From: Candidatus Bathyarchaeota archaeon
GTDB lineage: Archaea > Thermoproteota > Bathyarchaeia > Bathyarchaeales > SOJC01
Length of the DNA stretch: 36,468 nucleotides
Assembly: GCA_026014805.1 (NCBI GenBank)
Contig: JAOZHR010000030.1
Span: 1 to 36,468, forward strand
Direction of reading: 5' to 3'
Shown here one piece after another: positions 1-36,468 of this stretch (position 1 is the stretch's first letter; each line of letters begins with the position of its first letter). A program made the position numbers and the translations under genes. The notes beneath the pieces are model-generated. The model ran no database searches. It was not told where the DNA came from and saw nothing but the letters and a program-made list of their open reading frames with translations.

Positions 1-628
1 GACCCATAGTGGTTTTCAGGCAAATTGTCGTAATGTTTTTAAGGCCTCTTTTAAGTTTTCCCTCAAGTCTCCGCACTACAGTCATTATGTTTTCGGCAAT
101 TTCCTCGTCTTTCATGTCTTCTGTGCCTACTACGCATTGAAGAATTGGTTGACCTCGAAGTCGTATGGTCACAGTTTTCTTCCATTTTTCGATTTGTTTT
201 TTGATGTTCACTGTAGGAGGAACAGGTTTTGGCATCTTACCTCTGGGTCCAAGAGTTGAACCTAAGGTTTTTCCTACTAAAGGCATCAGTGGAGCTTCTG
301 CTATGAAAACATCATAGTTATTCGCCAGTTGTTTTTGCTGTTTTTTATCGGTGGCCAAGGTTTCCAGTTCTGCATTACCTATAACAAGTTCGGCGCCAGC
401 TTTCTTGGCCTTGAGTGCAAGTTCTCTAGTTGCGATTACACATACTTTTCGTTTCTTGCTTGGTGCGTGAGGGAGTTCTATTGTTTCCTGAATCTTTGCC
501 TCAGGCTTTTTCATGTCGATCTCGCGAAGGTTGATGATTAATTCAATGGATTGGTTGAATTTCTTCTTTTCAGACCGTTCCCTAACTTTTTTGATCGCCT
601 CTAGAATCGTCTTTGTGCTCAACGACAT
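1..628 (-). CDS. rpl1: 50S ribosomal protein L1 (uL1), C-terminally cut by window edge
   Basis: This is the large-subunit protein of the L1 stalk, which binds 23S rRNA and helps tRNA leave the E site. The reading frame runs from ATG at 628, which has an in-frame stop shortly upstream, to the left edge, giving about 209 residues without a stop. The start reads MSLSTKTILEAIKKV, and the central segment LGSTLGPRGKMPKP is the family hallmark around residue 125. It is the last visible gene of the secE-nusG-L11-L1 order, with 51 nt after the L11 stop side. In many archaea L10 and L12 would follow, outside this window. L1 often represses its own operon through an mRNA site in archaea, but I see no specific site here. 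Confidence 0.96.
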   Translation of the reverse strand, partial: MSLSTKTILEAIKKVRERSEKKKFNQSIELIINLREIDMKKPEAKIQETIELPHAPSKKRKVCVIATRELALKAKKAGAELVIGNAELETLATDKKQQKQLANNYDVFIAEAPLMPLVGKTLGSTLGPRGKMPKPVPPTVNIKKQIEKWKKTVTIRLRGQPILQCVVGTEDMKDEEIAENIMTVVRRLEGKLKRGLKNITTICLKTTMG

Positions 629-679
629 TGCCTAGGCCTCGTGCCAAATCTCGTATAGAAACCCGTTATAAAAAGATTG

Positions 680-1171
680 TTACTGTTCTTTCTCGAAAAG
701 AGAATCATATTTGCCTTCGTCTATTTCTCGCTGCACTTCTCGAGGGTCTCTGTTTTCCACTGTTACGCCCATACTGACACAGCTACCTAAAACTTCTTTA
801 GCTGCTAGCATAAGCGATTTGGCCAACAACTCCGGTCTTTTCTTCTTAGCGAGACTCGCCACTTGTGGCATGGTAAGATTGCCCACTTTCTCCTCTTTTG
901 GGCTGCCTGAACCCTTCGAAATCTTCAATGCACTCACGATTAGCGCAGAAGTGGTAGGAGTGCCTACAGTGACCTCAAACTCTTTAGTCTCAGGGTCGAC
1001 AGAAATCTTGACAGGAACTTTCATTCCAGCGTAGTCCTTCGTCAGCTCGTTGATTCTGTTTACTATGGTCAGAACGTTAACACCTAATGGACCTAAGGCA
1101 GGACCCAATGGTGGTCCGGCGGTTGCTTGTCCACCATTTACTAATGCGTTAATAATTTTCTTTTCAACCAT
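680..1171 (-). CDS. rpl11: 50S ribosomal protein L11 (uL11)
   Basis: This 163-residue protein belongs to the GTPase-associated centre of the large subunit, where it binds 23S rRNA beneath the L10/L12 stalk. The N-terminal segment with GGQATAGPPLGPALGPLG (about residues 13-30) is the conserved L11 signature, and KISKGSGSP lies in the RNA-binding half. The length is normal for archaea. Its start is only 2 nt beyond the NusG stop, so the two genes are co-transcribed and probably translationally coupled. Nothing in it looks damaged. Confidence 0.97.
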   Translation of the reverse strand: MVEKKIINALVNGGQATAGPPLGPALGPLGVNVLTIVNRINELTKDYAGMKVPVKISVDPETKEFEVTVGTPTTSALIVSALKISKGSGSPKEEKVGNLTMPQVASLAKKKRPELLAKSLMLAAKEVLGSCVSMGVTVENRDPREVQREIDEGKYDSLFEKEQ

Positions 1172-1173
1172 TC

Positions 1174-1650
1174 CTATTTCGCCTTCTTAGCTTTTTCCAC
1201 AACTTTGACATAATCTGCGTGAACCGTTATGGGGAGAGTGAAAGTTGCTTCTAGAAGTTCGAGGATTACTTCACTCTTTGTTTTGTCGATACGAGTAATT
1301 TTTGCTTTCATACCTTTGAAAGGGCCACTGATAATTTCCACAACGTCGCCAACATCCAATTCTTCAATGACGGGTTTAACTACAATATATCTTTCAACCT
1401 CGGAAAAACTCACGATTCCTGGAACCCTAGATCTGACATGTTTAATTCCGGCAATTGCTTCTTCAACAAAATGCGGGCCTTCAGCCTCTACAAACACGTA
1501 ACCTTTCAACATCTCCGGTACCAGAACCGCTTTAACCGGCAGCTTGGCACTTTCAATTCTTATAGCAATCAAATTTGCCACATTCTTCTCTTGCCCGGCG
1601 GTGGTGCGGATAGCGAAAACAGAAGTTGGAAATGTTTTTTCTTCAGACAT
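1174..1650 (-). CDS. nusG: Transcription elongation factor Spt5/NusG
   Basis: This is the archaeal Spt5, which clamps over the RNA polymerase cleft with Spt4 and promotes processive elongation. From MSEEKTFP it has 158 residues. An NGN domain (SVFAIRTTAGQEKNVA onward) is followed by a C-terminal KOW domain at VGDVVEIISGPFKGMKAKI. I chose ATG 1650 because a GGAG sits 8 nt upstream. An alternative ATG at 1668 overlaps the secE stop as TAATG and would add MNGELR. A longer open frame exists further upstream, but that part lies over secE in another frame and is not protein-like. L11 begins 2 nt after its stop. Confidence 0.95.
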   Translation of the reverse strand: MSEEKTFPTSVFAIRTTAGQEKNVANLIAIRIESAKLPVKAVLVPEMLKGYVFVEAEGPHFVEEAIAGIKHVRSRVPGIVSFSEVERYIVVKPVIEELDVGDVVEIISGPFKGMKAKITRIDKTKSEVILELLEATFTLPITVHADYVKVVEKAKKAK

Positions 1651-1667
1651 TCTCAGTTCTCCATTCA

Positions 1668-1838
1668 TTATAATCCTTGCAGAACAAAAGAAATTATTTT
1701 GATGACAAACCCTACTGCACCTACTGCTCCAATGCCTAATAAACAGATTTTCGTCGATTGCCAAAGCTCTGATCTACCTGGCTTTGTGGCTAACTTTAGC
1801 AATCTACTAACAGATTGAAGGAAAGATCTTATAGCCAA
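1668..1838 (-). CDS. secE: Preprotein translocase subunit SecE/Sss1 (Sec61 gamma), 56 aa
   Basis: This is the small single-span subunit of the SecYE translocon. It is easily missed because it is short and starts with TTG. Translation gives an amphipathic N-terminal helix with SFLQSVSRLLKLATKPGRSE, then a C-terminal membrane helix (about residues 31-54, GIGAVGAVGFVIKII). This is the archaeal Sss1 layout and length. The TTG at 1838 directly follows an in-frame TAA, so no earlier start is possible. There is no Shine-Dalgarno site, but a TATA box lies about 34 nt upstream, giving a very short leader. Its stop overlaps an alternative nusG ATG (TAATG). The secE-nusG-L11-L1 order is the usual archaeal one. 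Confidence 0.9.
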   Translation of the reverse strand: MAIRSFLQSVSRLLKLATKPGRSELWQSTKICLLGIGAVGAVGFVIKIISFVLQGL

Positions 1839-1868
1839 GGTTTATCGCATTGTCAAACATGAGTTCTC

Positions 1869-1877
1869 ATATAAAAG
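1869..1877 (-). promoter_or_regulatory. TATA box for the secE-nusG-L11-L1 operon
   Basis: The minus strand reads CTTTTATAT here with purine/pyrimidine-rich flanks like a BRE. Counting 25-27 nt downstream puts transcription start about 8 nt before the secE TTG, which fits that gene's lack of a ribosome binding site. Confidence 0.6.
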
Positions 1878-2028
1878 GAAATCGCACAACGGATGATAGG
1901 TGGTCACACCATTCTTGGAAATAGCCTATACTTAGGGTTTCTGAAGCAAAGGGAGAAAAGTTATTACAATAAAACACCATCGTAAAAGCTACGGATTGTA
2001 AGCTCGCTTTTAGAGGAAACGCATAGAA

Positions 2029-2382
2029 TTGAGTGTCACAAACAAGAGAATCGCACTACAGCGAATTCACAAACTTTTCAGGCTTGCTAAAAATGTTATT
2101 CATGAAGACGAGAAATTGGCACAACGCTACATTTCTATTGCCCGAAGAGTCTCTATGGCGTCGAGAGTGCGTATTCCACGAGAATATCGGTGGCAGATTT
2201 GCAAAGGCTGTAAAAAGTTTATTTTGCCCGGTGTTAACTGTCGTGTGCGTATTCAGCAACGCAGGGAGCCTCACGTAGTCATTACTTGTGGCTACTGTGG
2301 CAAACATACGCGGTTTCCAATGAAAGTTGGGGAGAAACAGAGAGATGATAACACCAGAAATGAGACGCAGAATAAAGCGTGA
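2029..2382 (+). CDS. rnp4: RNase P protein subunit Rpp21 (Rnp4)
   Basis: This 117-residue protein is one of the archaeal RNase P proteins, which bind the catalytic RNA and trim 5' leaders from pre-tRNA. The N-terminal half is helical and basic. The C-terminal half holds a zinc ribbon with Cys58 and Cys61 (ICKGCKKF) and Cys87 and Cys90 (TCGYCGKHTRFP), matching the Rpr2/Rpp21 family. The start is TTG at 2029, since no ATG or GTG in frame gives a complete N-terminus; AGAGGAA lies about 10 nt upstream. The last 38 nt overlap the next gene in another frame, so the two are probably one operon devoted to RNA handling. Confidence 0.9.
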   Translation: MSVTNKRIALQRIHKLFRLAKNVIHEDEKLAQRYISIARRVSMASRVRIPREYRWQICKGCKKFILPGVNCRVRIQQRREPHVVITCGYCGKHTRFPMKVGEKQRDDNTRNETQNKA

Positions 2383-2623
2383 GTTGAGTGCTGAGAGACC
2401 GACAGTTTGGATTGGAAAGAATGGAATCTCGCAAGAAGTTTTAGTTGAGGTAGATGGGCAGTTGGAAAGAACGGAGATGGTGAAAGTGAGGATTCTGAAA
2501 GCTGCGTTAGAAGAAAATAATGCTAAGGCAATTGCAGACGAGATTGCTCAGCAAACCGAGTCGGTGCTTGTAGAGGTTAGAGGTCACACTTTCATGCTTT
2601 ATAGAAAGAAGAAGAAAACATGA
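2345..2623 (+). CDS. YhbY/CRM-domain RNA-binding protein
   Basis: This 92-residue protein is almost entirely a CRM (YhbY) RNA-binding domain. Members associate with pre-ribosomal particles or structured RNA. The GxxG-type loop is seen as WIGKNGIS around residue 23, followed by the helix-strand region LERTEMVKVRIL and a C-terminal strand ending in basic residues YRKKKKT. I chose ATG 2345, which has GGGGAG about 9 nt upstream; a TTG at 2327 would add only a poorly conserved extension. It overlaps the end of the Rpp21 gene, which suggests translational coupling and a shared role in RNA maturation. Confidence 0.88.
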   Translation: MITPEMRRRIKRELSAERPTVWIGKNGISQEVLVEVDGQLERTEMVKVRILKAALEENNAKAIADEIAQQTESVLVEVRGHTFMLYRKKKKT

Positions 2624-2660
2624 TAACAAGCACAGCATATTCGGATTGAATTTATAACGC

Positions 2661-3701
2661 TTAACTGTTACTTCTGAGTTGTTGCTCTATTTCCTTAATC
2701 TCTTGCGTTGATGGTTGCATTGGAAAATTGTATAGAGGACCGCTTGGTTTTTCGTTGTAGTATGGACGGTTGCAGTGGGGACAGCCTGAGGTCAAGAATG
2801 GTGTTCCGCTTCGAATGGCATCTTCTAACTGTGCTTGTGAAACTCCGAAGTTAGTGATGTTGCCTTTTTCGTTGAAGCCCATTTTTTCGAATCTTGCCTT
2901 TCCTTGTACTATTAGATAGCGGGCCAATTGAATTCTCCTGTAGTGGTTTATTGTCGGTGGAGAGTTATGCTCTAGCGCTGTTCCAGGTATAGGTGTGAAG
3001 GCGAAGAGTGCTGGGTAGACGCTGTTGTCTACGCACCATTGAATAGTCTTTATCATTTCCTTTTCTGTTTCACCCAAAGCTACGATGAGATGGGTGCTTG
3101 CTTTACCTTTGCCAAATACTTCTACTGCTTCCAGTAATGCATCATGCTGTCTATTCCAATCATATGGGCCATCTGCGGAGATGCCTTTGACTTGGCAGAA
3201 AATGTCTTTTGTTGCTGCGTCCAGTGAGATCCCAATTCTTTCAACACCAGCCTCCCTCAGTTTTTTCATTTCCTCTTTGTTCAAAGGCTGACAGGAGACG
3301 GATATAAGAGCCTTTGTTCCACGAAGCTTAATTTCCTTGACTAAGGCTAAGGTGTCCTCTAAAACAGTGGGATAGTTTAAGGCTTGAATGCAGACTCGCC
3401 TTATCTCTCCTCTGTGCGCAGAAGTTGCCAATTCGGACAATACTTTTTTCGTCGTGAGAGCTGGCCAAGCAACTCTAGAAAGCATGTCGGCACGGGTTTT
3501 ACTGCTTCTTGCTTGCGCACAGAAGCCGCAGTTTGCTGTGCATTTGCCTTCAACGTAGGTGAGGAGGTATGCGGTCGTTGGCTTGGCGTTTAGAAAGCCT
3601 TCCATCAAACCTAACGCTATGGCTGAGCCAGATGAGACTCGAACTAGGTTGGGTAGAATTGATTTTCCTGTTCTGGTTTGGTCGAGCTTCTCTGGTGACA
3701 T
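2661..3701 (-). CDS. Biotin-synthase-related radical SAM protein, probable lipoyl synthase component (LipS-like)
   Basis: This 346-residue enzyme binds a radical SAM cluster through Cys54, Cys58 and Cys61 (KCTANCGFCAQ) and resembles biotin synthase in that region (CAQARSSKTR). A further CxxC (Cys307 and Cys310, SGCPHCNRP) near the C-terminus could hold an auxiliary iron-sulfur cluster, which sulfur-inserting enzymes use as donor. Archaea that lack LipA make lipoate with a two-protein system, LipS1 and LipS2, both BioB-like radical SAM proteins. The divergent neighbour at 4367-5365 would be the partner. No other biotin gene is nearby. It starts 7 nt after the stop of an Lrp-like regulator, so the two share an operon. 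The radical SAM call is sure; the lipoyl role is inferred from family pairing. Confidence 0.75.
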   Translation of the reverse strand: MSPEKLDQTRTGKSILPNLVRVSSGSAIALGLMEGFLNAKPTTAYLLTYVEGKCTANCGFCAQARSSKTRADMLSRVAWPALTTKKVLSELATSAHRGEIRRVCIQALNYPTVLEDTLALVKEIKLRGTKALISVSCQPLNKEEMKKLREAGVERIGISLDAATKDIFCQVKGISADGPYDWNRQHDALLEAVEVFGKGKASTHLIVALGETEKEMIKTIQWCVDNSVYPALFAFTPIPGTALEHNSPPTINHYRRIQLARYLIVQGKARFEKMGFNEKGNITNFGVSQAQLEDAIRSGTPFLTSGCPHCNRPYYNEKPSGPLYNFPMQPSTQEIKEIEQQLRSNS

Positions 3702-3708
3702 TGCTTCT

Positions 3709-4206
3709 CTACAAATCGTCTGCTAAGTATTTCAAGTCAAAAGGTTTCATCTTGTATCCAGACTTTATGCTTACGAGGAATGATTCGAAATCGCTTACAA
3801 TATTTCCCCAATTCAAGGCGAAGATTCGCCTAAAGTCACTGTAGTGAGAGTAATCTTTATGAAATGACACCATGATAATGTCCTTTCCACATCCTTCACC
3901 GTCCGCGGCGAAAACTACGTTTGGATGTTCATTTGTCCATTCAGCTGCGTGTTGCACTATTTTCTCAGCTTCATCAACCGATGAGTAAGATTTTATTTTG
4001 ATAAAGGTGAAAGCCAAAATTTGGTAGCCGAGCTTCGTGAAGTCGGGAATAACTGTGTAGGTTTTTATGTATTCTTTTTCTAGTTGGGCTCTCGTTCTGG
4101 TAATGGTTGGCTGTGAGACTCCTAAGATGCGAGCTATTTCTCTGTCGCTTCTCTTGGAATTTCTCAGCATTTCCTTTAAAAGTCTGAGGAGTTTTTGCTC
4201 TTTCAT
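3709..4206 (-). CDS. Lrp/AsnC-like transcriptional regulator
   Basis: This 165-residue protein has an N-terminal helix-turn-helix (about residues 14-40, SDREIARILGVSQPTITRTR) followed by a linker (YTVIPDFTKLGY) typical of Lrp/AsnC proteins. The C-terminal alpha/beta part is diverged from standard RAM domains. I chose ATG 4206: a TATA box about 29 nt upstream predicts a leaderless message, and residues further upstream are cysteine-rich and not conserved-looking. It is followed after 7 nt by the biotin-synthase-related gene and is divergent from the second radical SAM gene 160 nt away. It may control both and itself from the shared intergenic region. The ligand is unknown. Confidence 0.85.
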   Translation of the reverse strand: MKEQKLLRLLKEMLRNSKRSDREIARILGVSQPTITRTRAQLEKEYIKTYTVIPDFTKLGYQILAFTFIKIKSYSSVDEAEKIVQHAAEWTNEHPNVVFAADGEGCGKDIIMVSFHKDYSHYSDFRRIFALNWGNIVSDFESFLVSIKSGYKMKPFDLKYLADDL

Positions 4207-4230
4207 GGAGGACTCTATTCGTGGCGATCC

Positions 4231-4240
4231 TTTAAAAAGC
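4231..4240 (-). promoter_or_regulatory. TATA box for the Lrp/radical SAM operon
   Basis: The minus strand reads GCTTTTTAAA, centred about 29 nt before ATG 4206. That spacing implies transcription begins at or within a few nt of the start codon (leaderless). Confidence 0.5.
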
Positions 4241-4314
4241 TTGATGAACAGCAAGCAACAAAGAGAAGTTTGTGGATGTGAGCAGAATTGCTTAGGTGAC
4301 TGTGAGAAGTGCAA

Positions 4315-4325
4315 TTTTATAAATT
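4315..4325 (+). promoter_or_regulatory. TATA box for the divergent radical SAM gene
   Basis: TTTTATAAATT lies 42-52 nt before GTG 4367, predicting a start near 4346 and a leader of about 20 nt. Together with the opposing box at 4231-4240 it makes a compact divergent promoter region. Confidence 0.5.
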
Positions 4326-4366
4326 GGGACATCAAAGCTTAATATTGCAGTTGGGGCCTAAGGTCT

Positions 4367-5365
4367 GTGAACTTCGAAGAACTGTTAGCAGCAGATGAAA
4401 AAAAGCTTGAAGAAACTCTGGAAAAGGCGCGGATAATAAGCCAGACATACTTTGGAAAGAAGCTCCTCTTTTATGCGCCCAGCTTTGTCTATTACAAAAC
4501 AGATTATTTTTGCTCTTCGCCAACCGTTTTTCCATCAATCTCCATAACGGGCTCCTCATGTTCTCTACGATGCAAACACTGCAGCGGCATTGTCTTAAAC
4601 ACCATGTACCCCGCAGAGTCACCGGAGAAACTTGTGGAACTTTGTAGAGATTTGAAAAGCAAAGGCGCGGTGGGATGCTTGATTAGTGGCGGATGTTTAC
4701 CAGACGGCTCTGTGCCGCTTGATAAGTTTGTGGATGCAATGGCGGAGATTAAGCGAAAGTTGGGATTAACTCTAGTGGTACATACAGGTGTAGTTAGCAG
4801 AAGTATGGCAAAGCAGCTGAAGGAAGCAGGAATAGACGCTGCTTTAATCGACATAATTGGTTCAGATGAAACAATAAAAGAAATCTACAACTTAGATGTT
4901 AGTGTGTCTGATTATAAAAACTCGCTTCAAGCATTACACAACGCTAAAATCCCAACTGTGCCCCATGTATTGGTGGGCCTTCACTACGGCGAGCTGAAAG
5001 GCGAACTGCATGCACTAAAAATGCTTGCAAACTATGAACCTTCAGCAGTCATCGTAATCGCCTTCATGCCAATCCGCGGCACCGCAATGGAAAAAGTTGA
5101 GCCACCTACACCTTCAGCAATAGGCAGAGTGCTTGTAGCTGCTAGGTTTATGATGCCGTCTACACCATTGGCGCTGGGATGTATGAGACCGAAAGGGATG
5201 CACAGAGCCATAACTGATGTTTTAGCTGTTAAGGCTGGTGTGAACGGTATCGCTTTTCCAGCAGAAGAAGCGATAAAGCTGGCTAAGTCGCTGGGTTATG
5301 AAGTTTCTTTTTCCTCTTTATGTTGTTCTCAGATTTTCGAAGACCTAGAAGACCGGGAAAATTGA
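4367..5365 (+). CDS. Radical SAM protein, homolog of biotin synthase (COG1856 type), probable LipS partner
   Basis: This 332-residue protein carries a radical SAM CxxxCxxC at Cys65, Cys69 and Cys72 (SSCSLRCKHC), a GGC glycine-rich segment (LISGGCLPDG), and late cysteines in ALGCMRPKG and SSLCCSQIF that could ligate an auxiliary cluster. It resembles the archaeal biotin synthase homolog group long listed as uncharacterised. Members of this group and the COG2516-like group occur together and have been assigned as LipS1/LipS2, which insert two sulfurs into octanoyl-lysine. That assignment here rests on pairing with the 2661-3701 gene. The start is GTG 4367, with AGG just upstream. No lipoate ligase or 2-oxoacid dehydrogenase gene is visible in this window. 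Confidence 0.75.
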   Translation: MNFEELLAADEKKLEETLEKARIISQTYFGKKLLFYAPSFVYYKTDYFCSSPTVFPSISITGSSCSLRCKHCSGIVLNTMYPAESPEKLVELCRDLKSKGAVGCLISGGCLPDGSVPLDKFVDAMAEIKRKLGLTLVVHTGVVSRSMAKQLKEAGIDAALIDIIGSDETIKEIYNLDVSVSDYKNSLQALHNAKIPTVPHVLVGLHYGELKGELHALKMLANYEPSAVIVIAFMPIRGTAMEKVEPPTPSAIGRVLVAARFMMPSTPLALGCMRPKGMHRAITDVLAVKAGVNGIAFPAEEAIKLAKSLGYEVSFSSLCCSQIFEDLEDREN

Positions 5366-5411
5366 GACATGAAAAAAATTGATGTGAAAGAATAAAGAGC
5401 CAGATAGAGTT

Positions 5412-5642
5412 TTACCTGGAAGTGAACTGCCACATTGAGCTCATTATCTGGTCTTTGGCGATTTTGATCTGTTTGCTCAGTTTTTTGGCGTCTTTTTTCG
5501 ATATTCCTTGGCAGATAAGCTCTTTCTCGAACGCTTTTCTTGCTTTTCTCACTTTCCAGCCCAGTGTTATCCAAATCAGGAGGAGTTGGGAGAGTAACTG
5601 AATGATTCGAGGAATTATGCCGAGAATTGTTCGTATTCGCAA
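5412..5642 (-). CDS. Small hypothetical protein with one membrane helix
   Basis: This 76-residue product has a hydrophobic N-terminal segment (about residues 5-28, TILGIIPRIIQLLSQLLLIW) followed by a strongly basic helical tail rich in lysine (ISKKDAKKLSKQIKIAK). The start is TTG 5642, supported by GGAG 8 nt upstream. It lies 30 nt after the stop of the 5673-6068 gene on the same strand, so it is probably the last gene of a three-gene unit of small unknown proteins. I do not recognise the family. Confidence 0.6.
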   Translation of the reverse strand: MRIRTILGIIPRIIQLLSQLLLIWITLGWKVRKARKAFEKELICQGISKKDAKKLSKQIKIAKDQIMSSMWQFTSR

Positions 5643-5672
5643 GTCGGTAGCTCCGCCGATAATTGGAGAAGT

Positions 5673-6068
5673 TTAATCTTCTTCCTCTTCTGAGCTTAAG
5701 CCCTTTTCCTTCATTTTGTTAGAGATTCTATCTTTAATTCTCTTCTGATTTTCTTCATGCATTTTTGGAGAGAAAGCGCCTTTACTCCCAATTTGCTTGA
5801 AAAGGTCGCCTAATCCTGTAAACGTTTTCATGTAGTCCTCTGTCATTTGCAGAGCTATGTTGTCTGGCATTCCGCTGTCTTTTAGTTCTTTGTAGAAAGC
5901 TCCAGCTGCCTTGCCCATGTTGCGTCCTGCTTCTTCGCTGAAAACGCTGGCGATGATGTTTTTGATGAGTGCTGGAATTTCGGTGGAGACGACGCTTAGG
6001 ATTTCTTTAAGCTCTTCGGCTTCTTCCTTTGGGCTTTTTTCTTGGCTTCTATCTTTCTTTTCTAGCAT
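5673..6068 (-). CDS. Hypothetical helical protein, 131 aa
   Basis: I do not recognise this family. The 131 residues are charged and mostly helical, with a middle amphipathic stretch (EAGRNMGKAAGAFYKELKDS) and an acidic C-terminus ending EEEED. There is no signal peptide or metal motif. ATG 6068 has a clear AGGAG-type site about 9 nt upstream, which together with the balanced composition supports a real gene. It sits between two other small genes on the same strand, 21 nt after the upstream one and 30 nt before the downstream one. The neighbour's membrane helix suggests it could work at the membrane, which is only a guess. Confidence 0.7.
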   Translation of the reverse strand: MLEKKDRSQEKSPKEEAEELKEILSVVSTEIPALIKNIIASVFSEEAGRNMGKAAGAFYKELKDSGMPDNIALQMTEDYMKTFTGLGDLFKQIGSKGAFSPKMHEENQKRIKDRISNKMKEKGLSSEEEED

Positions 6069-6089
6069 TTTATTTTTCTCCTTTTGTTG

Positions 6090-6281
6090 TTAACGGAAGA
6101 TGTATCGTCTTGATATTGTGATAGCTTGAGCTTTTTTGTGTTCCGCTTCAAACTTTGCTTTTTCTATTGAGCAGTTGTTGTGTTGTGTAACTGCGATATT
6201 AATGCTTGAAGACGGGGCAATTGTTTGTGGTAGTGTCTTCCTTATTCCAAACAGCTTGGTTTTACTTAAACTTGTTTTCAT
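6090..6281 (-). CDS. Small hypothetical protein, 63 aa
   Basis: This is a short basic product starting MKTSLSKTKLFGIRKT and ending ITISRRYIFR. The reason to accept it is the start region: GAGGTG lies 8 nt before ATG 6281, one of the best Shine-Dalgarno matches in the window. It is the first gene of a tight same-strand set with 5673-6068 and 5412-5642. No family is recognisable and no membrane segment is seen. Confidence 0.5.
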   Translation of the reverse strand: MKTSLSKTKLFGIRKTLPQTIAPSSSINIAVTQHNNCSIEKAKFEAEHKKAQAITISRRYIFR

Positions 6282-6358
6282 GTTTCATACACCTCACTAT
6301 AATAGAAGGTGTGGACACTCTAGTTTAGTATCGTGAGAAAAAGTGGTCAATCACTTGG

Positions 6359-6811
6359 TCACTGCTCGATTAATTCGTATTTTTTGCCAAAGCCTACAAC
6401 TTGGCGGACTATTCCTTCCTTTTCTAGCTGTTTTATGCGTTGTCTGATTATGCGTCTTGAGGCTGTGCCTCGCATGGCTTGAACTTGGCGTGTTATGGCG
6501 GAAATATTTAGTGGACCTTTCACGGCAAGGGCCTGTATTACGCATCGGCTCATTTCGTCTCTGGCAACTTCTGGCTTTTTGATGACTTGTTCTGCCATTT
6601 TTAATCGCGCTGCAATCTTCAAAGGTTCCTCGTATAAGCCTAAACCCACCTTTGTAAGCCGCAATGACGCTACTAATCCTGCATATTCAGGTTTTTCAAG
6701 AATCAAAGTTTCAAGAGCGTCTAAACGCTTTATTATCAGGTCTAACTTTTTACTCAACTCTTCAGCGCTAATGGTTGATTTAGGCTGTGGTTTCTTCTTG
6801 TTTTCACTCAT
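6359..6811 (-). CDS. Winged-helix DNA-binding protein with N-terminal coiled coil
   Basis: This 150-residue protein starts with a lysine- and proline-rich tail, then a predicted coiled coil (about residues 16-42, [19 protein letters not shown]), and ends with a winged helix. The last part reads INVERSE of no enzyme motif: [17 protein letters not shown] is the first helices, [19 protein letters not shown] the recognition helix, and [10 protein letters not shown] the wing. It is probably a transcriptional regulator that dimerises through the coil. A TATA-like GTTTAAATGG on the other strand at 6856-6865 would give a start near 6834. It is not clearly joined to the downstream small genes, since 77 nt separate them. 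Confidence 0.75.
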
Positions 6812-6996
6812 CTCTGAGCAAACTCGCTTCGGATGGAAAAGGTATAAGGTTCTTTGTTTAAATGGTTATACTCATTTGACAGTTCTCATCCTCATAAATA
6901 GACGTTCAGGGAATGAAATAAGGAGAAGTATATAGAAGACTCTAGCTTAGAGCGTCAAACAGCAAGTTGCCCGTATTTCAAAGCTCGCCAATGCTT

Positions 6997-7697
6997 CTAC
7001 TCTTTTTCTCTTCGCTGCACCGCCTTAGTTGCCCTGCCTGCCCCCGCAAGAGCTGACAACCCTAAAATCTCTCCTTTTGTCATATCCATTGGAATCGCAA
7101 ACACAATTGTATTGCTCTGATCATAACTAATGTCTTCCAAACTCGACAAAGTGCGCAGATATAAGGCTCGATTGCTCATCTGTTTTACAGCTCTCTCCAA
7201 ATTTAGGGCAGCCGTTAGCTCACCTTCACTCTTAATAATCACCGCCCGCTTTTCCCGCTCAGCCTCAGCTTGCCGTGCAATCACTCGCTTCATATTTTCT
7301 GGCAACTCTACAGTTTGCAAATTCACCGAAATGATATCCACGCCCCAATCCTGCGTCTCCTGCTCCACAATCCTGCCAATCCTATCCGCAATCTCATCCC
7401 GCCGCGCCAGCAACTGGTCCAACTCCACATTTCCAACAACATCGCGCATCGTCGTCTGCGCGTGCTTCATCACGCTGTTCCACACGTTCTGAATGTTCAC
7501 CAAACTGTCCTTTGTGTTCACTATTTTCATAAACACCACAGCATCAACGGTCACGCTGATGTTGTCCTTGGTCATAACCTCCTGCCGCGAAACATCCAAA
7601 GTAATAATCCGCTTATCCTGCTTCAAGAAACTCTCCGCCAATGGCCACTTAAAGAAGAAGCCAGGACCCACTAACCGTTGAAACTTCCGAAAAAATA
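6997..7697 (-). pseudogene. Slipin/stomatin-like SPFH (band 7) protein, 5' end disrupted
   Basis: The readable part (about 224 residues from a GTG at 7671) is a clear SPFH domain: GPGFFFKWPLAE, ITLDVSRQEVMTKDNISVTV, AQTTMRDVVGNVELDQLL, QTVELPENMKRVIARQAEAERE, then TIVFAIPMDM. These proteins scaffold membrane microdomains and are often paired with NfeD. The usual N-terminal membrane anchor is missing. Just upstream the frame changes: at TTCGGAAGTTTCAA (7681-7693), adding one A would give the expected FGKFQRLVGPG, while further upstream no frame reads like a slipin anchor. The gene is therefore truncated, frameshifted or mis-sequenced. Its codons look more GC-rich than its neighbours'. No NfeD partner is visible. 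Confidence 0.75.
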
Positions 7698-7942
7698 GGG
7701 GGGGTCGGTAGCAACGCCTCCTCCAAATAAGATGGTTCGAAGTATTCGACGACGTAGAACAGAAACTCAAGCGTGTTCGATTCTGGTATTGAGGCGTTGA
7801 CGTTAAACTAAATTGCGTGCGCGTGTAGGTACGGTGTACATGGCAAAAAACACATATAGATGCAGTGAGTTCATATATAGATACATTTAAATGATTAATG
7901 CTTTCACCTATTAAAAGACATACATTAACGAGAGGGTTAAAA

Positions 7943-8170
7943 ATGAGCGAAATGACAACCCAAATCCTCCAAGAAAGCCTAGGGAAAACGGTACTCGTAC
8001 GATTAAGAGGCGGGAAAAGTCTACGAGGAAAACTAAAAGGATTCGACCAACACCTGAACCTAGTACTTGACGAAACTGAAGACACGACAGACCCGGAAAA
8101 TCCTAAAAAACTAGACATTCTAATTGTCCGAGGCGACAATGTAATAATAATCTCGCCACCTCCAAGGTAA
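7943..8170 (+). CDS. Archaeal Lsm (Sm-like) RNA-binding protein
   Basis: This 75-residue protein forms hexa- or heptameric rings that bind U-rich RNA. The Sm1 motif is VLVRLRGGKSLRGKLKGFDQHLNLVL (described here by its RGGK and GFDQHLN parts), and the Sm2 motif is ILIVRGDNVIIISP. I chose ATG 7943, which has GAGAGGG about 7 nt upstream; a frame extending back to 7898 is not conserved. A TATA-like ATACATTTAAATG lies at 7881-7893. It is followed after 5 nt by the L37e gene, a pairing found across archaea. Confidence 0.96.
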   Translation: MSEMTTQILQESLGKTVLVRLRGGKSLRGKLKGFDQHLNLVLDETEDTTDPENPKKLDILIVRGDNVIIISPPPR

Positions 8171-8175
8171 GAAAC

Positions 8176-8364
8176 ATGGGAAAGGGCACTGCTTCCTTTG
8201 GAAAGCATGGAAGAAAACTTATACACATCAAATGTAGAAGATGTGGTAGAAGAGCCTATCACATAACGAAGAAAAGATGCGCTGCATGCGGTTATGGAGC
8301 TTCACCCACTCTGAAAACTTACTCGTGGCGTACCAAAACTCTTCAAGGAGAAAGAACAAGATAG
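8176..8364 (+). CDS. rpl37e: 50S ribosomal protein L37e
   Basis: This 62-residue zinc-binding protein of the large subunit has Cys20, Cys23, Cys35 and Cys38 (IKCRRCGRRAYH and KKRCAACGYG), the exact L37e arrangement, and the conserved start MGKGTASFGKHG. It is 5 nt downstream of the Lsm gene and co-transcribed with it. Length and composition are normal. Confidence 0.97.
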   Translation: MGKGTASFGKHGRKLIHIKCRRCGRRAYHITKKRCAACGYGASPTLKTYSWRTKTLQGERTR

Positions 8365-8434
8365 CTTTTTTAATTCTCACCAAACCGCAAGAAGAGCATC
8401 TTAAGAAAAATCTTATCTAAAACCTTGAGATACT

Positions 8435-9049
8435 TTAGTGAAGTGCGAAATATCTCTTATCAATCTTCACAAAGATGAGAGGACCCTTGCTGTGAGACAA
8501 TTGTCTGGCTTTACGCAAAGTTGTATTTAGGACATTGAGCAGTTTTTCTTGCTCGCTTCTCCAGCCTTGTTTCTTTTCACATGCTCCAAGCTCAAGTTTT
8601 AGCAAGTTTTCTGCCATTATAGATGTTCCGCAAATTTCCCCATTTCTAACTAAGGATTCCACCAGAACATCTTTGACCTCTCTACGTCTTTTAAGTTGCC
8701 GCCACAAAGAGTCCGCGTTCTTTAACTGTTTATTCACTTTAGACCATTGAGGAGAAGCATCGTTTCCTATAAGAAGCTTGACTCTTTCATTCCACTTCTT
8801 AATCCAAAGACCAGCCCATATGCCTACAAACTCTGAAAACTCTTCAGAGTTTTCCTCGAAATACTTGTGAACCTTGTCAATCAAGTCACAATCACAATTT
8901 TCTTTACCGATCAGCCCCCAGTGCACCTTTAGGAAGTTCATCAAATCTTCGCAAGCTATCTGTAAAACTCGTCGATCTGAGCCTTGGAGATCTAACAGTG
9001 GATTACGGTCCTTCAAGCACTGCGACAGCAGCAGCTCAAGAAAGTTCAT
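8435..9049 (-). CDS. Hypothetical protein, about 204 aa
   Basis: I do not recognise this protein. It is soluble, helical and tryptophan-rich (VGIWAGLWIKKWNERV in the middle), with a CDCD cluster near residue 53 and conserved-looking charged helices. There is no membrane segment or enzyme motif. I chose ATG 9049, which has GGAAGGA about 6 nt upstream; a GTG at 9064 is possible. It converges with the L37e gene and is followed by no other gene on its strand. Codon use is like its neighbours, so it is probably a native lineage-specific gene. Confidence 0.65.
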   Translation of the reverse strand: MNFLELLLSQCLKDRNPLLDLQGSDRRVLQIACEDLMNFLKVHWGLIGKENCDCDLIDKVHKYFEENSEEFSEFVGIWAGLWIKKWNERVKLLIGNDASPQWSKVNKQLKNADSLWRQLKRRREVKDVLVESLVRNGEICGTSIMAENLLKLELGACEKKQGWRSEQEKLLNVLNTTLRKARQLSHSKGPLIFVKIDKRYFALH

Positions 9050-9250
9050 TGACGTTCCTTCCACGCTTTCTCCAATTAATACTCGGGTAGATGTCTTAAT
9101 TAAGCGTTATTTATGGTATCTTCTATAACATTTTTTGAGAACTATTCTTAATCTTGACATGTAGATAGTCCGCCAAATAGATAGTTACCAAACCGAGACC
9201 TTTACGGTACCTCTAATATTGATTTCAGCTTCATAACTTTCTTATCTTCA

Positions 9251-9260
9251 GTTTTTATAT
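9251..9260 (+). promoter_or_regulatory. TATA box for the 9283 coiled-coil gene
   Basis: GTTTTTATAT is centred 27 nt before ATG 9283, so the message would be leaderless. The upstream ATG at 9259 overlaps this box, which argues against it as the start. Confidence 0.5.
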
Positions 9261-9282
9261 GGGCATTATAAGTGAAACAATC

Positions 9283-9669
9283 ATGAATCCACAAGAGTTA
9301 GAAGAACTGCAAAAGAAAAAAACCTTGCTAGAAAATGAGCTGCAATCGTTGGACGAAAGAGAAAAGACCTTGGACAAGAAACTTAAAACGTTCGAAGAAA
9401 AACTGATAATTCAAGAGTTAGAAGAAAAAGTCAAAGCGAAGCGTGAATCAGTGAACCAACTTGAATCCAGAATGAAAGAACTTGAAGAGAAATGGAAGGG
9501 ACCACGAGAAAAATCAGAAGGCCCCGCCAAAGTGAAAGAACACCCAACACCACAAGTTGCAGAAGAAGCACAACAAGAAGAAATGGTGGTAATGGAACCA
9601 GACGTGACGCCGGAAAGTCATCCGAAGCCTGAACAACAGGAATCTAAGAAGAAACGAAGGTTTTTCTAG
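9283..9669 (+). CDS. Small coiled-coil protein, 128 aa
   Basis: From MNPQELEELQ the product is a long, highly charged coiled coil for about 80 residues (repeated E/K/L heptads such as LEEKVKAKRESVNQLESRM), then a proline- and glutamate-rich linker and a basic end, KKKRRFF. There is no enzymatic motif or membrane segment. The start was chosen from the TATA spacing. It stands alone between two minus-strand genes. Such proteins could be scaffolds or membrane-associated adaptors; the function is unknown. Confidence 0.65.
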   Translation: MNPQELEELQKKKTLLENELQSLDEREKTLDKKLKTFEEKLIIQELEEKVKAKRESVNQLESRMKELEEKWKGPREKSEGPAKVKEHPTPQVAEEAQQEEMVVMEPDVTPESHPKPEQQESKKKRRFF

Positions 9670-9782
9670 CCGTTACTCAAAGCTATCTGGAACAGAAAGG
9701 TTCAAGAATCCGAGGAAAACAAAAGCCTAGTTAGAGCATTTCATAACGTTTTTCTACCAAGCAATGATTCAAGCAACTGTGT

Positions 9783-10463
9783 CTACACTGCTAAAAGCAG
9801 CTCAGGAAGTCGATTAATATCTTCTATAATGAGGTCAGGCCTCTCCTTCCCCAACTCTTCTTTTTCAAACAACCCTGACAGTACAGCAACTGTTTTTGCG
9901 CCAGCAAGCTTGCCAGCTTGAATGTCAACTCCAGAATCACTAATCACTACACAATCATAAACTGGAACTTCAAGTTTGTTTGCTGCCTTTAGAATGGCAT
10001 CTGGAAAAGGGGTGGGTCTCTGAACCTCTAAAGATGTTATAATCGCTGAAAAATATTGGCCGAGATGTAAGCGTTGTAGCTCTTTCTCCACCAATCTTTT
10101 AGAAACACGTCGACGGGTGATCAGAGCAAGTAGGAATTTTCTCGAGAGTCTGCGCAAGGTTTTATTGACATTTGGAAATAGTCTAGTTTTGCTTGAGGCG
10201 ATTTTGTAGAAAGACTGCAAAAATAACGTTAGGAATTTCTCTCTCAAAGCATCATCTACATTTGCATTATCAAAGAAATCGTCGAGAGGAAGGTTAAGTT
10301 GTAAATGTCGAGCTATTTCCAAACCTACATTATTGGAACTTTGTTTGCTCCCAATAGCGGAGAGTGCAATTTCTGCTGCTTCAGCGAAGGCTTCTAAGGA
10401 ATCAACTATTGTTCCATCTAGATCAATGAGCAGCGCTTTAGCTTTCAGTTTTTGCTGGGTCAT
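9783..10463 (-). CDS. HAD-superfamily hydrolase, phosphoglycolate phosphatase-like
   Basis: This 226-residue protein has the HAD motif I DLDGTIVDS with nucleophile Asp14 and acid/base Asp16. A helical cap of about 80 residues follows, then motif II (ALITRRR, Thr as the phosphate-binding residue) and motif IV (VVISDSGVDIQAGKLAGA) near residue 170. This is the Gph/PgmB subclass I layout, which hydrolyses small phosphate esters; the substrate cannot be told from sequence. It is a single-gene unit with about 200 nt of unmarked DNA upstream. Confidence 0.85.
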   Translation of the reverse strand: MTQQKLKAKALLIDLDGTIVDSLEAFAEAAEIALSAIGSKQSSNNVGLEIARHLQLNLPLDDFFDNANVDDALREKFLTLFLQSFYKIASSKTRLFPNVNKTLRRLSRKFLLALITRRRVSKRLVEKELQRLHLGQYFSAIITSLEVQRPTPFPDAILKAANKLEVPVYDCVVISDSGVDIQAGKLAGAKTVAVLSGLFEKEELGKERPDLIIEDINRLPELLLAV

Positions 10464-10679
10464 TTTTCCATTCTTCTACATCCTTTGTTGCTGCCATAGA
10501 TAAACTCTTTCGGTTTTAAGATAAGAGCGCGTCTTGCATGCGCATTCATCTTACCTTGTTATTTCCGCCTCTAAGAAGTGTGAGCCAATGCACAAATAAA
10601 CCATATTGGAAATCATTACTCTCTTTTCATAACAGTTAATGCATCACGTCACTAACCGCATACACAGGAAGTTAGTAGA

Positions 10680-10835
10680 TTGTCTGCACGTACGAAATGC
10701 AGGAAGTGTGAAAATAGAGATGCCACGGGCGAAGACGGGGTGTGTGACAGTTGCCGTTTCGTTTTAATACTCGATAACATGATGGAAGAAAGACCAATTA
10801 CGGAAAAACCTCTAAAACACCAAGTCGAAAACTAA
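10680..10835 (+). CDS. Possible 51-aa zinc-finger protein
   Basis: A TTG-started frame encodes MSARTKCRKCENRDATGEDG followed by VCDSC. Cys7, Cys10, Cys22 and Cys25 form a compact zinc ribbon, and a charged tail with DNMMEERPITEKP follows. The 2+2 cysteine pattern is unlikely by chance in so short a frame. The start is weakly supported: GGAA lies about 9 nt upstream, and an in-frame stop limits any extension. Its last 38 nt overlap, on the other strand, the tail of a decayed YcaQ-family gene. I do not recognise a family. Confidence 0.45.
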   Translation: MSARTKCRKCENRDATGEDGVCDSCRFVLILDNMMEERPITEKPLKHQVEN

Positions 10836-11223
10836 GCCAGTTGAAAAGAACGGTCTTCAAGCGAAGGAAAACGCTTAAGGATGAAATGGGGACAATCGGT
10901 AGGCGATTTCGTTTTATATTTCTCAACAGAGCACACTTTTCCATTCCGCAGCTACACCGTCGGCTGTATAATATTTGCTCTGTGCCGAGGAATCTGCCGA
11001 GTTCTTCGATTGTGTTGGCCGCCACCCGAGCTGTATCTTCTGATTTTGTGGCGTCTGGCTCGACATAAACAGCGTTGATCTTCAACTGCTCATGCTTACG
11101 GTCCATTATAGGATCTACGCGACCGATAAAACGATCATCGTGCAGGATTGGCATCACATAGCAGCCATACTTGCGTTTAGCCTTCGGCAGATAAACTTCA
11201 AAGCGGAAATGGAAATTGAAAAG
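10798..11223 (-). pseudogene. C-terminal remnant of a YcaQ-family winged-helix DNA glycosylase-like protein
   Basis: The frame from 11223 reads FEVYLPKAKRKYGCYVMPIL, then HDDRFIGRVDPIMDRKHEQL, INAVYVEPDA and ELGRFLGTEQILYSRR. This is the C-terminal part of the YcaQ (HTH_42) family, which includes bacterial crosslink-repair glycosylases of about 350-400 residues. An in-frame TAA just before LFNFHFRFEVY and loss of the upstream two thirds show that the gene is truncated. The region upstream holds the S10 promoter. The tail after the conserved part is long and basic and may be read-on sequence. It is a dead or dying gene. Confidence 0.7.
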
Positions 11224-11320
11224 TTACTCTATCATTTCACCCCGTCGACTTATATCTTTGAAAGCTTTGGATGCACACACACCCAAAAAGACAGGAATCA
11301 AACTGGGATATAAGGAAAAA

Positions 11321-11329
11321 GTATTTAAA
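11321..11329 (+). promoter_or_regulatory. TATA box for rps10
   Basis: GTATTTAAA predicts a start near 11351, about 23 nt before ATG 11374. A GGGAG lies in the resulting short leader. Confidence 0.5.
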
Positions 11330-11373
11330 ACATGTAGAGTGGATAAGTGAAGCTACTGGGAGAAACCACTGAG

Positions 11374-11682
11374 ATGGCGAGAAAAGCGCGAATAAGACTT
11401 ACAAGCACCGATTACAAGCGGTTAGAAGGTGTATGTAACGAACTGAAAGCCATCGCTGACAAGACAGGCGTCAAAATGACTGGACCAATTCCTCTACCGA
11501 CAAAACGACTTAAAGTTCCAGTTCTGAAGGCTCCTTCTGGGGCAGGCACTGCAACTTGGGACAAATGGGAAATGCGCATACACAAAAGGCTTATTGACAT
11601 TGACGCCGAAGAACGCGTCATGAGGCGAATTATGAGAATACGGGTACCAGAGGACGTATACATAAGCATCGAACTACTCTAG
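11374..11682 (+). CDS. rps10: 30S ribosomal protein S10 (uS10)
   Basis: This 102-residue small-subunit protein begins [20 protein letters not shown], the standard archaeal S10 start. It continues with [20 protein letters not shown] and ends with [15 protein letters not shown] chose ATG 11374 by homology; a GTG at 11347 would add an unconserved extension. Archaeal S10 usually sits beside EF-1A, but here it is alone, with a decayed gene upstream and a convergent protease gene 2 nt downstream. Confidence 0.96.
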
Positions 11683-11684
11683 AC

Positions 11685-12500
11685 TCAGAAAGACAAATAT
11701 GAAAGACTGAAAATTGCGAGTAAAATCGAAACAGAAAAGCTTAGCGCCCACATGGTTTTGTTCCACGTGAAAATCTTATAGCCATCCATTATGCCAAAAG
11801 GGATTAAGTTAAAGACAGCTATGAAAGAATTTATCCATGCACCAAAATACGCAATAAAAATTATAGAATAGTTGAGGTCGACAAAACTGAATATCGAGCC
11901 TGTCATAAGAAACACCGTAGCGAGCACAATGTTTGTTAAGGGTCCTGCAAAAGCTGTTTTCCCTATTGTTTCTCTATCACCTAGACCTGCAATCATAACA
12001 GCTCCTGGAGAAATAATCTTGAATAAAGGTGCGAAAATGGAAATCAAAGTGATTAAGGCTCCAATAGTGGTCAGTCGAAATTCTGCCCATAGCCCCTGGC
12101 GCTGCGCGGCCATCTTGTGAGCTATCTCGTGAATAAGGAAAGAAAAAGTGAGGAGAACCGCCAAAGATGCAGCTTCTATCAGAGTACGCCCTAGAAACAG
12201 AGAGGCACCTACGCCCATCACAAGCAAGGTTCCGACGGCTAAGTGTTTAAGCTCTGTTGTACTAAACCATATGATTCTATCTCGTCCTCGCGGCGGCACC
12301 ATAGTGACAGTATGCTGATAAGAACGTTCAGTCTTTGATGTTTTCAGCGTTTTTGCTAGCTGTTCCCTGGGAGCTCGAGCACGCCAAGATTCTGGGCAAT
12401 TATGATTTTCAGGTAGACGGTGTTCAACGCAGAAATGTTCGCCACAGTATGGACATTTAAAGGGCATGTAGGTTTCTGCGCCGCATTGCTTACATTCCAC
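11685..12500 (-). CDS. AN1-type zinc finger fused to a site-2 protease (M50) membrane metalloprotease
   Basis: This 271-residue protein joins two modules. Residues 1-40 form an AN1-like finger with Cys3, Cys6, Cys16, Cys19, Cys24, His27, His33 and Cys35. A short linker leads to an M50 protease with several membrane helices: HEIAH at 124-128 (zinc ligands His124 and His128, catalytic Glu125) and [10 protein letters not shown] at 231-240 with the third ligand Asp239. S2P enzymes cut within the membrane, releasing anchored regulators; the finger probably recognises substrate or partner. The start is GTG 12500, with a TATA-like ATTTATATG at 12538-12546 on this strand. It ends 2 nt from the convergent S10 gene. 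Confidence 0.9.
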
Positions 12501-12568
12501 TTAGTTTGGCACCTTTCGCGTTTTCATTAGTTTTATGATTTATATGTTTGCTGCCTACGGGAAAAAAG

Positions 12569-13342
12569 CTACCAAACATTCTTGAACAAATCTTCTTTTT
12601 CGCTGATAACCAAATCTCTGGAAGAAGATTCTTCACCGAAGCTTATTCGATTTAATCCTTTAACAATTGCAACCGGTATTGCCTCTTTTCCTTGTCCCAT
12701 CACAAGCTCTGCAGCACTAGCCAATTCGTCAACAACGGCGCTGAACTTGACTTGCATAACGTAACCAAACAGGTCTTCTGAGCCGCGGTAATCAAAGAAA
12801 GGGTCGATTCCCCCTAGGCCAATTGCAAAATTCACTTGTCCTCGTCTAAACGACCGACTATACGTGTCAGATATAATGACTCCCACATTTTTTCCAGTTA
12901 ATTCTATGATGCTGGAACGTAGACGCCTCGCAGACTCATCGGGGTCTACCGGTAAGAGTGCATAACGGTTTGCGCCTTTTATATTGGATTTGTCTATTCC
13001 CGCGTTTATGTTAACCATGTCTCGTTTGTCTTCGACAATGAGTATTTCCTGTGAGGCTTTTAGAAAACGCTTTGATTCGCTCAAAACCAACTCTACAAGC
13101 TTCGGGTTTTTCCCTGTTGCTTCTGCAATTTCTAACGCTTTTCTAGAAGGTTTTACTGTATCCAGCTGAACCACGCGGTCTTCAGCCTTGGAAATCACCT
13201 TCTGCGCAACAATAAGGATGTCTCCGTCTTCAATCTCGACATTGTTGTTCTCTGCTGCTGAAACAATCAAATCGGCCAAATCATCACCTGCTTTTATAAG
13301 AGGAATACCTTCAAGCCCAAAAATACCAAGTTTCTTCACCAT
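12569..13342 (-). CDS. cofE: Coenzyme F420-0:L-glutamate ligase
   Basis: This 257-residue enzyme adds gamma-linked glutamates to F420-0 using GTP. Family features are DGDILIVAQKVISKAEDRVV near residue 40, NAGIDKSNI near residue 113, GVIISDTYSRSFRRGQVNFAIG in the middle (metal/GTP site) and VDELASAAELVMGQGKEAIP later. ATG 13342 has AAGG about 8 nt upstream. Its presence implies that the organism makes and uses F420. It is divergent from the ogg gene. A second, divergent copy of the family lies at 25595-26449. Confidence 0.95.
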   Translation of the reverse strand: MVKKLGIFGLEGIPLIKAGDDLADLIVSAAENNNVEIEDGDILIVAQKVISKAEDRVVQLDTVKPSRKALEIAEATGKNPKLVELVLSESKRFLKASQEILIVEDKRDMVNINAGIDKSNIKGANRYALLPVDPDESARRLRSSIIELTGKNVGVIISDTYSRSFRRGQVNFAIGLGGIDPFFDYRGSEDLFGYVMQVKFSAVVDELASAAELVMGQGKEAIPVAIVKGLNRISFGEESSSRDLVISEKEDLFKNVW

Positions 13343-13450
13343 TTCAACTGCCTTCTAACTTAAGACTTAAAGTCTAGCCACATCAACAAGAAACCGAAAC
13401 AACGCTGACAACATTTATTAGTTTATCTCCTTCTACAAACTCGAAAACCT

Positions 13451-14329
13451 ATGGAGCTAAAACTAAACCAACATTTGACTCCTTTCAATTTGGAGAATAC
13501 TCTACAATGTGGACAACTGTTTAGATGGGAGAAGCATGGTGGCTTGTGGTATGGCATAGCTGAACAGCGAGTTTTCAAAGTTCGACAGACAAACGATGTT
13601 CTTGAGTTTGAAGGCGCGAATGTTGACTTTGTAAAGAATTATTTTCGTTTAGACGACGATCTACCGCATATAATTTCTGAAATCAGCCAAGACTCTCTGA
13701 TGAAACATGCCATTCAAATATTTCTTGGATTGCGCATAATAAGACAAAATCCTTGGGAGTGCCTAATTTCCTACATCTGCGCCACTCATAAAAGCATACC
13801 AGCCATCAAAAACATGATTTTCGATTTGTCAAAACAATTTGGTGATAAAATCGCTTTTGAGGACTATAATTTTTATACGTTTCCAGACGCAGCTGCATTG
13901 GCAAATGCCACTCTGGATGAACTCAGAAGATGCAAATTAGGATTTCGGGCAAAACGAGTTCGAGAAACAGCGAGAATGATCAACTGTAACAAAATCGATT
14001 TCGAAATGTTGAAAACGATTGATTATGAGATGGCTAAAGGCAAACTACTGCAGCTTCCTGGGGTTGGGAATAAGGTGGCTGACTGTGTTTTACTCTTTTC
14101 TCTGGAGAAGCTGGAAGCGTTTCCAGTGGATGTTTGGATGAAGCGCATAGTTCAGAATCACTACGCGAACCATTTTGATGCCCTGTTCATTGAGAAGCTC
14201 TCAGCGAAAAAATCGCTATATTCAAAGGATTACAACAGAATAGGTTCGTTTGCTAGAGACTATTTCGGAAAGTATGCTGGATACGCTCAGGAATATTTGT
14301 TTCATTTTGTTAGAAGCAAAGTAGCCTAA
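13451..14329 (+). CDS. ogg: 8-oxoguanine DNA glycosylase/AP lyase, Ogg1 type
   Basis: This 292-residue enzyme removes 8-oxoguanine and cuts the abasic site. The N-terminal domain LENTLQCGQLFRWEK is followed by a helix-hairpin-helix GPD core: LPGVGNKVADCVLLFS with Schiff-base Lys208, then AFPVDVWMKR with Asp227. This is the Ogg1 (not AGOG or MutY) signature; no iron-sulfur cysteine loop is present. The gene starts at ATG 13451 and its last 4 nt overlap the convergent GNAT gene. It is separated by about 108 nt from divergent cofE. Confidence 0.93.
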   Translation: MELKLNQHLTPFNLENTLQCGQLFRWEKHGGLWYGIAEQRVFKVRQTNDVLEFEGANVDFVKNYFRLDDDLPHIISEISQDSLMKHAIQIFLGLRIIRQNPWECLISYICATHKSIPAIKNMIFDLSKQFGDKIAFEDYNFYTFPDAAALANATLDELRRCKLGFRAKRVRETARMINCNKIDFEMLKTIDYEMAKGKLLQLPGVGNKVADCVLLFSLEKLEAFPVDVWMKRIVQNHYANHFDALFIEKLSAKKSLYSKDYNRIGSFARDYFGKYAGYAQEYLFHFVRSKVA

Positions 14330-14880
14330 AGGTCCAGTCTGACAAGAGCAAAATCCAAGTCTATCTCCTCTTTGACTTGGAATCCTTTTCTAAGATAAAG
14401 TCCGATGGGTCCAGAAGGATTGTTCGTTGAGCTCCTTCTGGCGAAGGTTTCGACAGCCTTGAAACCACGTTTTCTTAAATCAATGATTACTTCGTTGAGA
14501 AGTTTTTTACCTAGGCTTTTTCCTCGGAATTTTTCTTCTCTAATGTAGAGGCAAGAGATGAAAGCAACGTTCTCTTCAGCTGTTCTTAGCTTTTTAACTC
14601 CGTATTCTTTGATGTTTGGGAATCTGTTTGAGGTGGAGTACTGAACGTAGCCTATCGGCTTGTTTTCAGTGTATAGTATTTTGCCGCAGTTTCCAAACTC
14701 TTCTAATGTTTTAAGAAACCAAGCGGCTTTCATCGATGCATGTTTTAGTTTTTCTTTTTGCTGCAGTTCTTGCCTGCTTTGTTCGAGAACGCTTGGGTTT
14801 TCCCAGTACAGGCAACTTCTGCATGGTTCAGGGATGTCATTGACATTATCTCGTGTAATGTTTTTGATTGAAACTTTCAT
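14326..14880 (-). CDS. GNAT-family N-acetyltransferase
   Basis: This 184-residue protein has a short N-terminal part with CRSCLYWENP (about residues 18-27) and a GNAT fold. The acetyl-CoA loop is FRGKSLGKKLLNEVIIDL (R/Q-x-x-G-x-G/A type, near residue 130), and the end GLYLRKGFQVKEEID matches motif B. The cysteine-containing entry segment is seen in a group of archaeal and clostridial GNATs of unknown substrate. I chose ATG 14880, since residues before it are not GNAT-like. It lies 22 nt after the RDD gene on the same strand and overlaps ogg by 4 nt at the 3' end. Confidence 0.8.
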   Translation of the reverse strand: MKVSIKNITRDNVNDIPEPCRSCLYWENPSVLEQSRQELQQKEKLKHASMKAAWFLKTLEEFGNCGKILYTENKPIGYVQYSTSNRFPNIKEYGVKKLRTAEENVAFISCLYIREEKFRGKSLGKKLLNEVIIDLRKRGFKAVETFARRSSTNNPSGPIGLYLRKGFQVKEEIDLDFALVRLDL

Positions 14881-14902
14881 ATTGTCTATCTCTTCAAAAT
14901 TC

Positions 14903-15361
14903 TCACGGAGTTGGCGGTGGAGGCGGTAACGGAGGAGCAGTTCTTGAAACAACGGTAGTTCCGGCCATGCGGTCACTTATTTTTTGATGGGGATCGCCCG
15001 GCGTTGCTAAGCTGATAATTACATCTATGAGAACTAAAATCCAGTAAATCTTACTAATGTTTCTGATGAAAGCCAAATCTAAAGCGGGTCTGTGTCCACC
15101 GAGCTCAATAGTTTTTAGGTTCATTATTTTCTTGCCAACAGTCCATCCATAGTAGAACTCGAGCAAAGCGAAGTACAAGATACTTAAGACTCCCGCAAAG
15201 AAGGGAAATGTGAAAAAGTGAAAAGGAATGGTGATAATCGCTACGATTATTGAAGTACCTATGCCCACTATTATGCTGTCGATAATAAAAGCCACAAGTC
15301 TCCTTATCCAGTGATCTTGAAGCCGTGTATCTCTTCCGACTCTTTCAAAGCCTGTTGACAT
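14903..15361 (-). CDS. RDD-family membrane protein
   Basis: This 152-residue protein contains the RDD pattern: RLVAFIIDSIIVGIG (arginine and aspartate in the first helix), then GWTVGKKIMNLKTI after the second helix, and a third helix WILVLIDVIISL. Members are small membrane proteins, some of which may be transporters. The C-terminus ends in a proline run (PPLPPPPPTP). I chose ATG 15361 over a TTG four codons upstream. It lies between rtcB (87 nt upstream) and the GNAT gene (22 nt downstream) on the same strand. Confidence 0.85.
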   Translation of the reverse strand: MSTGFERVGRDTRLQDHWIRRLVAFIIDSIIVGIGTSIIVAIITIPFHFFTFPFFAGVLSILYFALLEFYYGWTVGKKIMNLKTIELGGHRPALDLAFIRNISKIYWILVLIDVIISLATPGDPHQKISDRMAGTTVVSRTAPPLPPPPPTP

Positions 15362-15447
15362 AGTTTTCCACAAGCAGATTCCTGTTAGTCTTTACGATAT
15401 ATATCATTTCTGCCCTTTGCGAAAAAGAAAGAAAAAATGGGGAGTTT

Positions 15448-16932
15448 TTAGCCTTTCATAACTGCCATTGGGAACAGTTGAGCGACACGTGTAGCAATTC
15501 CTACTTTGTCGCTTACCTCCACCACTTTATCTACATTCTTATAGGCCAGATCAGCTTCCTCTGCAAGGCCAACCGCACTTGCCGCTCGAACCACCATTCC
15601 ACGTTTCTCCAAAGCCCTTTTAACATCACCACCCCAGAACCTTCGTCTTGCCGCAGTTCGACTCATCATTCTACCAGCCCCGTGAGCCGTAGACCCAAAA
15701 GACACTTCCATAGCTTTCGCCGCGCCAACCAGAAGCCACGAACTTGAACCCATGCTCCCTGGAATAATAACAGGTTGCCCAAATTCGCGGTAATCAACGG
15801 GCACAGCAGGATTACCTGGTGGAAAAGCTCTCGTAGCCCCTTTCCGGTGAATCCAAACTTTCTTGCGTTGACCGTTAACTCGATGTTCTTCAATTTTAGC
15901 GATATTATGTGCCACATCATAGACAAGTTGAAGACCGAATGTTTCCGCTGGCTGCTTGAACACACGTTTAAAACTTTGTCTCACCCAATGTGTTATGGCT
16001 TGGCGGTTAGAGAAGGCATAGTTAACTGCACATGACATCGCTTGGAAATAGTCTTCTGCTTCTTTAGTATTCCCAGGGGCGCACGCAAGCTCTCGATCAG
16101 GTAAGTTAATTTTGTATTTATGCACCGCCCGCTCCATTACTCGGAGATAGTCGGAACAAATCTGATGTCCATAACCACGAGAACCGCAATGAATCATGAC
16201 AGTGACTTGTCCTTCCTCATTTATGCCGAAGGCTTTAGCCACATCAGGATTGTAGATTTTGCCGACTTTCTGAATTTCAATGAAATGGTTTCCTGAGCCT
16301 AAAGTGCCAATTTGAGTTGTTCCCCGGTTTTTGGCCGTGGTTGAAACTTTATCGGAGTTCGCTGATTTCATATTGCCTCTCTCCTCACAATGTTCAACAT
16401 CTTCTTTCCATCCCATTCCCTTCTCCACAATCCACGGAACCCCTTCTACTGCTAGTCTGTCGAGTTCGTTTGTTGTAATTCGAAAGTCTTTTCTGCGGCT
16501 ACCGAGGCCGCATGGAACGTTGTTGAAGATCGTGTTTGTCAAATCTGTTAGCTTGGGCTGTACGTCTTCTTCGCTAAGGTTGGTCGTCAGTAATCTTACG
16601 CCACAGTTTATGTCGTACCCTACCCCTCCAGGACTGATAACCCCTTCTTCATAATCTGTCGCAGCAACTCCTCCAATAGGGAAGCCGTATCCTTCATGTC
16701 CATCAGGCAATGTTATTGCGTACTTGTAAATGCCCGGCAAATGAGTGACATTGGTGCACTGTTTCAACGTTCTATCTGTCTTCATTTTTTCCAATAGTTC
16801 TTCATCTGCAAGTACTAAACCTGGAACGCGCATGCCGGGTTTGTATTTTTGTGGGATGCGCCATGAGTAGTTATCAAGTCTTTCGAGGGGGATGTTATAG
16901 ATTGAGCGTCTCTTCTGTTTTGTTTTATTCAA
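15448..16932 (-). CDS. rtcB: RNA-splicing ligase RtcB
   Basis: This 494-residue ligase joins 2',3'-cyclic phosphate (or 3'-phosphate) and 5'-OH RNA ends using GTP and Mn, and seals tRNA exons and processed rRNA pieces in archaea. All expected residues are present: Cys110 (GYDINCGVR), His216 (GSGNHFIE), His248 (MIHCGSRG), His342 (VAHN) as metal ligands, and His417 in TAHGAGRMMS as the GMP-accepting histidine. The length is normal, without intein or domain insertion. It stands 1.7 kb upstream of a 16S gene whose precursor has a bulge-helix-bulge, a substrate that would need this ligase if ends are circularised. Confidence 0.97.
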   Translation of the reverse strand: MNKTKQKRRSIYNIPLERLDNYSWRIPQKYKPGMRVPGLVLADEELLEKMKTDRTLKQCTNVTHLPGIYKYAITLPDGHEGYGFPIGGVAATDYEEGVISPGGVGYDINCGVRLLTTNLSEEDVQPKLTDLTNTIFNNVPCGLGSRRKDFRITTNELDRLAVEGVPWIVEKGMGWKEDVEHCEERGNMKSANSDKVSTTAKNRGTTQIGTLGSGNHFIEIQKVGKIYNPDVAKAFGINEEGQVTVMIHCGSRGYGHQICSDYLRVMERAVHKYKINLPDRELACAPGNTKEAEDYFQAMSCAVNYAFSNRQAITHWVRQSFKRVFKQPAETFGLQLVYDVAHNIAKIEEHRVNGQRKKVWIHRKGATRAFPPGNPAVPVDYREFGQPVIIPGSMGSSSWLLVGAAKAMEVSFGSTAHGAGRMMSRTAARRRFWGGDVKRALEKRGMVVRAASAVGLAEEADLAYKNVDKVVEVSDKVGIATRVAQLFPMAVMKG

Positions 16933-17044
16933 CTCTTTTCACTCTATAAAGTGTGAACGTAAGGCTAGATATAAGTAATTTTGGTGTAGATACCAAAGAT
17001 TTCAAGCTGTTAACAATTGGCGTGCTGAGTCAATTGAAACTCTA

Positions 17045-17990
17045 TTACTGACGTATCTTTGCCTTATATTTGAAATAATCTCTGAAACCTTGGATGTTTT
17101 GCAAAATGATGCCTCTGCTCATGATAGGGTGAATTTTAATGTACTCATTTACTTTACGTACGGCGGAATCTCTTCTTGAGATTTCCTCTTCCATCTCTTC
17201 TATAGTCGCATTGTTCTTCATTTTTTCAGCTATAACGTCCGCCCAGAGTCTCAATTGGTCAGCATGCGTCTATAGGTGCTCTAAAGCGTCTGTTGTTCGG
17301 CCAAAATGCGAATAGTATAACAGCTTAGGTTTCAATTGCTTCAGTTTTTCGATTGAAGTCAATTTTGTCTCAAAATGAAAAGGCGGCGGGGTTGTCGGTA
17401 TGGCGACATCGTATTCAGGTATGTAGATTCCAGCTGAATCTCCAGGAAAAACGTCTTGGCTTCTTTTTTCGTAGAAACTTTGGTGGTGAGATGCGTGACC
17501 AGGAGTTTCTATAACTGCTAGTTCAACGCCTTCTCCCAAATCGAATATCATTCCATCTTCTGCAGTTATTATTCGCTCGTTGGCAACTGGCATAAGTTCC
17601 TCGTAGAGCTTAGCAACCTTGCCTAACACCTGTTGCGCCTGCGTCCACAACTTCTCTGGGTTTATAATGTATGGAACGCCTCTCTTATGAACAATTATTT
17701 TTGCCTTTGGTAAGTAGCTAAGAAGTGCACCTGCACCTCCGCAATGATCCAAGTGAATGTGGGAAACCGCCACATGGTCAACATCTTTGACATCCACTTT
17801 TTATCTCCTTCAGTCCAGCCAACAGGTTTGGAACAGTTGCTGTGGGTCCAGTTTCAATGATTGCCACTTTATCTGCTTCTAGTACGTAGGATGCGATAAA
17901 ACTGCTAAAACCAGCTGGTTTGAGATCTATCAAGGAAATGTGCCGGTCGAGTCTGGTGCTGAACACTTCTTTACACGACCACAATACCAC
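17045..17990 (-). pseudogene. Metallo-beta-lactamase-fold hydrolase, broken by a frameshift and an in-frame TAG
   Basis: Three consecutive frames make one protein. The first (17778-17990) carries ISLIDLKPAGFSSFIASYVL and ETGPTATVPNLLAGL. The second (17270-17797) carries the metal motif SHIHLDHCGGAGALL, a TPGHASHH histidine site, and GDSAGIYIP. The third (17045-17254) is the C-terminal helical part. Joining one and two requires deleting one A from a run of five at about 17807-17811 (giving LKEIKVDVKDVDHV). Joining two and three needs no shift, only reading through a TAG at 17270-17272. The intact protein would be about 310 residues. With two lesions it is most simply a pseudogene, although sequencing errors are possible. 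Confidence 0.75.
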
Positions 17991-18134
17991 CGCACTAGCG
18001 CTTTTAACCCTTTCAAAAAGCGAATTTTATGCAGTTCTCTAAAGCATTTCATAAATTATGACTGCCTTTAGTGTTGATGTCATAGATATGTGCAGGATGA
18101 AGAATGACGAATATCTGATGCTACAATGTTTCTA

Positions 18135-18290
18135 TTATTTGCTATTTGATGAAGCCTGAAATGCCTTAACGCTAGATTCAGTAATAGTCAACCAGTTGCC
18201 CATCATTTGTCCAATCGACATTTTAGGAAATCGTTGTTTGAAGCCGTTATCGCATACTTCTCTCAATGTTGCTGCATAAGTGTCGCACAC
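18135..18290 (-). CDS. Possible 51-aa ORF upstream of the 16S promoter
   Basis: A GTG-started frame reads with protein-like composition (ATLREVCDNGF, then KQRFPKMSIGQMMGNWLTIT). It has no ribosome binding site and no recognisable family. It could be the tail of a decayed gene. The rest of 17991-18331 shows nothing else I can support. Confidence 0.2.
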   Translation of the reverse strand: MCDTYAATLREVCDNGFKQRFPKMSIGQMMGNWLTITESSVKAFQASSNSK

Positions 18291-18331
18291 ACATTTTCAA
18301 AGAGCTAATTTTATTAGTCACAATCGCGCAA

Positions 18332-18339
18332 TGTTTATA
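18332..18339 (+). promoter_or_regulatory. TATA box of the 16S rRNA gene
   Basis: TGTTTATA(T) lies 280 nt before the mature 16S, with BRE-like purines upstream. A start near 18362 would give a 16S leader of about 250 nt. Confidence 0.5.
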
Positions 18340-18401
18340 TTGGGAAATCCATCCTTTGGTTTCCCTTAGCGACTAGTCATCGCTATCAACGTTAAAAACG
18401 T

Positions 18402-18535
18402 CCCGTAACTCTTCCGGCGGCGGCGTCAACTCAGACGTTAAAGGCGCTTAGAAACGCCCTAAGGATGACCAAAACACGGTTGACCTCCAGTTACGGGGAC
18501 AAAAAAATGGAGACCTGATGATCAAAGTTAGGTCT
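18402..18535 (+). other. Structured 16S leader (5' external transcribed spacer)
   Basis: Two hairpin domains can be read directly. The first closes with CCCGTAACT (18402-18410) against AGTTACGGG (18489-18497). Inside it GTCAAC (18425-18430) pairs with GTTGAC (18479-18484), and GGCG (18443-18446) can pair with CGCC (18455-18458). The second is AGACCT (18511-18516) against AGGTCT (18530-18535) with a 13-nt loop. They lie between the promoter and the processing stem, so they are part of the precursor rather than a separate gene. Confidence 0.6.
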
Positions 18536-18542
18536 AACATGG

Positions 18543-18589
18543 GCTTAGCGCACACGCAACAACCCCCAAATCCAACCCACAGCAAAAGC
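18543..18589 (+). other. 16S processing stem, 5' arm with bulge-helix-bulge half
   Basis: GCTTAGCGCAC (18543-18553) pairs with GTGCGCTAAGC (20160-20170), and TCCAACCCACAGCAAAAGC (18571-18589) pairs with the 20125-20143 segment. Between these helices, CCCC (18564-18567) can pair with GGGG (20144-20147), with AAA bulges on each strand (18568-18570 and 20148-20150). This is a near-canonical bulge-helix-bulge, the target of the archaeal tRNA splicing endonuclease. Confidence 0.8.
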
Positions 18590-18615
18590 GGCAAAAACTC
18601 CCAACTACGACACAA

Positions 18616-20113
<1,498 letters not shown>

Positions 20114-20124
20114 AAGTAAGCAAT

Positions 20125-20170
20125 GCTTTGCTTGTGGGTTGGAGGGGAAAGATTGTCCAGTGCGCTAAGC
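20125..20170 (+). other. 16S processing stem, 3' arm
   Basis: GCTTTGCTTGTGGGTTGGA (20125-20143) is the complement of the inner 5' arm, allowing one or two bulges, and GTGCGCTAAGC (20160-20170) of the outer arm. GGGG and an AAA bulge lie between. A T-rich segment at about 20180-20190 may end transcription soon after. Confidence 0.78.
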
Positions 20171-20240
20171 TTGATGCTACTTTTATTTCATTGTTGAAGA
20201 AAAAATAGATGGGGTAGGCGGTTTTTAATGTCTCAATTGC

Positions 20241-20525
20241 TTATTCTTTTTTAAGGGTGATTTCCATTGTTGAGACGTTTCTCGGGTTGCCGCCTTCTCT
20301 GGGTGTGATCTGCTCTGTACCTATGGCGATAGCGTTGACTTTGGCGTCTTTGAAGAATCGATTGCGAACGATTTCAGCGACATCAACAGCTGTGCTTATG
20401 GCGCGACCACGTGCCTTTAATGTGACTTCGGTTGTGTTGCCCATGTTAAAGCCTGTAATGACTGCCATGACGTAGTTCATTGGAGGTTTGTTTCCGACGT
20501 AAATCACGCTTGGTTCTGTACTCAT
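20241..20525 (-). CDS. albA: DNA/RNA-binding protein Alba
   Basis: This 94-residue chromatin and RNA-binding protein shows the Alba pattern: [20 protein letters not shown] near the N-terminus with Lys13 at the position usually acetylated or DNA-contacting, then [24 protein letters not shown] and a beta-hairpin tip with [16 protein letters not shown] chose ATG 20525; the upstream extension of the frame is hydrophobic and not Alba-like. A TATA-like element at 20547-20556 is centred 26 nt upstream, so the mRNA is likely leaderless. It converges with the 16S unit. Confidence 0.95.
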
Positions 20526-20546
20526 TTTGTATATCTGCCTTCTTTG

Positions 20547-20556
20547 TGTATATGAT
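20547..20556 (-). promoter_or_regulatory. TATA-like element for alba
   Basis: The minus strand reads ATCATATACA here, about 26 nt before ATG 20525, the spacing expected for a leaderless transcript. The rest of the 20526-20808 interval to EF-2 has no gene that I can support. Confidence 0.4.
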
Positions 20557-20808
20557 AACTTAAACAATTGACAGACTAATATATGAACGTATAGGAACAA
20601 AAAACTAGAATTAAAGTAGGACAATCACCGCGTGTCCTTAACTTCTTCCTTTCTCACGTGTTTGCCATCCATCTAGAGCCTGCAATGGAGAGCCTAATCC
20701 CGGGAGCCACATACCTCTACAGCCCCATGTCTAGTTGTGCTCAGTAAAGTTAATAGGAGACAATCCTTACAAGCCTTTAAGCTCATAATTCAAAAGGGAT
20801 TCACAAGC

Positions 20809-23019
20809 ATGCCAAGATTCAAACAAATTGCAGATATCCTAAAGCTCATGGATAAAAAAGAGAACATACGGGACGTCGGAATAATCGCCCATATAGATCA
20901 TGGCAAAACAACTATGACAGACAGCCTTCTCACTGAAGCGGGCCTCCTAAGCCCCAAAATCGCAGGTGTGGCCCGAGCCCTAGACTACCTTGAGGAAGAG
21001 CAAAAACGAGGAATTACAATAAAAACCGCCAACATCAGCCTTCTCCACAAGGAAAAAGGCACCCTCTACCTAATTAACCTCATTGATACTCCAGGCCACG
21101 TAGATTTTACAGGGAAAGTTACACGTGCCCTGCGCGCCATAGACGGAGTGGTAGTGGTCGTGGACGCAGTTGAAGAAGTCATGGTTCAAACCGAAACGGT
21201 CACTCGCCAAGCCCTTAACGAACGCGTAAAACCCGTATTATTCATAAACAAAGTCGACCGCCTAATCAAAGAGCTCAAACTAGGTCCAGATGAAATCCAA
21301 ACAAAACTCGCTCGCATAATACGTGACTTCAACAACCTTATCGCCCTATATGGCGAGGCTGAACAAAAAGAAAACTGGAAAGTTGACGCCGCAAAAGGTA
21401 CAGTTGCTTTCGGTTCAGCTCTCCACCGCTGGGGTTTTACCGTCGACATCGCTAAAGAAAAAGACATCAAGTTCAACGACATAATAAATGCTTACAAGAA
21501 CGAGAAAGTCGAGGAGCTAGTCCAAGAACTACCCCTTTTCAAGGCTATCCTCACAATGGTCGTCAAGCATCTGCCAAACCCCATAGAAGCTCAAAGATAC
21601 CGAATTCCAAAAGTCTGGAAAGGCGACATTGACTCTGAACTAGGAAAAGCCATGATGAACGTTGACTCTAAAGGTCCAACAGTGATGTGCATTACATTAG
21701 CACAGATGGACCCCCATGCCGGACTAGTAGCCACGGGACGCATATTCTCCGGAGTTGTGAGGGAAGGAGAACAAGTATACCTTGTAGGCGCTAAAAGAGA
21801 CTACCGCGTACAACAAGTTTCCATGTACATGGGTGCCTTCAGAGAGGTTGTTGGTCAGATAGATGCAGGCAACATAGCTGCGGTTCTTGGCCTTGATCAG
21901 GCAAGAGCAGGTGAAACTCTGGTAAGCGTCAATAGTAAAGATGGGATGGTTCCTTTCGAGCGCATAAAATACGTCTCCGAGCCAGTCATCACAATAGCCA
22001 TTGAACCCAAACACCCTAGGGATTTACCTCGTCTTATCGATGTCATGCACCGCTTAGCCATTGAAGACCCCAACTTGGTAACAAGCATAAACAAGGAAAC
22101 CGGCGAATACCTGCTAAGTGGGATGGGCGAGCTTCACCTAGAAATCGCAGTAAAGTTTCTCAGAGAATTCGCGGGTGGGGACCTCGAAATAATTACGTCC
22201 AAACCACTAGTGGTCTACAGAGAATCAACTCTGTCGCCAGGCGTAGTGGTCATGGCAAAAAGTCCGAACAAACATAATAAGTTCTGGATACAACTGGAGC
22301 CGCTTGAAAAGAATATTATTCAGTTGATTGAGAAGGGTGACTTAACAGAGGAGATGGGGCGAAAAAAAATGGGCACTGTTTTGAAAGAAGCAGGCTGGCC
22401 CACTGAACAGGCAAGAAACATATGGGCACTTGAACAGCATAGAAATATTCTGGTTGACTTGACAAAAGGCGTACAGTATCTGCGGGAAGTTCGGGACATG
22501 CTAATTTCAGGTTTCACGTGGGCCTGCCAAAATGGGCCGCTGTGTGAAGAGCCCATTCGAGGATTGAAAGTGAAGCTAATGGATGCCTCGTTGCATGAGG
22601 ACCCTGTGCATAGAGGCCCGGCGCAAATTATGCCAGCTGCTCGACGTGGAATTCTTGGCTCATTCTTGTCTTCGAACCCTGTCATTATTGAGCCCGTCTA
22701 CAAGATCGGCGTGTCTGTAGCAGCTCAATGGGTTGGTGAAGTTTCTGGTTTGATCACTAGAAAGAGAGGACGTATCATTGCCTCTGAGCAGAAAGGTCAT
22801 TTAACGATGATTACAGGGTTTATTCCTGTCGCTGAAACTTTCGGATTGTCTGCTGAAATGAGGTCGGCTACTTCAGGGCATGCTTTTTGGCAGACTGCTT
22901 TTGATCATTGGGAGAAGGCACCGGAGAATGTAACCGCGGAGGTTATTAAGACGATTAGAGAAAGGAGAGGTTTGTCGCCAGACGTGCCCAGTGCCAGTCG
23001 GTTCATTGACCAAGCCTAA
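20809..23019 (+). CDS. fusA: Translation elongation factor EF-2
   Basis: This 736-residue GTPase drives translocation on the ribosome. G motifs are in order: AHIDHGKTTMTDSL (P-loop), RGITIKTANISL (switch I), DTPGHVDF (G3) and INKVDR (G4). Domain IV contains SLHEDPVHRGPAQIMPAARR, where His601 is the residue modified to diphthamide in archaea. I chose ATG 20809 (MPRFKQIADILKLMDKKENI), which has AAAGGGA about 10 nt upstream; the frame extends 24 codons further without conservation. It is divergent from alba across 283 nt. Confidence 0.97.
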   Translation: MPRFKQIADILKLMDKKENIRDVGIIAHIDHGKTTMTDSLLTEAGLLSPKIAGVARALDYLEEEQKRGITIKTANISLLHKEKGTLYLINLIDTPGHVDFTGKVTRALRAIDGVVVVVDAVEEVMVQTETVTRQALNERVKPVLFINKVDRLIKELKLGPDEIQTKLARIIRDFNNLIALYGEAEQKENWKVDAAKGTVAFGSALHRWGFTVDIAKEKDIKFNDIINAYKNEKVEELVQELPLFKAILTMVVKHLPNPIEAQRYRIPKVWKGDIDSELGKAMMNVDSKGPTVMCITLAQMDPHAGLVATGRIFSGVVREGEQVYLVGAKRDYRVQQVSMYMGAFREVVGQIDAGNIAAVLGLDQARAGETLVSVNSKDGMVPFERIKYVSEPVITIAIEPKHPRDLPRLIDVMHRLAIEDPNLVTSINKETGEYLLSGMGELHLEIAVKFLREFAGGDLEIITSKPLVVYRESTLSPGVVVMAKSPNKHNKFWIQLEPLEKNIIQLIEKGDLTEEMGRKKMGTVLKEAGWPTEQARNIWALEQHRNILVDLTKGVQYLREVRDMLISGFTWACQNGPLCEEPIRGLKVKLMDASLHEDPVHRGPAQIMPAARRGILGSFLSSNPVIIEPVYKIGVSVAAQWVGEVSGLITRKRGRIIASEQKGHLTMITGFIPVAETFGLSAEMRSATSGHAFWQTAFDHWEKAPENVTAEVIKTIRERRGLSPDVPSASRFIDQA

Positions 23020-23062
23020 GAACTCAGCTTTCAGTGGTTTTCAACGGCATTCCTGTTGCAGG

Positions 23063-23924
23063 TTATGTATCCAGCGAAGGTATTAGCCATGACCCGTCAC
23101 AAGCCGCTGAGTTAAGTTGCGGGAAACCTTCTCTGCAACTAGAGAACTTCATTCCCTCGTCTTCAACAAGCTCCTTAACTTTCTTCACGATTTCCAATCT
23201 CATTCTTCGTGGAAGATAGAAGCCTCGCCCTATTCGTTCTCCTTCCTCAAAGTATAAAGGCTGTAATGATTCGGCTTGCGTAGGAAAAGCTTGAATAAAC
23301 CTCTTCCAGTTGTCATACCTGACTTTGTACGTACTGCAAGTGACGTGAGAAATTCCGATTGAAGCCAGCTTTCTGACAAGTATTGCAGGGCCATCGTTGA
23401 GGAAAGGAATTATGGGGTCAATGCGAACGGATACTGGGATACCTTCTTGAACCAGTTTTTCTGACGCTTTTAGTCGTTTTGAAGGGGATGCGGCAGAAGG
23501 TTCGAGAGATTTCGCGATTTCGTCGTCTTCTGTGGTGATGCTCATGGAGACCATGCTTGGAGTTCTTTTTAGTAGGTTGATATCTCTTATTACAAGAGTG
23601 GATTTTGTAACCAGCTGAAGCTTGCAGTTGTGTCTTAAAAGAATCTGTAGACATTCTCTAGTTAAGCCTAAAGTTTCTTCTAAAGGCGGGTAGGGGTCGC
23701 TAGAATTGGCGATGGAGATAAGTTCGCCGTTTAGTTTAGTAGCTTCTTTTTTTGAGTCTTGGAATCAGGTTTTTCTTTGGTCTACAGCGAAAAAAATCTG
23801 GAATGTAAGAACTGACGTAACAGTATACACATCGATGAGAACACCCTGTATATGGATTCATAGTCAGCTTTTTGGGGGAGGTGCATAGTTTTGATTTCCA
23901 GGGATCGAAAGGTGTGATTAACAT
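23063..23924 (-). pseudogene. SplB-like radical SAM protein, frameshifted in an A7 run
   Basis: The first part (from ATG 23924) reads MLITPFDPWKSKLCTSPKKL, then a radical SAM cluster motif TGCSHRCVYCYVSSY. The frame is lost at CTCAAAAAAAGAAGC (A7 at about 23734-23740). With one A removed it continues as EATKLNGELISIANSSDPYPP and LVTKSTLVIRDINLLKRTPSMVS through to the end at 23063, about 286 residues in all. Only one lesion is present, so a sequencing error or transcript slippage is as likely as inactivation. The family (COG1533, spore photolyase-like) is widespread in archaea without known substrate. It converges with EF-2. Confidence 0.8.
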
Positions 23925-24433
23925 AGGTGGCTACATCAAAGGATGGCGTCGAAACATTTAACTATTAACGAGGTTGCTTCGCACGAGCTCTGCTCTGTAT
24001 TATGGAAAAGAGGAGAAATAGGTCTGCGTGTAAGACGCCTAGGGTCTCTCTAGATTTTGTAATAAGGCTTCTGAAATGGTTCAAACCACTCGATGCTTTT
24101 TTTTTGGCATGTGTGCATGAAACTCAACATAGCGTTAGAGCTAAGGTTCATTCTTGCGTAAATATGCGCGCCGAACTCACGCGGGCTTTGAGAAGAGGGT
24201 AACAATGAAAGAGAGACTAAGTAACATATTCACTGGGGAGGATGTGAACTCGTGACTAGATATTTCTTTATAATTCTGCTAAACTCGTCGTTGCAATCAC
24301 CAACGAATTCTAATTCAATCAATGAAAGTTCTTCAACTGTCATAGATACTTTGGACATATTTCCCAAATTTAACACTATAGTAGACTTCTTTCGCTTACA
24401 AAAATGTAAAAGTTATCTATCAGAAAGGATTTT
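23925..24433 (+). other. Gene-poor interval
   Basis: No convincing gene is present. A 36-codon frame from ATG 23943 and a 66-codon frame from 24002 exist, but neither has a family resemblance or a good ribosome binding site. They may be debris. AAAGGAT at 24424-24430 is the ribosome binding site of the following kinase gene. Confidence 0.4.
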
Positions 24434-25570
24434 ATGCATTCTAAGGGAGCTTTGTCCTTGAAAGCTTTTTCTCAAAATGTAGAGCGACTGCTGAGCCATC
24501 TAAGCAGGTTCAAACCAGAAACATTCAATGTAGTTTTGATGCCTGACTTCTTTTTGGATCGTTTCATCTCATGGAATGGAAACGCGAGACATTTTTCAAA
24601 AAGTATATCTGAAGTTGTGAACCGTAAGGGGGGGAGTATAGATAATGTGGCGCAAATGGAGACTAGGGGAGGTAACGCTGTTAACACTGCGGAGGCGCTG
24701 GCTTCTCTAGGCATGAACGTGTTTCCCATTGTCCACACAAGTAAGCTTGGGCTTAGCCTACTCAAGCTAGGCCTTCAACAATTAGACATTGATCTTTCGT
24801 ACGTTAAGGTAAATGGCACCGTTTCTATTACAACAGCCTTGGAATTTACACAAGGCAGAGAGAAGAAAAATGTAATGCTGCGTGATCTCGGATCTTTAGA
24901 AAAATTCGGTCCAAATAACCTCATAAAAAAAGATTTTTCTCTCTTAGAGAAGACTGATTATGTTTGTGTTTTCAACTGGGCTGGTACTCGAAGACACGGA
25001 ACAGCACTTGCAGAGACAGTGTTTCACCATGTTAAAACTGAGGGCAGAGGCAAAACTTACTATGACACTGCCGACCCGCTTCCGAATAAACCAAAAATAC
25101 CTGAACTGGTCGAGAAAGTTTTGCTTCGCAGCGATTTGGTAGATATCTTGAGCGTAAACGAAAATGAAGTCATTACCTTTGCTGAGTATGTAGCACCTAA
25201 ACGATTGGCCAAACTTCAAGAACAATGTAAGTCCATGTCGGCTCTTGCGAAAGAATGCGCGAAGATTCTAGCTCAAAGATTTACCAGCCGTATAGATCTC
25301 CACGCCACAACCTATTCCGCTACTTTTACAAAAAATGAGAGCACCGTCATTCCTGCTTTCAATGTTAAGGCTTTGCGGGCAACAGGCTCAGGTGACGCTT
25401 GGAATGCAGGCAATATATATGCAGACGCAAACGATTTTCCAGTTGACCTGAGACTTATGTTTGCAAATGCTGTTGCAGCTTATTACATTAGCGGCCCAAC
25501 CGGTGAACACCCGCAGGTGTCGCACCTCCGCAATTTCCTTCAAAGAACACTTAGCCAAAGTAATCGATAG
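24434..25570 (+). CDS. PfkB/ribokinase-family carbohydrate kinase
   Basis: This 378-residue protein has the two PfkB signatures. GGNAVNTAEALASLGMNVFP lies near residue 78 (substrate-binding lid), and ALRATGSGDAWNAGNIYA near residue 315 contains catalytic base Asp321. Between them are NWAGTRR and TADPLPN, which could line the sugar site. It is longer than ribokinase, with an N-terminal extension of about 30 residues. The substrate is unknown: sugar, nucleoside or ADP-dependent variants are possible. ATG 24434 has AAAGGA closely upstream. It is followed after 24 nt by a CofE-like gene, so the two probably act in one pathway. Confidence 0.85.
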   Translation: MHSKGALSLKAFSQNVERLLSHLSRFKPETFNVVLMPDFFLDRFISWNGNARHFSKSISEVVNRKGGSIDNVAQMETRGGNAVNTAEALASLGMNVFPIVHTSKLGLSLLKLGLQQLDIDLSYVKVNGTVSITTALEFTQGREKKNVMLRDLGSLEKFGPNNLIKKDFSLLEKTDYVCVFNWAGTRRHGTALAETVFHHVKTEGRGKTYYDTADPLPNKPKIPELVEKVLLRSDLVDILSVNENEVITFAEYVAPKRLAKLQEQCKSMSALAKECAKILAQRFTSRIDLHATTYSATFTKNESTVIPAFNVKALRATGSGDAWNAGNIYADANDFPVDLRLMFANAVAAYYISGPTGEHPQVSHLRNFLQRTLSQSNR

Positions 25571-25594
25571 CGGTCATCTGTGCTGTGATTAACT

Positions 25595-26449
25595 GTGAAG
25601 CGCTACAAAGCCTTAGCCGTCAAGACACAGTACTGGAAACCTAATGTGGACTATATTTCCAAAATGGTTGCAGCTTTGAAAGGCAAGGTCCAGGATGGTG
25701 ACATTGTAGTAGTTTCTGAAAAGGCGATTTCGACAGCAATTGGTAACATTGTAGATGAGAGTGTAGTGAAGCCAAGCTTGACAGCATGTTTTCTAGCTAA
25801 ATATTGGATGCGATATGTTTGGGCATATGTTCTTGGGCCACTCTGCCACTTGCGAAAGAGAGCAATTCTTCACTTTAGAAATTATCCTATCCAAGAAGGT
25901 AGTGCTCATAAACAAGTAGCGCTGCAATATTGCGGCTTTTTGCAAGCGTTAATGCATAGCTCTGAAGGCGGAATTGATGGCAGCAATCTTCCATACTCGT
26001 ATGTTAGTTTGCTCCTGAATAACAGTTATCGTGTAACAGAAAGAATTCGTTGTAGCATAGAAGCAGAGCTTGATAAAAATGTAGGTGTCATGATTGTTGA
26101 TACTGATAAAACGTATTCTTGGAGAAACTTTCATTTTACTCCCAGACCTAAGCCGATTAAGGGAATACTGTCTGTAGGAGGTTTTCTTAGCTATATCGTC
26201 GCGCGGGTCTTGAACTTAAAGAGAAGATCTACTCCGTTGGCTCTTGCTGGCATAAGTATGGGTATCGAAGAGGCTTTAGAGGTTGCAGAGTTGGCCGATC
26301 GTGCTCGAGGTTTTGGCGCGGGAAGGACAATTTGGAGCATGGCTGAAACTTTCAACGTTTCTTTAACAGGTGTTTCTTGGAAAATGCTGGAAGAAACAGA
26401 ACACAGGCCTATTGTTGTGGTTAGATCGATACATTTTGTGCGTGTCTAG
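25595..26449 (+). CDS. Divergent CofE-like (F420 gamma-glutamyl ligase family) protein
   Basis: This 284-residue protein is a remote paralog of CofE. It keeps the N-terminal DGDIVVVSEKAISTAIGNIV, a GGIDGSNLP segment matching the CofE GIDKSN site, and GVMIVDTDKTYSW matching the SDT metal/GTP region. The segment after it (NFHFTPRPKPIKGILSVGG) differs from the RRGQVNFAIG of the true CofE at 12569. It also has an insert of about 30 residues after residue 70. The start is GTG 25595. Because a normal cofE is present, this copy probably ligates an amino acid to another molecule. Co-location with a PfkB-like kinase hints at a small phosphorylated substrate. Function not known. Confidence 0.75.
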   Translation: MKRYKALAVKTQYWKPNVDYISKMVAALKGKVQDGDIVVVSEKAISTAIGNIVDESVVKPSLTACFLAKYWMRYVWAYVLGPLCHLRKRAILHFRNYPIQEGSAHKQVALQYCGFLQALMHSSEGGIDGSNLPYSYVSLLLNNSYRVTERIRCSIEAELDKNVGVMIVDTDKTYSWRNFHFTPRPKPIKGILSVGGFLSYIVARVLNLKRRSTPLALAGISMGIEEALEVAELADRARGFGAGRTIWSMAETFNVSLTGVSWKMLEETEHRPIVVVRSIHFVRV

Positions 26450-26567
26450 TTTTGTGTTTTTTCCTAGTAGTCCAGTGAAGGTAAGTGACTAAGCGTGCGC
26501 ATCGTAAAGCCCATATAGTGAGATAAGTTACTTGAAGTATTGCTGACTCAAAACTGGAGAAACTAAG

Positions 26568-28067
26568 ATGAGTTCAATAATTAAGCAGATGGGCACGTTT
26601 TTCAACCCGAAATCAGTTGCAGTAGTTGGCGCCTCCAAAAAAATCTACAAGGCAGGGCATGTAATTTTCAAGAACTTCGCTGAAAACAAGAGAAGAGGTG
26701 TATTCAAGGGAGAGTTATATCCAGTCAACCGCCATGAAACCCACATTCTGGGATACAAAACTTATCCTTCACTAGCCAAAATACGTGGGGGAATCGAGCT
26801 TGTTGTAATTGTTGTGCCTGCTGTGGGTGTTCTCAGCGTTATGAAAGATGCTGCTGCAAAAGGCGTCAAAGTCGCAGTGATAATTACCGCTGGATTCAGC
26901 GAAATTGGAAAGACTGAACTTGAAAACGCTGTGGTTTCAGTTGCAAAAGAAGCTAACATTCGAATTTTAGGACCTAACTGCCTTGGCGTCTACGACATAA
27001 GCACTGGAGTCGACATGTTGTTCTTGCCAGAAACAAAAGTGCTAACAACTGGGGACGAATTCGTTGCAACCCCTCGCCCTATGGCGGGACATCTTGCAAT
27101 GATTACTCAAAGTGGCGCTTTTGGCGTTGCTGCACTTGATTACTTGAGTGGAATGCAGATGGGTGTAAGCAAGTTCGTGAGTTTCGGAAATAAATGTGAT
27201 GTAGCTGAGGCTGAGATGCTTGAATACTTTCTTCATGACGACGAAACGTGGGTGATACTTCTTTATGCTGAAGCTATAGAAGCTGGTAGGGAATTCATGA
27301 AGGCTGCGGAGAAAGTTACAAAAAGAAAGCCAATAGTTGCCTTAAAGAGCGGGAGAACTAAGGCTGGTGCTAGAGCTGCTGCTTCTCATACAGGAGCCAT
27401 TGCAGGGTCGGACAAAATCTATGATGCGGCTTTTGCTAAAGTGGGTGTCATTCGCGTTAAGGATATGGAAGAATTTTTTGATGTTGGCAAAGCTTTTACT
27501 TTTCAGCCGCCGGCTGCTGGAAATAGCATTGGAATTCTTACTGATGCGGGAGGGCCAAGTGTGATGGCTGTTGATGAGTGTGAGTTACGGGGTTTAACGG
27601 TTGAAACGTTCTCTGATGAGGTTCTTGAAAAGTTTGAAAAGTTGAAAAGGGAGGGAGGGCTGCCCAAGTTTGCTACCACCTTGAATCCGGTTGATATTAC
27701 GGGTTCTGCAACTTCTGAGATGTTTGAGCTCTCAGCAAGGATTTTGTTAGATGCACCTGAAGTTGACGGTTTAATTGTGTTGGGTCTGCATCATACTCCC
27801 GCTTTGCAGGAAGATTTTGTGGACCGAATAGCGAATTTGGCGAAGAGTTATACAAAGCCTGTTGTTGCCTGTGACATTGGAGAGACAGAGATGGCGTTGT
27901 TTATCCGTTCAAGATTTGAAAAGCTGGGAATTCCTGCTTACTCTACACCGGAAGACGCGGCGCGAGCGATGACTGCGTTGGTGTATTACGGTAAATATTT
28001 GAGGAAAATAGATTGCTTTAATGATTATTTGGAGATCTATGCGAAGAGACATGGCGTTAGCTTTTGA
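26568..28067 (+). CDS. ADP-forming acyl-CoA synthetase, alpha (CoA-binding) subunit
   Basis: This 499-residue protein has a Rossmann CoA-binding domain (FNPKSVAVVGASKKIYKAG onward, then GPNCLGVYD), two succinyl-CoA synthetase-like flavodoxin domains (ITQSGAFGVAALDYLS), and the phosphohistidine site AAASHTGAIAG with His274. It makes acetate or another acid plus ATP from acyl-CoA, ADP and phosphate in many archaea that ferment peptides or sugars. The ATP-grasp beta domain is missing, so a separate beta subunit must be encoded elsewhere. ATG 26568 has GGAG 8 nt upstream. The 3' end overlaps the convergent ribK by 11 nt. Confidence 0.92.
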   Translation: MSSIIKQMGTFFNPKSVAVVGASKKIYKAGHVIFKNFAENKRRGVFKGELYPVNRHETHILGYKTYPSLAKIRGGIELVVIVVPAVGVLSVMKDAAAKGVKVAVIITAGFSEIGKTELENAVVSVAKEANIRILGPNCLGVYDISTGVDMLFLPETKVLTTGDEFVATPRPMAGHLAMITQSGAFGVAALDYLSGMQMGVSKFVSFGNKCDVAEAEMLEYFLHDDETWVILLYAEAIEAGREFMKAAEKVTKRKPIVALKSGRTKAGARAAASHTGAIAGSDKIYDAAFAKVGVIRVKDMEEFFDVGKAFTFQPPAAGNSIGILTDAGGPSVMAVDECELRGLTVETFSDEVLEKFEKLKREGGLPKFATTLNPVDITGSATSEMFELSARILLDAPEVDGLIVLGLHHTPALQEDFVDRIANLAKSYTKPVVACDIGETEMALFIRSRFEKLGIPAYSTPEDAARAMTALVYYGKYLRKIDCFNDYLEIYAKRHGVSF

Positions 28068-28467
28068 TGTTGGTGTCTAAGTATATTGTTAGTTTGACTT
28101 CGTCGCTGTCCTTTAGCGACAGTGTTTTGCGTAGATGAACTGGTGCAATGATTTCTAGGACATTGGGTGGATGGTTTGTTTTTTCGGGGAGGACAATGGC
28201 TCCTTTGATTTTGTTCATTATCAATACATTGAAGCATTGGGCTTGAGAGAAACCCTCTGCTGGGGTGATTTTGATGCCTTTAGACTCTTTTAAGATTTTT
28301 TCTAGTTTTTTTGTTTCTCTTTTTGGAAGGTGAATGTTTAATGTTCCAAAGTAAGGGGTAAAGCTTAGTTTTTCTTTGATTTGCCTTGTTGCCCAGGGAA
28401 TTCTGACAAATTGGCTTCCAGTTCCTTCGCCGCTGAATACGTTTCCTTTTATTGTGACTGTGTTCAT
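28057..28467 (-). CDS. ribK: CTP-dependent riboflavin kinase
   Basis: This 136-residue enzyme makes FMN from riboflavin using CTP, as archaea do in place of bacterial RibF. Family signatures are the N-terminal VFSGEGTGSQFVRIPW and YFGTLNIHLP, with a C-terminal strand near IIAPVHLRKTLSLKDSDEVK. It lacks the fused N-terminal helix-turn-helix present in some archaeal RibK/RbkR, so it is the enzyme-only form. ATG 28467 has AAGGTC about 6 nt upstream. It follows an unknown gene by 54 nt on the same strand. Confidence 0.9.
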   Translation of the reverse strand: MNTVTIKGNVFSGEGTGSQFVRIPWATRQIKEKLSFTPYFGTLNIHLPKRETKKLEKILKESKGIKITPAEGFSQAQCFNVLIMNKIKGAIVLPEKTNHPPNVLEIIAPVHLRKTLSLKDSDEVKLTIYLDTNIKS

Positions 28468-28521
28468 CTGTTGACCTTCGATGTGGAAGACCTAATTGCC
28501 AGCTTGTTGGTCTGCTTTCGG

Positions 28522-28884
28522 TTATTTCTGGGTTTTTAGCCATTCAGTTACTTTTTGGAACAAGGGGTTGGTTGACATGTCGATGACTGGGACGATGATT
28601 TTTTCTTTTGTTTCGATTATGGGTTTATAGGTTGGCATGGGAGTGTAGCTTAGGAAGGCCCAGTAGATTCTTCTTTTTTCTATGAGTTCTTTTGCGGCTG
28701 CTTCGGTGTTTATGGACAGGGGGAAGTAGATGAAAGCTATACCTCGGGCCCAGTATATGCCTGCTGTTTTTCCTCCAGCGATGATGCTTGTGAATCGTGC
28801 CAGATCGTCTGGTGTTGGGAATTGGGTGCGTTCAATGACTATGATTTCTTTGAAGGGTTCGTATTTTATTGTGAGTTGGTTCAT
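28522..28884 (-). CDS. Conserved-looking hypothetical protein, 120 aa
   Basis: I do not recognise this family. The product is a mixed alpha/beta protein without membrane segments: IIVIERTQFPTPDDLARF near residue 14, then a glycine-containing IAGGKTAGIYWARGIAFIYF, and a C-terminal helix QKVTEWLKTQ. ATG 28884 has CGGAG about 12 nt upstream. It lies 54 nt before ribK on the same strand and is probably co-transcribed with it. A flavin-related role would be only a guess. Confidence 0.7.
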   Translation of the reverse strand: MNQLTIKYEPFKEIIVIERTQFPTPDDLARFTSIIAGGKTAGIYWARGIAFIYFPLSINTEAAAKELIEKRRIYWAFLSYTPMPTYKPIIETKEKIIVPVIDMSTNPLFQKVTEWLKTQK

Positions 28885-29108
28885 TTTGTTGTTTTCTCCG
28901 TGTCTTCCTTATTTACTGCGGCTTCATTTTTATTCTCTTCGCTTATTTTAGGTTTGTATTTGTGCTTTTAGTGGTTTCTGGTTGGAGCGTGTAACCAGCT
29001 GAGCGGAATCGTGGCATAACATAATTTATCATGCAACGAGAGTTCAAAACGATTGGATGAGCACGCGACTTTATCTGCAATGATGTATGCTGTTGAAGAC
29101 TGAAAGCT

Positions 29109-30527
29109 TTAATGGCGGGTTAGCTGTTTGGTTGTTCTCCGTTTTGTTGTGTGCCAGTTCCCTCTATACCCAGAGGCATACTTCACCACGCTAAACATCC
29201 GCGCCCACAAGTTGACGAACCACAAAATCGAATAAAACGGTGTATAATACAACAGCCACTTGTGATTATACTCTCCATACGCAAACCGTAGCGCAACCGC
29301 CTGAGCCATCATGCCTACGAGTAATGCATAACCGCCGAACCACAGTAGGTTGAGCACAAACAGAATCCTGTCGGGTGCAAACCAGAACAAAAACGGGAAA
29401 CTGATGACTGCGGCGAACTCCACGAAGGCCCCAAAATACTCTACAACCAGACAATACCATAGCAGCAAACTTAGCCAACGTCTCTCTAGCAAAATATCTC
29501 GATGAACCCCTAACACGTTGTGGAGCCAGCCAACGAACCATCGAAGCCGCTGACTCCAAAAGCTATCAAGATCTCTGGGTGCAATAGTTCCACACCGCGC
29601 TGCATTCAAATATCCCACTCCGTAACCGCGCTTTTGCAGCTCCAACGTAATCTCAGAATCCTCGGTGACCGATTTCAACCTTCTACTATTCAAAATGTCC
29701 CTAAGCACACCCGCCTTAAATAGCCCAATCGCTCCGGGAACTACTAAAACAGCGTTTCCCAAAGCCTGTGCACACCGAAAAACGCTTAGCCCTTGACTAT
29801 ATTCTAGCTGCTGCAAAACCACAAGCGGATTATCCTCGGCCTCGCCGTCGCTGGGATGAACATAACCAGTCACCGCTACCTTTCCATTTCTAAGCATGTA
29901 TTCCACTAGACCTCGCAGCGCGTCCTTATGCCACCAAGAATCTGCATCCACAACCGCCACAACCTGGCCCAAAGCACGATTCACGCCTGTTCGCAAAGCC
30001 TCAATCTTCCCTAAATTCGCCATATGCCGCACAACTCGCCCCTTAACCTTCGGATGCCGCCGCATGTTCAACTGTAAACTTGCAAACGCCACCTCATAAC
30101 TAGCATCAATACTCCCGTCATCTATGACAATAACCTCTACAGGTCCAGGATACTCAATTGTACACCGGAACAAGCTGTCAATGCACCGTGGCAACTTTTT
30201 CTCCTCATTGAAAGCCGGCACCACAAACGATACCATAGGATAAAACCCCACCCTATGTCGCTTCGCGTGACGCCGTGACATCCAGGCACCAACCGCTAAC
30301 AAGCCTCCAACTCCGATACCTAAAAAGGTAAACCACGAATAATACAGCATAACAGCAGCATACCATAGCCAACCTGCGGGCTGAAGCAAAGGCTCGTATC
30401 CGAACACTGTCATTGATAACCATTGAGCCAAGACGGGGAAGCCCCACCAGGAAACGAACGCGAAGATGAAAGGCAGCACCAATAGTAGATAATAGAGACG
30501 ATTGGTTTTTGGCTTTGAAACCGCCAC
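29109..30527 (-). CDS. Membrane-bound GT2 (cellulose-synthase-like) glycosyltransferase
   Basis: This 472-residue polytopic protein has two N-terminal membrane helices, a cytoplasmic GT-A domain and about four C-terminal helices. Catalytic motifs are SFVVPAFNEEKKLPRC, VIDDGS, VDADSWW (nucleotide-sugar/metal Asp), TEDSEITLELQKRGY (acid Asp) and SQRLRWFVGW (QxxRW). This is the processive GT2 arrangement used for polysaccharide or glycolipid synthesis, the sugar unknown. It stands alone. By eye its codons are more GC-rich than those of nearby genes (as in the slipin fragment), which could mean horizontal gain. Confidence 0.9.
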   Translation of the reverse strand: MAVSKPKTNRLYYLLLVLPFIFAFVSWWGFPVLAQWLSMTVFGYEPLLQPAGWLWYAAVMLYYSWFTFLGIGVGGLLAVGAWMSRRHAKRHRVGFYPMVSFVVPAFNEEKKLPRCIDSLFRCTIEYPGPVEVIVIDDGSIDASYEVAFASLQLNMRRHPKVKGRVVRHMANLGKIEALRTGVNRALGQVVAVVDADSWWHKDALRGLVEYMLRNGKVAVTGYVHPSDGEAEDNPLVVLQQLEYSQGLSVFRCAQALGNAVLVVPGAIGLFKAGVLRDILNSRRLKSVTEDSEITLELQKRGYGVGYLNAARCGTIAPRDLDSFWSQRLRWFVGWLHNVLGVHRDILLERRWLSLLLWYCLVVEYFGAFVEFAAVISFPFLFWFAPDRILFVLNLLWFGGYALLVGMMAQAVALRFAYGEYNHKWLLYYTPFYSILWFVNLWARMFSVVKYASGYRGNWHTTKRRTTKQLTRH

Positions 30528-30831
30528 CTTTCTCCCTTCAACAAAACACTACAGCTTGAACGTAAAATAAGTCCTATTCCTCAAAATATAATATTCCAAC
30601 AGGAAAACATGACACTAGCCCATAAATGACGTGCGTGCCATCTTAAGAGACAGCTTGCGATGCTTGCCTGTGGACGAGTAACCCTGTTATTATTCTCTGC
30701 TTGAGAATGCGCGGATCTAAGTTGTTTCTGCTGTTGGTGGGCGCGGCATTAGTCATAATCTTGACTGTTTTTTCTTTTTTGGCATTTCAGACTGAGAATT
30801 TATGAAAGGGTACGCTAGGTGAGCCATGGTG
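30528..30831 (+). other. Interval with a possible 32-aa membrane peptide
   Basis: The only candidate here is a frame at 30707-30805 coding MRGSKLFLLLVGAALVIILT and a short hydrophilic end QTENL, a single-span peptide. It has a weak TTGAG upstream, so the support is thin. The remainder shows nothing that I can name. Confidence 0.25.
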
Positions 30832-31188
30832 TTAAGGTTTTTTTATCCAGTATATTGTTGGTCCGCCTTTAATGCGGGGGGAGTTATTGTTGTTAGTGTT
30901 GTTAGTATTGTTGCTTAAGGTTTCAATGATTTCTTTGTAGCTTTGCATGTATTCACAGCCTTTCTTTGTTGTCTTGTAAATGTTCTTTCCTTTTCTGTTT
31001 ATGATTTCAAGTAGCTGTGTTTCCAACAGCAATTTGAGGTACGTGTTCAATTGGGCAAAACTTAGGTTGGCTTTGTACATGATTTGAGTTTTTAATGCTC
31101 CGTTTTTGGCGATGTCGAGCATTTCTGCAATGATAAATAAGCGGTCTCTGCGTTTGTGCGGGTTGTTCCAGTTTATCAATCTGTACAC
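30832..31188 (-). CDS. Archaeal winged-helix protein (HTH_45-like)
   Basis: This 118-residue regulator has the pattern RRDRLFIIAEMLDIAKNGAL, followed by KTQIMYKANLSFAQLNTYLK and a wing INRKGKNIYKTTKKGCEYM. This is the archaeal HTH_45/ArsR-like group common in Thermoproteota. The C-terminus has an asparagine-threonine run (NNTNNTNNNN) from a TTG/TTA repeat in the DNA (30885-30915) and ends IYWIKKP. The start is GTG 31188. It stands alone, divergent from a surface protein gene 286 nt away; it may control that gene. Confidence 0.82.
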   Translation of the reverse strand: MYRLINWNNPHKRRDRLFIIAEMLDIAKNGALKTQIMYKANLSFAQLNTYLKLLLETQLLEIINRKGKNIYKTTKKGCEYMQSYKEIIETLSNNTNNTNNNNSPRIKGGPTIYWIKKP

Positions 31189-31474
31189 CTTGTCTAGAAA
31201 TATCGTCTATAACATTCACGGGTGAGGCGGGTTAAAAGGGGTGTTTCGTAAGATTCTATATTCCGTGGGGCGACATATTTTCGTGCGCACATTTGGCTTG
31301 ACGTTTGTGAAAGGGTCTTGAAAGTTTTCTTGTTGAGTAGAACAGTTTGGTTAATTTGGGAAGGTGAGGCGTCGTTTTTTGACGTTTGGATGGTGTTGTG
31401 GGTGTATTTGTGTGCGACGTTTCTACGAGAATGTTTATTAAGACTTCAGATATCATACGCTCTGGGTCGAGAAA

Positions 31475-31924
31475 ATGCTCAACCAAAGATTCTCCACAAT
31501 AATCCTCCTAACAGTCATAACTATGGCAGTTGCAGCAGTAGTCATAACTTCCGGATTACTCTTCGGAAGCCAAACAATCAACAACCAAGGCAACGTCAAC
31601 TCCGTAGGGGTAGGTGTCTACTGGGAAAACGCGTGCATAAACGAAATATTAACAATTGACTGGGGCTATATGGAGCCTGGCGCAAGCCAAAACGTCACCA
31701 TCTATATTCAAAATGAAGGCACAGTCCCTATGACGTTGAACATGACAACCGACAACTGGATCCCTTCTTCAGCTTCCACATACATGACGTTGAGTTGGGA
31801 CAGCGAAGGCAGCCAAGTTAATGCCAATTCGGTTCTGGAAACGGTCTTAACCCTATCAGTAGCATCAAACATCAGTGAGATTAGCAGCTTCAGCTTCGAC
31901 ATAACCATAACAGGCACCGAATAA
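31475..31924 (+). CDS. Secreted or surface beta-sandwich protein
   Basis: This 149-residue protein has an N-terminal hydrophobic segment (about residues 8-30, TIILLTVITMAVAAVVITSG) like a class III or uncleaved signal, then a domain of short strands: SVGVGVYWE, DWGYMEPGASQNVTIYIQN and EGTVPMTLNMTT, with several N-glycosylation sequons (NVT, NMT, NIS). This resembles the SipW/archaellin-like Ig-type modules of archaeal surface proteins, often seen in Bathyarchaeia. A TATA-like GTTTATTA lies at 31433-31440. No partner gene is evident. Confidence 0.75.
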   Translation: MLNQRFSTIILLTVITMAVAAVVITSGLLFGSQTINNQGNVNSVGVGVYWENACINEILTIDWGYMEPGASQNVTIYIQNEGTVPMTLNMTTDNWIPSSASTYMTLSWDSEGSQVNANSVLETVLTLSVASNISEISSFSFDITITGTE

Positions 31925-32005
31925 CACATTCAAAATCTCCCATGTTCTTTAAACCCATGTTTTCCCTTTTTATTGGTGACAGAGAAACCTTTCAGAATGT
32001 TGTAA

Positions 32006-32140
32006 GTTTTCATAAGGGAAAAATACGAATGCGGCGCGCGCGCCTTGTTGTTTATGAAAAGTTATGGGCTGAAGGAGATCTATTCTTTTGATAAGCATTT
32101 TGATCGATTAAAGGACATTGTGAGGTTGTCTAAGATTTAG
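32006..32140 (+). pseudogene. C-terminal remnant of a PIN-domain (VapC-like) protein
   Basis: The frame contains MKSYGLKEIYSFDKHFDRLK and ends IVRLSKI at TAG 32138, the usual end of PIN-domain RNase toxins: the fourth strand and the Asp of SFDxxFD. Only about 44 codons remain, with an in-frame TAA at 32003. The first two thirds and any antitoxin gene are absent. The upstream codons include a GC-rich stretch GCGGCGCGCGCGCC. The rest of 31925-32250 has nothing to name. Confidence 0.6.
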
Positions 32141-32250
32141 TGTCCAAAAAGTTTTATCTGCGTTCGTGTGTGCTGCGGGTGCGATTCTGAAACTCGGGTC
32201 TGAAAGTGTTTGTATTCGCAAGCAAATGATGCTGAGATATTTGGAATAGT

Positions 32251-32763
32251 TTATTTTTGTGTGGTGTGGTTTTTGCGTTTTGTGCGCGTTGGAGTAACTT
32301 TTTTTCGGAATGCTATTATTCCGAAGGCTGCAAGAAATGCTATGAGGATTGTTATTGTTCCTAGGGGAACCTCGGGGACCACATTGTTGAGAGTAGTGGT
32401 ATAGTGAGTAGAGGTTGGGTCAATAGAGGTTGTTCTAGGTATTGTATCTCCTGTTTGTTCAGTGATTATTACTTCCCAGAGTCCAGCCTTGTCTGTGATT
32501 CCGTTTAATATTTTATCATAATTACGGGTGTAGGAAGTTTCTTTGTAGCGAGTCTTGCCTTCGGGGTCTATAACGGTGATGTCGAATGGGGTTTTTGTTG
32601 AATAAGTGATTATTCTTACTTTTTCACCCATTTCAAAGGTGCTTGCTGTGGTGCCGTCTTCTTTTGCGACGTATACGTTTATTGCATACGTTTGTTGTGC
32701 TAGAGATAGAATTATTACTACAGCGAATGCTATGGTCGTTAGAATGTGCCTGCTCTTTTGCAT
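32251..32763 (-). CDS. Cell-surface protein with C-terminal VPEVPLG membrane anchor
   Basis: This 170-residue protein has a cleavable-type signal (TIAFAVVIILSLAQQTYA, about residues 10-27), a beta-rich domain with IDPEGKTRYKETSYTRNYDK and AGLWEVIITEQ resembling a bacterial Ig-like or MG2-type fold, and a C-terminal tripartite tail: VVPEVPLGT, a hydrophobic helix (ITILIAFLAAFGIIAF) and a basic end (RKKVTPTRTKRK). This tail resembles archaeal sorting signals of the PEF/VPxxxP kind handled by archaeosortases, or it may simply anchor the protein. No sortase gene is in the window. Confidence 0.78.
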   Translation of the reverse strand: MQKSRHILTTIAFAVVIILSLAQQTYAINVYVAKEDGTTASTFEMGEKVRIITYSTKTPFDITVIDPEGKTRYKETSYTRNYDKILNGITDKAGLWEVIITEQTGDTIPRTTSIDPTSTHYTTTLNNVVPEVPLGTITILIAFLAAFGIIAFRKKVTPTRTKRKNHTTQK

Positions 32764-32856
32764 ATGTTCACCCTTTCTGGCTTCTTATTTGGGAGGTAGA
32801 AGTTTAAAGGTTTCTGTTATGTTGTACTAGAAAATGTATTCTAGTTTTCTATTTGT

Positions 32857-33522
32857 TTAGTTCGACTGGTAACAAAGATTCGAATTTTGCGAGGTTGTAC
32901 GTGTCGAAAATGGTTTTCTTTGAGTCGATTTGAAAACTGTTAGTATAGATAGTGCGAAAAGAATAAGGTATGCGAGATGTGGAATTAAAAGCTCTAGAGG
33001 AACTGAAAGGGGAAAGTGGAGAAATGATGGGAGTAAAACTGTTAAGGTGGGCACAGAAAGAGACAGGTGTGACAGCGTGCCTTTGAGTAGCTTTTGCATG
33101 TCTTTTGTTTTGAGCATTATTGCCACTGCGACTAGGAAGCTGCTCCATTCTAGGATGATGTTGGTTTGGCTAAGTATGGAGATTGATAGGCCGTACCATG
33201 TTGACGTTATGGGCCAGAGAAGTTGGGCTCCTTGTGCTTGTGCACCGCCTGTTATGAAGTCACCGATTAAGCTGTGTTGCGCCAATGCGGCGAAATAGGG
33301 TATTGCTTTGCTTCTGTATCGGATGAAGAGTGGGATGAATATTGCTGTTGTAGTTATGATTGAGTGGGTTATGGTTCGGTGTTCCACGCCGGGGATTAGT
33401 ATGTCTACGTCGGGTATCAACGAGAGTAGAAATATTAGTGGTAGATTGATTTTTTGTTTGAGAAGCTTCGCTGACGCCTTGGCGAATAAGTAGCCTAGTG
33501 ATAGGTGGCCTACAGCAAACAT
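32857..33522 (-). CDS. YdjM-like membrane-bound metal-dependent hydrolase (DUF457)
   Basis: This 221-residue protein has several membrane helices and the LexA-binding, inner membrane-associated hydrolase pattern: AVGHLSLGYLFAK at the start, LIPDVDIL, EHRTITHSII and LAQHSLIGDFITGGAQ, in which the His and Asp residues may bind metal. Archaeal copies have no known substrate. It follows the surface-protein gene's start side by 93 nt on the same strand. The basic C-terminal tail QRKPFSTRTTSQ is not conserved in appearance. Confidence 0.8.
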   Translation of the reverse strand: MFAVGHLSLGYLFAKASAKLLKQKINLPLIFLLSLIPDVDILIPGVEHRTITHSIITTTAIFIPLFIRYRSKAIPYFAALAQHSLIGDFITGGAQAQGAQLLWPITSTWYGLSISILSQTNIILEWSSFLVAVAIMLKTKDMQKLLKGTLSHLSLSVPTLTVLLPSFLHFPLSVPLELLIPHLAYLILFALSILTVFKSTQRKPFSTRTTSQNSNLCYQSN

Positions 33523-33785
33523 GTTGTTCCCCGAATCAACAATGCTATCATATAGATATTCTTTGTTCTTAACAGAGATTGTTTGGACAGAAAAAAGTGG
33601 GATTGTTTAGTCATTTTCGTCGTTGCTGTGTTTTCTCGGAAACAAAGTGAATGATTTGGTGTGCGTTAGGAGGACTTGTTTCAGCTTTAGATGTAAGCAA
33701 ACATATTAGTTTGATTCGCATACTTGATGTTTTTGGGAGAAAGTGCTAGGAAGGCTCTCGTTGTCCGTTGCGAAGGGCGGTTTTC

Positions 33786-34985
33786 TCATGATAATGCTCT
33801 GCGAAGATGCTGTAGCGTGTTCTCCTTCCAAAGGTTAACGTCTTCGTTTCGTAGAATGCAACCGGCAGCGTCTTGGTGGCCTCCTCCAGACGCTTGAACC
33901 AAGCCTGCGACAGTTGCTTCAGCTAAAGTGGCGAGGTCGGTTTTTGTTTTGCTTCCCCTTCGCAAAGACACCTTTAGCGTTTTCTGAGTTTCAGGGGACA
34001 TTACGGCGATTATCGTGTTTGGGTTGCTGTGCTGTAGCTGCGTGGCTATTTGGCTGGTAATGTTGAATTTGGGTTTTAGCGAGTAAAATACTACTCGGGT
34101 ATCTAGATGAAACTCGGCTTCAGAGTCAAACTGTTCCAGATATTTTCTTAATTCTTCGTCAACTTCTCTCCTAAACCTGTGGAGGAGTCTGGCTTTTTTC
34201 GTTTTGCCTTCCAGCAACGCTGTAGGGTCGTCCAATTGCAACGCTTCGTTCAAAGCTTCAACCGCCACTCTTGCACCAGAATAGTCTGAGTGTTGATAGC
34301 CAGCGTTTACAAGATGTGCCATAATCATTAGGGGAGAGCGAAGCGCGGTTGGCTGGTCGATGGTTTTGAAAGGATAAAGAGAAGGATAACGGTGTCTCAC
34401 TTCTTCTAGCAAGTCTCTGCATTCTTTAGCTCGATAATCTGCAACTGCGCCTACAGCACCTACCCAACACGTATCATCTTCCTTTGTGTAATGCTTGTAT
34501 AGGACGTAGGAATAGCATGATGCGGGGATGTTTCTAAGATTAAAGTTCAACGGGTTTATGTGGACGCATCTTTCAGGCCACCTGAGAGATTTTGATTGAA
34601 TATGATGGTCATATATCAACATACGTGCGCCAAGAAAGCTTAGAATGTTCTTAATTTTCTCTATGGAATTTGTAAGCGCGAGATCAACTGAGACTATAAA
34701 TTTTGGTTTTTCTTCTTGTAGTTTCTTAAGAAGTCTCGGTGTTAGCTCAACTGAATGCTTCTCTGGCGAGGCGAAATTGAGAAATCCATGTGTGGTTTGC
34801 TTGGAAACCAGATTAAGGAGGGTTGCAGTGGCGCAGCAACCGTCCGCGTCGTCGTGAAAGAGTAAGAAGGCAGAGTTTTCTGTGAAAATAGGGGATAATA
34901 TTGTCTCTGACTGTTTGATGATTTTTAGCCAGTTTTCCAAAGGGGTCAACTTCAAATTGTCGCCAGTTGCTAGGGGCAGAATCAA
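33786..34985 (-). CDS. DHH-family phosphoesterase (RecJ/oligonucleotidase-like)
   Basis: This 399-residue protein has the DHH motif series in order: FHDDADG (Asp45, Asp46, Asp48), VSVDLALTN (Asp101), IYDHHIQ (Asp126-His127-His128) and GAVADYRAK (Asp183), and ends with a DHHA1 domain containing GGGHQDAAG near residue 370. This fits Mn-dependent nucleases of the RecJ/GAN/NrnA group, which degrade single-stranded DNA or short oligonucleotides; no OB domain is evident. The start is TTG 34985. It lies 24 nt after cysC on the same strand, so the gene follows the sulfur pair. Confidence 0.88.
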   Translation of the reverse strand: MILPLATGDNLKLTPLENWLKIIKQSETILSPIFTENSAFLLFHDDADGCCATATLLNLVSKQTTHGFLNFASPEKHSVELTPRLLKKLQEEKPKFIVSVDLALTNSIEKIKNILSFLGARMLIYDHHIQSKSLRWPERCVHINPLNFNLRNIPASCYSYVLYKHYTKEDDTCWVGAVGAVADYRAKECRDLLEEVRHRYPSLYPFKTIDQPTALRSPLMIMAHLVNAGYQHSDYSGARVAVEALNEALQLDDPTALLEGKTKKARLLHRFRREVDEELRKYLEQFDSEAEFHLDTRVVFYSLKPKFNITSQIATQLQHSNPNTIIAVMSPETQKTLKVSLRRGSKTKTDLATLAEATVAGLVQASGGGHQDAAGCILRNEDVNLWKENTLQHLRRALS

Positions 34986-35009
34986 CAGTGGTTGTCTGGG
35001 AAGTAGTTA

Positions 35010-35555
35010 TTAAGACTTAGATTTAATGTAACCGAGTTTCACAAGCTTTCCAATGACTTTTGCTGCGTTGTTTTGTGAGGAATCGTGTTCGGTGTCCAGC
35101 AGCACTTCAGGGTTCGAAGGCTCTTCATAGGGGTCTTGAATCCCCGTCATGTTAGTTATCTCTCCAGCGAGGGCTTTCTTGTAAAGCCCTTTCGGATCTC
35201 GTCTAATGCATTCTTTGATGGAGCAGCTTAGGTAAACTTCGACAAATTTGGGTAGGTTTTCTCTTGCGTAGGCTCTAGTGCTTCTGTAGGGCGAGATCAG
35301 AGAAACGATGGCGTTTACGCCGTTTCGTGTTAGGAGTCTGCAGACGTAGATTATTCTTTTGTTGTGTGTGTCTCTGTCTTCCTTGCTAAAACCAAGTCCT
35401 TTGCTAAGGTTTCTTCTCACTTCGTCGCCGTCAAACAGCTCCACCTTAAGATTCCTTTCTTTCAATTCACCATGTAGTTTTTGAGCAATCGTTGTCTTCC
35501 CCGAACCAGGCAAGCCTGTCAGCCAAACTACAAATCCTTGATCTTCTTGGTTCAT
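35010..35555 (-). CDS. cysC: Adenylylsulfate (APS) kinase
   Basis: This 181-residue enzyme makes PAPS from APS and ATP. The P-loop is GLPGSGKTT (residues 14-22), followed by LFDGDEVRRNLSKGLGFSKE, DRDTHNKRIIYV and ISPYRSTRAYAREN, all APS kinase hallmarks. The C-terminal lid region (YKKALAGEITNMTGIQDPYE) is complete. ATG 35555 immediately follows the TAA of the phosphatase gene, and its GAGGTG site lies inside that gene's end. Coupled translation is likely. PAPS would be used for sulfation, since no PAPS reductase is in view. Confidence 0.95.
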   Translation of the reverse strand: MNQEDQGFVVWLTGLPGSGKTTIAQKLHGELKERNLKVELFDGDEVRRNLSKGLGFSKEDRDTHNKRIIYVCRLLTRNGVNAIVSLISPYRSTRAYARENLPKFVEVYLSCSIKECIRRDPKGLYKKALAGEITNMTGIQDPYEEPSNPEVLLDTEHDSSQNNAAKVIGKLVKLGYIKSKS

Positions 35556-36468
35556 TTACGTCACCTCTTCAACGATTTTTCCTTCCATGTCTTCGGGAAC
35601 TGGAATTCCCATGATTTTAAGCACGGTTGGAGCAAAATCCAACAGGTTTATGTCTTTTATTTTTGTGCCTCCCATTTTTCGTTTGGGATCGTAATACAGG
35701 AAGGCTCCATAGTGGGAGTGCACAGCATCATCAGGGCCTTTGTCGTTTTGAGGTAGATAATATGAATCATAGCCTAAAGTTCCTGCTGAACGCCAGCTCA
35801 AGTCGTCAAAGTAGACTGTAAGGTCTGGATAGTCGCCTATGCCGTTTGGATAGATTTCCTCAGGAGTGTACACTTTTGTGTCCCATTTTTCGCCTTTTGG
35901 CCCTCGAATGGTTTTCAAGTCGTCTGTTATTTGGTCTCTAAATTTCTCGTAGTTCTTAGGCTCTATGACTCCTTGGGGGTCTCTTCCTTTGATGTTAAAG
36001 AACATTCTTGCGTGGTAGCCGCCCCATCCCCAAGCTTGGGTTTTGGGCCAGTCAACTTCTGTTTTTGCAAGCGAAGTTCCTCTTGGCGGTGTTTTCTTGA
36101 GTTTTAGATATTCTTTTTCAATTAGCCACTGGTTGACGCAGAAGGCTCCTTTCATTCGTTTGGCGCCGTGGTCTGATACTGTAATCACCGAGGTGTTATC
36201 GTCTGTAAGTTTTAGTAGTTTGCCAATTTCGCTGTCGATGAGCTTGTAGTAGTCCAGAATGACGTGCTCGTATTTGTTGTTAGGTTTGTAAAGATGGTGT
36301 TCCTTGTCAAAGAATTTCCAGAATGCATGATGCACTCTGTCTACGCCTATTTCAACGAACATGAAGAAATGCCAAGGCTTGGTTTTAGCGAGATATCTCA
36401 GAACTGTGAAGTGTTGCTTTGTCATTTCGTGAAGCTGCTTTATCATCTTGTCTTTGTCATCTGTTCTA
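35556..36468 (-). CDS. Alkaline-phosphatase-superfamily phosphodiesterase/pyrophosphatase, 5' end outside window
   Basis: The frame is open to the right edge, so the N-terminus, including the nucleophile and first metal ligands, is missing. The visible 300 residues contain the second metal half: WHFFMFVEIGVDRVHHAFWK, ITVSDHGAKRMKGAFCVNQW (Asp-His ligands) and VHSHYGAFLYYDP (His ligand), plus NLLDFAPTVLKIMGIPVPED at the end. This matches the type I phosphodiesterase/nucleotide pyrophosphatase group. It precedes cysC with a TAA-ATG junction. Such enzymes could hydrolyse APS, PAP or pyrophosphate-linked compounds; the exact substrate is not determinable here. Confidence 0.85.
   Translation of the reverse strand, partial: RTDDKDKMIKQLHEMTKQHFTVLRYLAKTKPWHFFMFVEIGVDRVHHAFWKFFDKEHHLYKPNNKYEHVILDYYKLIDSEIGKLLKLTDDNTSVITVSDHGAKRMKGAFCVNQWLIEKEYLKLKKTPPRGTSLAKTEVDWPKTQAWGWGGYHARMFFNIKGRDPQGVIEPKNYEKFRDQITDDLKTIRGPKGEKWDTKVYTPEEIYPNGIGDYPDLTVYFDDLSWRSAGTLGYDSYYLPQNDKGPDDAVHSHYGAFLYYDPKRKMGGTKIKDINLLDFAPTVLKIMGIPVPEDMEGKIVEEVT

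What the first reader, a model, noticed from the sequence alone, without database searches (positions are those of the whole stretch)
24434..26449. PfkB-like kinase coupled to a divergent CofE paralog
A normal cofE is at 12569-13342. The second family member keeps the GGIDGSN and VDT sites but has an insertion and a changed region after the metal site. It lies 24 nt after a kinase. This may be an unrecognised two-step pathway: phosphorylate a small molecule, then ligate an amino acid to it, perhaps for a modified cofactor, nucleoside or sugar.
Basis: partly seen in the sequence, partly recalled or inferred. Interest (0 to 1): 0.55.

Follow-up and report, generated by a model that had tools for sequence, protein, structure and literature searches.

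The report
CofE-like ligase of archaeal C1 metabolism
An uncharacterised relative of the enzyme that adds glutamate tails to a microbial cofactor turns out to travel with the genes for one-carbon (CO2-fixing) metabolism in many uncultured archaea, so it probably adds such a tail to a one-carbon carrier; the sugar-kinase gene beside it is a neighbour in one family only.

Summary
In detail: window 24434-25570 is a PfkB kinase and, 24 nt on, 25595-26449 is a divergent PF01996 (CofE-family) protein. The proposed kinase-ligase pathway is not supported: among 87 class genomes with both genes listed, they are adjacent in 6, all in the window's family; elsewhere the kinase lies beside archaeal GlmM/GlmU in 9 of 20 loci. 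The ligase is the real find. It forms a deep group (branch 2.87, 100/100) apart from canonical CofE, with an end-to-end CofE fold (Z 17.1), both CofE motif aspartates, and a replaced F420-contact loop. Across 300 genomes of the phylum it follows Mch of the H4MPT pathway (66 both, 6 ligase only, 8 Mch only, 220 neither), not F420 synthesis (29 of 72 carriers lack CofD) nor strictly CODH/ACS. In deeper lineages it sits beside MptN-like, Ftr, Fwd, Mtd, Mch, Mer or Cdh genes. Best reading: a nucleotide/metal-dependent amide (probably gamma-glutamyl) ligase that tailors a C1 carrier, methanofuran or tetrahydromethanopterin. The substrate is inferred; which carrier is unresolved (21 of 48 carriers tested lack core-synthesis markers of both). 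New subfamily of a known kind; no paper on it found.

The parts
25595..26449 (+). CofE-like ligase (P0002), 284 aa, GTG start; divergent PF01996 subfamily
25967..25987 (+). GGIDGSN motif, residues 125-131; D128 aligns with D109 of A. fulgidus CofE; D128 and N131 invariant 48/48
26096..26107 (+). VDTD motif, residues 168-171; D169 (47/48) aligns with D150 of A. fulgidus CofE, D171 invariant 48/48; the following residues replace the loop (G153-C155 in A. fulgidus CofE) that contacts the F420 ring
25778..25954 (+). helical insertion (residues about 62-120) absent from canonical CofE, holding invariant H105-K106
24434..25570 (+). PfkB/ribokinase-family kinase (P0001); adjacent to the ligase only in the window's family; elsewhere often beside GlmM/GlmU genes
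26568..28067 (+). alpha subunit of an NDP-forming acyl/acetyl-CoA ligase (P0004), directly downstream of the ligase in much of the class
28057..28467 (-). CTP-dependent riboflavin kinase domain (PF01982), near the ligase in 6 of 21 class loci (window included)
28522..28884 (-). 120-aa protein without Pfam match, near the ligase in 11 of 21 class loci (window included)
12569..13342 (-). canonical CofE (P0003), comparison only

Best explanation
The ORF at 25595-26449 is a member of an ancient CofE-fold subfamily that works as a nucleotide- and divalent-metal-dependent amide ligase on a one-carbon carrier cofactor (tetrahydromethanopterin or methanofuran) of the archaeal C1 / Wood-Ljungdahl pathway. 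By analogy with CofE it would phosphorylate a carboxylate of the carrier's tail with GTP (or another NTP) and join an amino acid, most likely L-glutamate in gamma linkage, working alongside the MptN-like ATP-grasp ligase. The kinase upstream is a separate sugar-type kinase brought next to it in one family. Shown here: homology, fold, retained motif aspartates, separate clade, co-occurrence and gene adjacency with C1 genes. Inferred: ligase activity, nucleotide, amino acid and acceptor.
For: Fold: AF2 model pLDDT 95.4, pTM 0.91; VIA-align Z 17.1 to CofE 2phn, 192 residues, rmsd 2.8, model range 2-280; the profile finds only CofE among solved chains. Motif residues kept: D128 48/48, D169 47/48. 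Phylogenetic profile over the same 300 genomes: with Mch 66 both / 6 ligase only / 8 Mch only / 220 neither (phi 0.87); with CofD phi 0.21, 29 of 72 carriers lacking CofD. Ftr in 66 of 72 carriers. Second test in the class, on genomes outside that sample: 32 of 33 carriers have Mch, and 0 of 23 genomes of two families without the ligase have it. MptN-like gene (over 270 bits) in 47 of 48 carriers and 0 of 15 genomes without ligase and Mch. Adjacency: in 79 named loci a neighbour within 200 nt is Ftr 10, MptN-like 7, CooC-like 6, CitG 3, Mtd 2, Mer 2, FwdB/D 1, CdhE 1; MptN-like and ligase genes overlap or lie at most 9 nt apart in L122, L123 and L127; 39 of 79 loci hold a core C1 gene against 2 of 20 kinase loci.
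Against: No substrate evidence. Eight Mch-positive genomes of the 300 lack the ligase, among them G025 and G039 at 97-98% completeness, and G197 (98%) in the second sample, so it is not indispensable. Of 24 other class genomes without the ligase in the second sample, 17 have Mch (many are incomplete, but not all). In the window's own class the commonest direct neighbour is the acyl-CoA ligase alpha subunit (23 of 79 named loci), not a cofactor gene. 21 of 48 carriers tested lack both MfnB and RFAP synthase, so what carrier they use is unknown. The genomes are related, so the counts are not independent events.
Confidence: 0.6

Rival explanations
1. One reading: kinase and ligase form a two-step pathway (phosphorylate a small molecule, then ligate an amino acid to it).
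For: 24-nt gap, same strand, kept in 6 genomes of the window's family; the kinase keeps its GG-N and G-GD motifs.
Against: Adjacent in 6 of 87 class genomes with both; 62 listed genomes have the ligase without a strong kinase match and 33 the kinase without a listed ligase (the ligase list was truncated by the tool); the kinase lies by GlmM/GlmU in 9 of 20 other loci.
Confidence: 0.05
2. It is a second F420 gamma-glutamyl ligase that lengthens the F420 tail.
For: CofE family and fold; 43 of 72 carriers have CofD.
Against: 29 of 72 carriers lack CofD and 81 CofD-positive genomes lack the ligase; the F420-contact loop is replaced; it scores 48.1 bits against the CofE cut-off of 180.65.
Confidence: 0.05
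3. It serves the CODH/ACS branch (for example a corrinoid or acetyl-CoA synthase maturation step) rather than a C1 carrier.
For: Cdh genes nearby in deep families (L050, L057, L059, L060, L061, L127, L128) and CdhC in 61 of 72 carriers; CooC-like genes nearby in 18 of 79 loci.
Against: 11 of 72 carriers lack CdhC, including G144 (100% complete), G179, G450 and G420, all Mch- and Ftr-positive.
Confidence: 0.12
4. It is a ligase for another acceptor, e.g. a folate-like pterin or a product linked to the acyl-CoA ligase next to it, with C1 linkage only through shared lifestyle.
For: A COG1478 protein of Chlamydia replaces E. coli folC (PMC1971073, passages); the acyl-CoA ligase alpha subunit is a frequent neighbour in the class.
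Against: Outside the class the acyl-CoA ligase is not the partner and C1 genes are.
Confidence: 0.18

Closest known systems
CofE, coenzyme F420-0:L-glutamate ligase (A. fulgidus 2g9i, 2phn, 7uld)
   Same: Whole fold (Z 17.1), GID-SN and D-T/S motifs, N-terminal GDx-V--K--S-A motif
   Different: Below the equivalog cut-off (48.1 against 180.65), about 60-residue helical insertion, D-x-D after the metal-site motif in place of the F420-contact loop, separate deep group, not tied to CofD
FolC2-type COG1478 proteins (Chlamydia CT611; TIGR04132)
   Same: PF01996 family used for a pterin instead of F420 (PMC1971073, passages; that TIGR04132 is the model for this group is recalled)
   Different: P0002 gives no TIGR04132 match up to E 0.1; archaeal C1 context
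MptN / MyfB (RimK-like ATP-grasp glutamate ligases of tetrahydrosarcinapterin and methylofuran)
   Same: Proposed job: adding glutamate to a C1 carrier; an MptN-like gene is a neighbour and co-occurs
   Different: Unrelated family; MptN makes an alpha linkage (PMC8141765, passages)
Ribokinase / PfkB family (for the kinase)
   Same: Fold and motifs (Foldseek 1rka E 3e-17, 6ilr E 1.5e-17)
   Different: No PDB sequence match at E 0.001; substrate unknown

Membership tests
PF01996 F420_ligase | score over Pfam gathering cut-off | tested here: met
   67.1 bits against 25
PF01996 F420_ligase | CofE fold end to end | tested here: met
   VIA Z 17.1, 192 aligned of 249, model range 2-280; Foldseek E 1.5e-09
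PF01996 F420_ligase | aspartates of the two metal-site motifs (D109, D150 of A. fulgidus CofE; their role as metal ligands recalled, not read) | tested here: met
   D128 48/48, D169 47/48
CofE F420-0:glutamate ligase (TIGR01916 equivalog) | score over equivalog cut-off | tested here: not met
   48.1 against 180.65; the window's other cofE scores 277.5
CofE F420-0:glutamate ligase (TIGR01916 equivalog) | groups with canonical CofE in a tree | tested here: not met
   split 100/100, branch 2.87; one long-branch row (G479) falls inside the new group
CofE F420-0:glutamate ligase (TIGR01916 equivalog) | occurs with F420 biosynthesis (CofD) | tested here: not met
   29 of 72 carriers lack CofD
CofE F420-0:glutamate ligase (TIGR01916 equivalog) | adds L-glutamate to F420-0 with GTP | not testable with these tools
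   needs enzyme assay
FolC2-type (TIGR04132) | match to the model | tested here: not met
   no match up to E 0.1
PfkB/ribokinase family (kinase) | PF00294 over cut-off and ribokinase fold | tested here: met
   49.9 against 25.8; Foldseek ribokinases E about 1e-17
PfkB/ribokinase family (kinase) | G-GD catalytic motif | tested here: met
   T317 G318 G320 D321 invariant in 20; motif role recalled

The most novel reading that the evidence does not exclude
This subfamily is the unidentified enzyme that builds the gamma-glutamyl tail of methanofuran (or puts a gamma-glutamyl tail on tetrahydromethanopterin) in TACK and Asgard archaea: a CofE relative devoted to the C1 carriers instead of F420, conserved across uncultured Wood-Ljungdahl archaea and working with an MptN-like ligase.
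Probability: 0.35. Interest if true: 0.7.

Novelty: new variant of a known kind. Interest (0 to 1): 0.5.

Why it matters
The enzymes that add the second and later gamma-glutamates to archaeal methanofuran were stated to be unidentified in 2021 (PMC8141765, passages). A CofE-type ligase that follows the C1 pathway rather than F420, beside an MptN-like ligase and Ftr/Fwd genes, gives a concrete candidate and makes the chemistry of C1 carriers in uncultured Bathyarchaeia, Nezhaarchaeota, Culexarchaeia and some Asgard archaea testable with one recombinant protein. It also warns that a PF01996 hit annotated as 'CofE' is not evidence for F420 in these genomes.

Tried and rejected
Rejected: a kinase-ligase two-step pathway; a second F420 ligase; strict dependence on CODH/ACS. 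Tried without decision: MfnB and RFAP synthase profiles, meant to tell methanofuran from tetrahydromethanopterin. MfnB is in 25 of 48 carriers and RFAP synthase over its cut-off in 21 of 48, with 21 of 48 lacking both, so the two carriers cannot be separated this way. A single-sequence PDB search with P0002 gave only weak matches to helical repeat proteins and other unrelated chains, and the kinase gave none; the family profile was needed. VIA rows below CofE (Z 3.2 and under) are not used. Literature searches returned no paper that from its listing describes this subfamily; I read passages of PMC8141765, PMC1971073, PMC10861534 and PMC9635834 only, and the library lacks most subscription journals. 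An Asgard-wide count could not be run.

Full report
What is there. The window (contig C30 of a 1.79 Mb archaeal genome, 96.6% complete) holds a PfkB kinase at 24434-25570 and, 24 nt later on the same strand, a 284-aa CofE-family protein at 25595-26449. Pfam scores are 49.9 (PF00294) and 67.1 (PF01996) bits. The window's cofE at 12569-13342 is canonical (TIGR01916 277.5 bits, cut-off 180.65) and the second protein is not (48.1). The genome has four PF01996 genes; the other three score 230-261 bits and this one 66.8. Named relatives place the class as Bathyarchaeia (for example L150, bin87, by its coordinates the same chromosome as G184); that naming is an inference from coordinates and titles.

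The kinase is not the partner. I searched 256 genomes of the class with each protein. Among 87 genomes with both genes in the listed matches (ligase list truncated at about 300 bits), the genes are within 3 kb of each other in 6: G000, G181, G184, G188, G189 and G191, all of one family. Twelve more have both on one contig, 98-988 kb apart. In 20 kinase loci from genomes other than those six, 9 carry archaeal phosphoglucosamine mutase (TIGR03990, 533.7 bits for the representative) and the bifunctional sugar-1-phosphate nucleotidylyltransferase (TIGR03992, 546.3 bits) genes. The kinase has a ribokinase fold (model pLDDT 92.9; best Foldseek matches ribokinases) and invariant GG-N and G-GD motifs in 20 sequences. 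A sugar-kinase role linked to nucleotide sugars is likely; the substrate is unknown.

The ligase is a distinct, conserved subfamily. In a 74-row tree the 49 members of the new group plus one long-branch row (G479) are separated from 24 canonical or long-form PF01996 rows by a branch of length 2.87 with support 100/100. Sixteen positions are invariant in 48 members: W14 P16 K43 E55 H105 K106 E124 D128 N131 D171 T213 G241 G243 W262 H270 P272. The predicted structure (pLDDT 95.4, pTM 0.91) matches A. fulgidus CofE over residues 2-280 (Z 17.1, 192 residues, rmsd 2.8), and the family profile finds only CofE among solved chains. The profile alignment puts D128 on D109 and D169 on D150 of CofE; that these bind metal and GTP is recalled, not read here. 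In CofE the segment G153-C155 and an arginine of the partner subunit (R234) hold the F420 ring (PMC10861534, passages). In the new group that segment is replaced by a stretch that begins with the invariant D171 and mostly reads D-x-T-Y or close to it, and a helical insertion of about 60 residues with the invariant H105-K106 precedes the GID motif. So the catalytic frame is kept and the acceptor side is rebuilt.

What it lives with. Within the class the commonest direct neighbour is the alpha subunit of an NDP-forming acyl-CoA ligase. It is found within the 1.5-kb flanks in 26 of 30 best loci (a few matches are short or cut by the locus end), in 13 of 21 wider loci counting the window, and directly downstream on the same strand in 23 of 79 named loci. 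In deeper families and outside the class the neighbours are genes of the H4MPT/methanofuran C1 pathway: CODH/ACS subunits, formylmethanofuran dehydrogenase, Ftr, Mch, Mtd, Mer and an ATP-grasp protein whose best NCBIfam match is MptN (NF040720, 233.1 bits, below its cut-off of 350). MptN-like and ligase genes overlap or lie at most 9 nt apart in L122, L123 and L127. Of 79 named loci, 39 hold at least one core C1 gene, against 2 of 20 kinase loci used as background (the loci differ in length). Within 200 nt the neighbour is Ftr in 10, MptN-like in 7, CooC-like in 6, CitG in 3, Mtd in 2, Mer in 2, FwdB/D in 1 and CdhE in 1. Some named loci are near-duplicates, so these are not independent events. 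Carriers include records titled Bathyarchaeota, Nezhaarchaeota, Culexarchaeum, Hecatellales, Baldrarchaeota and Odinarchaeota (Asgard), Sulfolobales, Desulfurococcaceae and Nitrososphaerales (titles as deposited, the Asgard placing recalled).

Who has it. Over one set of 300 phylum genomes the ligase (130 bits or more with A2) is in 72, Mch in 74 and CofD in 124. Ligase with Mch: 66 both, 6 ligase only, 8 Mch only, 220 neither (phi 0.87; outside the class 24/3/4/219). Ligase with CofD: 43/29/81/147 (phi 0.21). So 29 of 72 carriers have no recognisable F420 synthesis. Ftr is in 66 of 72 carriers and CdhC in 61 of 72; carriers without CdhC include G144 (100% complete), G179 (98%), G450 (98%) and G420 (97%). 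In a second sample of 80 class genomes outside the 300, 32 of 33 carriers have Mch and 0 of 23 genomes of families f10 and f11, which lack the ligase, have it; of 24 other non-carriers 17 do have Mch, mostly incomplete genomes but including G197 at 98%. An MptN-like gene over 270 bits is in 47 of 48 carriers, 5 of 7 Mch-only genomes and 0 of 15 genomes with neither. These counts ignore phylogeny.

Mechanism and limits. The simplest account is a CofE-type amide ligase that activates a carboxylate of a C1 carrier with a nucleotide and joins an amino acid, probably gamma-linked glutamate. CofE does this to F420-0 with GTP and metal ions (PMC10861534, passages), and a COG1478 protein of Chlamydia replaces folC in E. 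coli (PMC1971073, passages). Known gaps fit: enzymes that add the second and later gamma-glutamates to archaeal methanofuran were unidentified in 2021, MyfB of methylotrophs is an MptN relative that adds glutamates to methylofuran, and the HisA-like Orf17 is needed for methylofuran (PMC8141765, passages). A HisA-like gene (TIGR00734, 139.7 bits for the representative, below its cut-off) lies in 7 of 79 ligase loci. Which carrier is served is not settled: MfnB is in 25 of 48 carriers and RFAP synthase over its cut-off in 21 of 48, and 21 of 48 have neither (that these two are markers of methanofuran and H4MPT core synthesis is recalled). Those archaea must make or obtain their carriers in another way. 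Confidence 0.6 for a C1-carrier amide ligase, split about evenly between methanofuran and H4MPT.

Noticed in passing
window 23063-23990, - strand: A radical-SAM gene appears broken between frames: a CxxxCxxC stretch in one frame and the C-terminal half (ORF 23063-23554, no Pfam match) in another; a pseudogene or an assembly error.
   Followed up: partly
G000:C4:25836-26486 and relatives (L213, L223, L229, L230, L231): A further PF01996 clade (support 98/93) occurs also in G144 and G141, which have no CofD match, so it too may not serve F420.
   Followed up: no
L214-L220, L227 (about 300 aa): A third, long-form PF01996 clade (support 99/99) across the phylum.
   Followed up: no
window 28522-28884, - strand: A 120-aa protein without Pfam match is conserved near the ligase: 11 of 21 class loci and 23 of 79 named loci.
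   Followed up: no
21 of 48 ligase carriers tested, including the window's genome: Genomes with the ligase and C1-pathway genes but without recognisable MfnB (PF04476) and RFAP synthase (TIGR00144): the origin of their C1 carriers is unexplained.
   Followed up: partly
G000:C29:30410, C29:45719, C27:64659: The window's genome has three Ftr genes.
   Followed up: no
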